From Pseudomonadota bacterium (lineage in GTDB: Bacteria > Campylobacterota > Campylobacteria > Campylobacterales > Campylobacteraceae): DNA of 64,000 nucleotides. Of this stretch, positions 1 through 64,000 are shown piece by piece. Both the position numbers and the translations under genes were made by a program. Location of the stretch: the NCBI GenBank assembly GCA_002746565.1, contig PDPI01000022.1, positions 1 to 64,000 of the forward strand. Reading direction: 5' to 3'. Within the stretch, counting starts at the first letter, position 1. Every line of letters starts with the position of its first letter. The notes under the pieces were generated by a model. That model was not told the origin of the DNA, made no database searches, and saw only the letters and a program-made list of their open reading frames with translations.

Positions 1-406
1 AGGTTCCTGCCAACTTCGTACTGATTACGGAGTGCCGATTACGGAATGCGGACTTTGTGGTTGTTTCTTTTTTTAAAATCAAAATGTTTTATTGTTGTTG
101 AATGTTTGGTGTGTTTATTTGTGTTTATTATGTATTTTAGATATATGCCTGAGTATTATCATGGTGTTATGAGGGTTGTAGGAGTGGGGTATTTTTGGGA
201 ATGATACAAATGTATGAAGTGTATAATTTATGGTCTGCTTGGGAGTATGTAGTAATATGTCCAATTATATTTCCTTAGGTTGCTTTATGTGGTATATTTG
301 GAATTTTATCAGTTGTATTGTAAAAAAGTGAAATTAACTACTTGCATGAAATAAGTTTAATACATGAACACCAAAGGCCAAAGAAAAGATCTCTGGCCTT
401 CAAAAA

Positions 407-970
407 TTACTTTAAAAGTTCGTTGAACTTTGCAAGCCACTTTGGATGCGCGGGCCAAGCGGCGGCTGTTACAAGATTTTTATCCACATGGGCATCTTCA
501 AATCCTACATCAATCCAAGTTCCACCTTTTAGATTTAGATCGGGAGAGCAAGCAGGATAGCAAGAGCAGGTTCTATCTCGTACCACGTCTGCTGCAACTA
601 AAACTTGAATGCCATGGCAAATGGAAGCTATGGGTTTGTTTTTATTGTTGAAATTTCTAACTATTTCCAATACCCTTGGATTTAATCTTATGTATTCAGG
701 TGCTCTGCCACCAGGTATAAGAAGTGCATCATAGTTTGATTCATCAATATCATCAAATGTTGCGTTTAATGTAAAATTATGACCAGGTTTTTCAGTGTGG
801 GTTTGATCACCTTCAAAGTCATGGATAGCCGTTTTGATTTGTTCGCCAGCTTTTTTATCTGGACAAACCACATCCACCTTGTGTCCTAGCATCAATAAGG
901 CCTGAAAGGGAACCATCAACTCATAGTCCTCAACAAAATCTCCCGCTAAAATCAAAATTTTTTTTGACAT
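407..970 (-). CDS. DJ-1/PfpI family protein
   Basis: 187 aa [40 protein letters not shown] and [10 protein letters not shown] nucleophile-elbow motif typical of DJ-1/PfpI. Confidence 0.9.
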
Positions 971-1097
971 AATAAGCTCCTTAAAGTTTTATGACCTCCA
1001 TTGTAACACAATTAATCTAAATAAGTCAAAAAATATTTTTTAACCATACTTTATACAAAAACCTTGTAAAATACCCCATTTAATTTGTAGGAACATC

Positions 1098-2069
1098 ATG
1101 AAATATTTTTATAGCTCCATAGTTATTTCGCTTATTGGGATTGGGATTTCTTTTTATTTAGGGGGTTGGGCGGCGGTTTATATTTGTTCGCTTTTGGCTA
1201 TTTTGGAGATAAGTTTATCCTTTGATAATGCGGTGGTTAATGCTAAGGTTTTAAATACCATGGAGCCCATTTGGCAAAAAAGGTTTATCACTTTTGGTAT
1301 TCCTATCGCTGTTTTTGGGATGAGATTTGTTTTTCCTGTACTTATTGTTGCCCTTGCAACTGGTCTTGGGATGGGGGAGACTTTTTTGCTTGCCCTAAAT
1401 GAGCCAGAGCATTATAAGGAGGTGCTTGAGGGTAGTAAAGATGTGATTTATGCCTTTGGTGGGTCTTTTTTGTTGATGGTTTTTTTGGATTTTTTGTTTG
1501 AAGAAAAGGAGAATTTTTGGATAAGGATTTTTGAAGATAATTCCCTGGTAAAAAGCTTTTCCCTTGTTAGGTTTAATAGCTTAGTTGTGGGAATTTTGGC
1601 TTCTTTGATAATCTTTTTGCTAACTGGCAGCACTAAGATTTTATTTTCTTGTGTTCTTGCTATTATATTACATGTTGGTATCTCATCTTTGGATAGTTTT
1701 TTTAGTACAGAAACCACTAAAAATGGACTTATGGGTTTTTTATACCTAGAAGTTCTAGATGCTTCTTTTTCCTTTGATGGGGTTATAGGGGCATTTGCCC
1801 TTAGTAGCAATATTTTCATAATTATGATAGGACTTGGAATTGGGGCATTTTTTGTAAGGAGTATAACCCTTTATCTAGTTCACAAAAAAACTCTAAAGCA
1901 GTTTGTATTTTTAGAACACGGGGCTCATTATGCTATTTTGATGCTCTCAATCATCATGCTTTGTGAGTTGTTTTTTGAGATCAGCGAGGTTGTTACGGGG
2001 ACTATTGGGGTTTTATTTATTCTTGCAAGTTTATATAGTTCATTTAAATTCAATAGAAAAAATCTTTGA
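1098..2069 (+). CDS. DUF475 / TerC-like integral membrane protein
   Basis: 323 aa polytopic ORF; LEISLSFDNAVVNAKVL signature typical of the DUF475/TerC-like group. Confidence 0.8.
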   Translation: MKYFYSSIVISLIGIGISFYLGGWAAVYICSLLAILEISLSFDNAVVNAKVLNTMEPIWQKRFITFGIPIAVFGMRFVFPVLIVALATGLGMGETFLLALNEPEHYKEVLEGSKDVIYAFGGSFLLMVFLDFLFEEKENFWIRIFEDNSLVKSFSLVRFNSLVVGILASLIIFLLTGSTKILFSCVLAIILHVGISSLDSFFSTETTKNGLMGFLYLEVLDASFSFDGVIGAFALSSNIFIIMIGLGIGAFFVRSITLYLVHKKTLKQFVFLEHGAHYAILMLSIIMLCELFFEISEVVTGTIGVLFILASLYSSFKFNRKNL

Positions 2070-2132
2070 TTTTAGAACTTATAAAAGGCTTTTTTGGTAA
2101 AATCCCACACTAGATCATAATAGGAGATTTTT

Positions 2133-3293
2133 TTGGCTACCGATAAAACACTTTTTTATTTGAGTGCTATTTTGATAAGCATAGGCATAATTTTTTCATT
2201 GTCCTTATCTGTTTTTACGGTGCTTTACTATGGTTTTGATGAGTACCATTTTTTTATAAGACAACTTTCAATAGGACTGCTTTCCATACTTCTTATGTGG
2301 TTAATTTCCCTATTAAATCCAGATAAAGCCATGCCAACTATTGGTTTTTTGATATTTTTTTTATTTCTTATTGCCATGGGAGGCATGCATTATCTTCCCT
2401 CATCCATGATAACCGAGTCAGGTGGGGCTAGAAGGTGGATAAGGCTTCCTGGATTTTCCCTAGCACCTGTGGAATTTTTTAAGATAGGTTTTGTTTATTT
2501 TTTGGCTTGGAGTTTTAATAGAAAATTAGACGATAGTAAAAAAACTCTAACTGATGAACTCAAGCTTTTACTTCCCTACATTGGTGTTTTTATTTTGGTG
2601 GTTTACTTGGTAGCTGTAATGCAAAACGATTTAGGACAAGTTGTTGTGTTAGCCCTAACCTTGGCTGTTATGGCTTTTTGTGCAGGAACTAGTTTTAGGT
2701 TTTTTGCCTTGGGTATTTTTGGAACCATTGTTGTCGGAGTTATCGTAATTATAAGATCTGAAAATAGGATTTTGCGTATCAAAACCTGGTGGGCTGGGGT
2801 CCAAGATATGGTTTTAGATTTTTTCCCTAAAAGTGTTGGCGATGCTTTAAGGGTAAATGATGTGTCCGAACCAGATCAGATGATAAACTCCCTAAGTGCC
2901 ATAAAGCATGGGGGATTTTTTGGTGAGGGTTTAGGGCAGGGGAGTTTTAAGCTGGGCTTTTTAAGCGATATTCATACGGATTTTGTTCTCTCAGGTATCA
3001 GCGAGGAAGTTGGTGCCATTGGGGTTGCGGTTTTAACTTTTTTGATTTGGCTTGTTATTTATAGGATTTTCAGGATAGCAGGGCGAAGTACAAATAATGT
3101 ATATTATCTATTTAGCCTAGGCATAGGGCTTTTGATATCCTTTTCTTTCCTTATGAATGCTTATGGGATTACCTCCTTAACTCCCATAAAAGGAATTGCC
3201 GTGCCATTTTTAAGTTACGGGGGAAGTTCCCTTTTATCCCTTTGTATTGGCATCGGTATGGTTTTAATGGTAAGTAAGAGGCTAAAGCATTAA
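2133..3293 (+). CDS. ftsW: FtsW/RodA/SpoVE family cell-division glycosyltransferase
   Basis: 386 aa; GGARRWI, LGQVVV and GITSLTPIKGIAVPFLSYGGSSLL motifs; directly upstream of murG. Start is TTG/alternative in the track. Confidence 0.92.
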   Translation: MATDKTLFYLSAILISIGIIFSLSLSVFTVLYYGFDEYHFFIRQLSIGLLSILLMWLISLLNPDKAMPTIGFLIFFLFLIAMGGMHYLPSSMITESGGARRWIRLPGFSLAPVEFFKIGFVYFLAWSFNRKLDDSKKTLTDELKLLLPYIGVFILVVYLVAVMQNDLGQVVVLALTLAVMAFCAGTSFRFFALGIFGTIVVGVIVIIRSENRILRIKTWWAGVQDMVLDFFPKSVGDALRVNDVSEPDQMINSLSAIKHGGFFGEGLGQGSFKLGFLSDIHTDFVLSGISEEVGAIGVAVLTFLIWLVIYRIFRIAGRSTNNVYYLFSLGIGLLISFSFLMNAYGITSLTPIKGIAVPFLSYGGSSLLSLCIGIGMVLMVSKRLKH

Positions 3294-4312
3294 TGTTGCT
3301 TATAACGGGAGGAGGAACGGGAGGTCACCTTAGCATAGTAAAAGCTTTGTGTGAAGAGTGCAATAAAAACGGCTTAAAACCCATTTATATAGGTTCAAAT
3401 AATGGTCAAGATAGAAAGTGGTTTGAAGATCATGATGGCTTTTTAGATGCGTATTTTTTGGATAGTAGTGGGGTTGTAAATAAAAGTGGATTTAATAAGA
3501 TCTTATCGCTTATAAATATATTTAAACAATCTTTTCTATGTTGGAAGATTTTTAGAAAACATGGCATAAAAAATGTAATTTCTGTTGGTGGATATTCCGC
3601 AGCTCCTGCCTCTTTAGCGGCAATATTTTTAAGAAAAGATTTTTTTATACACGAACAAAATGCAGTTTTGGGAAGGTTAAATAAGCTTTTAAAACCCTTT
3701 GCAAAAGAGCTTTTTAGCTCCTTTGAAAATGCCACTTTTCATACATCTTATCCCATATCTCAAGCCTTTTTCGAAACCCAAAGAATAAGGAAAGATATAA
3801 AAACCATCATATTTTTAGGGGGAAGTCAGGGGGCTAGCTTTATAAATGTTTTAGCAAAAGAAATGGCACAAGGATTAAAGGAAAGAAATATCAACATTAT
3901 CCACCAATGCGGTAAAAATGATTTTGAAAGTTTGGATTTGTTTTATAAAAAGCATGGTATAAAGGTGGATTTGTTTGAATTTGATAAGAATTTGCATGTA
4001 AAAATGCAAAGGGCGGATTTTGCTATTTCTAGGGCTGGGGCTAGCAGTTTGTGGGAGATAGTAGCAAACGCACTTCCTGCTTTTTTTATACCCTTTCCCT
4101 ATGCTGCTGCAGATCATCAATACTTCAATGCAAAATTTCTTTTGGATAAAAAACTTGCTTTTTTATGTAGGCAAGATAGGGTAAAAAAAGAAGATATTTT
4201 TAAGCTTTTAGATCAGTTAGATAATCTAAAAGAAATTTCATCCAAACTTGCTCTTTGGTCCCAAAAAAACGGCGCAGAGCAAATAATAAAGGAAGTCGGT
4301 GCTACAATATAA
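3293..4312 (+). CDS. murG: UDP-N-acetylglucosamine--N-acetylmuramyl-(pentapeptide) transferase MurG
   Basis: 339 aa; TGGGTGGHL N-terminus, HEQNAVLGRLN, SRAGASSLWE motifs. Confidence 0.95.
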   Translation: MLLITGGGTGGHLSIVKALCEECNKNGLKPIYIGSNNGQDRKWFEDHDGFLDAYFLDSSGVVNKSGFNKILSLINIFKQSFLCWKIFRKHGIKNVISVGGYSAAPASLAAIFLRKDFFIHEQNAVLGRLNKLLKPFAKELFSSFENATFHTSYPISQAFFETQRIRKDIKTIIFLGGSQGASFINVLAKEMAQGLKERNINIIHQCGKNDFESLDLFYKKHGIKVDLFEFDKNLHVKMQRADFAISRAGASSLWEIVANALPAFFIPFPYAAADHQYFNAKFLLDKKLAFLCRQDRVKKEDIFKLLDQLDNLKEISSKLALWSQKNGAEQIIKEVGATI

Positions 4313-4544
4313 CAATAATCTTTTTTCCATTTTAAAAAGACCATTTATTGGAGAAATCATTGGCTTTTTTTCTATTTTTTTAACCTTGGGTGCTGTGGCT
4401 GGGACTATGGATTATTTTGGTTTAAGGGGTGAAGAGAAGAGGGTTTTATTTAAGACATTTTTATACGTAAGCTTATTTTATGTTTTTGTTAGTTTTGCTT
4501 ATAGGGCATTAATTTTTATAAAGAAATATAATAACAAATCTTGA
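4299..4544 (+). CDS. Small hypothetical membrane protein
   Basis: 81 aa ORF with two hydrophobic segments, overlapping the murG 3' end. Confidence 0.55.
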   Translation: MLQYNNNLFSILKRPFIGEIIGFFSIFLTLGAVAGTMDYFGLRGEEKRVLFKTFLYVSLFYVFVSFAYRALIFIKKYNNKS

Positions 4545-4575
4545 AATTTAACTTATAATTTAGATCTAAAAGCAA

Positions 4576-4652
4576 TGGCGCGCCCGAAGAGATTCGAACT
4601 CCTGACCGCAGGTACCGCAAACCTGTGCTCTATCCAGCTGAGCTACGGGCGC
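4576..4652 (-). tRNA. tRNA-Arg (anticodon GCG), CCA encoded
   Basis: Reverse complement GCGCCCGTAGCTCAGCTGGATAGAGCACAGGTTTGCGGTACCTGCGGTCAGGAGTTCGAATCTCTTCGGGCGCGCCA folds as a cloverleaf; loop TT-GCG-GT. Confidence 0.95.
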
Positions 4653-4826
4653 CTAGTAAATTGGGAAACGCAATTGTATCTAAGCTATCCTTAAAATTGT
4701 GTAAAAATTCGACAATTTGAGCTTTGAATTTGAAAACTTAAACAAGTTTAAAGAAATTTTTTTGTATTATTGCACTCTTTTGATTGCTAAAAAAAGTTAG
4801 GATAATTATAAATTTTTGGAGGATGT

Positions 4827-6167
4827 ATGTTTGGTGTTTTGAGTGATTCTTTTAAGTCGGCTGTAAATAAGATTCGTTTTGCAGATGATGAAAAAGCCCT
4901 AAAAAAAGCCATAGACACACTCAAAAAATCCCTCCTTAAAGCGGACGTTCATCATAAGGTGGTTAAAAATCTACTCAAAGCAGTGGAAATAGAAGTAAAA
5001 GCTAAGGGTGTTGGGCAGGATGTATTTTTAAGATCCATTAGGGAAAATTTAAGCAAAATCCTAACAGCTCCAGGAAATCAAGGCTTTGTGTATGCCCAAA
5101 AACCACCAACCATTATTCTAATGAGCGGTTTACAAGGTTCTGGTAAAACAACCACGACCGTTAAGCTTTCAAACTATCTAAAACTTCGCAAAAAACGTGC
5201 TCTAATAGCTGCTTGTGATTTGCAAAGATTGGCCGCAGTTGAGCAGTTAAAACAACTTTGTGAGCAACATGAGCTTGATTTGTATTACGAAGAGGATAAA
5301 AGTCCAGCTCAAGTTGCAAAAAATGCCCTTAAAAAGGCAAAAGATGGTCTTTATGATGTACTTTTGGTCGATACTGCTGGGCGACTTGCTATCGATGAAG
5401 AACTCATGGGTGAAATAGTTAATATAAGGGATATTTTAAATCCCGATGAGATTTTTTATGTGGCCGATTCCATGACAGGACAAGATGCCGTAAGAAGTGC
5501 ATCTACTTTTAAGGAAAAACTTGGAATTTCTGGTGTCATTTTGAGTAAATATGATGGCGATAGTAAGGGTGGGGTAGCCCTTGGAATTGCTAGTTTAGTG
5601 GGTGTTCCCCTGCGTTTTATAGGCATAGGGGAAAAGATAGCTGATATTGAGAGTTTTATCCCTGAGCGTATAGTTGGCAGGATTATGGGCGATGGGGATT
5701 TGATGACTTTGGCTGAAAAAACCAGTGCTGTTATCGATGAAAAAGAAGCCAAAAAAATCACTAGAAAAATCAAAAAGGGAGAATTTAACTTCAATGACTT
5801 TTTAGAGCAGCTAGAAAGCATGAAAAAATTAGGAAGCATGCAGTCATTAGTTGGCATGATACCTGGGCTTTCAAGTATGGCAGGGCAGTTAAAGGATGTG
5901 GATTTGGAAAATTCAGATCAGATGAAAAATATTAAAGCTATGATAGGCTCTATGACCAAGAAAGAGCGTGAGATGCCAAGTTTGCTAAATAATAGCAGAA
6001 AAAGAAGAATTGCCCAAGGTGCGGGACTTAGCCAAATGGAAGTAAATCGCTTTTTAAAGCAGTTTAAATCCACTGCAAAAATGGCAAAAAGGTTTTCATC
6101 TAAAAGTGGCATGAAAGACTTGCAGTCCATGCTAGGACAGGCAAATATGGGTTCATTTCCCAGATAA
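4827..6167 (+). CDS. ffh: Signal recognition particle protein Ffh
   Basis: 446 aa; GLQGSGKTTTTVKLS, DTAGRL, M-domain with GMIPG. Confidence 0.97.
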   Translation: MFGVLSDSFKSAVNKIRFADDEKALKKAIDTLKKSLLKADVHHKVVKNLLKAVEIEVKAKGVGQDVFLRSIRENLSKILTAPGNQGFVYAQKPPTIILMSGLQGSGKTTTTVKLSNYLKLRKKRALIAACDLQRLAAVEQLKQLCEQHELDLYYEEDKSPAQVAKNALKKAKDGLYDVLLVDTAGRLAIDEELMGEIVNIRDILNPDEIFYVADSMTGQDAVRSASTFKEKLGISGVILSKYDGDSKGGVALGIASLVGVPLRFIGIGEKIADIESFIPERIVGRIMGDGDLMTLAEKTSAVIDEKEAKKITRKIKKGEFNFNDFLEQLESMKKLGSMQSLVGMIPGLSSMAGQLKDVDLENSDQMKNIKAMIGSMTKKEREMPSLLNNSRKRRIAQGAGLSQMEVNRFLKQFKSTAKMAKRFSSKSGMKDLQSMLGQANMGSFPR

Positions 6168-6173
6168 CAAGCC

Positions 6174-6210
6174 TTACATGTAGATATAAAAAGTATTTAC
6201 ATGTAAGCCT
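6174..6210. repeat. Intergenic pair of TTACATGTA(A) palindromes flanked by GCC(T)T
   Basis: gccttacatgtagatataaaaagtatttacatgtaagcctt between ffh and rpsP; one 9/10 and one exact copy of TTACATGTAA. Confidence 0.6.
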
Positions 6211-6243
6211 TGAGGGGCGAAATTATTTTTAGGAGAAATTTTA

Positions 6244-6474
6244 ATGGCTACAGTTGTAAGACTAACTAGAATGGGTCGTAAGAAGAAGCCTTTTTATCGC
6301 ATTGTTGTAACAGATAGTAGAAAAAGACGTGATAGTGGCTGGATAGAATCAATCGGATATTATAATCCTTTAAAAGAGCCTGAGGTTGTCAAATTTGATG
6401 AGGAAAGACTTGCTTATTGGAAGGGTGTTGGCGCTAAGGTTAGCAAGAGAGTTGATAGAATTACGAGCAAATAA
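6244..6474 (+). CDS. rpsP: 30S ribosomal protein S16
   Basis: 76 aa; [42 protein letters not shown]. Confidence 0.98.
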
Positions 6475-6717
6475 ATGGTCCATAATTTTTTAGAAACCTT
6501 TGCCAAACTTATAGTGGATAACCCAGATAATGTAAAAGTTGATAGGGTTGATGTGGATGATGCTTTTAGTGAGATTATCATCCATGCCGATAAGGGTGAT
6601 ACGGGTAAGCTTATCGGTAAAAATGGTAAGATGATTAATTCTATAAAAACTATTATTTCAGGTTGCAAGGCAAAAGACGGAAAATCCTATCGAATCACAG
6701 TCAAGGCTAATGAATAA
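6475..6717 (+). CDS. khpA: KH-domain RNA-binding protein KhpA
   Basis: 80 aa; GKLIGKNGKMINSIKTII (GxxG KH motif), between rpsP and rimM. Confidence 0.9.
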   Translation: MVHNFLETFAKLIVDNPDNVKVDRVDVDDAFSEIIIHADKGDTGKLIGKNGKMINSIKTIISGCKAKDGKSYRITVKANE

Positions 6718-7240
6718 GGACTTTTTAGAAATTGCCAAGATTGGCAAAACCGTTGGCTTGCGGGGGGACTTGAAATTACACTTTCTATGCGATTTTCCAG
6801 AGCAGTTTAAAAAAGGTGCCATCTTTGGTACCAAAAAAATGGGCGATCTAGAAATTACACATTTTGATAAAAATCGCTCACTCATTCGCTTCAAAGACTA
6901 CGATAATCCTCAAATAGCACAAAAGTTAGTAAATACCATACTTCTAACAAGCATAGAAAAAACCAGACAAAATTGCCCACTAAAAGATGGTGAATTTTTT
7001 TGGTTTGACATCATAGGTTTAGAAGTAAAAGAAGATGGGATGGTGCTAGGTTTGGTGGATGAGATTAGCAGGATAGCAAATCAAGATTATTTACATATAA
7101 AAACCCATGAAGAATTGGTTAAAAAAGGTTTTAGTAAGAGCTTTCTTATCCCCTATGTGGATAGATTTATCGTAAAAACTGATATTGGGGCTAGGTGTGT
7201 GTTTGTTAAAGATGGACTTAGTATTTTGGAAAGTTCATAG
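6710..7240 (+). CDS. rimM: 16S rRNA processing protein RimM
   Basis: 176 aa; IAKIGKTVGLRGDLKLHF N-terminus; rpsP-khpA-rimM-trmD-rplS order. Confidence 0.95.
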   Translation: MNKDFLEIAKIGKTVGLRGDLKLHFLCDFPEQFKKGAIFGTKKMGDLEITHFDKNRSLIRFKDYDNPQIAQKLVNTILLTSIEKTRQNCPLKDGEFFWFDIIGLEVKEDGMVLGLVDEISRIANQDYLHIKTHEELVKKGFSKSFLIPYVDRFIVKTDIGARCVFVKDGLSILESS

Positions 7241-7243
7241 GGC

Positions 7244-7948
7244 ATGAAATTTACCTTTGTAACCTTATTTCCCGAGCTTATAAGGGGTTATTTTAGATCT
7301 AGCATCTTAAATAGAGCCTTGGAATCAAAACTCATAGAGATAGATTTTTACAATCCAAGGGATTTTACTACAAATAAGCATTTAAAAGTTGATGATTATA
7401 TGGTTGGCGGCGGAGCTGGACTTTTGATGAATATTCAGCCCTTAAACGACACTTTAAAAGCCATAAAAGACAAGGATGAGCATGCTTATTTTATCTTTCT
7501 AACCCCTTCGGCAAAAAGTTTTATACAAAGCGACGCAAAACGACTTACTTATAAGAAAAATCTAGTTTTTGTTTGTGGAAGATATGAGGGCTTTGATGAG
7601 AGGGTTGTAGAAAAGTGGGCCGATGAGGTTTTAAGCATAGGGGATTTTGTTTTAACGGGTGGTGAACTTCCTGCTCTTAGTATGTGCGATGCCATAAGCC
7701 GTCATATAAAGGGTGTTTTGGGCAATGAAAATTCTTTAGATGAAGAAAGCTTTGAAGATGGTTTGCTGGAGGCCCCCGCTTTTTCTAAGCCCAATGTTTT
7801 TGAAGAAAATAGCGTACCTTTAGAATTTTTAAAGGGAAATCATGGTAAAATTACCGCCTTAAAAAATGAGATGGCAGAACACAAAACCAAATTTTTTAGA
7901 CCAGATTTGTATAAAAAGAGTGTGAAAAGGAAAAAGTATGAGAAATAA
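7244..7948 (+). CDS. trmD: tRNA (guanine-N1)-methyltransferase TrmD
   Basis: 234 aa; [27 protein letters not shown]. Confidence 0.97.
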
Positions 7949-8294
7949 GTATATCGAAGCTTATGAGATGGCTCAAGTTGAAAAGAAAAAAGTACCTGAT
8001 TTTAGGGGTGGAGATACCCTAAGAGTTGCGGTTATGATTAAAGAAGGCGATAAGCAAAGAATTCAAAATTTTGAGGGTGTTTGTATAGCTAGACGAGGAA
8101 GTGGCACGGGTGAAAGTTTCATCGTTAGAAAAATAGGTGCCAATGGAATCGGCGTTGAGAGAATTTTCCCAATTTATAGTGATAGTATCGAAGAGATAAA
8201 AGTGCTTCGCCGTGGACGTGTTAGACGCTCAAAACTATTTTACCTAAGAGAGCGTAGAGGTAAATCTGCACGTATTAGAGAACTTAAAAAATAA
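7938..8294 (+). CDS. rplS: 50S ribosomal protein L19
   Basis: 118 aa; [54 protein letters not shown]. Confidence 0.98.
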
Positions 8295-8301
8295 ATCTTC
8301 T

Positions 8302-8337
8302 AGTTTACATGTAAACTCTTACATGTAAACTTTTTTT
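8302..8337 (+). terminator. Intrinsic terminator of the rplS operon
   Basis: AGTTTACATGTAA-ACTC-TTACATGTAAACT then T-tract: perfect 13-bp stem, 4-nt loop. Confidence 0.92.
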
Positions 8338-8534
8338 ATCAAAAATTAAATCTTCAAACTAAAATTATCTAGCATTTATCAACATTAGCTTTTGTTTTTA
8401 GATCTAGATCTTCAAGTTCAAATAAACTTTTACTTTTCTACACCATCGCAAAGATCTTATGCATTTTTTCTTCTTTTTAACTCGAAATATATTATCATTA
8501 TAGTATCATATCCTATCAAAATTTTGGAGAAAAA

Positions 8535-10181
8535 ATGAAAGCATCTGATCTATTTGTAAAAGCCCTAGAAAACGAGGGTGTTGAATATATTTTTGGAATA
8601 CCTGGGGAAGAGAATTTAGATTTTTTAGAATCTTTACGAAAATCAAAGATAAAGCTCATCCTAACTCGCCATGAGCAAGGAGCTGGATTTATGGCAGCAA
8701 CCTATGGGCGACTTACGGGTAAGGTTGGGGTTTGTTTGGCAACTTTGGGGCCTGGGGCTACAAATCTTGTAACTTCAGCTGCTTACGCTCAACTTGGTGG
8801 TATGCCAATGCTCATGATAACAGGACAAAAACCCATCAAAAAATCAAAACAAGGCAGATTTCAGATAATTGATGTGGTAAACATGATGCGACCAGTTACC
8901 AAATATGCCAAACAAGTGGCAAATGGTAACAATATCCCATCAATGGTAAGAGAAGCCTTCAAAATAGCCACCATGCAACGTCCTGGAGCGACACATATAG
9001 AATTGCCCGAAGACATAGCGGCTGAAGATGTGGATTTTAACCTTTATGCGGTTAGGGATTTTGAATATCCTAGGGCTAGAAAAAGTGCCTTACATGAGGC
9101 GGTTAATATCATAGAAAAGTCTAAACGACCTTTGCTACTAATCGGTGCAGGGGCAAATAACTCACAAATAAGTGAAATTTTAACCGAATTTGTAAACGAA
9201 ACTGGCATTCCATTTTTTACAACCCAGATGGGCAAGGGTGTTGTAAATGAAAACCATAAACTTTGCCTAAGAACAGCGGCCTTATCGGATAAGGATTTTG
9301 TCCATTGTGCCATTGATAGGGCGGATTTGATCATAAATGTTGGCTATAACGCCACCGAAAAACCGCCATTTTTTATGGAAAACCATCCAGATGCGAAAAA
9401 GGTTATACATATAAATTTCTTCCCCTCAGAAGTGGATGATACATACTTTCCCCATCTAGATGTGGTCGGGGATATAAGGCTTAGTATGCAAACCCTAACA
9501 AATGCCATAACTCCCCAAGAGCATTGGGATTTTGCATATTTTAAACGCATGGCAAAGGAGATAAGCACCCATTTAAATAAATACTTTGACGATAAAAGAT
9601 TTCCCATCCTGCCCCAAAGGGCAGTTAGACTTATACGATCAGCCCTTGATGAGGATGATATTTTAACCCTAGATAACGGCGTTTATAAGATCTGGTTTGC
9701 TAGAAATTATAGATGTCACAAGCCAAATACCTTACTTTTAGATAATGCCCTAGCAACTATGGGCGCAGGACTTCCCTCGGCCATAGCAGCAAAGATGGTG
9801 CATCCAGATAAAAAGGTTGTAACCGTTTGTGGAGATGGGGGATTTATGATGAATTCCCAAGAGCTTGAAACTGCAAAAAGATTAAATCTTGATCTGGTTG
9901 TAATCATCCTAAATGATAATGCCTATGGGATGATAAAATGGAAGCAAGAGGGCATGGGCTTTGAAAATTTCGGGCTTGATTATGAAAATCCTGATTTTGT
10001 CAAATACGCTCAAAGTTACGGAGCCAAGGGTTATAGGCCCCAAAGTTGCGAGGAATTTGAGAGTATTTTAAATGAATGCGTTAATAAAAAAGGTATCCAT
10101 CTAATAGATCTAGCAGTGGATTATTCGCTAAATCACGCTATTTTAAATGAATTATTGGCAAAAAAGACTTGCCTGATATAA
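8535..10181 (+). CDS. ThDP-dependent enzyme, acetolactate synthase large-subunit-like (AlsS/IlvB family)
   Basis: 548 aa; YIFGIPGEENLDFLE, LATLGPGATNLVT, VCGDGGFMMNSQELETAKRLNLDLVVIILNDNAYGMI (ThDP GDG...NN motif). Confidence 0.9.
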   Translation: MKASDLFVKALENEGVEYIFGIPGEENLDFLESLRKSKIKLILTRHEQGAGFMAATYGRLTGKVGVCLATLGPGATNLVTSAAYAQLGGMPMLMITGQKPIKKSKQGRFQIIDVVNMMRPVTKYAKQVANGNNIPSMVREAFKIATMQRPGATHIELPEDIAAEDVDFNLYAVRDFEYPRARKSALHEAVNIIEKSKRPLLLIGAGANNSQISEILTEFVNETGIPFFTTQMGKGVVNENHKLCLRTAALSDKDFVHCAIDRADLIINVGYNATEKPPFFMENHPDAKKVIHINFFPSEVDDTYFPHLDVVGDIRLSMQTLTNAITPQEHWDFAYFKRMAKEISTHLNKYFDDKRFPILPQRAVRLIRSALDEDDILTLDNGVYKIWFARNYRCHKPNTLLLDNALATMGAGLPSAIAAKMVHPDKKVVTVCGDGGFMMNSQELETAKRLNLDLVVIILNDNAYGMIKWKQEGMGFENFGLDYENPDFVKYAQSYGAKGYRPQSCEEFESILNECVNKKGIHLIDLAVDYSLNHAILNELLAKKTCLI

Positions 10182-10197
10182 AAAGGAGTAAAATAAA

Positions 10198-11589
10198 ATG
10201 AAAAAATTACAAGTAAAATCCCCATTTGATCAAAGCATAGTGGGAGAGGTTGAAATCTCATCAAAAGAACAGGTCCAAAGTGCCATTGATGAGGCCTATG
10301 GGATATTTGTGGATTTTAAAAAAAGACTTCCAAAGTATGAGATTGCAAAAATACTAAGCAAAACTGCCAAACTTATAAGCGAACAAAAAGAAGAGCTAAC
10401 CATCCTTTGTGCAAGTGAGGGCGGAAAACCTTATATGGATAGTAAGGTTGAGATTGAAAGGGCGATAAATGGTATCGAGTTTGCCCTTTCTTACTTAGGT
10501 GCCCTAGAGGGCAAAGAAATCGCCATGGGGCACACCCTAAGTTCAGCCAATCGAATGGCTTATACTTTTAAAGAGCCCATAGGCGTAGTTGCGGCTATTT
10601 CAGCCTTTAACCATCCTTTTAATCTAGCAGTTCATCAAGTTATCCCAGCCATTGCAGTGGGTTGTCCTGTGATCATAAAGCCAGCTAGTTCCACCCCTCT
10701 AAGCGCTTTTAAACTGATTGAGATTTTAGAAAGCGCTGGGCTTCCAAAGGGATACGCAAGGGCTATTATGTGTGATAGGGAAAGTGCAGAACTTTTAGCC
10801 ACAAGCGAAAAAACGGCATTTTTAACTTTCATAGGCTCAAATGATGTTGGCTGGAGCTTAAATAAAAAAGCAAGTGATGGCACGAGAGTTGCACTCGAAC
10901 ACGGCGGAGTTGCTCCTGTTATAGTAGAAAAAGATGCGGATTTTGATGAGCTTTTGCCTGCACTTTTAAAGGGTGGTTTTTATCATGCAGGGCAAGTTTG
11001 CGTTTCTGTTCAAAGGGTTTATGTTCAAGAGGATATAGCCAGAGAAGTTGGACAAAAACTAGCTGATATGGCAAAAAAACTCAAGGTTGGAAATCAGCTA
11101 GATCGCGAAACAGAAGTTGGCCCACTCATCAGCCACAAAGACGTGGATAGGGTTAATGAATGGGTAAAAGACGCCCAAGAAAAAGGCGGACAAATCCTCT
11201 GCGGAGGTAATAAAATCTCAAATTCCCTATACGAGCCAACCGTTATCTTTGATACTAGCGATGAGGCGATAGTTAGCAAAAAAGAAGTTTTTGGACCAGT
11301 TGTTTGTGTGTATCCGTATAAAAACATCGACGAAGCAATCGCAAGGTCAAATAGCCTAAGCGTAAGTTTTCAAGGGGCAGTCTTTACAAAAAACATCGAT
11401 AAAGCCCTAAAAGTAGTTAAGCAAATGAACGCAACTGCCGTCATGGTAAATGACCACACAGCCTTTAGAGTAGATTGGATGCCCTTTGGTGGCGCTAAAA
11501 CTTCAGGCCTTGGACTCGGTGGCATAAACTACTCCATGGATGAAATGTGCAATGAAAAATTGATGGTGATAAAATCGCCGTCTATTTAG
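10198..11589 (+). CDS. NAD(P)-dependent aldehyde dehydrogenase
   Basis: 463 aa; FNHPFNLAVHQVIPAIAVGCPVIIKPASSTPLSA, LEHGGVAPVIV, GQVCVSVQRV catalytic Cys; 16 bp after the ThDP enzyme gene. Confidence 0.92.
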   Translation: MKKLQVKSPFDQSIVGEVEISSKEQVQSAIDEAYGIFVDFKKRLPKYEIAKILSKTAKLISEQKEELTILCASEGGKPYMDSKVEIERAINGIEFALSYLGALEGKEIAMGHTLSSANRMAYTFKEPIGVVAAISAFNHPFNLAVHQVIPAIAVGCPVIIKPASSTPLSAFKLIEILESAGLPKGYARAIMCDRESAELLATSEKTAFLTFIGSNDVGWSLNKKASDGTRVALEHGGVAPVIVEKDADFDELLPALLKGGFYHAGQVCVSVQRVYVQEDIAREVGQKLADMAKKLKVGNQLDRETEVGPLISHKDVDRVNEWVKDAQEKGGQILCGGNKISNSLYEPTVIFDTSDEAIVSKKEVFGPVVCVYPYKNIDEAIARSNSLSVSFQGAVFTKNIDKALKVVKQMNATAVMVNDHTAFRVDWMPFGGAKTSGLGLGGINYSMDEMCNEKLMVIKSPSI

Positions 11590-11623
11590 TTCAGGTTAGC
11601 CTGCGAGAGAGTTTGTGGGCTAA

Positions 11624-11881
11624 TTAATTGTTTAGGTCATTTATATTCACTCTCACTGGTTTTTCGTTACTCTTCAGGACTTCTTCAACCTCTTTGGATA
11701 GATGATAATCGTCTATAATTTCCATCATTTTTTCATACAAGGGGCTTGGAACTAGGTAAGCACTTGGTATATTGTGGTTTAAAATGGCTATGGCTTCATT
11801 TCCTGCCTTATTTAAGAGGCTTGTGGGAGATTTTTTAAGTTCAGTTATGGATGCTGAATGATTTGCCAAAATATTTTGCAT
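11624..11881 (-). CDS. Phd/YefM-family type II antitoxin-like protein (orphan)
   Basis: 85 aa; SITELKKSPTSLLNKAGNEAIAILNHNIPSAYLVPSPLYEKMMEIIDD. Confidence 0.85.
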   Translation of the reverse strand: MQNILANHSASITELKKSPTSLLNKAGNEAIAILNHNIPSAYLVPSPLYEKMMEIIDDYHLSKEVEEVLKSNEKPVRVNINDLNN

Positions 11882-11901
11882 AAATAGTCCTTTATTTAGT
11901 A

Positions 11902-11916
11902 TGATATATTATATCA
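11902..11916. promoter_or_regulatory. Candidate operator palindrome upstream of the antitoxin
   Basis: TGATATATTATATCA (odd-length palindrome) ~20 bp upstream of the antitoxin start. Confidence 0.45.
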
Positions 11917-12006
11917 AATAAAGTCTTTTTTTGTCAATTTGTTTTTATAATATTTTTTTGTTTATAACTAAGGCTTAAAAGGGTACAATTTTACAAAGGA
12001 AATAAA

Positions 12007-12957
12007 ATGTCGCAAAGATTGATACGTTTAATTGAGGTTCCATCTGAATTAGCTGGGGCAAAGATAGGTGCTAGTGGGGGTATTGAGGCTTTGAAAGTTA
12101 CTTGCGATGAGAGTAGTTGCGAGTATTTTAAAAAATATCCGACCATAAGAATCAAGGATGAAAATCACGCCCTAAAAAATCCAAGTCCTTATAAACATGC
12201 CAAATATATAGATCATTTGGAGTTGGTTTTAGAAAGACTTGCCTCATCGGTGCAGGTTTTGAGAAAGGAAAACTTTTTTCCTATCGTCATGGCGGGTGAT
12301 CATTCAACTGCGGCTGGGACTATGGCTGGGTTATTGAATGCCCATGAGGGTGAGCGAATAGGTGTTGTTTGGATAGATGCTCATGCGGATATGCATACTC
12401 CCTATACAACCCCATCTGGAAATATGCACGGAATGCCCCTAGCCATAGCTTTAGGGGAAGACAATCTTACATGCAAAATAAATGATCTAAGCAAGAAGGA
12501 AAAGTTTTATTGGGAGAGGCTAAAATCTTTGAGCCAAACCCATATAAGACCTCAAGATATAGTTTATTGTGCCATTAGGGATTGCGAGGAGGCGGAGATT
12601 GATTTTTTGAAGCAAAATGGTATAAAAAATTATTCTACTGAGCAAATAACCTATGAGGGCGTTATAAATGTGGCAAAATCCATCATGGAAGATTTGAGTG
12701 AATGTGATCATATATATATCTCCTTTGATGTGGATAGTATCGACCCTTTGTATATGCCTGGTACTGGAACCCCTGTGGATATGGGGCTTAGTTTTGAGCA
12801 GGCTTTGTGTTTAAATTTGGAGCTTATCAAAAATAAAAAGGTATGTTGTTGGGAGATGGCTGAGATAAATCCGAGCCTAGATAAGCAAAATATTTCAGGT
12901 AGGTATTCTTTTGAGATTTTAGATAAGGTTACTAGTGCCCTTATAGAGCATTATTAG
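12007..12957 (+). CDS. rocF: Arginase (ureohydrolase family, RocF-like)
   Basis: 316 aa; MAGDHSTAAGTMAG, VVWIDAHADMHTPYTTPSGNMHGMPLA, ISFDVDSIDPLYMPGTGTPV metal-binding motifs. Confidence 0.85.
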   Translation: MSQRLIRLIEVPSELAGAKIGASGGIEALKVTCDESSCEYFKKYPTIRIKDENHALKNPSPYKHAKYIDHLELVLERLASSVQVLRKENFFPIVMAGDHSTAAGTMAGLLNAHEGERIGVVWIDAHADMHTPYTTPSGNMHGMPLAIALGEDNLTCKINDLSKKEKFYWERLKSLSQTHIRPQDIVYCAIRDCEEAEIDFLKQNGIKNYSTEQITYEGVINVAKSIMEDLSECDHIYISFDVDSIDPLYMPGTGTPVDMGLSFEQALCLNLELIKNKKVCCWEMAEINPSLDKQNISGRYSFEILDKVTSALIEHY

Positions 12958-13021
12958 TTCACAAAAAAATCACTTTTATATTTTAAAATTCTTTTAGTAA
13001 TTTTGGAGAAAGGAGTTTGAC

Positions 13022-13561
13022 ATGAAGCTTAGATTTGTAACTATACTTTTTTTGGTTTTTGGCGTTTTAGGTTGTGCAAGGAACTTTTCGACCCAGATCG
13101 AAGATGTTGGAACAAGGTATGTTAGGGTTGATAGACATGTTGAGATCTATGATGATGTTTATGACGATATTCCCTATGATGATTGTTACAATAAAAGAGT
13201 AAGTATTGCTGATGAGGTCCACACTTCAGATCCAGGAGCTGTTATAGTAGGAAGCGTCCTTGGTGGCATACTAGGACATCGTTTAGGTAGAAAAAGCCAC
13301 AGTCGCTTTGACAGAAGGGCATCCGTTGTTGGAGGTGCAGTTGTGGGTGGCATCTTGGGCAATGCCATATCCTCAAAACACACAAGGGTAAATGATGGCT
13401 ACTATGAAACAAGACGCATTTGTAAGACGAGGTATGCAAAAAGAAAAAGAAGAATTTTAGTTGGTTATGACAATATAGGTTACTATAATGGACACGAAAT
13501 AGTCAAATTTTCCAAAAGAATGCTAAGGGAAATTCCCGTTAGATTAAGCATACAATACTAA
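13022..13561 (+). CDS. Lipoprotein with glycine-zipper 2TM domain
   Basis: 179 aa; lipobox LGCARN; GAVIVGSVLGGILGHRLGRKSH...GGAVVGGILGNAI. Confidence 0.8.
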   Translation: MKLRFVTILFLVFGVLGCARNFSTQIEDVGTRYVRVDRHVEIYDDVYDDIPYDDCYNKRVSIADEVHTSDPGAVIVGSVLGGILGHRLGRKSHSRFDRRASVVGGAVVGGILGNAISSKHTRVNDGYYETRRICKTRYAKRKRRILVGYDNIGYYNGHEIVKFSKRMLREIPVRLSIQY

Positions 13562-13563
13562 TA

Positions 13564-13600
13564 TACATGTAAGGGTTTCCCCCTTACATGTAATTTTATT
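13564..13600. terminator. Likely bidirectional terminator between convergent genes
   Basis: TACATGTAAGGG-tttcc-CCCTTACATGTA followed by ATTTTATT; 12-bp stem containing the TTACATGTAA motif. Confidence 0.85.
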
Positions 13601-14804
13601 CGTCTCCCGCACAAATAGCCGTAAATACAACATCGGTTGAGCTATTTAGTGCAGTTTCCAAGGAGTCTTGAACAACTCCTATTATAAAACCAATAGCCAC
13701 AACCTGCATGGCGATGTCATTATTGATGCCAAAAAGTGAGCAAGCAAGGGGAATCAAAAGCAAACTTCCTCCAGCAACCCCACTAGCTCCGCAAGCAGCT
13801 AGGGCTGATACTACGCTAAGCAAAAGTGCCGTTGGGATATCCACAGAAATTCCTAGGGTATGAACAGCAGCTAGAGTTAAAACTGTTATGGTAACAGCAG
13901 CTCCTGCCATATTTATAGTTGCCCCTAGGGGTATTGAGATAGAATAGGTATCTTCGTGCAGTTTTAATTTTTCGCAAAGGGCTAGGTTTACAGGAACATT
14001 TGCAGCCGAACTTCTTGTAAAAAATGCCGTAATTCCACTTTCCTTAACGCATGTAAATATAAGAGGATATGGGTTTTTCCTAGTTTTTACAAAAACAATG
14101 ATCGGATTTACTACAAAACCCACAAAAAGCATAGCTCCAATTAGCACTAAAAGCAGTTTTCCATATCCCATCAAGGCAGTAAAGCCAGTTTTGGCAAAGG
14201 TATCCGTAACTAATCCAAATATCCCAAAAGGAGCAAGACGGATGATAAAGCGAACTATCTTCGTAACACCTAGGGAAACATCTTTAAATACCGCCTTTGT
14301 ATCTTCGCTACTATAATGCATGGCAAAGCCGATTGCTATTGCCCACACTAAAATACCTATAAAATTACCCTTTGCTAGGGCATTTACAGGGTTATCAACC
14401 ATATTAAAAAGTACACCTTTAAGAACTGAAATGACACTAGTTGGAGGTGTTAGGGAGGTTGCGGCTGCTTCTGGCAAAACCAATTCTACGGGAAATAAAA
14501 AACTAGCAACAACAGCTATTAGAGCTGCTGAGAATGTGCCTATTAGATAAAGTACTACGATGGGCTTCATTTTTGTGCTATTTCCTATGGTCTTTGTGGC
14601 TATTGCCGTGGCAACCAAAACAAAAACCAAGATAGGAGCAACAGCTTTCAAAGCTCCCACAAACAAAGCACCAAGTATAGAGATAGCCGGTGCAATCGAC
14701 GGAATCAGCGATGCGACTAAGACACCTGCTATAATGCCTATAATGATCTGAAACACCAGATTCCCATTCATGTACTTAACCCACAAGGAAGGTTTATTTT
14801 CCAT
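13596..14804 (-). CDS. sstT: Serine/threonine:Na+ symporter SstT (dicarboxylate/amino acid:cation symporter family)
   Basis: 402 aa; [62 protein letters not shown]. Confidence 0.92.
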
Positions 14805-14942
14805 TATCTATCCTTTAAAGTAAATCTTAAAATATTTAAATTGATAATAAACACTATCAATCCTATTTATTTTAACTCGGCGGTTATTTTAGCAAAAATT
14901 AACTTAGATATTTTTTTGTTTTTAAATTTTTCAAGTTTAGAT

Positions 14943-15095
14943 CTAGAAGATATTTACTCTATTTTCTGTGCTAAGAGTTTCGTCAATCCGATTGATCTTA
15001 GGCGACAAATCTATAAGCTTTTGAGTAAACCCCTTTCTAGTCAAACTTTTTTGTTTAATAGTTCTTGTCAATCTTTCATGGATTTTTACAAATTT
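14943..15095 (-). pseudogene. Degraded XRE-type helix-turn-helix regulator remnant
   Basis: Minus-strand frame reads KFVKIHERLTRTIKQKSLTRKGFTQKLIDLSPKINRIDETLSTENRVNIF* then multiple stops; no clear start codon; pattern resembles XRE HTH N-termini. Confidence 0.4.
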
Positions 15096-15202
15096 TTACC
15101 CTTTGAAAAATAATATTAGTATTAAACAATAATAAAATATACTTAAATGATGACTTATGGTTTTTACAGTATAATTAGACAAATAATTTAAAGGAGCTTA
15201 TA

Positions 15203-15646
15203 GTGAATTGCTACAATGTGATTATTTTTAAACTGACTAAAAGTAAGGAAATGGGGTATAAAAATCGAGAAGAATGGGTAGAAAAATATTTTAAAAATAA
15301 TTTGTCCAGTAGAGATAAAAATTTTTTTTGTATTGGCAAGAAATTAAATCAAAATAGATTTAACATGTGTAAAATCGCATATTTTTTATTTGAAGGAGAA
15401 CTTATAGGTCAAGCTAAGTTTACTGGAGAAATACATTTAAACTATAAAAAAGTAGAAAGAAAATATAAAAATGGCTACGAAATAAAAGATGTGACGATAT
15501 TTGAACATCCTATATCCATAAATCTAGAGGATATAGGCAAATCAAATAATATGAGATCATCTTTTATTTATGTAGAACGACCTGTTGACAAAAGGTTTGT
15601 TAAAAACTTGGTTGATAAAGAAATTAATGATATTATGGATTTTTAG
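15203..15646 (+). CDS. Hypothetical protein, possibly PUA/ASCH-like fold; first gene of a two-gene cassette
   Basis: 147 aa; GTG start with AAGGAG RBS; IAYFLFEGELIGQAKFTGEIHL...VTIFEHPISINLEDIG; 30 bp upstream of the helicase gene. Confidence 0.7.
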   Translation: MNCYNVIIFKLTKSKEMGYKNREEWVEKYFKNNLSSRDKNFFCIGKKLNQNRFNMCKIAYFLFEGELIGQAKFTGEIHLNYKKVERKYKNGYEIKDVTIFEHPISINLEDIGKSNNMRSSFIYVERPVDKRFVKNLVDKEINDIMDF

Positions 15647-15676
15647 TGATTAAAAGTTTCAAAAAGGATTTAAAAA

Positions 15677-17968
15677 ATGGGTTTAGATTGCTCTGATGGA
15701 GGTGGAGAAATAAATTTTAAACAAGAGTTGGGAACTGATTTTGATACACATGTATCTAATGAGGATATGCCCATATTTAAGAAAATGAAATTTATTGATA
15801 AGTATTCGCAATATGGATATCTGTCAACAAAAAATATATATTTCACAAAAGCAAGTAGTGCACGGAAAATAAAATATAATGAAGTTTTACATCGAAATAT
15901 AGTCATTCCAACTACTGGAGAGAATAATCAAGGTTATTATAGGATTTATTATTGGTATGATACAGATGCTTATAAATTTTTAACTTTGAATTTGGGTGAT
16001 GGGGGCGGAAGGTTAGGAACTTTGGAGGTTGTTGGAGACTTTAAACCAGTAGAAAATAATTTATTAAATGTTCAGTATAGCTCTATAAACGGAAAAGCAT
16101 TTTTTGCAAATGCAAAAGAAGAGCTTTATGAATTTGAAAGTATTCAGCCAGATATGGCTATTGAAAGAAATTATATAGATATTGAGCATTTTATAGATAT
16201 AAAAGAGGTAATTCCAACGGGTGATCAAGCTAGAGCCATATATGAAAAAGGAAATTATATAATAGATGGCTCTGCTGGTGTTGGCAAATCCACAACTGCT
16301 GTTCAAAAAATCAAAATTTTAACACATCAGCAAAAAATCAGAGAAGAAGATATTGTTATATTGGTAAAAGATATTCAAACATTAGAAATATTTAGAAATT
16401 TACTAAAATCTATAAATGTAAACAATGTTAATATATTAAATTATTATGATTTTGAACGAAAAATTGCAGTAGGTAGCAATTTGCCAAACTATAAAATATT
16501 AATTCAAAGTCAAAAAAGAGCTAATGAGATTTACAGTTTTTTTATGGAATTTCTACAAAGATATTTTCCAAGTAGTATTCTTGTTGACTCAAAAGAATAC
16601 ATTAGGAAAGAAAAAAGTTTATTTGAATTAATTCAACATGATGAAAAAGTACTTAATGTGTTATATGAAGTTAAAAATTTATGGGCTTACTTAAAAGATG
16701 AAAAATATAAATTAGAAAAGGCTAAAAAAGATATAGTATCTCAATATGATAAACTTATGGAAGATAAAAGATATTTTTTGTTAAACAAGCAAAAAAATGA
16801 AAAACTAAGAAATTATTTGCTAGATAATTTTGCATTATTTAGAGAAGATAAAATTCTTGACATCATAATAGATAAATTGGATTTTAAAATAATACAAGAA
16901 TATGTGTTTAAATCATTGGAAGATACAATAAATAAAAGCAAAAAACGGTACATACAAAATGCAATATCAAAAATTGAAAATGATGACACTCTAAATTTTG
17001 CAAACAAAAGTATGCTTGAAAATTTTACAATTCAATGTAGTCAAAATCAAAAAAAGGATATTGGTAAGATAGAGCAAAAATACAATATTAAACAAATTAG
17101 AGAAAATTTGGAAAATTCATTAAATAATGCTAAGCAAATTTTATTTTCATTGCAATGTTTGGAAAAAATTCCAGATATCAATAAGATGGTTTTGCGATAT
17201 TTAAATAAGTTAGAAAATAATAATAAATTAACTGAGTATCACACCATCATTATAGATGAGGCACAAGATTTTACTAAAGAAAGCATTGAATTAATTAGGC
17301 TTTATGCAAAAAATTTAGTACTTACGGGTGACGAATTGCAATCTTTAAATTCATTTGGATTAAAAAAATGGACTAACCTTATGAGTATAAATAGCTATAA
17401 AGAAGATGGTAGACTAAAGGTATTCAGTTTAAAATATAATTTCAGACAAACCTATGAGCTTGCCAGCTTTACTTATAATTATAGACAGCTAGAACTAGGA
17501 AGAGCAATTAGTGATATACAAGGGGAATATTACGAAAATCAAAAAAATTTTAACAAACCATATATGAGGCGTATATTAAATGGTGAAGATTTTATTAAGC
17601 TAGTAAGTGAAAAAGTTTTATATATTAGTAGCAATTTTATTCAAAAATTTCCTTTGGTTATATTTTATGAAAATAGTAATATTTGTGAGTATTATAAGGC
17701 TTTATTTAAAACAGCTACAATTACTTATGGACTGGATGATATGCATCAAAACCAAAGCGTAGATGTTTTGTTGATTTCATGTCATGAAATTTCTGGAAGA
17801 GAGTTTCCGGTAGTTATTGCACCTTTGTTGGATAATTTTAATAGCAACTTAGTATATCTTATGATAACTAGGGCAAGATATGATTTGACACTTATTTTAC
17901 ACGATGAGGTCAAAAAACACAAACATATTGAAAGATTGATTAGCGAGAATATTTTAGGTAGCAAATGA
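15677..17968 (+). CDS. UvrD/PcrA-like superfamily 1 helicase with an unassigned N-terminal region
   Basis: 763 aa; PTGDQARAIYEKGNYIIDGSAGVGKSTT (Q motif + Walker A), TIIIDEAQDFTKE (Walker B), LVLTGDELQSL (III), LKYNFRQTYELA (IV), ISGREFPVVIAPLL (V), VYLMITRARYDLTLIL (VI). Confidence 0.9.
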   Translation: MGLDCSDGGGEINFKQELGTDFDTHVSNEDMPIFKKMKFIDKYSQYGYLSTKNIYFTKASSARKIKYNEVLHRNIVIPTTGENNQGYYRIYYWYDTDAYKFLTLNLGDGGGRLGTLEVVGDFKPVENNLLNVQYSSINGKAFFANAKEELYEFESIQPDMAIERNYIDIEHFIDIKEVIPTGDQARAIYEKGNYIIDGSAGVGKSTTAVQKIKILTHQQKIREEDIVILVKDIQTLEIFRNLLKSINVNNVNILNYYDFERKIAVGSNLPNYKILIQSQKRANEIYSFFMEFLQRYFPSSILVDSKEYIRKEKSLFELIQHDEKVLNVLYEVKNLWAYLKDEKYKLEKAKKDIVSQYDKLMEDKRYFLLNKQKNEKLRNYLLDNFALFREDKILDIIIDKLDFKIIQEYVFKSLEDTINKSKKRYIQNAISKIENDDTLNFANKSMLENFTIQCSQNQKKDIGKIEQKYNIKQIRENLENSLNNAKQILFSLQCLEKIPDINKMVLRYLNKLENNNKLTEYHTIIIDEAQDFTKESIELIRLYAKNLVLTGDELQSLNSFGLKKWTNLMSINSYKEDGRLKVFSLKYNFRQTYELASFTYNYRQLELGRAISDIQGEYYENQKNFNKPYMRRILNGEDFIKLVSEKVLYISSNFIQKFPLVIFYENSNICEYYKALFKTATITYGLDDMHQNQSVDVLLISCHEISGREFPVVIAPLLDNFNSNLVYLMITRARYDLTLILHDEVKKHKHIERLISENILGSK

Positions 17969-18003
17969 TAGTATTTTAAAAAGTTACAATATAGAAAAAC
18001 AAT

Positions 18004-18770
18004 AGGAGCACACCATAAAATACCAACCAAAAACAAAAGAAGAGCTTAGGGTTTTAGTTAGAGACAATAGTATTGGTTTAGGCGAAATAGATACTTCAAA
18101 TATAATTGATATGTCAGATTTGTTTTATGAAACAGATATAAATTACAAGGATAGAACAAACTTTGATGATATTGAAAAATAGGATTTTTAAATGTTACAA
18201 ATATGCAAAATATGTCTCGCTCAAATGAAAATTTCAATCATGATGTTAGCCATTGGAACATCTCAAAAGTAGAAGATATGAAGCCATGTTTAGGCGGTGC
18301 AAAAAATTTGATCAAGATTTAAGTTTGTGGGCTATTTCAGATGCAAAAAGAGTTGAAAATATGTTTGAGCATTGTAAGATTTCAAAACGCCATCAGTCTA
18401 AAAATAATAAATTAAGCAAAAAAGAAGCACTCGAAAAAGCTTTTGAGAAAAAGCGACATGAAATTCGGCGAATTTATACTCCAGCAATCAAAAAAGACTT
18501 ACGTCAGATGATAAATGATGGTATTAGTTTTGAAAATATTGATACTTCAAACATTAGAGATATGAGTAAATTGTTCCATAGAAGTCAAATAAAAGAAGTC
18601 AAATAAATGAATTTGTGAGGTATAGAGACTTGGAATGTGTTAAATGTGGAAAATATGAGCAAAATATTTGAAACCGCTGTTAGCTTTGAAGGTAATGGCT
18701 TTAAAATTGAAATATCAAAAATGTAGTAAATATGAACTAAATTTCAAGATTTGGTGGTTTTGAAATCCAC
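18004..18770 (+). pseudogene. Eroded BspA-like / DUF285-type repeat surface protein fragments
   Basis: AGGAG then ATA AAA TAC: IKYQPKTKEELRVLVRDNSIGLGEIDTSNIIDMSDLFYE..., then other frames NFNHDVSHWNISKVEDM, FDQDLSLWAISDAKRVENMFEHCKIS, FENIDTSNIRDMSKLFHRSQ, IETWNVLNVENMSKIFETAVSFEG; interrupted by frameshifts/stops. The track ORF 18253..18606 is part of it. Confidence 0.75.
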
Positions 18771-18869
18771 GGCTAGATGAAGGAGATAAAAAGTTTTAAG
18801 ATGGTCAAAAATTAGTCATTCTCTCCTAATTATTGGTTAAATTACATAGACGAACTATAAAAATAAAAG

Positions 18870-18906
18870 TTGACTTTTTTACGTAATTACAATATAATTA
18901 CGTAAA
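18870..18906 (+). promoter_or_regulatory. Sigma70-type promoter with overlapping 12-bp inverted-repeat operator of mazEF
   Basis: TTGACT-17 bp-TATAAT; TTTACGTAATTA-caata-TAATTACGTAAA (18878-18906) spans the -10. Confidence 0.8.
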
Positions 18907-18922
18907 CTCAAGGGGTTACAAT

Positions 18923-19183
18923 ATGACATCTTTAATAAAAATAGGCAATTCGCAGGGCATAAGACTTCCAAAAACTATTATTCAACAAGCCCGTCTTGAA
19001 AATAAAGATTTAGAATTTAAAATCGTTGATGAAGGTTTGCTTATAAAACCAGTGATAAGCAGGGCAAGAAAAAATTGGGATAAAAATATAAGCTTAATAT
19101 TATCCTCCTGCAAAAATAAAGAAGATGATGGCTTGATAAATGAATTTCTTAATGATAGCGATTTGGAGGATTTTGAGTGGTAG
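18923..19183 (+). CDS. AbrB/MazE-family antitoxin
   Basis: 86 aa; TSLIKIGNSQGIRLPKTIIQQARLENKDLEFKIVDEGLLIKP (SpoVT/AbrB fold). Confidence 0.92.
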   Translation: MTSLIKIGNSQGIRLPKTIIQQARLENKDLEFKIVDEGLLIKPVISRARKNWDKNISLILSSCKNKEDDGLINEFLNDSDLEDFEW

Positions 19184-19503
19184 AAAAGATTAAAAGGTAT
19201 GATATTTATCTAGTAAAGCTAAATCCCACTATGGGTTCCGAAATTCAGAAAACTCGGCCTTGTATAGTTGTTTCTCCAGATGAGATGAATGTGCTTAAAA
19301 CTATTATTATAGCACCCATGACAAGTAGAGGGTTTGAATTTATCTTTCGTCCAAAAATTAACTTTGAAAATAAAGACGGATTGGTTCTTCTTGATCAAAT
19401 AAGGGCCGTAGATAAAAGTAGATTGGTAAAGAAAATTGGAAAAGCCGATATGCAAACCTCCCTTGATATCTCCCAAATGCTTGTGGAGATGTTTAAATAT
19501 TAA
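19177..19503 (+). CDS. MazF/PemK-family endoribonuclease toxin
   Basis: 108 aa; IKRYDIYLVKLNPTMGSEIQKTRPCIVVSPDEMN...IIAPMTS...LLDQIRAVDKSRLVKKIG; start overlaps the antitoxin end. Confidence 0.95.
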   Translation: MVEKIKRYDIYLVKLNPTMGSEIQKTRPCIVVSPDEMNVLKTIIIAPMTSRGFEFIFRPKINFENKDGLVLLDQIRAVDKSRLVKKIGKADMQTSLDISQMLVEMFKY

Positions 19504-19516
19504 TTTGATTTTGTGT

Positions 19517-20746
19517 TTAAGTTTTTGCCATTTCTTCTCCGCAAACGAAACCGCTTGCCCATGCCCAGTGTAAGTTGAAGCCTCCGCAATCGCCGTCTAT
19601 GTCTAGGACTTCTCCGCTAAAATATAAGCCTTTTACTAGTTTTGATTGGAGATTTGCATCTAGATCTTTAAATTTTACTCCTCCTGCTACTACTTCTGCG
19701 TTTTCAAAACCCTTGGTGGCTGCGGGAGTGTATTTTAGGTTTTTAAGGGTGTAGCTTAGGGCATTTATGTGTTTTTTGTTTAAATCTTTAGATGCGAGAT
19801 TGTGTGGGATATTGCAGTGTTTTATGATAAGATTGGCTAGTTTTTTGTTAATGAGCCCATTTAGTAGTAAATTTATGGGTTTATTTGGGGAATTTTTGGC
19901 AAAATTTTCTATTGTTTTGGTTAGTTTTTGGCGTGAAAAATCCCTTAGGCAATCCAAGCTTATTTGTGTATTTTTGTTTTCCATTAGGGCTTTGGAAGTC
20001 TGGCGGGAGATATCTAAAATTGCTGAGCCTGATAAGTCATAGTTTGTTAAAAGCAGATCTCCAAAAATGCTTTGGGTGAGTTGATTTTCCACACATAAAC
20101 TAACATCTGCTTGAAATTTTACCCCACTTGCATCTTGGTTTTTTCCCTTGCAAATAAGTTGGACTAGGGATGGGAAGAGGGGACTTATCTCATGTCCGAA
20201 ACCTTTTGCAAACTCGTATCCACTGCTAGAGCTACCTAGTTTTTCCATTGCGGGGCTGCCTGAAGATATTAGGACTTTATCAAAATTTCTAGTGCTTGAG
20301 TTTACATGTAAGATAAATTTATCATTTTTCTTTTCTATTTTTTCCACAAAGTTATTTAGATAAAGATTCCCGCCAAGTGTTTTAAATTCATAGACTAGGG
20401 CATCGCTAATGCTTGAGGCTTGCAAGGAAAGGGGGAAATATTTTCCATTTTCTTGCTTAAAGATTTCCAATCCTATACTTTGGAAAAATTTTTTAAATGC
20501 AATCTCATCAAAGCGGTCCAAAACTTTTTTAGCAAGACTTAAATCTTCGCCATGATAGCGTGAAATGTGGATATTTTCATTGCTTATGTTGCATCTGCCA
20601 TTTCCCGAAGCTAAGATCTTCCTTGCAGGGCGAGAGCTTTTTTCAAAAATGCTTACATCCCCACCATTTCTAAGGGCTATGATCCCAGCTACCAAACCAG
20701 ATGCTCCGCCGCCGATTATGGCTATTTTATTATTTTCTTTTTGCAT
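19517..20746 (-). CDS. HI0933/BaiN-family FAD-dependent oxidoreductase
   Basis: 409 aa; IAIIGGGASGLVAGIIALR, KILASGNGRCNISN, GLYFSGEVLDIDGDCGGFNLHWAWASG. Confidence 0.92.
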   Translation of the reverse strand: MQKENNKIAIIGGGASGLVAGIIALRNGGDVSIFEKSSRPARKILASGNGRCNISNENIHISRYHGEDLSLAKKVLDRFDEIAFKKFFQSIGLEIFKQENGKYFPLSLQASSISDALVYEFKTLGGNLYLNNFVEKIEKKNDKFILHVNSSTRNFDKVLISSGSPAMEKLGSSSSGYEFAKGFGHEISPLFPSLVQLICKGKNQDASGVKFQADVSLCVENQLTQSIFGDLLLTNYDLSGSAILDISRQTSKALMENKNTQISLDCLRDFSRQKLTKTIENFAKNSPNKPINLLLNGLINKKLANLIIKHCNIPHNLASKDLNKKHINALSYTLKNLKYTPAATKGFENAEVVAGGVKFKDLDANLQSKLVKGLYFSGEVLDIDGDCGGFNLHWAWASGFVCGEEMAKT

Positions 20747-20826
20747 AGGAGTTATTATACCAAATTAAACAATTTTTTTTCGAAATTTGTAACTTTTTAA
20801 GCTAAATTATAGCTTTATTGATATAT

Positions 20827-20845
20827 TATAATGATAATTCTTTTC
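20827..20845. promoter_or_regulatory. Candidate Fur box
   Basis: TATAATGATAATTCTTTTC: by hand 15/19 matches to GATAATGATAATCATTATC. Confidence 0.5.
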
Positions 20846-20865
20846 AATACTAAAAAGGAGTTCTC

Positions 20866-20907
20866 ATGAAGTCTAATCTCATAGATCAAAATGGCTGCAC
20901 GTGTTAG
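20866..20907 (+). CDS. Possible micro-ORF, 13 aa MKSNLIDQNGCTC
   Basis: AAAAAGGAG RBS-like sequence 6 bp upstream of ATG; below normal ORF calling length. Confidence 0.35.
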   Translation: MKSNLIDQNGCTC

Positions 20908-21021
20908 ATTGTTGAGTTTTGTTTGTTGAAAATGTAACTTTTTTGGCAAGCAAAACTTCTTTTTTGTCTTTTTTCTTTACATGAGAGAGTTTTTTTGTAT
21001 AAAATACCCAAAAGGATTTAT

Positions 21022-21894
21022 ATGGAAAAACAAAGACTATCTTATATTTATGCTCTTAGTGCGGTTTTTTTGTGGTCTAGCGTTGCCACTGCTTTCAAGC
21101 TTAGCTTAAAATTTCTAAGTCCTCTAGAGCTTCTTTTTGCATCTGCCTTGGTTTCTTGGTTTGTTTTGGGATTTTTGTTGGTAGTAAGTGGGGAAATAAA
21201 ATTCTTAAATCAAGTTTCCAAAAAACAAATCTTTTATATGCTATCTTTAGGTGTCTTAAATCCTTTTTTATACTATCTTGTTTTGTTTAAAGCCTACGAT
21301 ATTTTACCTGCCCAAGAGGCACAAGCACTAAATTATACTTGGGCTTTAAGTTTTACATATTTGAGTGCATTTTTACTAAAACAAAAATTAAGATGGCAAG
21401 ACGTAGTTGCGGGTTTAATTTGTTATCTGGGTGTTTTTATCATAGCAACAAAGGGTAATATTTTTTCTTTGCATTTTGAAAATTCATACGGGGTTTTTTT
21501 AGCTCTTTTATCGACTATTTTATGGGCATTGTTTTGGATTTTTAATTCTCAGATCAAGCATCCAATTTTGGGTCTTTTTTTAAATTTTACTTCGGGATTA
21601 GTTTTTATATCCATTGCTTTTATGGTTTTTGGCGAGTTTAGAAGCATTGAGCTTAAAGGTTTATTGGGGGCAATTTATGTGGGATTTTTTGAGATGGGCT
21701 TTACATTTTTTCTTTGGCTCCAAGCTTTGCGTTATACCCAAAGCCATTCAAAAACTGCAAATTTGATCTTTCTTTCGCCCTTTTTATCTCTGGTCTTTAT
21801 TTCAATATTTCTAAAAGAAGCTATTTTGCCCTCAACCATCATGGGACTTATTCTTATAATATCAGCCCTTTTATTTCAGCAAAAGGCAAAATGA
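21022..21894 (+). CDS. EamA/DMT superfamily transporter
   Basis: Track ORF 20995..21894; likely start MEKQRLSYIYALSAVFLWSSVATAFKLSL after AAAAGGA; two EamA-like halves. Confidence 0.85.
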   Translation: MEKQRLSYIYALSAVFLWSSVATAFKLSLKFLSPLELLFASALVSWFVLGFLLVVSGEIKFLNQVSKKQIFYMLSLGVLNPFLYYLVLFKAYDILPAQEAQALNYTWALSFTYLSAFLLKQKLRWQDVVAGLICYLGVFIIATKGNIFSLHFENSYGVFLALLSTILWALFWIFNSQIKHPILGLFLNFTSGLVFISIAFMVFGEFRSIELKGLLGAIYVGFFEMGFTFFLWLQALRYTQSHSKTANLIFLSPFLSLVFISIFLKEAILPSTIMGLILIISALLFQQKAK

Positions 21895-21902
21895 CACGCA
21901 AA

Positions 21903-21925
21903 AAGGGGCTAGGCCCCTTATTTTA
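21903..21925. terminator. Terminator hairpin between convergent genes
   Basis: AAGGGGC-TAG-GCCCCTT-ATTTT. Confidence 0.75.
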
Positions 21926-23353
21926 GCATGAATATGTGGTTTTAAACTCAAAGGCAGTTGGGCGAGATTCATCTGGCCAAACTTGAGTTTGGAATTTATA
22001 TGCTTGATAAGTGTGAACAAATTCTTTACTCATTGCAGGAGCTAGATATTCATTATCTCTAATCAAGGATTCCAAAGCTCCCCTTAGGGTATGAGGCATT
22101 TGTCTTATGCCTTTTTCTCGGATTTCATCTAGGGTTAAGATAAATAAATTTTCATCCATAGGCCCCATTGGCTCTATCTTATTTTTGATACCATCAATTC
22201 CAGCTAAAAGCATGGCCGTAAAGGCTAGATAAGGACAAGCTGAAGAGTCTGGAAAACGCATCTCAGCCCTTACAGATTTTTCCCCTGAACCATAAGGAAT
22301 ACGAATGGAAGCTGAACGATTTTGAGATGAAAAAGTTAAAATGCTAGGAGCTTCAAAGCCCGGAATCAAACGCTTATAAGAGTTTGTCGAAGCATTTGTA
22401 AAAGCTGCCACACTGCGTGCGTGTTTTAACACTCCGCCTATGTACCATCTTGCCATGTTGCTTAGGTTTGCGTATTCTCCCTCTTTATAGAAAAGGTTTT
22501 TGCCATTTTTCCAAATGCTTTGATGTACATGCATTCCATTTCCATTATCCTCATGAAGTGGTTTTGGCATAAAAGTTGCGGTTTTTCCGTTAAGGTGGGC
22601 TACCATTTTTACAACGTATTTATATTTTTGAACATTATCAGCAGCTTCAACTAGGGTGTCAAACTTTACACCTATTTCGCCTTGACCAACTGCAACTTCG
22701 TGATGAACCACAAAGGTTTCAAGCCCAATTTGTTCAAGTACTTGCACCATTTCAGCCCTTAGATCTACCATGGAATCCACTGGTTGAACTGGAAAATATC
22801 CGCCTTTTTTTCTGGGTCTATGACCTGTGTTGTATCCATCTTTGTAGTCTGTATAATCATTCCAGCCACCCTCTTCAGAGTCGATTTCGTAGTAAGAGCA
22901 GTTTATCTCATCTTTCATCTTTATATCATCAAAGATAAAAAATTCATTCTCAGGACCAAAATAAACCGTATCCCCAAGACCTGATTTTTCAAGTTCACGA
23001 ATGGCTTTTTTAGCTATGCTTCTAGGGCATTTTTCATACATTTGACCCTTATAGATGTCATAAACATCGCAAAAAACCACTATGGTTATATCGGCTGTGA
23101 AGGGATCTAAAAAGGCACTTTTAGCCTCAGGCATTAGTATCATGTCTGATTTATCTATGCTTTGCCAAGCATCTACACTTGAGCCATCAAATGGCACACC
23201 ATTTTTAAAAGTATCCTTATCGATTGCATTTAGTTTGTAGGTTAAGTGATGCCAAGTTCCTTTGATATCTGTGAATCTAAAATCCACAAACATAACCTCA
23301 TTTTCTTCGCAATACGAAAAAAATTCATCCTCATTTTTAACAAATTTACCCAT
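21923..23353 (-). CDS. glnA: Glutamine synthetase type I
   Basis: Track ORF to 23422; likely start [57 protein letters not shown]. Confidence 0.95.
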
Positions 23354-23507
23354 ATATTTCCTTTTTTTATATGATTTGTGCAATTGTAGCGAATTAAACA
23401 TTATAAAAACGTAATTTATCAATTTTGAGTCAAAATGTTTTTGTTTAAACTACTATTATACAAAAATTTATTATAATAAGAATAGTATATTTTTTAGGAG
23501 TATTGCA

Positions 23508-24035
23508 ATGACGCAAGAGGAATTTGACGCCCTTATGGGAAATGAAGAAAGGTCAGCTAAGAAGATGGAAGCAGGGGGCCAGAGTGTTAATTTTGATCTA
23601 AATGAAGGGCTTGGCAATCTAGATGCTGGCAAAGAAGATCTAGACGATCTAAAAGAGGCTAGTGGAATTATCTTGGATATTAAAAAAACCATTCAAGTAT
23701 CCGATAAACTAGTGGATAAACAAATTGAACTTTTAGAGGTATTGAAAAAGAAGTTTCCAAATGTGAAACGTTTTGATGGGGCATTGGATGATGTGAAGGG
23801 GTTAAAATCTAATTTTTCAGATCTTGCCTTGAAATCCCAGGAGGTTCAAGATAAGATCAAAAGTTCACTAGAAGCGAATGCAAATAAAAATACCAATGGG
23901 CAAAAAATCGAGCAAATTTTAAATGTTATAAATGTTTTATCTGGCCACCTTAAAGATTTAGTAAACGATAAAGATGTCAAGGATGTGGTAGATAAAGAAG
24001 ATATTGAGAGATTTATCAATTCCTTTGAAAAGTAG
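23508..24035 (+). CDS. CheZ-like chemotaxis protein
   Basis: 175 aa; N-terminal MTQEEFDALM and GQKIEQILNVINVLSGHLKDL; sits between glnA and a U32 peptidase, where C. jejuni has its cheZ-like gene (recalled synteny). Confidence 0.6.
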   Translation: MTQEEFDALMGNEERSAKKMEAGGQSVNFDLNEGLGNLDAGKEDLDDLKEASGIILDIKKTIQVSDKLVDKQIELLEVLKKKFPNVKRFDGALDDVKGLKSNFSDLALKSQEVQDKIKSSLEANANKNTNGQKIEQILNVINVLSGHLKDLVNDKDVKDVVDKEDIERFINSFEK

Positions 24036-25314
24036 TATCGAAAAAGCAGAGCTTCTAAGCCCAGCTGGAAACTTTGAAAAATTACGCCTAGCCTTGGCCT
24101 ATGGGGCAGATGCGGTTTATGGCGGAGTTAGCGCCTTTTCTTTACGTGTAAGATCGGGAAGGGAATTTACTTATGAGAGCTTTGCTAAGGCCATAGATTA
24201 TACCCATAAAAAGGGCAAGAAGATCTATGTGACTATAAATGGATTTCCCTTTAATGCTCAAATTCCTCTACTTGAAAAACATATAATAAAAATAGCAGAA
24301 TTAAAGCCAGATGCATTTATCGTAGCAACTCCTGGGGTCATTAAAATGTGCCAAAAATTTGCTCCAAATATGCCACTACATCTTTCAACTCAAGCAAATG
24401 TGCTAAACTATATGGATGCCCAAGTTTACCATGAAATGGGAGTTAAGCGAATAGTAGCAGCTAGAGAAGTTGGCTTAAAAGATTTAGCAAAAATCAAAGA
24501 AAAATTACCAAATTTGCAAATAGAGGTTTTCGTTCACGGCTCCATGTGTTTTGCTTATAGTGGCAGATGTCTCATAAGTTCCGTTCAAAGTGGACGAGTG
24601 CCAAATCGTGGGAGTTGTGCTAATGATTGCAGATTTTCTTATGAACTATATGCTAAAAATGAGGAGAGTGGAACACTTTTTAGACTAGAAGAAGATGAAA
24701 ATGGAACCCATATTTTAAATGCAAAAGATTTAAATCTCGCATCAAGGCTTGATGAGGTTTTAAAAAGTGGAGTTGTAGATGCACTAAAAATTGAAGGACG
24801 AACCAAAAGTCCGTACTATGTAGCGACAACGGCGAAAACTTACAGACAAGCCATAGATGATTTTTACTCGGGCGCATTTGAGCCAAAAAATTATGAAGAT
24901 GAGTTAAATACCACTAAAAATCGAGGTTTTTCCCAGGGATATTTGGTTAGACATCCAAGCGAAAAACAGCAAAACTTACAAAATTTACAAACTTCTATAA
25001 GTGAAGGGAGTTACCAAGTTTACGCTCTTGTTAGCGAAGATGGAAAAAGCTTTAAAGCAAAAGATACCATAATAAAAAATCAAGAGTATGAGATTATGGC
25101 GAGTGAGCAAATTCAAGAGTGTAAAAACGAAATTGGCGAGATTAAAAAGAAAGATGAGAAATATTTTTTAACACTTTTTAATATCAAGGCTACAAACAAT
25201 AAAGAGTTTGAAGAAGTTCATAGCGGAAACATTCATGATATAATCTTACCATGTAAATTAACCGCTTTTAGCTTTTTAAGGCTACCAACAAATATCAAAA
25301 TTAGAAAGGATTAA
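24004..25314 (+). CDS. U32 family peptidase
   Basis: 436 aa; ELLSPAGNFEKLRLALAYGADAVYGG, VFVHGSMCFAYSGRCLIS, NRGSCANDCRF. Confidence 0.95.
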   Translation: MRDLSIPLKSSIEKAELLSPAGNFEKLRLALAYGADAVYGGVSAFSLRVRSGREFTYESFAKAIDYTHKKGKKIYVTINGFPFNAQIPLLEKHIIKIAELKPDAFIVATPGVIKMCQKFAPNMPLHLSTQANVLNYMDAQVYHEMGVKRIVAAREVGLKDLAKIKEKLPNLQIEVFVHGSMCFAYSGRCLISSVQSGRVPNRGSCANDCRFSYELYAKNEESGTLFRLEEDENGTHILNAKDLNLASRLDEVLKSGVVDALKIEGRTKSPYYVATTAKTYRQAIDDFYSGAFEPKNYEDELNTTKNRGFSQGYLVRHPSEKQQNLQNLQTSISEGSYQVYALVSEDGKSFKAKDTIIKNQEYEIMASEQIQECKNEIGEIKKKDEKYFLTLFNIKATNNKEFEEVHSGNIHDIILPCKLTAFSFLRLPTNIKIRKD

Positions 25315-25315
25315 A

Positions 25316-25810
25316 ATGAGTTTTGTATCGATTATCATGGGCTCAAAAAGCGATTATGATGTTATGAAAGAATGCTTTGGAGTTTTAGAGAGTTTTGACG
25401 TAAAGTATGAAGTCATCATTTCTTCAGCTCACAGAAGCCCCCAAAGAACCAAAGATTATGTCTTAAATGCAGATAAAAAGGGTGCCTGTGTTTTCATAGC
25501 AGCAGCTGGAATGGCAGCTCACTTAGCAGGGGCAGTTGCATCTATGACAACCAAACCAGTCATTGGGGTTCCTTTATCAGCTTCTAGTCTAAATGGACTT
25601 GACGCCTTGTATTCAACGGTTCAGATGCCATCAGGTATGCCAGTTGCCACTTTAGCCATCGGTAAAGCAGGAGCCATAAATGCAGCTTATCTAGCTATGC
25701 AGATTTTAGCTCTAGTTGATACGGATTTAAATGAAAAATTACAATCCGATAGGGCGAAAAAAGCCCAAAAGGTTGAGAGCGATTCAGCCGAAATTGAAAA
25801 GATTTTATAA
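25316..25810 (+). CDS. purE: 5-(carboxyamino)imidazole ribonucleotide mutase
   Basis: 164 aa; IIMGSKSDYDVM, ISSAHRSPQRT, GMAAHLAGAVAS. Confidence 0.97.
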   Translation: MSFVSIIMGSKSDYDVMKECFGVLESFDVKYEVIISSAHRSPQRTKDYVLNADKKGACVFIAAAGMAAHLAGAVASMTTKPVIGVPLSASSLNGLDALYSTVQMPSGMPVATLAIGKAGAINAAYLAMQILALVDTDLNEKLQSDRAKKAQKVESDSAEIEKIL

Positions 25811-26043
25811 TGCAAAAAAGAGTGGTTTTATTTACAGCGTCAAATTGTCACTGGTGCGTTAAGGCAAAGAATTTTTTTAAGAAAAATAATATAAAATTTA
25901 GAACTATCGACATAAGTAAAGACAATCATGCTAGACTTGACTGCGAAAAACACGGATGTAGAGGAGTTCCCGTGGTTTTGGTAGGGAGTCGGTGGATTTG
26001 TGGATTTGATGAAAATAAAATAAAACAAAGTTTAAAAGGATGA
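25810..26043 (+). CDS. Glutaredoxin family protein
   Basis: 77 aa; VVLFTASNCHWCVKAKNFFKKNNI, RGVPVVLVGSRWICGFDE. Confidence 0.9.
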   Translation: MQKRVVLFTASNCHWCVKAKNFFKKNNIKFRTIDISKDNHARLDCEKHGCRGVPVVLVGSRWICGFDENKIKQSLKG

Positions 26044-26046
26044 AAT

Positions 26047-26913
26047 TTGACATTTAGTGCTATGCTATTGAAATTGCAAGAATTTTGGCAAAATGAAGGT
26101 TGTAATATCGTCCAGCCCTACGACATACCAGCAGGAGCAGGAACTTTTCACAATGCCACTTTTTTAAAAAGCTTAGGAAAAAAGCCAAACAATTGTGCTT
26201 ACGTTGCCCCCTGCCGTCGTCCAACAGATGGAAGATATGGGGAAAATCCAAATAGATTAGGAAGTTATTATCAGTTCCAAGTTATCATGAAGCCAAGCCC
26301 AGAGAATATTCAAGAGCTTTACCTAAAAAGTTTGGAAGCTATCGGGCTTGATTTAAGCAAACACGACATAAGATTTGTTGAGGATAACTGGGAAAGTCCA
26401 ACTTTAGGAGCTTGGGGCTTAGGTTGGGAAGTTTGGCTCGATGGCATGGAAGTAACCCAGTTTACCTATTTTCAACAAGTTGGAGGCATAGCTTGTGATC
26501 CAATCTCGGTGGAAATTACCTATGGAACAGAGCGACTTGCCATGTATCTACAAGATGTGGATAGCGTTTTTGACATAGTTTGGAACAAAACTCCAAAGGG
26601 CGAGATTACAACCTACGCTGACATCCATAAACAAAGCGAGTATGAATTTAGCAAGTATAACTTTGAGATAGCAGATACCACTATGCTTTTTGAACAATTT
26701 GAAAAGGTAAGCCAAGAGTGTAAGAGATGTTTAGATGCCAAACTGCCACTTCCCGCTTATGACCAATGCTTACTAGCATCTCACACTTTTAATGTTCTAG
26801 ATGCGAGAAAAGCCATTTCGGTCACCCAAAGACAACAATACATCTTAAAAATCCGCGAACTTGCCAAGGGTTGTGCCTTAGTTTACGCAGAAGTAAGTGA
26901 AAATGACGCTTAA
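26047..26913 (+). CDS. glyQ: Glycyl-tRNA synthetase alpha subunit
   Basis: 288 aa; [48 protein letters not shown]. Confidence 0.97.
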
Positions 26914-27625
26914 ACAAATTTACGAACTCCTAGATGCCATAAGTCCTTTTGAACTTCAAGAGGGTTGGGATAATAGCGGGGTACAAATCGGAAAAGATGA
27001 CGATGAGATAGCTAAAATTTATCTTAGTCTTGATATAGATAGAGCTTTGCTTGAAAATGTCAAACCAAATTCGCTTATCATCACCCATCATCCGTTGATT
27101 TTTAAGGGTTTAAAAAGTTTTAACCCAAGCCTTTATCCAGCTTCACTTTTGCAAATTATGGTGCAAAAAAACATAAGTCAAATCGCCATGCATACAAATT
27201 TTGACAAAACCCACCTAAATAAATTTGTAGCGAAAAATATTTTAGGATTAGAGGTGTTAAAAAGTGAAGATTTTTGTTTGCATCTAAAAGTTGAGAAGAG
27301 TTTTGAGGATTTTTGCCAAGACGTAAAAAAGGCTTTAAAAATGGAGTATTTAAGAGTTGTTGAGGCAAAAGATTACATAAAAACTGCGGTTTTAACAACG
27401 GGAAGTGGTGGAGATTTTATCTCAAAAATAAAAAGCGATTGTTTTTTAACAGGAGATCTAAAATATCACCAAGCCCTTGAGGCAAAAGAGAATAATTTAA
27501 GCCTAATCGACATTGGGCATTATGAAAGCGAGTGCCATTTTACGGCGGCTTTAAGCGAAGAGTTGCAAAAAATCAAATTAAAGGTTATAATGTCAAATTC
27601 TTTTAACCCCTTTAAATACAAATAA
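26897..27625 (+). CDS. Nif3-like dinuclear metal center protein
   Basis: 242 aa; [39 protein letters not shown]. Confidence 0.93.
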
Positions 27626-27637
27626 TTAAGGAATACC

Positions 27638-28363
27638 ATGAACAAATATTTAGAACAATTGGTAAATTTATCCAATATTGATAAAGAAATAGACTCTTTC
27701 GAGCCCCGCTTACTAGAGGTCACAAGCTCACTAAAGAAGATAGAAGTAGAGCAGGATTCAAAAAAAGAAGAGTTACATAGTTTGGACAATGAGGCAAAAG
27801 AGGCTGAACTTAAAAAATCTCAACATGACTTGCATCTAAAAGAGTTGGGCGATAAATTAAAAGATATTTCCAAAAAAGCAAAGAGTATCAAGACCGAAAA
27901 AGAACAAAAAGCCCTAGGTTTAGAAGAAGAAATCGCAAAGGAGCAGATTGATTTTGCCAATGAAGAAATTGGGCGTTTAGAAAAGCTTGTGGATCTAAAA
28001 AAAGAGAAAATCCAGGAAATAAAAGCCCAACTAGATGAGCTAACCGAACAACTAGAAGAGGCGAAAGAAAAAATTGCCAGCGAAATCGAAAGTCTCGAAA
28101 AACAAAGAACCGCAGTTTGCAAAGATAAGGAAAAATTGGTTGCATCCATGAGCCAAAAAATCCTAACCTTTTATCAAAAGATTAGAAAATGGGCGAAAAA
28201 TACGGCCGTAGTTCCAGTGAGAAAACAAGCTTGTTATGGCTGTTTTATGAGGATAAACGATAAGACTTATTCGGCTGTTATAAGAAGTGAAGATATAACT
28301 ACATGTCCGCATTGTGGTAGGATTTTATATAAAGAGCAAGGTGAAGAGCAAAGTGCCCAATAG
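27638..28363 (+). CDS. Coiled-coil zinc-ribbon protein (HP0958/FlgZ-like)
   Basis: 241 aa; long coiled-coil followed by CYGCFMRI...CPHCGRIL zinc ribbon. Confidence 0.8.
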   Translation: MNKYLEQLVNLSNIDKEIDSFEPRLLEVTSSLKKIEVEQDSKKEELHSLDNEAKEAELKKSQHDLHLKELGDKLKDISKKAKSIKTEKEQKALGLEEEIAKEQIDFANEEIGRLEKLVDLKKEKIQEIKAQLDELTEQLEEAKEKIASEIESLEKQRTAVCKDKEKLVASMSQKILTFYQKIRKWAKNTAVVPVRKQACYGCFMRINDKTYSAVIRSEDITTCPHCGRILYKEQGEEQSAQ

Positions 28364-29504
28364 CACGTTTAGCATTTTTTATTTTTTAATTTTATTTCTA
28401 GCTTGGCTTTTTGCCATACCCCTTTTGCTTTTGATGAGTTTGAAGCAAAAGTATAAGAAAAGTATTTTTGGGAGGTTTTTTTTATATAAAAATCCTTCCT
28501 TTAAAGATAACTCCATCTGGTTTCATGCTTGCTCTTTTGGGGAGATAAAATCCCTAAAACCACTCATTTTAGAGCTTAAAAATGTAAGTTTAAGTGCGAC
28601 CACCCAAACTGGCTTTGAAGAGGCTTTGAAATTAAGCGATAATGTTAGATATCTGCCCTTTGAGATATTTTTACCCTTTTGGATCAAAAGCCCAAAATTA
28701 CTAGTAGTCAGCGAGGCGGAGCTTTGGTATTTATTGTTTTTTATTGCAAAATTAAAGAGTGCTAAGACTATGCTTATCAATGCAAGAATTAGCGATAAAA
28801 GTTTTTCTAGCTATAAAAAATTTTCTTGGTTTTATAAAAAAATTTTCGAAAATGTAGATTTTGTATTTGCCCAAAGTCAAAAAGATAAGCAAAGATTAGA
28901 AATCTTGGGTGCAAAAAACGTAAGCGTGAATGGCAATATCAAATCCGCATCTATTCCAAAACCAAGCAAATATTTTCCAAAACCAGATAAACGAGTTATA
29001 ACCCTAGCAAGTACCCACGAGGGCGAGGAAGAGATACTTTTAGATAGGCTTGGTTTAGATCTAAATGATATGCTTATCATAGCTCCTCGTCATCCAGAAA
29101 GATTTGAAAGGGTTAGAAGTATTGCCAAAAAATATTCCCAAGACAATGGATTAAATTGTAAATTTTTTAGCCAAAGCGGTTTTTGCGAGTGCGATGTTTT
29201 GGTGCTTGATTGCTTAGGTGAGCTTATAAATATTTATGCAATTTCAGACATAAGTTTTCTTTGTGGCTCATTCATAGATGGAATTGGTGGACACAATCCA
29301 CTTGAGCCTGCTTTTTTCAATAATATTTTAGTAAGTGGAAAGTATATCTTCAACCAAAAAGCTCTTTATCCCTTGGTTGATAATGTTTATTTTTGTGATA
29401 AAGATGAGTTGGGAGGTATTTTGCAAAGGGATTTAAAGTTTTCGAGTTTATATGTAAAAAATACCATAGAACCCATTTTAAATCAGATCAGGAGTATAAT
29501 TTGA
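28314..29504 (+). CDS. waaA: 3-deoxy-D-manno-octulosonic acid (Kdo) transferase
   Basis: 396 aa; WFHACSFGEIKSLKPLI, EAELWYLL, APRHPERFERV, GGHNPLEPAFF; true start uncertain. Confidence 0.92.
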   Translation: MVGFYIKSKVKSKVPNSTFSIFYFLILFLAWLFAIPLLLLMSLKQKYKKSIFGRFFLYKNPSFKDNSIWFHACSFGEIKSLKPLILELKNVSLSATTQTGFEEALKLSDNVRYLPFEIFLPFWIKSPKLLVVSEAELWYLLFFIAKLKSAKTMLINARISDKSFSSYKKFSWFYKKIFENVDFVFAQSQKDKQRLEILGAKNVSVNGNIKSASIPKPSKYFPKPDKRVITLASTHEGEEEILLDRLGLDLNDMLIIAPRHPERFERVRSIAKKYSQDNGLNCKFFSQSGFCECDVLVLDCLGELINIYAISDISFLCGSFIDGIGGHNPLEPAFFNNILVSGKYIFNQKALYPLVDNVYFCDKDELGGILQRDLKFSSLYVKNTIEPILNQIRSII

Positions 29505-30241
29505 GAGAAGAAAAAGCATATAAATTGCTAAGCCTGCAAGAGGGAATTTCAAATCGTAAGGCAAAGGAACTTATCGATAAGGGAGTTGTTTATGCTTTAG
29601 GAAAAAGGGTTGGTATAGCAAGGGCTTTAATGGATGTTGGAACCACTTTTAAGTTAGAAAAAATTCAAAAGCCAAGCTTGATTTATGAGAGTGATGATTT
29701 TTTGGTTTTGGATAAACCTGCCCTTGTTTTAAGTGAAGATTTGGAAAAGGAATTTGGCTATCCGCTGTTGCACCGCTTAGATAAAGAAACCAGTGGGGTT
29801 TTAGTGTTGGCAAAGAATGAGGATCTTCGCCTTAAAGCCATAGAAGAATTTAAAAAAATGAGGGTTGAGAAAATTTATTATGCCATAGTTTATGGAAAAA
29901 TGGCTGAAGAGTTGGAGATAAATTCGCCAATTCTTACCACAAAAACCAAAAATGGAGCAGTTTCTAAGCTTTCCCAAAGGGGAAAGGAGGCCATTAGCTT
30001 AGTTAGTCCAATTATGATAGAGGGTAAATATACCTTTGTAAAGGTTGCTATAAAAACGGGCAGAACCCATCAAATAAGAGTTCATCTCCAATCCATAGGG
30101 CATCCAGTTTTAGGAGATCTAAAATATTCAAATCATAAAGCCAATAGAATGATGTTACACTCTTTTTCTATGGTACTTATGGGGCAAAATTTCCAAGCTC
30201 CCCTGCCTTCAATCTTTAGAAAATATGGATTTAGTCTGTAA
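29501..30241 (+). CDS. RluA/RluD family pseudouridine synthase
   Basis: 246 aa; HRLDKETSGVLVLAKN, GRTHQIRVHLQSIGHPVLGDLKY. Confidence 0.93.
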   Translation: MREEKAYKLLSLQEGISNRKAKELIDKGVVYALGKRVGIARALMDVGTTFKLEKIQKPSLIYESDDFLVLDKPALVLSEDLEKEFGYPLLHRLDKETSGVLVLAKNEDLRLKAIEEFKKMRVEKIYYAIVYGKMAEELEINSPILTTKTKNGAVSKLSQRGKEAISLVSPIMIEGKYTFVKVAIKTGRTHQIRVHLQSIGHPVLGDLKYSNHKANRMMLHSFSMVLMGQNFQAPLPSIFRKYGFSL

Positions 30242-31370
30242 AATCTTCTATCAAAAGTTTATTTTCAAGCAACAATCCATCATCTTTTTGTTTTAGCAAT
30301 ACTTTTAAAAAAATATCGTTGATCTCATAATTTCCTCTGGATATATTTTTGATCAAGCCCATATTTTCCAGAGATACGTGAACATTATATAGGGTTTTTG
30401 GGGATATTTTTGGGACGTAATCATTTGCGATGGAATGCAAAACTTCGTAGTGGTATTTTTTTTGCTTTGTTTTGGAGATCAACTCTTCTAGATAAGCTTT
30501 ATTTTCAAAGATAACCAAGCTTAAAGCTTCTAGGCAAATTTCATGGTCGATTTCTTTTAGATCTACTAGTAAAGCTTTATAATAAATGGCTTGCAAAATT
30601 TGTGCTGAATAATCTGGATGCCCTTTCAAAAATTCTAGCAGTTTTAACAGGGAGCTATCACTTTTGATTCCTTTGTTTTCAAAGGTTTTTTTGGCGTATT
30701 CGTATAATTCTCCAATGTCAAGCCCGGACAAATCCATAATCCTAGCAAAATGAAAAAATGGGGAAGATTTGGAGGAAAATATCTTTGTCATAATGCTTTC
30801 AATGCTTCCTAAAAATACATAAGTTACCGCTTCGTGATGTTGTATGAGGGAGCGCATCTGTTCAAGTATAAATTCATCGCTTAGTCGGATGATGTCTTGA
30901 AATTCATCCATGACAAATTTTATATTAAGACCTTTTTTTTGGGATATTTGCTCAACAACTTCTAGGGCGTGCAGGAAATATTCCCTCTCGTTTGCTCCGC
31001 CATTTTCCAAGTGTTTTAAGGTGATCTCGCCTATGTCATCGATTTTTATGGCTTGGATATTTTTAAGCAGTCCTATTATTGATTTTTTAAATTGTTCAAA
31101 AAAGTTCTCAATTCCAGCAAGAGCATAGGCCTTTTGCAAAATTTGTTCAGCCAAGGTTCGTAAAGAGGTGGTTCTTCTTAAATCCACATAGATATAATTA
31201 AAAGATTTATCATGTTCAAATATTTGTTTAACTAAAGAAGTTTTACCAAATCTGCGCGGGGCTTTTATCATGATATGTTGATTATTTTCCAAATAAGCTT
31301 TGAAAACGGGCAAATGTTTTTTTCGATCTATAAAATCATCACCCTTTACAGGGCTTCCGGTCTTAAACAT
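30231..31370 (-). CDS. P-loop ATPase (archaeal-ATPase-like AAA) with probable C-terminal winged helix
   Basis: 379 aa; FIDRKKHLPVFKAYLENNQHIMIKAPRRFGKTSLVKQIFE, KFVMDEFQDI, C-terminal KTLYNVHVSLENMGLI. Confidence 0.85.
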   Translation of the reverse strand: MFKTGSPVKGDDFIDRKKHLPVFKAYLENNQHIMIKAPRRFGKTSLVKQIFEHDKSFNYIYVDLRRTTSLRTLAEQILQKAYALAGIENFFEQFKKSIIGLLKNIQAIKIDDIGEITLKHLENGGANEREYFLHALEVVEQISQKKGLNIKFVMDEFQDIIRLSDEFILEQMRSLIQHHEAVTYVFLGSIESIMTKIFSSKSSPFFHFARIMDLSGLDIGELYEYAKKTFENKGIKSDSSLLKLLEFLKGHPDYSAQILQAIYYKALLVDLKEIDHEICLEALSLVIFENKAYLEELISKTKQKKYHYEVLHSIANDYVPKISPKTLYNVHVSLENMGLIKNISRGNYEINDIFLKVLLKQKDDGLLLENKLLIEDFTD

Positions 31371-31379
31371 TCTAACTCC

Positions 31380-31469
31380 TATAATCTATTTTTTTTATAG
31401 ATTATAATATCATATAAAAAATAAGAGTTAGTTTAAAATAGATTTTATAATATATTTTTTTTATAGATT
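31380..31469. repeat. Two near-identical 24-bp repeats upstream of the ATPase gene
   Basis: TATAATCTATTTTTTTTATAGATT (31380-31403) and TATAATATATTTTTTTTATAGATT (31446-31469), one mismatch; the first lies next to the RBS and forms ATAATCTAT/ATAGATTAT dyad. Confidence 0.8.
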
Positions 31470-31472
31470 TGC

Positions 31473-32351
31473 TTATCTAATGCTATTGCAAGCTCTTATA
31501 TCTCCGTTTTGATAACCTTTTTTAAACCATTCCATTCTTTGGGATGAGCTTCCATGGGTGAAAGAATCAGGAACTACGTATCCTTGAGCTTGTTTTTGCA
31601 AGGTATCATCTCCTATGGCGTTTGCTGCGTTTAGGGCTTCTTCTATATCTCCACTTTCAAGTAAGCCATATTCATTTTTCATATAATACGCCCAAACTCC
31701 AGCGTAGCAATCAGCCTGAAGTTCCACTCCTACTTGGAGGGTGTTTGCCCTTGATTTGCTAAGTGCTTTTTGTTTTTGGTGGATTTTATCTAAGGTTCCG
31801 CTTAGATTTTGGATGTGATGTCCTATCTCATGGGCTATGACATAGGCTTGTGCGAAGTCTCCGGGGGAATTATGTCTGGACTTTAGCTCTTCAAAAAAAC
31901 TTAAATCAAGGTATATTTTATGATCGCTAGGGCAGTAAAAGGGCCCAGTTTGCCTGCTTGCATATCCGCAACCACTTTGGGTACTTCCCCTAAATAGGAC
32001 TAAAACCGGTTTTTCATAGGTGGAGCCGTATTGCTTAAAGATCTTACCCCAAATATCTTCGGTTTTTGCTAATACTACCGATACAAATTTTGCTGTTTGG
32101 TTGTCTTGTTGGCTATTTACTTTGGCTACATTTTGAGAGCCTGGGTTTAGTAGATCTAAAGGATTGAAGCCAAGAAAATAAGCTACTACTCCTACGATAA
32201 GGACAATTCTGCCGATTTTGCTTTTAAGTAAAAATTTCGCTATTGGCAAAGCAGATGCAAGATTTCTTCCCCTAAAGCCACCAAATCTACTTCCCCTTTG
32301 CATTCTTCTATCATCTATGTTGGAACTTTGTCTTTGATCTTCCCATCTCAT
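31473..32351 (-). CDS. YpfJ-family neutral zinc metallopeptidase
   Basis: 292 aa; MRWEDQRQSSNIDDRR N-terminus, YVIAHEIGHHIQNLSG (HExxH), ELQADCYAGVWA. Confidence 0.93.
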   Translation of the reverse strand: MRWEDQRQSSNIDDRRMQRGSRFGGFRGRNLASALPIAKFLLKSKIGRIVLIVGVVAYFLGFNPLDLLNPGSQNVAKVNSQQDNQTAKFVSVVLAKTEDIWGKIFKQYGSTYEKPVLVLFRGSTQSGCGYASRQTGPFYCPSDHKIYLDLSFFEELKSRHNSPGDFAQAYVIAHEIGHHIQNLSGTLDKIHQKQKALSKSRANTLQVGVELQADCYAGVWAYYMKNEYGLLESGDIEEALNAANAIGDDTLQKQAQGYVVPDSFTHGSSSQRMEWFKKGYQNGDIRACNSIR

Positions 32352-32425
32352 GGTAGTCCTTTTTTGATTTCTTTATATATAAGAAAAAAAATGTATAATT
32401 AAGTAGTCAATTATAAGGATTAAAA

Positions 32426-33367
32426 TTGAAAAAAGGCTTAATTTTACTAAATATGGGCGGACCAAATAATCTAAATGAGGTCGAAGTTTTCCTAAAAAAT
32501 ATGTTTAACGACAAAAACATTATCACACTAAAAAGTAAACTTTTAAGAAAATTTATAGCTTTTATGATAGTAAAAAGCAGAAAAAAAGAAGCTTGTGAAA
32601 ATTACAGACAATTGGGAGGAAGCTCTCCCATAGTAGCAAATACCAAAAAACTTATTGCAAAATTAGCAAAAAAACTTCCAGATTTTCAAGTAAGTTATGC
32701 CATGTGTTACACCCCGCCCTTTGTCAAAGAAGCCCTAAAAAAAGTTTCTTTGTGTGAGGAATTGTTTGTTTTACCCCTTTATCCCCACTATTCAACAACT
32801 ACTATAAAATCTTCTATGGAGGATTTTTACTCACATCTTAGGGGGGATTTTAAGGTAAAACAGATAAAAGAATTTTATAAAAACGATTTATATAATCAGC
32901 TTTTGGTTAAACTTATAAGACAAACCCTTAATAATGACAATTCCCAAGATTTTGATTTGATTTTCTCTGCCCATTCTCTGCCCCAAAGGGTTGTGGATAG
33001 GGGTGATGTTTATCAAGCCCAAGTCATTGAGCATGTGGATATTTTAACAAAAATACTTTTAAAACAAGGGATCAATTTTAAAAACATCCATCTAGCCTAT
33101 CAGTCAAAATTGGGTCCAGTAAAATGGCTTGAGCCAGAACTTGGGACAAAATTAAAGCAACTAAAAAATAAAAAAGTGATAATTTCCCCAATCTCTTTTA
33201 CCATAGACAATTCCGAGACAGATTTTGAACTTTCCATAGAATATAAAGAAAAAGCTCGTGATCTAGGTTTTAAGGATTATAGGGTTTGTAGATGCCCAAA
33301 TGATGATGATGACTTTGTGAAGACCATAATCTCCCTTTTAGATGTATCCGTTTTTGGCGCTGAGTAA
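32426..33367 (+). CDS. hemH: Ferrochelatase
   Basis: 313 aa; KGLILLNMGGPNNLNEVEVFLKNMFND, YPHYSTTT, FSAHSLPQR, AYQSKLGPVKWLEP. Confidence 0.95.
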   Translation: MKKGLILLNMGGPNNLNEVEVFLKNMFNDKNIITLKSKLLRKFIAFMIVKSRKKEACENYRQLGGSSPIVANTKKLIAKLAKKLPDFQVSYAMCYTPPFVKEALKKVSLCEELFVLPLYPHYSTTTIKSSMEDFYSHLRGDFKVKQIKEFYKNDLYNQLLVKLIRQTLNNDNSQDFDLIFSAHSLPQRVVDRGDVYQAQVIEHVDILTKILLKQGINFKNIHLAYQSKLGPVKWLEPELGTKLKQLKNKKVIISPISFTIDNSETDFELSIEYKEKARDLGFKDYRVCRCPNDDDDFVKTIISLLDVSVFGAE

Positions 33368-33408
33368 ATAAAAATCCACCCAGCACCGAACATCTTACCT
33401 CAAAACTT

Positions 33409-35109
33409 TTAAACTTTTTTACCAAAAATCCTAACAACCCCAAAGGTTGCAAGAAGCCCTAGTGGTAAGGTAATCCAGATCGAAACCCCAAAACCAACAA
33501 GAAGATATCCAAATAGTATGGTTATGGCTCCAACGGTTAGGGCATAGAAAATTTGAGTTGAAACGTGATCTATATGGTTACATCCTGAACCCATGGATGA
33601 AAGGATGGTTGTATCAGAGATTGGCGAGCAGTGGTCTCCAAAAATTGCTCCTGTTAAAACTGCTCCTATGTTCATTATCATGTATTGGTGCAAATCTCCT
33701 CCATCGATTCCATTTGCCATGCCAACTGCGTAGGCTAATGGAACGGCTAGGGGCATGATGATTCCCATGGTTCCATAGGATGTTCCTGTGGAAAATGATA
33801 TAAATGAGCCAAGGGCAAATATGACTGAAGGCAGTAGCCAGTTTGGTATAGAATCACTCAAAAGCGCCACAAGATAACTAGAGGTTCCAAGCTCTTTTAT
33901 GACTGAGCTTAAACTCCAAGCAAGAAGTAAGATGACTATGGTGATGATCATAGTTTTCCAACCCTTTAGCCAAACATTTATAGCCTCGCTTATGCTAAAA
34001 ATTTTCCTATAAATCCCCATAAACATGGCAACTATGGTTGCAAATAAAGCTGCTTGAAAAAGCACCACAGAAGCATCAGCTGCCCCAAAGGCTTCCCTTA
34101 GGCTAAAATCTGGCATGGGGGAACTTGCATTTTTTGCATCTTCTAAGAAACCCGCTTCAAGGGAATTTAATCCATTTAGATAAAAACCTATAAATGAAGC
34201 TAGCATTAAAACCAAGATAGGAACAATGGCGTTTGACATTTTAAGTTCAATTCCCTCTTTTGCTTCCATTGCCTCTTTTTCATCGGGTGGGACCAATTTA
34301 TCATTTGTTGATAAGACATCCCCATCTTTTGCCCTAACTTGAGCCTTATACATAGGTCCAAAATCCCTACTCATCAAAGCGGTGATAAGAACAAAAAATA
34401 GCATAAAAAGATTATAAAATCTATATGGAATAGTTTCAACAAAGATATTAAAAGCATTTATATTTGTCATCTCTATAATGCCATAACTATCTTTTATAAG
34501 GGAGATCTCATATCCAACCCAAGTAGAAATGATAGCAATTCCAGCTATGGGAGCTGCGGTGGCATCTATGATAAAGGCTAGTCTTTCGCGAGAGATTTTA
34601 AACCTATCCGTAACAGGACGCATAACAGGTCCAACTATGAGGGCATTTGCATAATCATCAAAAAATACCAACAACCCCATAAACCAGGTGGAAACTTGAG
34701 CCGAAACCCCAGTTTTTGCCTTTTTGGCTAGATATTGGGCTATGGCTTTTGTCCCGCCCATTCTAGTTATCAAAGCCACAACGCCGCCAATGGTTAAAAC
34801 TTGAAGCATGATGCCTGCGTTCCAAGAATCCGCCATGGAGCCTATAATCCTCTCTGTTATACCAACAACGGCACGTATGATGGATGAGAAGATATTATTT
34901 TCTATGACGGCTAACATGTAGGTTCCGCTAAAAACACCTATGAATAAGGATAGGATCACATCCTTTGTTATAAATGCCAAAGCTATGGCAACTAATGGTG
35001 GGATAAGTGTCCAAATGCCAAAAAGTTGGGCATTTTGCTTTGCTACCTCTACATCAGCTCCATAAGCGAAGAGTGCAAAGGCAAACAATATAAGAAAAAT
35101 TTTACGCAT
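33409..35109 (-). CDS. NhaC-family Na+/H+ antiporter
   Basis: 566 aa polytopic; FFDDYANALIVGPVMRPVTD, GTSYGTMGIIMPLAVPLA, IFGDHCSPISDTTILSSMGSGCNHIDHV. Confidence 0.9.
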   Translation of the reverse strand: MRKIFLILFAFALFAYGADVEVAKQNAQLFGIWTLIPPLVAIALAFITKDVILSLFIGVFSGTYMLAVIENNIFSSIIRAVVGITERIIGSMADSWNAGIMLQVLTIGGVVALITRMGGTKAIAQYLAKKAKTGVSAQVSTWFMGLLVFFDDYANALIVGPVMRPVTDRFKISRERLAFIIDATAAPIAGIAIISTWVGYEISLIKDSYGIIEMTNINAFNIFVETIPYRFYNLFMLFFVLITALMSRDFGPMYKAQVRAKDGDVLSTNDKLVPPDEKEAMEAKEGIELKMSNAIVPILVLMLASFIGFYLNGLNSLEAGFLEDAKNASSPMPDFSLREAFGAADASVVLFQAALFATIVAMFMGIYRKIFSISEAINVWLKGWKTMIITIVILLLAWSLSSVIKELGTSSYLVALLSDSIPNWLLPSVIFALGSFISFSTGTSYGTMGIIMPLAVPLAYAVGMANGIDGGDLHQYMIMNIGAVLTGAIFGDHCSPISDTTILSSMGSGCNHIDHVSTQIFYALTVGAITILFGYLLVGFGVSIWITLPLGLLATFGVVRIFGKKV

Positions 35110-35172
35110 AAATATACCTTTTTATAAATTTGTAATTTTACTATTTTTTTCTTAAAAAGTTTATGAGATACT

Positions 35173-35285
35173 GACTAAATTGGGATTTAGCAAATACTGA
35201 AAACTGAAAACGGATTGCGGAAAACGGATAACTAGTAAGGTAAGCATTTTTCCAAAATGTCATTTGTTTTTATTTTGTTTTGTAG
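35173..35285. repeat. Intergenic repeat copy A
   Basis: Shares ggataactagtaaggtaagcattttt.caaaatg.catttgtttttattttg and upstream gctaaat...atttagc.aat.ctgaaaa with 43120-43214; carries an extra ~20 bp (ctgaaaacggattgcggaaaa). Confidence 0.85.
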
Positions 35286-35294
35286 GTATTTTTA

Positions 35295-36290
35295 TTAGTA
35301 TTGTAAAAACATTTTTTGTATTTTCTTTGGGTTTTGGGTTTTTGTAAGGGCTAGGCTTAGTAAAATTCTCGCCTTCTGAGGGTTGAGGTTGTCTGCGATT
35401 AAAAAGCCATATTTTTTATCATCTATCTCGCATCCTAGGCTAACTCTGCCACTTCCTGTGCGAGAACTTCTTATGATACAAATGCCTTTTTTTGACGCTT
35501 TATGCAATGCTTTTAGGGTTTTTGGATAAATATTTCCATTGCCAAATCCAGCACTTATGATTCCCTTTGCCCCAGCTTTGATGGCAGCATCTACAAATAT
35601 ATCAGTATCATTTATATGAGAGTAAATTATATCAACTCGGGGTAAGCTTTTTATTAGATCTATATCGAATTTGCTTTTATAGGTATGTAATTTTAGAGAT
35701 TTAAAATAAAAATTTACCTTTCCATAATAAACCGAACCAATCTTTCCGGTATTTGGCGAAGCGAAAGTGTTTAGGTTTGAAGTGTTTGTTTTTGTAACTT
35801 CTCTTGCTGAATGAATTTCATCGTTTAGGACAAGCAAAACTCCCTTTTTTCTACTTTTTTTATTGGCAGCCACGTTTACTGCGTTAAAAATATTCATATC
35901 CCCATCATTACTTAAAGATGAATTTGACCTCATGGAGCCCGTAAAGATTATTGGTTTTTTGCTTTTTACGCATAGGTTTAAAAAGTAGGCACTCTCTTCT
36001 AGGGTGTCTGTTCCATGGATTATGACTAGAGCATCTATTTGGGGTTTTTTTAAAAATTCATTTGCCTTTTTTGCTAGAAGAAGTAAGGTTTTATCATTCA
36101 TAGCTTGGGAGCCAATGTTTGTTAGCTGATAGGTTTTGATCTTTGCTATTTTATTTAGATCTGGAATATTGTTTATAAGGCTTTGTATGCCTAGTTTTCC
36201 AGAAGAATAGCCACTTTTTACGGAAGATTTTCCATCTCCTGCTATGGTTCCGCCCGTTGCTATTATCATTATATTTGGTTTTTTATCCAT
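35295..36290 (-). CDS. ansA: L-asparaginase
   Basis: 331 aa; IATGGTIAGDGKS, VIIHGTDTLEESAYFLNL, TGSMRSNSSLSNDGDMNIFNAVNVA. Confidence 0.93.
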   Translation of the reverse strand: MDKKPNIMIIATGGTIAGDGKSSVKSGYSSGKLGIQSLINNIPDLNKIAKIKTYQLTNIGSQAMNDKTLLLLAKKANEFLKKPQIDALVIIHGTDTLEESAYFLNLCVKSKKPIIFTGSMRSNSSLSNDGDMNIFNAVNVAANKKSRKKGVLLVLNDEIHSAREVTKTNTSNLNTFASPNTGKIGSVYYGKVNFYFKSLKLHTYKSKFDIDLIKSLPRVDIIYSHINDTDIFVDAAIKAGAKGIISAGFGNGNIYPKTLKALHKASKKGICIIRSSRTGSGRVSLGCEIDDKKYGFLIADNLNPQKARILLSLALTKTQNPKKIQKMFLQY

Positions 36291-36319
36291 TTCAAATGCC
36301 TTTTTTTGGACACATTATA

Positions 36320-36955
36320 TCATAATTGAGGTTTTTTATTTATCTCAAATCTCTGCGGACGCAGGGTTAATTCACTTACATTGCCATTAAATTCTAAGGC
36401 TTGGACTACCATATTGGCTATATCAAGTGGAGTTAGAAAGCTATCTTTTTTGTCGCTTGGTTCAAAGTGCAAATCATCAAAAAAAGGTGTTTTTGTAATG
36501 TCAGGATTTATATTTGTAACCCTGACCCCGCTTTTTCGCACTTCCTCAAATAAACTCAAACTAAAAGCCCTAAGTCCAGCCTTGCTTGCCGTATAAACTG
36601 AGGAAAATTTACTATGCTTCAAAGCCTCGATGGATGAGATGCTTATGATGTGCCCTTTGCTTTGTTTTAGCTTTCGTAAAAGTAGGGAAGTTAGAGTGAT
36701 AGGGGCGATTAAGTTTACTCTTATTAGTTTTTCGATTTGTGTTATATGTAAATTTTCTAGTGGCCCAAAAAGCCCAAATCCGGCACTATGAATTAGCACG
36801 TCCAAAGGCTCTTTTATGGCTTCTGCTTCCCTTTTGAGGCTATTTATATCTTCAAGTCTCGATCTAAAAGGAATGATTTTATAACCTTTAGATCTAAGCT
36901 CCTTTACTATTGCCTCCCCTATGCCAGAGCTAGATCCTGTGATAAGTGCATTCAT
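36320..36955 (-). CDS. Short-chain dehydrogenase/reductase
   Basis: 211 aa; ALITGSSSGIGEAIVKEL, IHSAGFGLFGPL, SSVYTASKAGLRAFS (YxxxK). Confidence 0.92.
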   Translation of the reverse strand: MNALITGSSSGIGEAIVKELRSKGYKIIPFRSRLEDINSLKREAEAIKEPLDVLIHSAGFGLFGPLENLHITQIEKLIRVNLIAPITLTSLLLRKLKQSKGHIISISSIEALKHSKFSSVYTASKAGLRAFSLSLFEEVRKSGVRVTNINPDITKTPFFDDLHFEPSDKKDSFLTPLDIANMVVQALEFNGNVSELTLRPQRFEINKKPQL

Positions 36956-37039
36956 GAATCCTCCTTAATTTTGATTATTATAGCAAAATATTGTATAATA
37001 TACAGATATAATAATGAATATCAAAAAGAAGGAAATTTT

Positions 37040-37825
37040 ATGGAAAACATTATATCAAAAACCTTGCTTTTGCCGCTTTATTTTAGGGCTTTAGATGCTA
37101 GGAGTGAAAATCCTATCTTAAATGATAAAGTGGCATTAGATTTGGTAAAAAATTTTGAATTTGACGAAAAACTTATGAAAAAAGCTAAATTTTCCCAAGC
37201 AGGAACCATCGCAAGGGCAAAATTTTTAGATGATATAGCAAGGAATTTTATAAAAAATAATCAAAATCCAGTTATAGTAAATATGGCAACAGGTTTAGAT
37301 ACTAGGACGTTGAGAGTTTATGATAAGGGGGCTAAATTTTACGATTTGGATTTGCCTGAAGTTATAAAAATTCGCAAAAAATATATAAAAGATAAGAGCG
37401 TGGTTTTAGATGCAAATGCCTTTGAAGATAAGTTCAATGAAGAGCTTTTGAAAAATCAAGATGCCTCATTTTGCTTTATTTATGAGGGATTTTTCATGTA
37501 TTTTGATAAGCTTCAAATTACTAACCTATTAAGAAATCTAACGCAAAATTTTTCGGGCGTGATTGCTGGGGATTTTAATTTTGGCTCTTTTTGGGAAAAA
37601 AACAAATCCAAGCATGACACCATTAAAAGCAATGAAGCAAGTTTTAAAACTAGCTTTCAAAACCTAGACGAGCTTTTGCAAGTTAGCCCAAAATTAAAAT
37701 TAAAGCAAGAAAAATTTTATTATGATAAAGATTTTGCCCAAATGCTAGGATGGCGAAGATACCTCATGATGGCAATGCCTAAGAAAATGAAAGATGCCAT
37801 GAGACTTTTGGAGTTAGAATTTTAG
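37040..37825 (+). CDS. Class I SAM-dependent methyltransferase, leucine carboxyl methyltransferase-like family
   Basis: Track ORF starts 36971; likely start MENIISKTLLLPLYFRALDARSENP; NMATGLDTRTLRVYD, FYDLDLPEVIKIRKK, IYEGFFMYF. Confidence 0.8.
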   Translation: MENIISKTLLLPLYFRALDARSENPILNDKVALDLVKNFEFDEKLMKKAKFSQAGTIARAKFLDDIARNFIKNNQNPVIVNMATGLDTRTLRVYDKGAKFYDLDLPEVIKIRKKYIKDKSVVLDANAFEDKFNEELLKNQDASFCFIYEGFFMYFDKLQITNLLRNLTQNFSGVIAGDFNFGSFWEKNKSKHDTIKSNEASFKTSFQNLDELLQVSPKLKLKQEKFYYDKDFAQMLGWRRYLMMAMPKKMKDAMRLLELEF

Positions 37826-37844
37826 GCTTTTTGGTTAAAATTTT

Positions 37845-37863
37845 GCCCCGCATCTAGCAGGGC
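37845..37863. terminator. Imperfect terminator-like hairpin between convergent genes
   Basis: ttttGCCCcGC-atcta-GCaGGGCaaat. Confidence 0.5.
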
Positions 37864-37869
37864 AAATCC

Positions 37870-39496
37870 TTAAAAATCAACCTTTATTTTGGTAGTTTCG
37901 CCACCTTTGATGGAAACTTTTGTTGATTTGATTTTATCATCGTAAGAACTATCGATTATATAATCTCCAACAAAAAGTTTTTGCGAACAACCCTCACTTT
38001 CGGATGTTCCGCATCCAAAAATATTTCTTCCTTTTTCTCCATCTTTAAATTCATATATTGAATTATAAACTTCAATTCTTTTTCCATTCTTCATTGCATC
38101 GATCTGAACTTTTCCTGTTTCGCCCATTATTATGTCTAGATTTGTTGTTTCCCCGCCTTTGATTGAAAACTTTTTTGATTTGTGTTTGTCGTTGTAAAAG
38201 CTTTCTACCACATAATTTCCAACAAAAAGTTTTTTCTCGCAAAGATAGTCTTTGGATGTTCCGCATCCATAGATACTTTTTCCTTTTTCCCCATCTCTAA
38301 ACTTGTATATATCATTGTGAGATTCTACTGTTTTGCCACCCTTTGTTTCAACTACATTTAATTTAAGTTTACCAGTTGCCCCCATAATGACTTTTAGCTC
38401 CGTCGTTTCCCCACCTTTTATGGAAAATTTTGTCTTTTTAAATTTTGAATTATATTCAGTTTTTGCGATATAATCACCCTCAAAAAGTTTTATTTCACAA
38501 ACTTCACCCTCGCTACAATCCCCAACATTTCTTCCTTCTTCCCCATCTTCATCTTTATATATCCAAGTGTAAGACTTAGCTTTCTTTCCTCCCTCACTTT
38601 CAAAAACATCAAGTTTAAGCTTGCCAGTTTGGCTCATGATTATATCTAGTTCTTTTGTTTGGTTTTCTTCTATGGAAAAATGTGTTTTTTTATGCTTTGA
38701 ATTGTACTCAGTATCTATTATATACTCGCCTTTTTCTAAGTTTACTACGCAAGGTGTTTTTATATTAGTTCCACACTCTGCGATTGAGTTTTTTTCATTT
38801 TCTGCTTTATATATCCAGTTGTAAGCCTTGACTATTTTTGTTCTCTTGGCTTTCTCTAACTGAAATTTTTAGTGTAGTTTTTGGTTTTTTAACCTCTTTA
38901 ACGAGTTTTTTAAGGGCATTATTTAAATCTTTTGGATTTTTGGCTGAAAAATACTTTCCTCCAGTGGCTTTTGCTATGCATGAGAGTTGTTTATCGGTAT
39001 TTGCGTCCACATTAAATCCAATTACATGGGCGGTGAAATTTATGCCGAGTTTTTCTAGCTCCTTTGCCACCTCGCAAGGGTCGCTATCGCAAGTTTCTTT
39101 GCCATCACTTATTAGTATAATAGTAGCTTCATCTTCGGTAAAACGCAGTATTTTAGCGGCTTTTTGTAAGGATTTACTAATGGGTGTTTTGCCTTTAGGA
39201 GATATTTGGCTTACCTTTTGTTTTAGGATAGCTTTATCTATCTTTCCTGTGGGCATCAACACTTCTATATCTTCACAATCGCCCTTTTTTCGGTGCCCAT
39301 AAACCATCAAACCCACATGAATACTCTCATCCCAATCTTTGATGACTTTATATACCGCTTCTTTGGCAATTACTATCTTTTCTTTACCATCTATTTGTCC
39401 CCACATACTACCAGATGCATCTAAAATAAGCATGGCTTGTTTAGAGGCAAAAGCCCAACTAAAAGCTAAAACTAACAGTATTAATATTTTTTTCAT
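37870..39496 (-). CDS. Exported von Willebrand factor A protein with four C-terminal ~80-aa repeats, split by a frameshift (track ORFs 38807..39496 and 37870..38637)
   Basis: vWA MIDAS AMLILDASGSMWGQIDG; after the shift the other frame reads EKAKRTKIVKAYNWIYKAENE...EYNSKHKKTHFSIEENQTKELDIIMSQTGKLKLDV..., matching three downstream repeats. Confidence 0.75.
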
Positions 39497-39532
39497 CTTT
39501 CATCCTTTTTTATCTTAATTGTACCAAAATTT

Positions 39533-40783
39533 TCATTTTTTAGAATTTATTTTTTCAAAATACGCCCTTTTCATATCCTCTTCCATCTCATCGTTATTTG
39601 CATATTCTCGCCCAAAGACTTCTTTCCACAGGCTCTTTTCTTCCATGCACATGTAAAAATAAACCTTTCCATGCCAAGGTGCAAATCCCTCATAAGCATT
39701 TTTAAACATTTTTCTTTTATCATCTAGGGAGTAGGAGTATTTTCCGTTGGCATCAAGTAGGGGCATTTGTAGGATTTTGCTGTAAAAATCTCGCTTTCTA
39801 AGTTTGTTTATGACGGGTTTTATAAAAGTTAGCGTTCCAAAGGAGACTAGGGCGACATCTTTGGGGTTAAAAGTATCGGTAAGGTGTTTGAAAATTTCTC
39901 TGTATTCTTGCAAATAATTCTCATATACAACCATAGGATGAAAATGAAATCCCACCAATACGCCTTTTTGGGCAAGTTCATGTGCGGAGTTTATGCGCTC
40001 ATCCAGTGAGGCGGTTAGGTGTTCTTCGTTTTTGATGATGGTTTTAGTGTTTAGGCTCCAAGTTGCTATAATGTTCTTTGGAACATCGTTTTGCAAGAGG
40101 TATTTTATGTTTTTAGATTTTGTTTTAAATTCTAAAATCACATTTTCGTTTTCCCTTGCAAATTCAAAAAGTGCATCTAGTATGCCATTTTTATTGCCCC
40201 ACATGAGTGAATCCGAGCTTTGTCCTGTGCCGATATGGTAAGTTTTGTTTGGATCTAGATGGATATTTTTTAGGTTTTTGGCAAAATTTTTATCAAAACC
40301 TATTTTTTCTTGCTTATAAAAACTTTGAATCGAGCAATACGAACAATCAAATCCGCATGAATTTACCGCATCTAAAGTCCAAAGATTGCAACATCTTGTA
40401 CTTTCACTTGCCACAGGACAGGACCCAAGTGCTGGTTTGTTTGCTTCAAATTCATAGGTTGAATAGGTTCTTTTGTAGTTTTTTGGAATGGAGAAATTTT
40501 TATAGGAATTTGGCTTTTCTTTCAAGATTTGCCAAATCTCCCTTATGCTTGAAAATGCCTCTTTTTTGTTTGTATAATCCCATGTAAAAATTTTTTGCAT
40601 TGGTTCTTCTTGCCACATTTTAAAGTCGATAGCAAAATCAATCAATTGTTTTAATTCTTGAAAAGAAAAGGCGTATTTTAAATAAACTTTTTCAAAAAAT
40701 ATTTTAGTTTCTTCGTCAAGATTTGCATAATTTGTTCCCTTTATATGGGAGGCGAATTTTTCTTTTAAACCAATTTTATCCAT
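39533..40783 (-). CDS. SPL-family radical SAM protein (spore photoproduct lyase-like)
   Basis: 416 aa; NSCGFDCSYCSIQSFY (CxxxCxxC), GTGQSSDSLMW, ATWSLN. Confidence 0.8.
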   Translation of the reverse strand: MDKIGLKEKFASHIKGTNYANLDEETKIFFEKVYLKYAFSFQELKQLIDFAIDFKMWQEEPMQKIFTWDYTNKKEAFSSIREIWQILKEKPNSYKNFSIPKNYKRTYSTYEFEANKPALGSCPVASESTRCCNLWTLDAVNSCGFDCSYCSIQSFYKQEKIGFDKNFAKNLKNIHLDPNKTYHIGTGQSSDSLMWGNKNGILDALFEFARENENVILEFKTKSKNIKYLLQNDVPKNIIATWSLNTKTIIKNEEHLTASLDERINSAHELAQKGVLVGFHFHPMVVYENYLQEYREIFKHLTDTFNPKDVALVSFGTLTFIKPVINKLRKRDFYSKILQMPLLDANGKYSYSLDDKRKMFKNAYEGFAPWHGKVYFYMCMEEKSLWKEVFGREYANNDEMEEDMKRAYFEKINSKK

Positions 40784-41256
40784 TTATCCAAACTTTCTCT
40801 AATGAGTGAACTAACAAAGGCTTTTTTGGGGATAGTAGCATCTAAATGATCACTAACGATCTTAAATATCAAGTACGGCACATGAAATTTTTCGCATTTT
40901 GTTTTAAATGCTGAAGTTTCCATGTCTGCAAGCAGGGTTTTTATATCTTTTCTTGGTTTTGAAACGGAAGTTATGGATGCTTTTGGTATGTTTTCAAATT
41001 CTTCATTTATGCAAAAAAGTTTACCTATGGGGATATTTTTATCCTTGCATCCAGCTATGCCTATGTTGATGGCTTTTTTTATCTTGTGTGAGGAAAATAT
41101 AGCATTTAGGGCTTCTTTTGTTTTTTCCTCTCCTATACCAGAGATAGTCAAAATAAATTCGTCATTGTTATAAATATTTTTGTCCATTTTTTGCAGTCGC
41201 AATTTTTCTATTATCGGCTGGGCTTCACATAATAGTGCTGTGTGGATTAGTTTCAT
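40765..41256 (-). CDS. Small nucleoside phosphorylase/MTAN-fold protein
   Basis: 163 aa; ALLCEAQPIIEKL, ISGIGEEKTKEAL, INIGIAGCKD, LADMETSAFKTKCEKFHVPYLIFKIVSD. Confidence 0.75.
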   Translation of the reverse strand: MKLIHTALLCEAQPIIEKLRLQKMDKNIYNNDEFILTISGIGEEKTKEALNAIFSSHKIKKAINIGIAGCKDKNIPIGKLFCINEEFENIPKASITSVSKPRKDIKTLLADMETSAFKTKCEKFHVPYLIFKIVSDHLDATIPKKAFVSSLIRESLDKWIKLV

Positions 41257-43031
41257 TTGCTTTGGTTGGTATCTTTGGGAGTTAGATAACCCTCTTTTAC
41301 CATTTCTTCGACTATTTTTTTAAATACTGGTGCTGCACTTTTTGAACCATAATAGTAATAATTTTCCTTTGTGGGTTCCCTAACCCAAACGCCTACGGTA
41401 AATTTATTGTTTTCATCATTGGCAAAGCCTATAAAAGAACTATTGTAAGAATTGCCATACCCGCCTTTTTTTGCTATTTGGGCAGTTCCTGTTTTTCCAC
41501 CTATCTCCAAACCTTCAACATCAGCCCTTTTTCCAGTTCCTTTTTTAACGGTTTTGATGAGAATTTTTTTAATCCTTTGGGCTATGGAGATGGGTAAAAC
41601 TTGGGTTTCGGGTGGTTTTTCCATGTAATGTTTTTTACCTTTATCATCTATCAGATAAACACCCATATAAGGGGTGACTAAACGTCCTTTATAATTAAAA
41701 GCATTATATGCTCTTAGGATTTGTATGAAGGTTGTTTGCATACTATAGCCATAGGATGCGGTTGCTTTGTAGGATTTGCTTCGAAATTCTTTAGGGGATG
41801 GAATCTTGCCAGCATGTTCGTATGGTAGATCAATTCCCGTCTTAGATGCAAAACCAAAGTCTTTTAGTCCTTGATAGTATTCAAGGGGCTTTAGTTTTTG
41901 GGCTATTTGCAAAATGCCTATGTTTGAAGAATGCACTATGATATCTTCTACGCTTAAATACTGGTAGGAGTGTGAATCCCTTATGATATCTTTTCCTAGC
42001 CTATAGATACCATTGTGGGTATTTACCAAATCATAGGGATTTACCTTATCTTCGCGCAATAAAATTGCCAGAGTGATTGGTTTTATGACTGAACCTGGTT
42101 CGTATGAATATTCCGTAGCACTTGGATTTAGTCTTCTATAATCTTTTTTTCTTATGTGATTTGGATTAAATCTATTGCTTGTTGCTAGGCTTACAATCGC
42201 TCCTGTATTGCTTTGGATTATTCCTGCTACTATCTCTTTAGATCTAAGTTCCCTTTTGCTTTCATCTAAAATTTTCTCGATAGCCTTTTGTAGTTTTACG
42301 GATATGCTAAGCACTATATCAAATCCATCAATCCTTTCATTTTTCTTTGAATCTCCGTTTAGAATAACATTTCTTCCCGTATCTTTTGGACCTATTAAAA
42401 AGGCATCTTGTATGGGTTGCAATCTATAATCGTATGAATTTTCAATACCCTTTTCTCCCCTAAGTTTCCTGTCGTTTCCCCTTGAGATATATCCAGCAAA
42501 TGGAGATAGGATGTCGTTATTTGGATATATTCTTTTTTCCCCATTCTCGCTAATGCTTATACCGCTTATGATGGGCTTTTTTGTTTTTGGATGTTCATAG
42601 GCTGTAAAAAATTTCATCATATACAATTTTCTCGAAAGCTCTCTAAGCTGTTTTGCTGTGTTTGTATCTATTTTTCGTGATAGAACTACGCTTCTTTTAG
42701 CTTTTTTGATAAGTTTTTTTATTCTTTTTGGATTATCTTTAGCATATATGGAATACAAATCCGCAAAGGCGTCTATCTTTTTATCGTCTATACTTCTAGC
42801 ATCTACTCTAACCGTGTATAATTTCTTACTAGTGGCTATGGTGTAGCCATCGGCGCTTAATATATTTCCACGAATGGCAGATATCTTTTCACTTGTTTTT
42901 AGCCCCGGCAAATCCCTGTCTGCCTTCACCCAGTAAATTAAGGCACCAATAAAAATAACAAAGCCAAAGCTTATAAGCAAAAAAAGAAAAACAGCCTTAG
43001 CCTTTCTTTTGTCAAATTGTACATCTTGCAT
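41253..43031 (-). CDS. ftsI: Penicillin-binding protein 2/FtsI-like transpeptidase
   Basis: Track ORF to 43121; likely start MQDVQFDKRKAKAVF; ATEYSYEPGSVIKPIT (SxxK), SSN, GGKTGTAQIAKKGG (KTGT). Confidence 0.88.
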   Translation of the reverse strand: MQDVQFDKRKAKAVFLFLLISFGFVIFIGALIYWVKADRDLPGLKTSEKISAIRGNILSADGYTIATSKKLYTVRVDARSIDDKKIDAFADLYSIYAKDNPKRIKKLIKKAKRSVVLSRKIDTNTAKQLRELSRKLYMMKFFTAYEHPKTKKPIISGISISENGEKRIYPNNDILSPFAGYISRGNDRKLRGEKGIENSYDYRLQPIQDAFLIGPKDTGRNVILNGDSKKNERIDGFDIVLSISVKLQKAIEKILDESKRELRSKEIVAGIIQSNTGAIVSLATSNRFNPNHIRKKDYRRLNPSATEYSYEPGSVIKPITLAILLREDKVNPYDLVNTHNGIYRLGKDIIRDSHSYQYLSVEDIIVHSSNIGILQIAQKLKPLEYYQGLKDFGFASKTGIDLPYEHAGKIPSPKEFRSKSYKATASYGYSMQTTFIQILRAYNAFNYKGRLVTPYMGVYLIDDKGKKHYMEKPPETQVLPISIAQRIKKILIKTVKKGTGKRADVEGLEIGGKTGTAQIAKKGGYGNSYNSSFIGFANDENNKFTVGVWVREPTKENYYYYGSKSAAPVFKKIVEEMVKEGYLTPKDTNQSK

Positions 43032-43119
43032 TTTGATAATCCGATAATGTTTATTGTTTGTTGTTGAGTTGTGATTGTAGCATGTTTTGTATTTAAGTGT
43101 TATAAATTCTAGACATGGC

Positions 43120-43214
43120 ATTGGCTAAATTGTTATTTAGCCAATGCTGAAAACAGATAACTAGTAAGGTAAGCATTTTTTCAAAATGCCATTTATTTTT
43201 ATGTTATTTTGTCA
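43120..43214. repeat. Intergenic repeat copy B with perfect 13-bp-stem hairpin
   Basis: GCATTGGCTAAAT-tgtt-ATTTAGCCAATGC, then cagataactagtaaggtaagcattttttcaaaatgccatttatttttatg; homologous to 35173-35285. Confidence 0.88.
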
Positions 43215-43232
43215 GTGTCTTAAATACGTTGA

Positions 43233-43970
43233 TCAAAAGTTTGAAATATACTCGGCAATCTGCTCCATTTGTTCTTTGGAAAGCTTTGATGCTTGTGGAT
43301 ACATGAGGTTTTTCATGGCTCCGCCGTAGGATTTGTTTTTGTATCCTTCTAGGGCTTGGACGATCTTATCCTTTGACCAAGTGGCTATGATCTGACTTTT
43401 TCCAAGAGCTTTCTTTTCAGCCTTGCTGCCATGACAGGAAATGCAAGATGCATATAAGGTTTTGCCAACATCTAAATTTGCACTAGGTGTTTCTTTTTTA
43501 ACTTCCTCTTTTGCTTCTTCGGCAGCCTTCCCTGTGTCTTTTGTGGCTTTGCCCATAACTTCCTTTGTGCCTTCTTTTACCTTTTCGACCGCATTTGAGG
43601 CGCTTTCTTTCACGCTATCAACCGCATTTGAAGTGGCTTCTTTGGCACTTTGGACCATGTCTGAAGTTTTCTCTTTCACGCTATCAACTGCGTTACTTGT
43701 CGCCTCTTTGGCACTATCGACTGCATTTGAAGTGGCTTCTTTTACACTATCAACTGCACTTTTTGTCGCCTCTTTAGTTCCTTGTGCAAGATCTGAAGCA
43801 GTGTCGCTTATGCTTTTAGTTACACTAGATGCACCCTTTTTTATCTTGTCGGTTATACTGCTTTTTTCAGCAACTTCTTGGGTATTTTGGCTAGCTTTAT
43901 TGTCTTCTTTTGAATTACATCCGCTTAAAACCAAGCCAAGTATGGCCATTGATATGATGAGTTTTTTCAT
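43233..43970 (-). CDS. Lipoprotein with LEA-like 11-aa repeats fused to a class I cytochrome c domain
   Basis: Lipobox LVLSGCNSK; repeats ATKSAVDSVKE/ATSNAVDSAKE/ATSNAVDSVKE/KTSDMVQSAKE/ATSNAVDSVKE/SASNAVEKVKE; CISCHG (CxxCH) near C-terminus. Track ORF to 44024, likely start MKKLIISM. Confidence 0.88.
   Translation of the reverse strand: MKKLIISMAILGLVLSGCNSKEDNKASQNTQEVAEKSSITDKIKKGASSVTKSISDTASDLAQGTKEATKSAVDSVKEATSNAVDSAKEATSNAVDSVKEKTSDMVQSAKEATSNAVDSVKESASNAVEKVKEGTKEVMGKATKDTGKAAEEAKEEVKKETPSANLDVGKTLYASCISCHGSKAEKKALGKSQIIATWSKDKIVQALEGYKNKSYGGAMKNLMYPQASKLSKEQMEQIAEYISNF
43572..43769 (-). repeat. In-gene ~33-bp tandem repeats encoding the 11-mers
   Basis: Six consecutive 11-aa units deduced from the ORF translation. 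Confidence 0.8.
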
Positions 43971-44110
43971 CTTGTCTCCTACAATTTTTTTATATGCAAT
44001 TTCATGCAAGTGGTATAGTATCAAATATAAGTAAACATAGATCTAAATTTTTGAAAAAATCATTGTTTAGTAAGATTTGATATGGTAAAATTAAATCCCA
44101 AAGGAGATAG

Positions 44111-44989
44111 ATGCGTCACTTAACCGATACAAAAGATTTTAGCAAAGAAGAGATTGTAAAGCTTTTTGAAAGGGCTAGGGAATTTTGCGATGGGAAGCCT
44201 AGGAATTTGCTTGATAAAAAGTTGATCATAACCATATTTTTTGAAAATTCTACAAGGACTTTAAGTAGTTTTGAGACTGCAGCAAAAAGATTGGGTGGGG
44301 AGGTTGTAAGGCTTGATGTCTCAAAAAGCTCTTCTTCAAAGGGCGAAACCCTATACGATACAGCAGCAAACCTAGATGCTATGGGCCCAGATGCCATTGT
44401 GGTTAGACACCAACATTCAGGGGTTCCGAAAATACTTTCAAAATATGTCCATTGTCCCATTTTAAATGGTGGAGATGGATGTCATGCTCACCCAACCCAA
44501 GCACTTTTAGATCTATTTACCATTCAAAGTTATTTACCAAACGTGAGTGGGAAAAAGATAGCCATAGTCGGAGACATACGAAATTCACGGGTGGCAAATA
44601 GTAATATTGAGCTTTTAAGTAGGTTTGGAATGGAGGTTATCTTGGTTGCACCGCCGCATTTTTTGCCCGATATACCCATAAGAAAAACCAATAATATAAA
44701 AGAAATCTTAGACGAGGTTGATGTTATCATGAGCCTAAGAACCCAAACAGAACGCCATGCAAATCAGATCTACGCTTCTTTGGAAGATTATGCCCATGAT
44801 TTTTGCATAAGTGGGGAACTTTTGGGTGACAGGGATATACTAGTTCTTCACCCTGGTCCCGTTCATAGAAATATAGATATAGACGATGAAATGCTGCAAG
44901 ATGAGCGGTGTAAGGTGCTTGAGCAGGTTAAAAATGGGGTTGCTATCAGGATGGCAGTTTTGGAAAAATTGATATTAAAAAATGGATGA
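44111..44989 (+). CDS. pyrB: Aspartate carbamoyltransferase catalytic subunit
   Basis: 292 aa; [48 protein letters not shown]. Confidence 0.97.
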
Positions 44990-46727
44990 GAAAATGAAAA
45001 AGATTAATTGGAATTTAAAAGATTTATTTGAAAATGAAGAAATGCTTGATGAGGAGACTCTATCGCTAGATAAAAAAGCTGAGGAATTTTCAAAAAAATA
45101 TAAGGATAAATTATCTACTTTAAAAAGTGATGAATTTTTAGATGCAATAGAAAAATATGAGGAAATTTTGCAAGGAATGGGTAGGATTTTAAGCTATTCT
45201 TTTTTAAAATTTGCCACCGATTCAAAAGAGGGTGCTTTTTTGGCAAAATATCAAGAAAAATGCAATAAAATAGACGAAAAATTACTCTTTTTTGAGCTAG
45301 AATTTAACACCTTGCAAGAGCAAAATCAAGACAAATTGATATTTAAATGCGAAAAATATAGTTTTTATCTAGAGGGCTTAAAAAAGGCAAAGTCTCATCA
45401 GTTAAGCCAAAAAGAAGAAAGTTTGCTTTTAAAGCAATCAATGCTTGGTGCAAGTTCTTATTCTAGGCTTTTTGATGAACATTTTAGCACTTTAAAATTT
45501 AAATTTGATGGGGAAGAGCTTTCAGAAGAGAAGATTTTAAGCCTACTTCATAGCCCCGATAGAAATACAAGAAAAAAGGCTGCAAAATCTTTGAGTGAGG
45601 GTTTAAAACCCCATCAGCATCTGCTTGGTTATATTTTTAATATGATAAAAAAAGATTTGAAAATAAAATGCGAAATAAGAAATTATGAGAGCCTAGAAGC
45701 CCCGCGCCATGAAAATAACAAAATCAGCCAAAAAAGTGTGGATACCCTAGTGGAAGAAGCCCAGAAAAATTTTGGATTAGTTCATGAATACTATGATCTA
45801 AAAAGAAAACTTTTGGGATTTGATAAATTGTATGATTATGATAGATATGCACCCTTAGGCACTAAAGAAGAAATTTATAGCTTTGATGAGGCAAAAAAGG
45901 CTACCCTAAAAGCCTTTGGGGAGTTTTCACCCCAGTTTAGGCAAATAGCCCAAAAAGCTTTTGATGAAAGATGGATAGATGCGTATCCTGCAAAAGATAA
46001 AAGAAGCGGTGCATTTTCCCACCCTGGAGTCCCAGATGCCCATCCTTATGTGCTTTTAAACTATACCGATAAAAGGCGAGATGTTTTTACCCTAGCCCAT
46101 GAATTAGGGCATGCCCTGCATCAGTATTTATCCCGAGATGTGGGTTATATATCTAGTGACACTCCCCTAACCACTGCTGAGACTGCCTCTGTTTTTGCCG
46201 AAATGCTTGTGTTTGATAGTTTGAAAAATGATCTTAGCGATGAGGAAAAAATACCACTTATAGCAGGGAAGCTAGAGGATATTTTTGCCACACTTTTTAG
46301 GCAGATAAATTTTACTACTTATGAGAGAAGGGTTCATGCCCATGAGGGGGAGTTGAGTTTAGATGATTTTAACTCTTACTGGATGGTTGAGAGTGAAAAA
46401 ATGTTTGGCAAAAGCGTGGAATTGGGAGAGGATTATAAGATATGGTGGAGTTATATCCCTCATTTTATCCATTCGTCTTTTTATTGTTATGCTTATAGCT
46501 ATGGACAACTTTTGGTTTTGGCTTTGTATGGGCTTTATAAGAGTAAAAAGATGGATAATTTTGTAGAAGTTTATACCAAGTTTTTAAGTCTAGGTGGAAG
46601 CAAGAGTCCAAAAGAATTGGTGGGAATGTTTGATTTTGATATAGATGATGGGGAGTTTTGGCAGATTGGTTTAAATGAGGTTAAAAATATGTTAAATGAA
46701 TTTAAAGGATTGGTAGATGGGAGATGA
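44982..46727 (+). CDS. pepF: Oligoendopeptidase F (M3B)
   Basis: 581 aa; [18 protein letters not shown] (HExxH), [11 protein letters not shown]. Confidence 0.95.
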
Positions 46728-47184
46728 ATTTTTAGAAGATAGTGAATTTGTAAAGCTGATGGGTTCACACATAGGGGATGTTTTGGGTTTGCTTTTGGAA
46801 AGGGATGAGGACTTTTTTATATTGGTGAATTTACAAGGGGTAAGCTTTGATCCAGAATTGCCAAGCGAGATTGCAAAATCTTTTGAACCCATAATATCTT
46901 TTTCCATAAGCAATTATGCCAAAGAAAGTGCTGAACTTAATGGCAATATTTTTAGCTTTGAAACGGGCTTTGGAAGTGAAAATATAGGTTCAGTCGTAAG
47001 TGTAGATCTTGGTAAAATACTCCAAATTAGCATCAAAGATGCTGTTCTTTTAGTCAATACTTCCATTCCTGGAGAAGATGAAGACAAAGATGAGGATAAA
47101 ATGGAAGAGGATCAAGAAGAAAGCTTAAACAAATCAATGGAAGCCATGCTCTCTAATCCTGAAAACAAAAAGTTTTTAAAATAG
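46717..47184 (+). CDS. Conserved hypothetical protein with acidic tail
   Basis: 155 aa ORF overlapping the pepF end; acidic stretch EDEDKDEDKMEEDQEE. Confidence 0.65.
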   Translation: MGDEFLEDSEFVKLMGSHIGDVLGLLLERDEDFFILVNLQGVSFDPELPSEIAKSFEPIISFSISNYAKESAELNGNIFSFETGFGSENIGSVVSVDLGKILQISIKDAVLLVNTSIPGEDEDKDEDKMEEDQEESLNKSMEAMLSNPENKKFLK

Positions 47185-47206
47185 TAGCCAAGAGGCTACT
47201 ATTTTA
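47183..47206. terminator. Bidirectional terminator hairpin
   Basis: AGTAGCC-aaga-GGCTACT-atttta between convergent genes. Confidence 0.75.
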
Positions 47207-48109
47207 CATTTTACACTTTGTCATTATATAGTTTACAACCCTATCCACAAAGGCATCTTGCTTGTCATCTTTCAAGCAAGCAACATATAGTTTTGTTTTA
47301 AATTTCAATCCCTTTACCCTTGAGATGTTAAGCTCTTTTTGATCTACGGAATCTTTCACAGCATATTTGGATAAAAATGCTATTAGAGGTTTTTTATCCT
47401 TGCTAATGGGAGTTCTTAGGAGGGTTTGCTTTATGGTTGTTGATGAACTTACCTCGCTTGCTATATCGAATTTTTCGTATTCTACCCCTTGTTTTGCCAG
47501 TTCACTTATGATCATATTGTAAGTTAGGGAATCATCCTCTCTCATTAGCCAATTATAATTTAGCAACTGATCTTTTTTAAGGTATGGGGGAAGTGGGGCT
47601 TTTGAACATAAAACTAGCTCATCGCTTATCCATTCTCGAAATAGAATAGAATTGTTAGGAACCACATTTCTAACTAGGGCTAGATCAACCTTTTTGTCAG
47701 CAAGCAGGGCTAAAACTTCGCTTGAAGTTCCTAGTTTTATGCTAACATCATTTCCGATCGCCTCTTTTATATCCCCTAAAAAGCAAGGAACCATGTATTT
47801 TCCTATGGAATTAGATGCACCTATGACAAAGGTTATCTTTTTATCCATTATTCTTAATACTTCTTTTTCTAGATTGCTTAGGAATTTTTCTAATTTTTGG
47901 GCAACCTTGTATAATTCCTTCCCTTCCTTAGTTAGACCAATCCCATTTTTCTTTCTATCGACTATGGGCGCCTTTATATAACCTTCTAGGAGCTTTATTT
48001 GTTGGGTTACTGCAGGTTGAGAAATGCCTAACTTTTTAGATGCTCTTGAAAAACTTTTTTCCCTAACCACGGTTAAGAATGTATTTATCTTTGAAAAGTC
48101 TTTTAACAT
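47204..48109 (-). CDS. LysR-family transcriptional regulator
   Basis: Track ORF to 48151; likely start MLKDFSKINTFLTVVREKSFSRASKKLGISQPAVTQQIKLLEGYI (LysR HTH). Confidence 0.93.
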   Translation of the reverse strand: MLKDFSKINTFLTVVREKSFSRASKKLGISQPAVTQQIKLLEGYIKAPIVDRKKNGIGLTKEGKELYKVAQKLEKFLSNLEKEVLRIMDKKITFVIGASNSIGKYMVPCFLGDIKEAIGNDVSIKLGTSSEVLALLADKKVDLALVRNVVPNNSILFREWISDELVLCSKAPLPPYLKKDQLLNYNWLMREDDSLTYNMIISELAKQGVEYEKFDIASEVSSSTTIKQTLLRTPISKDKKPLIAFLSKYAVKDSVDQKELNISRVKGLKFKTKLYVACLKDDKQDAFVDRVVNYIMTKCKM

Positions 48110-48262
48110 AATCTTTCCTTTTATTAATCTAGCAGTATAATAACATAACATGATAAAAATTACAAGTTAAATGGCTCATAATTGGGTATCAGTATTTCCT
48201 TATGTTATTTTTGTTACAATATTACACTATTTTCGAACGAAATAATTATTAAAAGAGAAGAT

Positions 48263-50320
48263 ATGCAAAATATATTGAGCGATTTAAATGAGTTTCAATT
48301 AGAAGCAGTTAAAGAAGTAGATAACCCCATATTAATCCTAGCAGGAGCAGGAAGTGGAAAAACAAAAACCATAACCTCCAGACTTGCTTACCTAGTGGGT
48401 GAGGTTGGCATAGATCCCTCTTGCATTTTAACCCTTACTTTTACCAATAAAGCAGCAACTAGCATGAGAGATAAGGCATTGGATCTTTTGAGGGGTATAG
48501 ATAAGCCTGTTTTGTATCCTCCCCTTTTATGCACCTTCCATAAATTTGGACTTTTATTTTTAAAATTTAATATAAATAAATTAAATAGAGCCAATACCTT
48601 TGTAGTTATAGATACTGACGATAAAAAGCGCATTTTAAAGTCTTTTAATTCTGAAATTCCCATTCCCATGTTAGCTAGTGAAATCTCGAAATATAAAAAT
48701 TCTCTCATAACTCCCACAATGGCAAAGGAAAGGGCTGAGCAAAAATACTATAAAGAAATAGCCCTTATTTACGAAAAATATGAACAATACATCCTTAGTA
48801 ACAATCTTGTTGATTTTGACGATCTTATAGCCTTGCCCTATAAAATCTTGGATGAAAATGAGGATTTATGTGAGCAGATAAGCAATCGCTATCAATATAT
48901 CATGGTGGATGAATACCAAGATACCAATGATTTGCAGTATAAATTATTGAAAAAAATGTGCCATACCCATCAAAATATTTGTGTTGTTGGGGATGATGAT
49001 CAGAGTATTTATGGATGGAGGGGGGCAAATGTGAAAAATATTTTAGAATTTGCCGATAATTTTAAAAATACTAAGGTTATAAAATTAGAAAAAAATTACC
49101 GCTCCACAAATCAAATCCTAAAAGCTGCAAATGAGCTTATAGATCACAATAGAAATCGCCTAGGCAAAACCCTAATTAGCGAAAATGGAGACGGGAAAGA
49201 GATAGAATTTATAGAAGCTCAAGATGAGATGATGGAATCTAGCATGATAGCAAAGCGAATAAGAAAGCTTATAGATTCCAGAGTAGATCCTAGACAAATC
49301 GCCGTTCTTTACCGCATTAATGCCCTAAGTCGTTCCATTGAAGAGGGTTTAAACAAAGAGCGAATTGCCTACAAAATGGTAGGTGGAGTAAAGTTTTACG
49401 AAAGAGCCGAGATAAAAGATGTTATAAGTTATCTTAGGATTATAGCAAATCCCCATGATGATTTTTCCTTTAGGCGCATCTTAAATCGACCAAAAAGAGG
49501 CATAGGCAAAGTTGCCATGGATAAGATTTTAAAAGGAGCTTATGAACATAAGACATCCATTTATGATTTTATCAAATCCCACCAAGACCAACTAATCAAA
49601 GATTTAAATAAAAAAAGCATAAAAGCCTTAAATGATTTTGTTGATGAGCTTGATAATATGATAAGTACTAGCGAAGAATCTATCTATAATGTAGCCGATA
49701 GGCTAGAAGATGCCTTTGGATTAAGGGCTTATTATTCAAAGCTTCCTGATGCCATAGATAGGGTTTCAAATATAGACGAATTTTACGGACTTTTCCGCGA
49801 CCAGATAAAGCAAACCCCCGATATTAGTATAGATGGATTTTTAAATGACCTTGCCTTACAAAGCGACCAAGATCAAATAGATGCAGAAAATATTTCCATT
49901 ATGAGTGTCCATGCGAGCAAAGGTTTGGAGTTTGATTATCTTTTTGTTATTGGTTTAGAGGAGGGATTTTTTCCTCTCATCGGAGATGGAAGCGACATAG
50001 AAGAAGAAAGGCGCTTGGGTTATGTGGCTATAACTAGGGCTAGGAAGGAGTTGGTTTTAAGCTGTTCGCAAAGTAGGTTTTATAAAGGACGCAGAACTGA
50101 TCTAGCAAAGAGTAGGTTTTTGACTGAAAGTGGGGTTTGTCAGGGAAGCTTGGTTCTTGAAAAAAGCACTTCTTTTAAAAAGGGCGATTTAGTTAAGCAT
50201 AAGATTTTTGGAATGGGTAGAATTTTGGAAGTGAGCAAGGTAAAGCGAGAATTTAAACTAAAGATTAACTTTGGTGGTACGAAAAAAGACATCCTAGCTT
50301 CCTTTGTCGAAAAGATTTGA
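48263..50320 (+). CDS. uvrD: UvrD/PcrA/Rep-type ATP-dependent DNA helicase
   Basis: Track ORF from 48182; likely start MQNILSDLNEFQLEAVKEVDNPILILAGAGSGKTKTIT; VDEYQDTNDLQY, GDDDQSIYGWRGA, MSVHASKGLEF. Confidence 0.95.
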   Translation: MQNILSDLNEFQLEAVKEVDNPILILAGAGSGKTKTITSRLAYLVGEVGIDPSCILTLTFTNKAATSMRDKALDLLRGIDKPVLYPPLLCTFHKFGLLFLKFNINKLNRANTFVVIDTDDKKRILKSFNSEIPIPMLASEISKYKNSLITPTMAKERAEQKYYKEIALIYEKYEQYILSNNLVDFDDLIALPYKILDENEDLCEQISNRYQYIMVDEYQDTNDLQYKLLKKMCHTHQNICVVGDDDQSIYGWRGANVKNILEFADNFKNTKVIKLEKNYRSTNQILKAANELIDHNRNRLGKTLISENGDGKEIEFIEAQDEMMESSMIAKRIRKLIDSRVDPRQIAVLYRINALSRSIEEGLNKERIAYKMVGGVKFYERAEIKDVISYLRIIANPHDDFSFRRILNRPKRGIGKVAMDKILKGAYEHKTSIYDFIKSHQDQLIKDLNKKSIKALNDFVDELDNMISTSEESIYNVADRLEDAFGLRAYYSKLPDAIDRVSNIDEFYGLFRDQIKQTPDISIDGFLNDLALQSDQDQIDAENISIMSVHASKGLEFDYLFVIGLEEGFFPLIGDGSDIEEERRLGYVAITRARKELVLSCSQSRFYKGRRTDLAKSRFLTESGVCQGSLVLEKSTSFKKGDLVKHKIFGMGRILEVSKVKREFKLKINFGGTKKDILASFVEKI

Positions 50321-51141
50321 TGGATAATCGCATCTTTGTTGCCCATAAGCCTCCAAATATGGTCTGCAACCGCTTTTTAACCCAGATCAAATGCAAATAT
50401 AAGGTTAAAAAAGCTGGTTTCTCAGGCACCCTAGATCCCTTCGCAAAAGGGGTTTTAATCATCGCTTTTAATCAATACACCAAACTTTTTAGATTTTTAA
50501 AAAAAACTCCAAAAACCTACAGGGCAACCCTTTGGCTAGGGGCTAGAAGCGACACTTTAGATATTGAGGGTATAAGTGAAATTTCTTGTGTAAAAGACTT
50601 TGAGCTTGAGAAAATAAAGTTGATTTTTCAAACTCTTACATGTAAACTGGAATTTATTCCGCCAAAATATAGTGCCAAAAAAATAAATGGAACAAGGGCT
50701 TATAAGTTAGCAAGAAGTGGTAAGGAATTTGAGATAAAAAAGCAAACTATGGATGTTTATGATATAAAATTTTTATCCTACTGCCATCCTTTTTTAAGCT
50801 TTGAAGCTAGTGTGAGTGAGGGTGGATATATAAGAAGTTTAGGAGAGCTAATAGCCCAAAAATTAGGCGTTAATGGTGCTTTGAGTTCTTTGGAGAGATT
50901 AAGGGAGGGAGAATTTTTTTATCAAGATGAAAAACCCTTAAATCCCCTTGAATTTTTAGATGTAAAAGAAAATGAATATTTGGGTAATGCTTTAGATATC
51001 AAGCTTGGTAAAAAGTTAGATTTGAGAGATTTTAAGATGCAAGATGATGGAGTTTATCTTGTAAAAAGTAAAGATGAATTTGCTATAATTAGCATAAAAA
51101 ATGATTTGGTAAAATATGAATTAAATAAGGTAAAATTATGA
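50317..51141 (+). CDS. truB: tRNA pseudouridine(55) synthase
   Basis: 274 aa; KPPNMVCNRFL..., GFSGTLDPFAKGVLIIAF, PPKYSAKKINGTRAYKLAR. Confidence 0.95.
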   Translation: MMDNRIFVAHKPPNMVCNRFLTQIKCKYKVKKAGFSGTLDPFAKGVLIIAFNQYTKLFRFLKKTPKTYRATLWLGARSDTLDIEGISEISCVKDFELEKIKLIFQTLTCKLEFIPPKYSAKKINGTRAYKLARSGKEFEIKKQTMDVYDIKFLSYCHPFLSFEASVSEGGYIRSLGELIAQKLGVNGALSSLERLREGEFFYQDEKPLNPLEFLDVKENEYLGNALDIKLGKKLDLRDFKMQDDGVYLVKSKDEFAIISIKNDLVKYELNKVKL

Positions 51142-51902
51142 GAAAAAAGGCTTATGCTAAGGTAAATATTTTTTTAAAAATTGTTGGTAAGAGGGGGAAT
51201 TATCATGAGCTCTTATCAAGATTTATGAGGGTTGATAGTCTTTATGATGAACTTATCTTAAAAGAAAAGACAAGTAAGGATGAATTTGAATTGGTCGGTG
51301 ATTTTACCTGCGAATACGAAAACAACACCATAGTAAGGGCATATAAGGCCTTAAAACAAAGCGGCTTTGAAGAGCCATTAAAAAGCTTTTTTAAGGATAA
51401 AAGTTTACATGTGGAAAAAAATATTCCCTCCTTTGCGGGACTTGGCGGAGGAAGCAGTGATGGGGCTAGTTTTTTACTTTTATGCAATGAATCAATGGGG
51501 CTTGGATTGGGCAAAAATGAACTTGTAAATATCGGCTTAAAAGTCGGTGCTGATGTGCCATTTTTTATTCATGAGTATAAAAGTGCAAATGTTAAAGGCA
51601 TTGGCGACATAGTGGAAGAATTTGAAGAGGATTTGCTAGATTTTGAGATATTAACACCCCCCATACAATGTTCAACCGCTGAAGTTTTTAAAAATTTTTC
51701 AGCCAAATTTGACCTTGGAAATATAAATAAGGCTTGGCAAAACTGCTCATCAAAGGCATTGTTAGAAAATTTTGATGGCAAAAGTTTGAATGATTTGTGC
51801 AAAAGTGCCTTTGATCTATATCCAGCATTAAATGATTATTATAAAAAAGGCTATTTCATGAGTGGGAGTGGAAGCAGTATGTTTAGGATAAAAAATGGGT
51901 AA
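51138..51902 (+). CDS. ispE: 4-diphosphocytidyl-2-C-methyl-D-erythritol kinase
   Basis: 254 aa; [39 protein letters not shown] (GHMP). Confidence 0.95.
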
Positions 51903-52359
51903 AACAATAGCAAGAAACAAAAAAGCTTTTCATGACTTTGAGATTTTAGAGACTTATGAGGCTGGCATAGAGCTTAAAGGAAGCGAGGTAAAGTCCATAC
52001 GAATGGGTAGAGTTAACCTAAAAGATAGCTATGTTCGAATAATAAAAGGCGAAGTTTTTTTGGTCGGTTCGCACATAAGTTACCTGCAGACGGCAAACCC
52101 CCTTTATCGCCCCGAAGAAAAGCGAGATAGGAAACTACTTTTACATCGCAAGGAGATTGACAAACTTTTTGGAAAAATCTCCCGTGATGGGCTAACTATG
52201 GTGGCTTTGAGTTTGTATTTGAGCGGTAAAAATAAAGTAAAAGTAAAAATCGCCCTAGCTCGTGGTAAAACCTTACATGATAAAAGGGAAACCCTAAAGC
52301 GAAAAGAAGCGGACAAAGAGGCTAAGATGGCGATGAAAAATTTTGCCAGGGGCGGTTAA
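51895..52359 (+). CDS. smpB: SsrA-binding protein SmpB
   Basis: 154 aa; [42 protein letters not shown]. Confidence 0.98.
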
Positions 52360-52404
52360 TTTTATATTTACGTCTAAAAATTATAATAAGAACAAAGGAT
52401 AAAA

Positions 52405-52998
52405 ATGAGATTTAGTTTACTTTTGATGATAGCCCTAGTTTTTAGTGCGTGTTCGGATAAGCCAAAAGAAGAGCAGCACTATATCGAAAAACTTTACAAA
52501 AGGGGTGATGTTATAGTTTTAAAAGGTGTTGAAGGCGGTGTTAAAAAGTTAAAAAGATTGGATAGGGGTTTTGAGATCGTGGGTGAGGAGGATAAGATTT
52601 TGATGCTTGATTTTTTTGGTACCTTTTGTCCCCCTTGCCAAAAAGAAGCGTCTGCCTTAACTGCTTTGCAGATAGATTTTAGCGATAAAATGACTATGAT
52701 AGGCTTAACAAGCTTTGAGGAAGTGAGTGATAAATATGTGGTGGAGAATTTTTCAAATAAGTATGGAGCCCATTATTTTATAGCAAATTCTAAAAAAAAT
52801 GCTCGCATCGCAAAGAGTGTTTTGGAAGATATTGCCTATTTAGATCCCATGCAATTGCCCTTTAAAGTGGTACTAAAAAATGGAAAATATCAAATCTTAA
52901 AGGATGTTTGGTATGGCAAGGATGATGGGAGATTTTACATAGGTGATGTGGGCATAAAAACCATAAGAGAAGATTTAGAAAAACTAATAGGAAAATAA
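52405..52998 (+). CDS. TlpA-like thioredoxin-fold lipoprotein
   Basis: 197 aa; lipobox VFSACSDK; LDFFGTFCPPCQKEASALTAL (CxxC). Confidence 0.88.
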   Translation: MRFSLLLMIALVFSACSDKPKEEQHYIEKLYKRGDVIVLKGVEGGVKKLKRLDRGFEIVGEEDKILMLDFFGTFCPPCQKEASALTALQIDFSDKMTMIGLTSFEEVSDKYVVENFSNKYGAHYFIANSKKNARIAKSVLEDIAYLDPMQLPFKVVLKNGKYQILKDVWYGKDDGRFYIGDVGIKTIREDLEKLIGK

Positions 52999-53298
52999 AT
53001 GGCAACAAAAGAACAGGTAAAAAATAAAGAAAAATTAAAACTAGATGGGCCCTCCCGCTATAAGGTTGTGCTTTTAAACGATGATTATACGACTATGGAT
53101 TTTGTGATAGAAATCTTGATGAGCATTTTTGCCCTAAGTTCTGAAGAAGCAGTGGCTATCATGATGAAAATCCACGAAAAGGGTAAGGGAGTTTGTGGGA
53201 TATATCCCTATGAAATTGCTGAAACAAAGGCGATTCAAGTGGAGCAAACAGCAAGGGCGAATGGCTTTCCTTTAAGGGCTATTTTGGAAGAGGAGTAG
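52999..53298 (+). CDS. clpS: ATP-dependent Clp protease adaptor ClpS
   Basis: 99 aa; YKVVLLNDDYTTMDFVIEIL, MMKIHEKGKGVCGIYPYEIAETKA. Confidence 0.97.
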   Translation: MATKEQVKNKEKLKLDGPSRYKVVLLNDDYTTMDFVIEILMSIFALSSEEAVAIMMKIHEKGKGVCGIYPYEIAETKAIQVEQTARANGFPLRAILEEE

Positions 53299-53301
53299 GA
53301 T

Positions 53302-55485
53302 TTGTTAGATAAGCATTTAGATAAGATTTTAAATCAAGCCCTCGAATTTGCTAGGGAAAATAAACATGAATATATAACCATTGAGCATATTTTTTATTGT
53401 TTGCTTTTAGAAGAAAGCATAGAAGAGATTATCACTTCATGTTATGGGGATGTTGGGCATTTGAAGTCAAATTTGAAAAAATATTTTAAAAAAAATTATA
53501 AGCTAGTAGATAAGGGAAATTATGAACCCTTTGAAACCATAGCTTTGAGCAGAACCATAGATAGGATGGTAAATCATGTAAGATCTGCCCATAAAAATCA
53601 AGCCAAGATAGAAGATTTACTAGTTGCTATCATGGATGAGGAGCATTCTTATTCTTGCCATCTTTTAAGCAATCAAGATATAAGTAAGCTTGATATCCTA
53701 GAGGCTATTACCAACCTAAAAACCCCGCATCTAGATCCAGAAAAAAAGGATAAAAAACAAGATTCTTTAAGTATTTATACAAGGGATTTGATAGGCGAAG
53801 CTAAGGATAAAAAGATAGACCCACTAATCGGCAGAGAACAAGAGGTTTCTAGAATGATTCAAATTTTGTGCCGCAGAAAAAAGAATAACCCCTTGCTTGT
53901 TGGAGAGCCAGGAGTTGGTAAAACTGCCATAGTTGAGGGTTTAGCCTTGATGGTTAGCGAAAAAAAAGTTCCAAAGGTTTTGGAAAATGTTAGTATTTAC
54001 GCCCTTGATATTGGCTCACTTTTGGCTGGAACAAAATATCGTGGGGATTTTGAAAAAAGACTTAAAAAAATCATAAATGAACTTGAAAAAATCGAAAACT
54101 CCATCATCTTCATAGATGAAATCCACACCATAGTAGGAGCAGGAAGTACAAGCGGGGGATCTATGGATTTGTCAAACCTTTTAAAGCCTTCCCTTGCATC
54201 TGGAAAAATCCGTTGCATAGGTGCTACAACCTACATGGAATATAGAAATTTTTTGGATAAAGATAAGGCACTTTCTCGCCGTTTTGCCAAGATAGATGTG
54301 GATGAACCAAGCTTAGAAGATACTTATAAGATACTTTTAGGACTTAAAGAGCATTATGAAAAACACCATGATATAAAATATCCAAATGAGGTTTTAAAAG
54401 CCTCAGTTAATTTGGCTAAAAAATATCTTCAAGATAGGTTTTTGCCCGATTCTGCCATAGATTTGATAGATGAGCTAGGAGCTTCTTTTAGGCTTTTAGA
54501 CAAGAAAAAATCAAAGGCAACAATGGCTGATTTGGAAAACACCCTAGCTAGGGTTGCAAATATTCCAAGCCGCCAAGTAAGTTCAAACGATACAGCCTTA
54601 CTTAAAGATTTACAAAGCAAATTAAAAAGCGAAGTTTTTGGGCAAAATGAAGCCATAGAAGAGCTTTGCAAGTCCATAAAACGCTCCCGTGCAGGTTTGG
54701 CAAACCCAAACTCTCCCATAGGAGTATTTTTATTTGCAGGTCCAACGGGAGTTGGAAAAACCGAGGTTTCAAAATCTTTAGCAAGAAATTTAGCCGTTAA
54801 TTTTGAAAGGTTTGATATGAGTGAGTACATGGAAAAACATGCCCTTTCACGATTAATCGGTGCACCTCCAGGATATGTGGGTTTTGAGGATGGAGGACAG
54901 CTTACAAAGTCCATAAGAAAGCATCCTTATAGTGTTTTATTGCTCGATGAAATCGAAAAAGCCCATGGGGATTTGATAAATGTTTTACTTCAAGTTTTTG
55001 ACAATGCAACCTTAACGGATAACAATGGAGAAAAAACTGATTTTAGAAATGTTATCATCATCATGACTTCAAATCTAGGAGCAAAAGAAACAAATCAAGT
55101 CGGCTTCCAAAAAGATAGCAGTTTTAGGGCAAATGAAGCTATCAAGGATTTTTTTAGTCCCGAATTTATAAATCGTCTTGATAAAATCGTCCACTTTAAA
55201 CCTCTTTCAAATTCCATCATGTTAAATGTGGTCCAAAAAATGATAAATGAACTACAAAACCAGTTAAAAGAGAAAAATATTACTATTAAAATTACCCAAA
55301 AAGCAAAGCAATACTTAGCCAAAAAAGGTTATAGTGATACTTTAGGAGCTAGGGTTATGGCTAGGGTCATAGGCGATGAGCTTAAAACCCCTTTGAGTGA
55401 TGAGATACTTTTTGGAAACTTAAAAAAGGGTGGAGTTGTAAAGATTGGTATAAAAAATGATAAATTGATTTTTAAATATGAGTGA
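53302..55485 (+). CDS. clpA: ATP-dependent Clp protease ATP-binding subunit ClpA
   Basis: 727 aa; two AAA+ modules GEPGVGKTAIVEGLA and GPTGVGKTEVSKSLA; C-terminal ClpA features; downstream of clpS. Confidence 0.97.
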   Translation: MLDKHLDKILNQALEFARENKHEYITIEHIFYCLLLEESIEEIITSCYGDVGHLKSNLKKYFKKNYKLVDKGNYEPFETIALSRTIDRMVNHVRSAHKNQAKIEDLLVAIMDEEHSYSCHLLSNQDISKLDILEAITNLKTPHLDPEKKDKKQDSLSIYTRDLIGEAKDKKIDPLIGREQEVSRMIQILCRRKKNNPLLVGEPGVGKTAIVEGLALMVSEKKVPKVLENVSIYALDIGSLLAGTKYRGDFEKRLKKIINELEKIENSIIFIDEIHTIVGAGSTSGGSMDLSNLLKPSLASGKIRCIGATTYMEYRNFLDKDKALSRRFAKIDVDEPSLEDTYKILLGLKEHYEKHHDIKYPNEVLKASVNLAKKYLQDRFLPDSAIDLIDELGASFRLLDKKKSKATMADLENTLARVANIPSRQVSSNDTALLKDLQSKLKSEVFGQNEAIEELCKSIKRSRAGLANPNSPIGVFLFAGPTGVGKTEVSKSLARNLAVNFERFDMSEYMEKHALSRLIGAPPGYVGFEDGGQLTKSIRKHPYSVLLLDEIEKAHGDLINVLLQVFDNATLTDNNGEKTDFRNVIIIMTSNLGAKETNQVGFQKDSSFRANEAIKDFFSPEFINRLDKIVHFKPLSNSIMLNVVQKMINELQNQLKEKNITIKITQKAKQYLAKKGYSDTLGARVMARVIGDELKTPLSDEILFGNLKKGGVVKIGIKNDKLIFKYE

Positions 55486-56170
55486 ATTTTTTGTACCCAA
55501 GTTAGATCCAAATTGCTATACCTTTTCCAAAGTTTCAGGTCATGAAGAAGTGGTCGCTTGGGGTGGGGATCTAAATCCAAATAGGCTAATAGCTGCTTAT
55601 AAAAGTGGTATTTTCCCATGGTTTAATGAAGATGATCCCATCTTGTGGTGGTGTCCTAACCCTAGATGCGTTTTGTTTTTAGAAGATATAAAAATCTCCA
55701 AAAGCCTAAAAAAAAGCTTAAAAAAATTTACCATAACCTACGATAAGGATTTTTCCTCAGTGATACGCCAATGCAGGCAGGTTAGATCAAGCAAAAATGA
55801 AGATACTTGGATAAGTAAAGACATGATAAAATCCTACGAAAGCCTACATAAAAGAGGTTTTGCCCACAGCGTTGAGACTTGGTATGAGGGCGAATTGGTA
55901 GGTGGACTTTATGGGGTTTGCATGGGTAAGATTTTTTGTGGCGAGAGTATGTTTAGTAAAAAAAGTGATGCATCTAAAGTTGCCCTTGTAAATTTAGTGC
56001 AAAAATTGCAAAAATTTGGTTTTGAATTGATAGATTGCCAAGTTTCAAACCCCCATCTTTTATCCCTAGGAGCAAAAGAAATCCCAAAAAAAGAGTTTCT
56101 AAAAAAGCTCCAAATTGCCATAAATCAACCAAGTGGATTTGATGAATTCTCTCAATTGGGAAATTTTTGA
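55478..56170 (+). CDS. aat: Leucyl/phenylalanyl-tRNA--protein transferase
   Basis: 230 aa; GGDLNPNRLIAAYKSGIFPWF, PILWWCPNPRCVLF, GESMFSKKSDASKVAL. Confidence 0.97.
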   Translation: MSEFFVPKLDPNCYTFSKVSGHEEVVAWGGDLNPNRLIAAYKSGIFPWFNEDDPILWWCPNPRCVLFLEDIKISKSLKKSLKKFTITYDKDFSSVIRQCRQVRSSKNEDTWISKDMIKSYESLHKRGFAHSVETWYEGELVGGLYGVCMGKIFCGESMFSKKSDASKVALVNLVQKLQKFGFELIDCQVSNPHLLSLGAKEIPKKEFLKKLQIAINQPSGFDEFSQLGNF

Positions 56171-56233
56171 TGTTTTATAAAACTATTTAACTAACTTATG
56201 TTAAAATACAAAAAATAAATTTTAAGGAAGAAA

Positions 56234-57436
56234 ATGTATCTTTTTACATCAGAAATTGTAAGTGCTGGTCATCCAGATAAATGTGCGGATATTATATCTG
56301 ATACTATAGTGGATGAATACATAAAAAATGACCCAAATTCAAGGGTTGCTAGTGAAGTTTTTGTGGCTGGAAAACATGTTATTATAGGTGGGGAGGTTAG
56401 TTCCAAGCTTGAACTTAGTCAGAAAGATTATGAAGATTTGGTTAAAAAAGCTCTAATTCGTATAGGATATACGGGCGATGGTGGTTTTACGCGAAAGCAG
56501 TGTTTGCATCCAGATGATGTGAAAGTTCAAGTTTTGTTAAATCAGCAAAGTCCAGACATTAACCAAGGCGTTGACCAAGAAAGTGGTGAGATAGGTGCGG
56601 GAGATCAGGGTATTATGTTTGGTTTTGCAACGGATGAGACGGAAAATTTTATGCCCTCAGCCATAAGCTATGCTAGGATGATTTGCGATAAGGTTTATGC
56701 TTATGCCCTAGAAAATAAGGATTTGCTTGGCGTTGATATAAAAACCCAAGTTACCATTGATTATGGTACAAAGGAAAATTTTGAAGAATGCCGTCCACAA
56801 AAAATCCACACCATAGTCGTTTCGGCCCCATCTAATGAAAATTTAGATATCAAAGAAGTTAGAAAGATTATAAAAGGCTTGATAGATACTTCCGGGCTTC
56901 CAAGTAAGCTTTATGATCCAGATAATACCATCATTCACATTAATCCAACGGGTAGATATGTAAACCATAGTTCCTTGCACGATAGTGGTTTGACAGGTCG
57001 AAAACTCATAGTCGATAGCTTTGGTGGATATTCTCCAATCGGAGGCGGGGCACAATCTAGCAAGGATTATACAAAGGTTGATAGAAGTGGACTTTATGCA
57101 GCCCGCTGGATAGCAAAACATATAGTCGCAGCAGGGTTAGCAAAAAAATGCATAGTTCAGCTTAGCTACGCCATCGGAGTTGCAAAACCAGTTTCGCTTT
57201 CAGTCGATACTATGGGGACTTATACTTGCTTGAATGATGATGAATTGTCAGATTTTGTTATGAAAACTTTTAAGCTAACCCCAAAATGGATAACCGATAA
57301 ATTTGGTTTAGATAAACCTAGTAAAGATACTTTTTGGTATGCGAATGTTGCTTCTTACGGACAGGTTGGAAAGGATTCTTATCCTTGGGAAAAGCTAGAT
57401 GAGATAGAGCTTTTTAAAAATCTCAAAAAGGCATAA
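56234..57436 (+). CDS. metK: S-adenosylmethionine synthetase
   Basis: 400 aa; TSEIVSAGHPDKCADIISD, GAGDQGIMFGFA, GGGAQSSKDYTKVDRSGLYAAR. Confidence 0.98.
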   Translation: MYLFTSEIVSAGHPDKCADIISDTIVDEYIKNDPNSRVASEVFVAGKHVIIGGEVSSKLELSQKDYEDLVKKALIRIGYTGDGGFTRKQCLHPDDVKVQVLLNQQSPDINQGVDQESGEIGAGDQGIMFGFATDETENFMPSAISYARMICDKVYAYALENKDLLGVDIKTQVTIDYGTKENFEECRPQKIHTIVVSAPSNENLDIKEVRKIIKGLIDTSGLPSKLYDPDNTIIHINPTGRYVNHSSLHDSGLTGRKLIVDSFGGYSPIGGGAQSSKDYTKVDRSGLYAARWIAKHIVAAGLAKKCIVQLSYAIGVAKPVSLSVDTMGTYTCLNDDELSDFVMKTFKLTPKWITDKFGLDKPSKDTFWYANVASYGQVGKDSYPWEKLDEIELFKNLKKA

Positions 57437-57437
57437 A

Positions 57438-57758
57438 ATGAAAAAATTACTTTTAGTCCTAATGGCGCTTATTTTTACCCTAGGTTGTTCTGTAAATAAT
57501 CCTAGCAGAACTGAAACTATAAAATTTATAGGTCAATACGATAAAAATATACGTGTAAGATTAAGTTCAAAGGACCATTTCCAAACAGCCCTTATGAGCG
57601 ATCATTTAGGCAATAAATATAAGCTCAAAAATGCTGTTAGCGGAAGTGGAGTTAGGCTTGCAAATGAAGATGGAGTTGAAATTCATTTTAAAAGAGGTGA
57701 GGGAATTTTACGTTTAGGAAAGGGAAAAAAGGATATTTTTCTAAGATATAAAGAGTAG
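57438..57758 (+). CDS. Lipoprotein, MliC-like (putative c-type lysozyme inhibitor)
   Basis: 106 aa; lipobox FTLGCSVN; KYKLKNAVSGSGVRLANEDGVEIHFKRGEGIL resembles the MliC SGSGxRY...KG.EAxL signature. Confidence 0.55.
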   Translation: MKKLLLVLMALIFTLGCSVNNPSRTETIKFIGQYDKNIRVRLSSKDHFQTALMSDHLGNKYKLKNAVSGSGVRLANEDGVEIHFKRGEGILRLGKGKKDIFLRYKE

Positions 57759-57805
57759 ATTTGTTTGTACTTTTTTAGATGCAGATTATTAAGAGGAGGT
57801 GAATT

Positions 57806-58699
57806 ATGAAAAAAGCGTTTTTTTATGCCTTGTTAGGCTTATTTTTTATCTCTTGTGGTGGCGGAAGTGGTGGAAGCAACCATTTTTCAAAACCAAAATG
57901 TTGTAATAACATCATAAAAAGCGGCAGCTTGATTGAAAAAGATTATGCTCCTTTAGCCCAAATGTCAAAAACCATAAAGGTTATAAAAACCAAATCTGAG
58001 CTTGATAGGTATTTTTCTTTTATAGGGGATGAAAAAAGTCCACAAATAGATTTTACCAAAAGCCAGGTTTTAGCTATTTTTATGGGATCTAAAACCACTG
58101 GTGTTTATTCTTTAAATATTAAAGGAATTGATGAACAAAATAATATTTACATAGAAAATAAACTTCAAAGTCATGATTGTAAGGTTACTGCTGATATGGC
58201 TTATCCCTATGCTCTTGTAAAATATCCAAAACCACAAAGCGATTCAAAAGAGTTAGCTATAAAAGAAAGTTATATTCACACCGATACAGGAGGGGGTTGC
58301 CCTGAAATTTATGTAATTCCATTTAAGGTTCAATTTGAAGATATATCTGGCTTTGAAAGCTCACTAGGGAAAAGTAAAAATTTTGGAGTTATAAGACGCA
58401 AAGAAAGATTTGATGAGGTTTTTATTGGCAGTGAGAAACCTAGTGTTGATTTTGAAAAAGAAACTATCATCTATGCCCATTTAGGAACCTTTTCTAGGGC
58501 CGGACATGATATAAAGATAGATAAAATTATGCGAGAGGAAGAGTATACAAAGGTTTATATAAAAAGTTATTATTTGGATAAAACTTGCCCTTCAGCTTTG
58601 GTAATTACAAGCCCTAAGGTTTTTGTTAAGATTCCTAAAAAAGATAGTTATAATATTATTTTTGAGGAAGAAAAAGACATCGTAAGATGCGCAATATAA
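57806..58699 (+). CDS. Lipoprotein with two PrcB-like half domains
   Basis: 297 aa; lipobox FISCGGG; internal duplication (KSELDRYFSFIGDEKSPQIDFTKSQVLAIFMG.../KERFDEVFIGSEKPSVDFEKETIIYAHLG...). Confidence 0.55.
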   Translation: MKKAFFYALLGLFFISCGGGSGGSNHFSKPKCCNNIIKSGSLIEKDYAPLAQMSKTIKVIKTKSELDRYFSFIGDEKSPQIDFTKSQVLAIFMGSKTTGVYSLNIKGIDEQNNIYIENKLQSHDCKVTADMAYPYALVKYPKPQSDSKELAIKESYIHTDTGGGCPEIYVIPFKVQFEDISGFESSLGKSKNFGVIRRKERFDEVFIGSEKPSVDFEKETIIYAHLGTFSRAGHDIKIDKIMREEEYTKVYIKSYYLDKTCPSALVITSPKVFVKIPKKDSYNIIFEEEKDIVRCAI

Positions 58700-58702
58700 T
58701 AG

Positions 58703-60061
58703 TTAAAAATCAGTTCTAGCATGCAAAATGTCAAATTCTTTTAAGAAATCAAAGAGTATGGGGTTTTGTTTAGGATAGATTATCTCACTTTTTGAACCAT
58801 TTACGCTGTGGTAGATGGTTGTGTGGTTTAGGTTTGCATTTAGCAAGAGCAAAAGATGTTGTATAAGTGGCTCAAAAGAAGGGGTAAACCAAGCATTATT
58901 TGACATGGCTATCATGAATTTTGGTTTGTTTTTGTAAAGTAGAGAGGTTGTGGCCTCAAAACAGATAGCATTTCTTATATTTATGCCTTTTATCTGATAA
59001 TCCTGGGGGTTTTTTGCTGTGGAAAAATCTTCGGCTCCTTCGTAAAAAATTTCATTTATCCACTTTTTTAAGAAATTTGGCATGGGTATTTCTTCGCCAA
59101 AGGGAACTAGGATTACTTTATGAAAGATGCTTGTTTTTCCGTCTGCAAATACATAAGTTGAATTATAAAACTTTTTATTTTCATAGGTTAGAGCACCTGT
59201 GATGATTGTGATTTTTTGGGATTTTTTTTCTAGCATATCCATTAGCTTTGGTATGCGATTTAGAAAAAGCGTGAAGGCGCTTTCTGGGAAGATTATTATT
59301 TCTTTTTTCTCTTTTATGGCTTGGTTGATTTTTTGTATATTTTCTCTTACAAATTGGCTTGTCAATTCCTTTTTCCACTTATCCTCTTGGGGAATTTGGC
59401 TGTTTATGAGGGAGATGGAAAATGGCAATTGGTTTTTGGCTAGATCTACTTTAGTATTTAAGCTAAAAAGTAAAAAAACCACAGCAAAAAGTTTTTTATA
59501 TCCTTTTAGGGTGGACAAACAAAGCACAAAAAATATAAAAGCAAATAAACTAATATAATCAAGCCCAAAGGGAGTATTTAAAAGCAAAAGTCTAAAATCA
59601 AGCCAATTAAATCCAAAAGGAGGCAAAAAACTCACAAAAGCGACCAGCAAAAAAGCCCTAATCCAAGTATTTTTGACCACAAGCGAGGGTAAAAGAAATA
59701 TAAATCCGTATCCAAGGGCTATAAATAGGCAAGCCACTGGAAAAAGATAGGCAAAACCATAATAAATAAAACTAAAACCTATCCAATAAAACCAAAAAAG
59801 TCCCACAAAAAACCCGCTAAAAAACCAAACGGGAGACTTTTCTTTAAATAGGATGTAAAAGCCGATTATAGGCATTGGAGTATAAAAAAAAGGATTTTGC
59901 AATCCAAAATGATGAAAAACTAAAAAAACTGATAGAAAAATTCCTACAAAAAAGCCTTTTATTATATTTAAAGTGGTAAAATAATCCCTTACAAAATTTT
60001 TAACAAAGGAAAGACATGCAAAACGGAGATTTGATAAGTTCACTTTTACCCCTTGTCGCAC
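58703..60061 (-). CDS. lnt: Apolipoprotein N-acyltransferase
   Basis: 452 aa; IIFPESAFTLFLN, VPFGEEIPMPNFLKK, NAICFEATT; true start uncertain because the ORF overlaps yajC. Confidence 0.88.
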   Translation of the reverse strand: MRQGVKVNLSNLRFACLSFVKNFVRDYFTTLNIIKGFFVGIFLSVFLVFHHFGLQNPFFYTPMPIIGFYILFKEKSPVWFFSGFFVGLFWFYWIGFSFIYYGFAYLFPVACLFIALGYGFIFLLPSLVVKNTWIRAFLLVAFVSFLPPFGFNWLDFRLLLLNTPFGLDYISLFAFIFFVLCLSTLKGYKKLFAVVFLLFSLNTKVDLAKNQLPFSISLINSQIPQEDKWKKELTSQFVRENIQKINQAIKEKKEIIIFPESAFTLFLNRIPKLMDMLEKKSQKITIITGALTYENKKFYNSTYVFADGKTSIFHKVILVPFGEEIPMPNFLKKWINEIFYEGAEDFSTAKNPQDYQIKGINIRNAICFEATTSLLYKNKPKFMIAMSNNAWFTPSFEPLIQHLLLLLNANLNHTTIYHSVNGSKSEIIYPKQNPILFDFLKEFDILHARTDF

Positions 60062-60306
60062 TATTTGCGATATTTTATTTTTTGGTTATAAGACCACAAC
60101 AAAAACAGGCTAAAGAGCACAAAGCTATGATAGAAGCCCTAAAAAAGGGTGATAAGATCATAACAAATGGCGGAATTATCTGCGAAGTGGTAAAACCTGA
60201 GGAAGATTTTATCAAAGTTAAGCTTAATGATGATGTAGTTGTTAAGATTTCTCGCGAATATGTTGCAAAGAAAATCAATAAAATAGAGAGCGAGAAAAAT
60301 GGGTAA
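60016..60306 (+). CDS. yajC: Preprotein translocase subunit YajC
   Basis: 96 aa; FLVIRPQQKQAKEHKAMIEALKKGDKIITNGGI. Confidence 0.96.
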   Translation: MQNGDLISSLLPLVALFAIFYFLVIRPQQKQAKEHKAMIEALKKGDKIITNGGIICEVVKPEEDFIKVKLNDDVVVKISREYVAKKINKIESEKNG

Positions 60307-61873
60307 ATTTTTAAATTACCGCCTTGTGATTTTTACAATCGCATTGATTTTTGGGTTTGGGTTTTCCATGCCAACCCTTTTGCAAACAAGTTCAGGATCT
60401 AAGATAACCTTAGGACTTGACTTGCAGGGTGGTTTGCACATGCTCTTAGGCGTGCAAACCGATGAGGCTATAAAATCAAAGATAAAATCCATAGCATCTA
60501 GTGTTAAATTTTATACAGATGATAATGACATCATCATAGAAGATCTAAAAACAACCCCTGGAGGTGTTATTTTTACCCTTTTGGATGATAGCGAAGTTAA
60601 AAATATTGAAAAAATGATCAAAGATATAAAGGGCATAACAAAAAAAGAAGAAAAGCTCCACTACACCTTAACTTTAACCGAGCAAGAAAAGCTTGATACT
60701 ATCGAATACGCCATCAACCAAGCAGTCGAAACCATAAGAAACAGACTTGACCAATTTGGCCTAGCTGAGCCAACCGTTGCAAGGCAGGGCAAAGATAAGA
60801 TTTTAGTTGAAATTCCTGGTATCAAAACTGGAGCCGAAGAGCAAAGGGCTAGGGAGCTTATAGCAAAGGCTGCTCATTTGCAACTTATGAGCGTTGATGA
60901 GAAAAGAAGCGACCAAGTTTACAATATGAGCAATGCAGAGGCCGCGCAATATGGAGATGTTATCTATGTGGATGCTAGGGATGAAAACCAAAAGCACCTT
61001 TTACATGCAATTCCAATACTTGATGGAAGCATGCTTACAGATGCAAAAGTAGGATTTGATCAGCAAAATCAGCCTTTGATTAACTTTTCACTAAATTCCC
61101 AAGGGGCTAAAATATTTGGGGATTTTACTGGCAAAAATGTTGGCAAGCATCTAGCTATCGTTTTGGATAGCAAGGTTTATTCTGCCCCTGTAATACGTGA
61201 GAGAATAGGTGGTGGAAGCGGTCAGATAAGCGGAGGATTTAGCATAGAAGAAGCTAGAGATGTGGCTATTGCTCTAAGAAGTGGAGCCTTGCTTGCACCT
61301 GTGAAATTGCTTGAAAAAAGAAGTGTTGGTCCTTCTTTGGGAGCTGATAGCATAAAGGCTAGCTTGATAGCTTTGATCTTAGGCTTTATCGCTGTTGTAA
61401 TTTTTATGATACTCTACTACGGGCTTGCTGGAATTATAGCAAATATTGCACTAATAGCCAACCTTTTCATCGTTTTAGCCGTTATGGCACTTTTTGGGGC
61501 AACCTTAACCTTGCCAGGAATGGCGGGAATTGTTCTAACCGTTGGTATGGCGGTGGATGCGAATGTTATCATCAATGAACGTATTCGTGAACTTTTGCGC
61601 CAAGAGGCCAGTGTGGCAAAGTCAGTTGAACACGGCTATGCCAATGCTATGAGTGCCATTTTAGATGCAAATATCACAACCCTAATCGCTGCGGTTATAC
61701 TTTATGCCTATGGAACAGGACCTATTAAGGGTTTTGCGGTTACCATGAGCATAGGTATCTTAGCTTCTATGCTAACTGCGATCTTAGGAACCCATGGGAT
61801 TTATGATTGGCTAATGCCACGCATTGAAAGAAGTAAAAAAGTCAAACTTTGGTTTGGGATAAAAAGGGGCTAG
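60299..61873 (+). CDS. secD: Protein translocase subunit SecD
   Basis: 524 aa; LGLDLQGGLHMLLGV, NVIINERIRE. Confidence 0.97.
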   Translation: MGKFLNYRLVIFTIALIFGFGFSMPTLLQTSSGSKITLGLDLQGGLHMLLGVQTDEAIKSKIKSIASSVKFYTDDNDIIIEDLKTTPGGVIFTLLDDSEVKNIEKMIKDIKGITKKEEKLHYTLTLTEQEKLDTIEYAINQAVETIRNRLDQFGLAEPTVARQGKDKILVEIPGIKTGAEEQRARELIAKAAHLQLMSVDEKRSDQVYNMSNAEAAQYGDVIYVDARDENQKHLLHAIPILDGSMLTDAKVGFDQQNQPLINFSLNSQGAKIFGDFTGKNVGKHLAIVLDSKVYSAPVIRERIGGGSGQISGGFSIEEARDVAIALRSGALLAPVKLLEKRSVGPSLGADSIKASLIALILGFIAVVIFMILYYGLAGIIANIALIANLFIVLAVMALFGATLTLPGMAGIVLTVGMAVDANVIINERIRELLRQEASVAKSVEHGYANAMSAILDANITTLIAAVILYAYGTGPIKGFAVTMSIGILASMLTAILGTHGIYDWLMPRIERSKKVKLWFGIKRG

Positions 61874-61874
61874 G

Positions 61875-62846
61875 ATGCAGATATTTTCAAAAGATAAAAC
61901 ATACGATTTTATGAAGCTTAGCCGTTTTTTTGTGGCTATTTCGCTTATTATTATGTTAGTCTCTTACGGACTTTTAGGTTTTAAAGGGATTAATTATGGT
62001 ATAGATTTTTCAGGCGGGACCTTGGTTCAAGTAAAGTATAGCAAAAAAGCGCCTATTCCCCAGATAAGAGAGCAGTTATCAAAGGTAAAGCTTTTCCAAA
62101 ATGCTAGCGTTACCGAGTTTGGTTCAGATGATGAGATAGTTATAAGATTTCCAAGTTCATCAGGTGAACTAGGAAGTGATGTGGGCGATAAGGTAAGAGG
62201 GCAATTAAAAGGCACGGGAGAGTATGAAATTCGCCGTGTTGATATAGTTGGTCCAAAGGTTGGCGGAGAGCTAAGAGAAAAGGGTTTAATGGCGATGATG
62301 ATATCCATAGTTGCTATCTTGCTTTATATCGCCTTTAGGTTTGAGTGGAGATTTGCCATAGCCTCAGTTATAGCCTTGATACACGATATTTCCATAACCA
62401 TAGGCGCTTTGGTGTTTTTTGGTATAGATGTAAATTTAGATATCCTAGCTGCACTTTTAACCTTGCTCGGGTATTCATTAAATGATACCATTATCGTTTT
62501 TGATAGGATTCGTGAGGGTATTAGGGAAAGTAGGATATTTGATTTATTTAAGATCATAAACGAATCAGTTTCAAAGACCTTATCGAGAACTTTTTTAACC
62601 TCACTAACCACATTTTTTGTTGTTTTAACCTTATTTTTATTTGGCGGGGAGATAATCCACGGCTTTGGATTTACCCTTCTCATAGGCGTTGTGGTTGGAA
62701 CTTATAGCTCCATCTTTATAGCGTCTCCTATGTTAAAAATATTAGGTTTTGATGTGAAAAAGTTTAAAGAAAAAGAAGCCGAAAAAGAAAAGATAAGAAT
62801 TCAAAAAGAAAAAATGCGCGCCCAATACGAAAAAGGCGTGGTATAA
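61875..62846 (+). CDS. secF: Protein translocase subunit SecF
   Basis: 323 aa; GINYGIDFSGGTLVQVKY, GYSLNDTIIVFDRIRE. Confidence 0.97.
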   Translation: MQIFSKDKTYDFMKLSRFFVAISLIIMLVSYGLLGFKGINYGIDFSGGTLVQVKYSKKAPIPQIREQLSKVKLFQNASVTEFGSDDEIVIRFPSSSGELGSDVGDKVRGQLKGTGEYEIRRVDIVGPKVGGELREKGLMAMMISIVAILLYIAFRFEWRFAIASVIALIHDISITIGALVFFGIDVNLDILAALLTLLGYSLNDTIIVFDRIREGIRESRIFDLFKIINESVSKTLSRTFLTSLTTFFVVLTLFLFGGEIIHGFGFTLLIGVVVGTYSSIFIASPMLKILGFDVKKFKEKEAEKEKIRIQKEKMRAQYEKGVV

Positions 62847-62856
62847 GGAGTAAAGT

Positions 62857-63195
62857 ATGGATTGGGGAAAAGTTTTTTTTATATTTTTTACCTTGATGAG
62901 TTTAACAACCACGGCTGGGTTTTTGTATGAAGATAATGCCACAGCACTTTTTATAGCTGCTAGTATAAATCTTGTTTCAACCTTGCTGAAAATTGGTGTT
63001 AAAAATGTTTTAGCAGCGGAGCTTTTTGCATCTTCTTTGGTAGCAGACTTGCACCTAATCCCAGCTTTTATAATCCTAGTTTTATATAACAATCTAACTA
63101 TTGCCATAACCCTAGCCATTGGAGCTGTTATAGCAAATGCTTTTTCCATAGGGCTTGTTTTGATAGAGGCGGCAAAAACTAGAGAGGAATTTTAA
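62857..63195 (+). CDS. Conserved membrane protein (DUF6394-like) between secF and leuS
   Basis: 112 aa hydrophobic ORF, tightly spaced with neighbours. Confidence 0.7.
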
Positions 63196-64000
63196 TGGAC
63201 TATAAGCCAAAAGAGATAGAGAAAAAATGGCAAGATATTTGGCTTAAAACCCGAGCTTTCGAGCCAAGCGATGATAGATCTCTTCCTAAAAAATATATCC
63301 TAAGCATGTTCCCATATCCAAGTGGGCGAATCCACATGGGACATGTTAGAAATTATAGCATAGGCGACTCGATTGCTAGATTTTACAAAAAGCAAGGCTA
63401 CAATGTCTTGCATCCAATAGGCTGGGATAGCTTTGGAATGCCCGCTGAAAATGCTGCCATAAAGCATAAAACTCACCCTAAAAAATGGACCTATGAAAAT
63501 ATCGACTATATGAGGCGTGAGTTAAACACCTTGGGATTTTCCTTCTCAAAAGAAAGGGAATTTGCAACTTCAGATGAGCTTTATACCAAGCATGAGCAAG
63601 GTTTTTTTATCGACATGTACGAAAAAGGGCTTGTTTATAGGAGGGAAAATCTTGTAAATTGGTGCGATGATTGTGATACTGTTTTAGCGAATGAGCAAGT
63701 TGAAGAGGGTTGTTGTTGGCGTTGTGGCAATGAAGTTATTCAAAAGCAGATGCAAGGGTATTATCTAAAGATTACAAAATATGCCGATGAATTGCTAGAC
63801 GATCTAAAAGAGTTAGAGGGCAAATGGCCAAAGCAAGTGCTAACTATGCAAGAGAATTGGATAGGAAAAAGTAATGGTTTGGAGTTTGAGTTTGAACTCG
63901 ATGAGGAAAGCAAGGCTAAGCTTGATGGTATTGAGCGATACAAAGTTTTCACAACTCGCCCTGATACCATTTTTGGGGTTACATATTCAGCCCTAGCACC
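63195..64000 (+). CDS. leuS: Leucyl-tRNA synthetase (truncated by window end)
   Basis: Own translation from ATG 63195: [24 protein letters not shown]...[21 protein letters not shown]...[16 protein letters not shown] (HIGH-type motif); absent from track as it runs off the edge. Confidence 0.97.

Follow-up and report, generated by a model that had tools for sequence, protein, structure and literature searches.

A family of candidate specificity domains in Campylobacterales, with a stand-alone member encoded beside a divergent SF1 helicase

The 64,000-nucleotide stretch of Campylobacteraceae DNA analysed here, contig PDPI01000022.1, positions 1 to 64,000 (the window), encodes a 147-amino-acid protein that belongs to a family of domains which we refer to as readers. 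In other Campylobacterales, these domains head HNH endonucleases, McrB-like proteins and AAA_21 ATPases, and it is a well-founded inference that they act as specificity modules for modified or foreign nucleic acid. In the window, the reader is a separate protein, and the gene that follows it codes for a divergent SF1 helicase of the UvrD type. Of the two results, we regard the reader family as better supported and of greater use, and the two-gene cassette as a credible variant of modification-dependent defence.

Results

A two-gene island of atypical composition

The cassette comprises the following features:

15191..15196, + strand: ribosome-binding site region of the 147-aa gene, AAAGGAG shortly before the GTG, read from the sequence
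15203..15646, + strand: gene of the reader-family protein, an open reading frame of 147 aa with a GTG start, a stand-alone specificity-type domain
15677..17968, + strand: gene of the divergent UvrD-type SF1 helicase, an open reading frame of 763 aa with an ATG start

The two genes are co-directional and separated by 30 bp (15647-15676), and the ATG of the helicase gene is preceded by AAGGAT, as read from the sequence. The GC content of the two-gene island is 25-27% (0.25 for the 147-aa gene and 0.26 for the helicase gene), in agreement with an earlier note on this DNA, which had placed the pair in an AT-rich patch. Moreover, GC3 is 0.22 in the 147-aa gene and 0.18 in the helicase gene compared with 0.316 +/- 0.027 in 19 other genes of the window. 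Based on the GC content of the island and the distance of its GC3 from that of the other genes, both genes are probably foreign in origin and entered jointly.

The flanks are also as described earlier. On one side lies a transporter gene (13596-14804, - strand), named sstT in the earlier note, and on the other a gene for a BaiN-like flavoprotein (19517-20746, - strand). The features next to the cassette are a decayed gene for a DUF285 surface protein and, downstream, a MazE/PemK toxin-antitoxin pair (18923-19503), in which PemK matches Pfam with an E-value of 1.2e-27; a strong promoter-like site (18870-18898) precedes this pair. In the immediate neighbourhood, no known defence gene was found beyond this MazEF-type pair.

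The 147-aa protein belongs to an apparently unnamed domain family

The 147-aa protein matched nothing above the curated cut-offs in Pfam, PADLOC, NCBIfam, PHROGs and PDB. In a tblastn search of 72,556 plasmids, it matched the N terminus of an Aliarcobacter faecis HNH endonuclease (WP_202805375; E 2e-6, 28% identity over 116 aa); matches in Bacteroides plasmids were weak (E 1-5). The rest of the A. faecis enzyme is of the McrA-type HNH kind (PF01844, 3e-7), with EcoKMcrA as the best PDB match, and two GmrSD_N genes are located just downstream of its gene. Family profiles were seeded with the window protein together with the A. faecis N terminus and then widened by relatives, and profile searching found the 147-aa protein to be homologous also to the N termini of McrB-like and AAA_21 proteins. 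An alphaproteobacterial HNH protein (H29) that is relative-like over most of its length was rejected, its N terminus being another domain (HHalign probability 0.1).

Eleven family members were compared, of which the others are 22-29% identical to the window protein. Aromatic residues are strikingly frequent in the conserved columns (Y/F19, F/Y29, F30, F/Y41, F42, Y60, F61, F/Y63, Y/H92 and Y123, together with G91). The window protein retains the family residues F30, D38, N40, F42, F61, A71, G75, G91 and Y123 and, keeping the conserved aromatic columns, is an intact family member rather than a broken HNH enzyme.

The earlier note had likened the small protein to modified-base or RNA readers of the PUA/ASCH/EVE type. 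The role gains support from the homologues fused to McrA-like HNH domains, McrB and other restriction-type ATPases; the fold does not. No Pfam PUA, EVE or ASCH model matched the window protein, one relative matched Methyltranf_PUA at 0.0085, under the cut-off, and HHalign of the reader family against EVE gave a score of 14.8 with column shuffles reaching 16.5, i.e. no EVE relationship was found. A single-sequence AF2 model of the 147-aa protein (pLDDT 45) has the order strand-helix-strand-strand-strand-strand-helix, which is compatible with PUA but is not evidence for it; Foldseek searches with the model returned no usable match. No Pfam model claims the reader family, which appears to be unnamed; a description was not found in the profile libraries or the literature searched, an absence that is not proof that the family is undescribed.

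Reader domains are fused to restriction-type effectors

The reader family is rare and was found in 7 of 377 genomes of the phylum, the window's own counted, and in three families (2/104, 4/44 and 4/170 genomes). Most homologues are nuclease fusions and not helicase partners. Readers fused to McrA-like HNH domains were found at loci L004, L013, L014, L015 and L016 (HNH E 1e-6 to 1e-8), and L055 carries a further fusion of the same form. For one of the four fusions L013-L016, the reader-HNH gene (L021:4747-10052; G264:C27) directly adjoins TnsA, TnsB, TniB and TniQ of a Tn7-like element, either as cargo or as a neighbour of the attachment site. At L059, the reader is fused to HNH_2 (1.4e-13) beside genes for Vsr (3e-23), MutH (1e-34) and a C5 methyltransferase (2e-63).

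In a second form, the reader is fused to a McrB-type AAA_5 domain (5.7e-14) in a gene straight after McrC (3.5e-60; L017 and L018), and at L030 a decayed reader lies between McrC (2.6e-44) and McrB; in this decayed form (L030/L033; G413), the reader part contains several stop codons while McrB is still an open frame of 465 aa. The McrC and reader-McrB genes of one locus (L018:684-10117; G283:C115) are found amid genes of a contractile injection system, with CIS_tube (2e-38), baseplate V and a tail hub before them and gp25 and Baseplate_J after them, an unusual setting for a restriction system.

The reader is fused to an AAA_21 ATPase (3.8e-17) at L060, in an apparent three-gene operon (L060:6077-9896; G604:C53) of a GTPase-like 626-aa protein, the reader-AAA_21 protein and a 173-aa protein, the last with a stretch (DFITIKD..IIEVKDY) that resembles a PD-(D/E)XK core by eye. 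This operon is possibly an undescribed modification-dependent system. The most distant family member, a stand-alone reader of 165 aa, is encoded before DUF4917 (1e-42) and a KAP NTPase (L026 and L032). The L032 cluster (L032:6084-15726; G442), which contains an AAA-cytidine deaminase fusion, the stand-alone reader, DUF4917, the KAP NTPase and a C5 methyltransferase, looks like a defence island. Finally, L061 carries a partial reader where its contig ends, with two C5-methyltransferase-like genes nearby.

The C terminus of the McrA-like HNH enzymes carries unrelated N termini in other plasmids, as one would expect if the specificity domain is exchangeable. Moreover, in characterised HNH enzymes of the McrA type, modified bases are sensed by the N-terminal domain (PMC7145662, PMC6212794, PMC11037411). 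Taken with the fusions to HNH, McrB and AAA_21 proteins, these observations argue for the specificity-module reading set out above, and homology to the N-terminal modules of these three protein types places the 147-aa protein in a type IV-like specificity domain family.

The second gene encodes a divergent UvrD-type helicase with a large insertion

The 763-aa protein contains the following elements, with the motifs read from the sequence:

15677..16216, + strand: N-terminal region, residues 1-180, no family match, no nuclease motif seen
16268..16294, + strand: motif I (Walker A), GSAGVGKST, residues 198-206
16397..17176, + strand: insertion of ~260 residues between motifs Ia and II, Lys/Asn/Leu-rich by composition, 1B-like
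17255..17269, + strand: motif II (Walker B), DEAQD, residues 527-531
17324..17344, + strand: motif III, TGDELQS, residues 550-556
17432..17449, + strand: motif IV, KYNFRQ, residues 586-591
17792..17815, + strand: motif V, SGREFPVV, residues 706-713
17861..17887, + strand: motif VI, MITRARYDL, residues 729-737

Walker A and B, motifs III-VI and a Pfam UvrD-helicase match (9.1e-7, 29.3 bits against a cut-off of 23) identify the protein as a divergent SF1A helicase of the UvrD type, consistent with the motifs I-VI reported before. UvrD_C_2 matched just under its cut-off (7.8e-6, 26.1 bits against 27.4). As also claimed earlier, the N-terminal region is without assignment or nuclease motif: residues 1-180 had no significant Pfam match, and the N-terminal 185 aa matched nothing among plasmids or phages at E<=10, nor anything in PDB. 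Overall, no recognisable nuclease was found in the helicase or in the 147-aa protein.

The insertion had been described as long and Lys/Glu-rich. It is long and rich in lysine (36 of 260 residues); glutamate accounts for only 21, and L (31), N (27) and I (27) are nearly as frequent as K. It is probably helical, to judge from helix in a low-confidence single-sequence AF2 model of the helicase (pLDDT 31) that is too poor for interpretation. Motifs IV and V are only ~115 residues apart, and thus there is no insertion of 2B size.

Instead of DNA, a UPF1-, HelD- or CnuH-like motor together with the reader might act on modified or foreign RNA, on ribosomes or on RNA polymerase. The helicase's top Pfam match is a viral RNA helicase core (Viral_helicase1, 2.7e-7), and in the CnuH helicases of CoCoNuT systems, which are predicted to have RNA targets, Walker A is likewise followed by a large helical insertion (PMC11090510). 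Moreover, the sole helicase hints in PDB and NCBIfam are HelD-type RNA polymerase motors; these matches are not significant (PDB E 0.83; NCBIfam E 0.04, 12 bits against a cut-off of 1051). By contrast, DEAQD, GDELQS (GDxxQS) and SGREF (G-x-EF), as read from the sequence, are UvrD-type and not UPF1-type motifs, and readers are mostly fused to DNA endonucleases of the McrA, HNH_2 and McrBC types. We therefore consider an RNA-directed pair distinctly unlikely.

In PADLOC, which had been proposed as a check for a named system, GajB gave a partial match to the helicase (E 0.001-0.006). In Gabija, GajB is likewise a helicase of SF1 and has its partner in a separate protein (PMC10822852), and the pair could have diverged from a Gabija-like system, with another sensor in place of the OLD nuclease. 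The GajB match, however, covers only residues ~498-623, i.e. the common SF1 motifs II-IV, and does not amount to full-length homology. Moreover, the helicase differs from GajB in length and N terminus, and no gene for an OLD ATPase or TOPRIM protein lies near the pair in the window, in line with the earlier view that the pair is not Gabija. A Gabija-like origin is, on this evidence, highly improbable.

Close relatives of the helicase were not found

No homologue of the helicase was found among 153 genomes of the family and 397 genomes of the phylum, in the plasmid and phage collections, or in viral contigs searched with peptides and motif patterns. The sole genome match (G418) is weak, a fragment of 68 residues that contains a stop, and the reading frames around it read as ordinary housekeeping genes; all four viral-contig matches to the YNFRQ pattern were unrelated. 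The pattern DEAQD[FL]..GDE[hydrophobic]Q had one match in 84,980 species genomes, so that this form of motif III after DEAQD[FL] is almost unique; the match lies in a different gene cluster and is a UvrD-like helicase unrelated to the one studied here. Pattern scans demand exact motif matches, and these numbers thus bound close relatives only; distant ones may exist.

Among the relatives found in Campylobacterales, no reader-family member was seen beside an SF1 helicase. A conserved pairing could not be shown, and the two could be unrelated ORFan genes that are chance neighbours in an integration hotspot, as the habitual fusion of readers to nucleases and the presence of the decayed surface-protein gene and the MazEF pair in the same island would allow. 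Against chance are the shared strand, the 30 bp gap, a ribosome site for each gene and the same atypical GC3; moreover, the relatives of the reader are parts or neighbours of effector-type proteins, and ATPases or nucleases usually accompany them. We consider chance neighbourhood unlikely, albeit a serious contender.

Discussion

The explanation that we favour, with a probability a little short of even, is that the pair is a horizontally acquired two-gene defence cassette, type IV-like, i.e. modification-dependent, in which the sensor and an SF1 motor are separate proteins. This explanation builds on what is observed, namely both genes, the family of the motor, the homology between the small protein and fused domains of the restriction type, and the foreign composition. 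In the proposed mechanism, the 147-aa protein would be the specificity subunit that binds chemically modified or otherwise non-self nucleic acid; the sensor that is welded to its effector (HNH, McrB or AAA_21 ATPase) in relatives would here be a separate subunit. The SF1 helicase would be the ATP-driven motor, recruited or licensed by the 147-aa protein, and would unwind the marked molecule, or translocate along it, and block it. Damage might be inflicted by the helicase itself, through its unclassified N-terminal region, or by nucleases of the host.

We infer the joint action of the two proteins, modified DNA as the ligand and the restriction of phages or plasmids as the outcome; the defence role is suggested by the company that the reader family keeps and not by the pair in the window itself. 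The operon-like spacing, the ribosome sites of both genes, their shared atypical composition and the intact, aromatic-rich reader core count in favour of the cassette. Counting against it are the lack of a helicase homologue, of a recognisable nuclease, of a reader relative beside an SF1 helicase, of a profile relationship to EVE or PUA and of known defence genes close by other than the MazEF-type pair. In total, the interpretation given in the earlier note is partly supported.

More doubtful is a specific form of this proposal, in which an undescribed reader family that serves as the exchangeable sensor of HNH, McrBC, AAA_21 and DUF4917 systems here steers a nuclease-less SF1 helicase, with its N terminus as a novel effector region, onto modified nucleic acid of an invader.

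The reader family is found at the sensing end of several restriction-type machines within one bacterial order, and its ligand, once identified, would allow the targets of all these machines to be predicted together. Should the stand-alone reader indeed work with the helicase, the cassette would be modification-dependent yet have no recognisable nuclease, and would put to the test how far phage DNA can be restricted by a motor on its own.

Judged on the features compared, the pair is none of Gabija, McrBC, CoCoNuT or HelD, and differs from each in a defining feature. HelD is an SF1A motor with a large insertion placed in the first RecA domain. The helicase resembles it as an SF1A motor with a large insertion; its N-terminal region, as read from the sequence, is unlike the HelD coiled coil. 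The helicase of Gabija is likewise a UvrD-like SF1 member of a two-gene system; its partner is the OLD-TOPRIM nuclease GajA, in contrast to the small reader here. The CnuH proteins of type II/III CoCoNuTs are also SF1 helicases with a big insertion after Walker A and are tied to type IV restriction (PMC11090510); they are, however, UPF1-like and have CnuB/CnuC and nuclease partners, none of which are present in the cassette with its UvrD-like motifs.

The reader domain itself links the cassette to two classes of restriction enzymes. Among McrA-like HNH endonucleases (EcoKMcrA, the SRA-HNH enzyme TagI and A. faecis WP_202805375), one group has an N-terminal domain homologous to the 147-aa protein, whereas the cassette has a helicase as the partner in place of an HNH domain. 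At two McrBC loci, the same domain heads McrB (L017) or is decayed (L030), whereas neither a McrB GTPase nor McrC is encoded beside the pair, and the motor is SF1 and not AAA+. EVE operons differ in that an SF2 helicase is fused to a nuclease and accompanied by a methyltransferase and DUF499, and in that EVE is not detectably related to the 147-aa domain; nevertheless, the stand-alone EVE proteins encoded with SWI2/SNF2-nuclease operons are a precedent for a modified-base reader beside a helicase gene, and provide the nearest published layout of a separate small reader and a helicase motor (PMC7641849).
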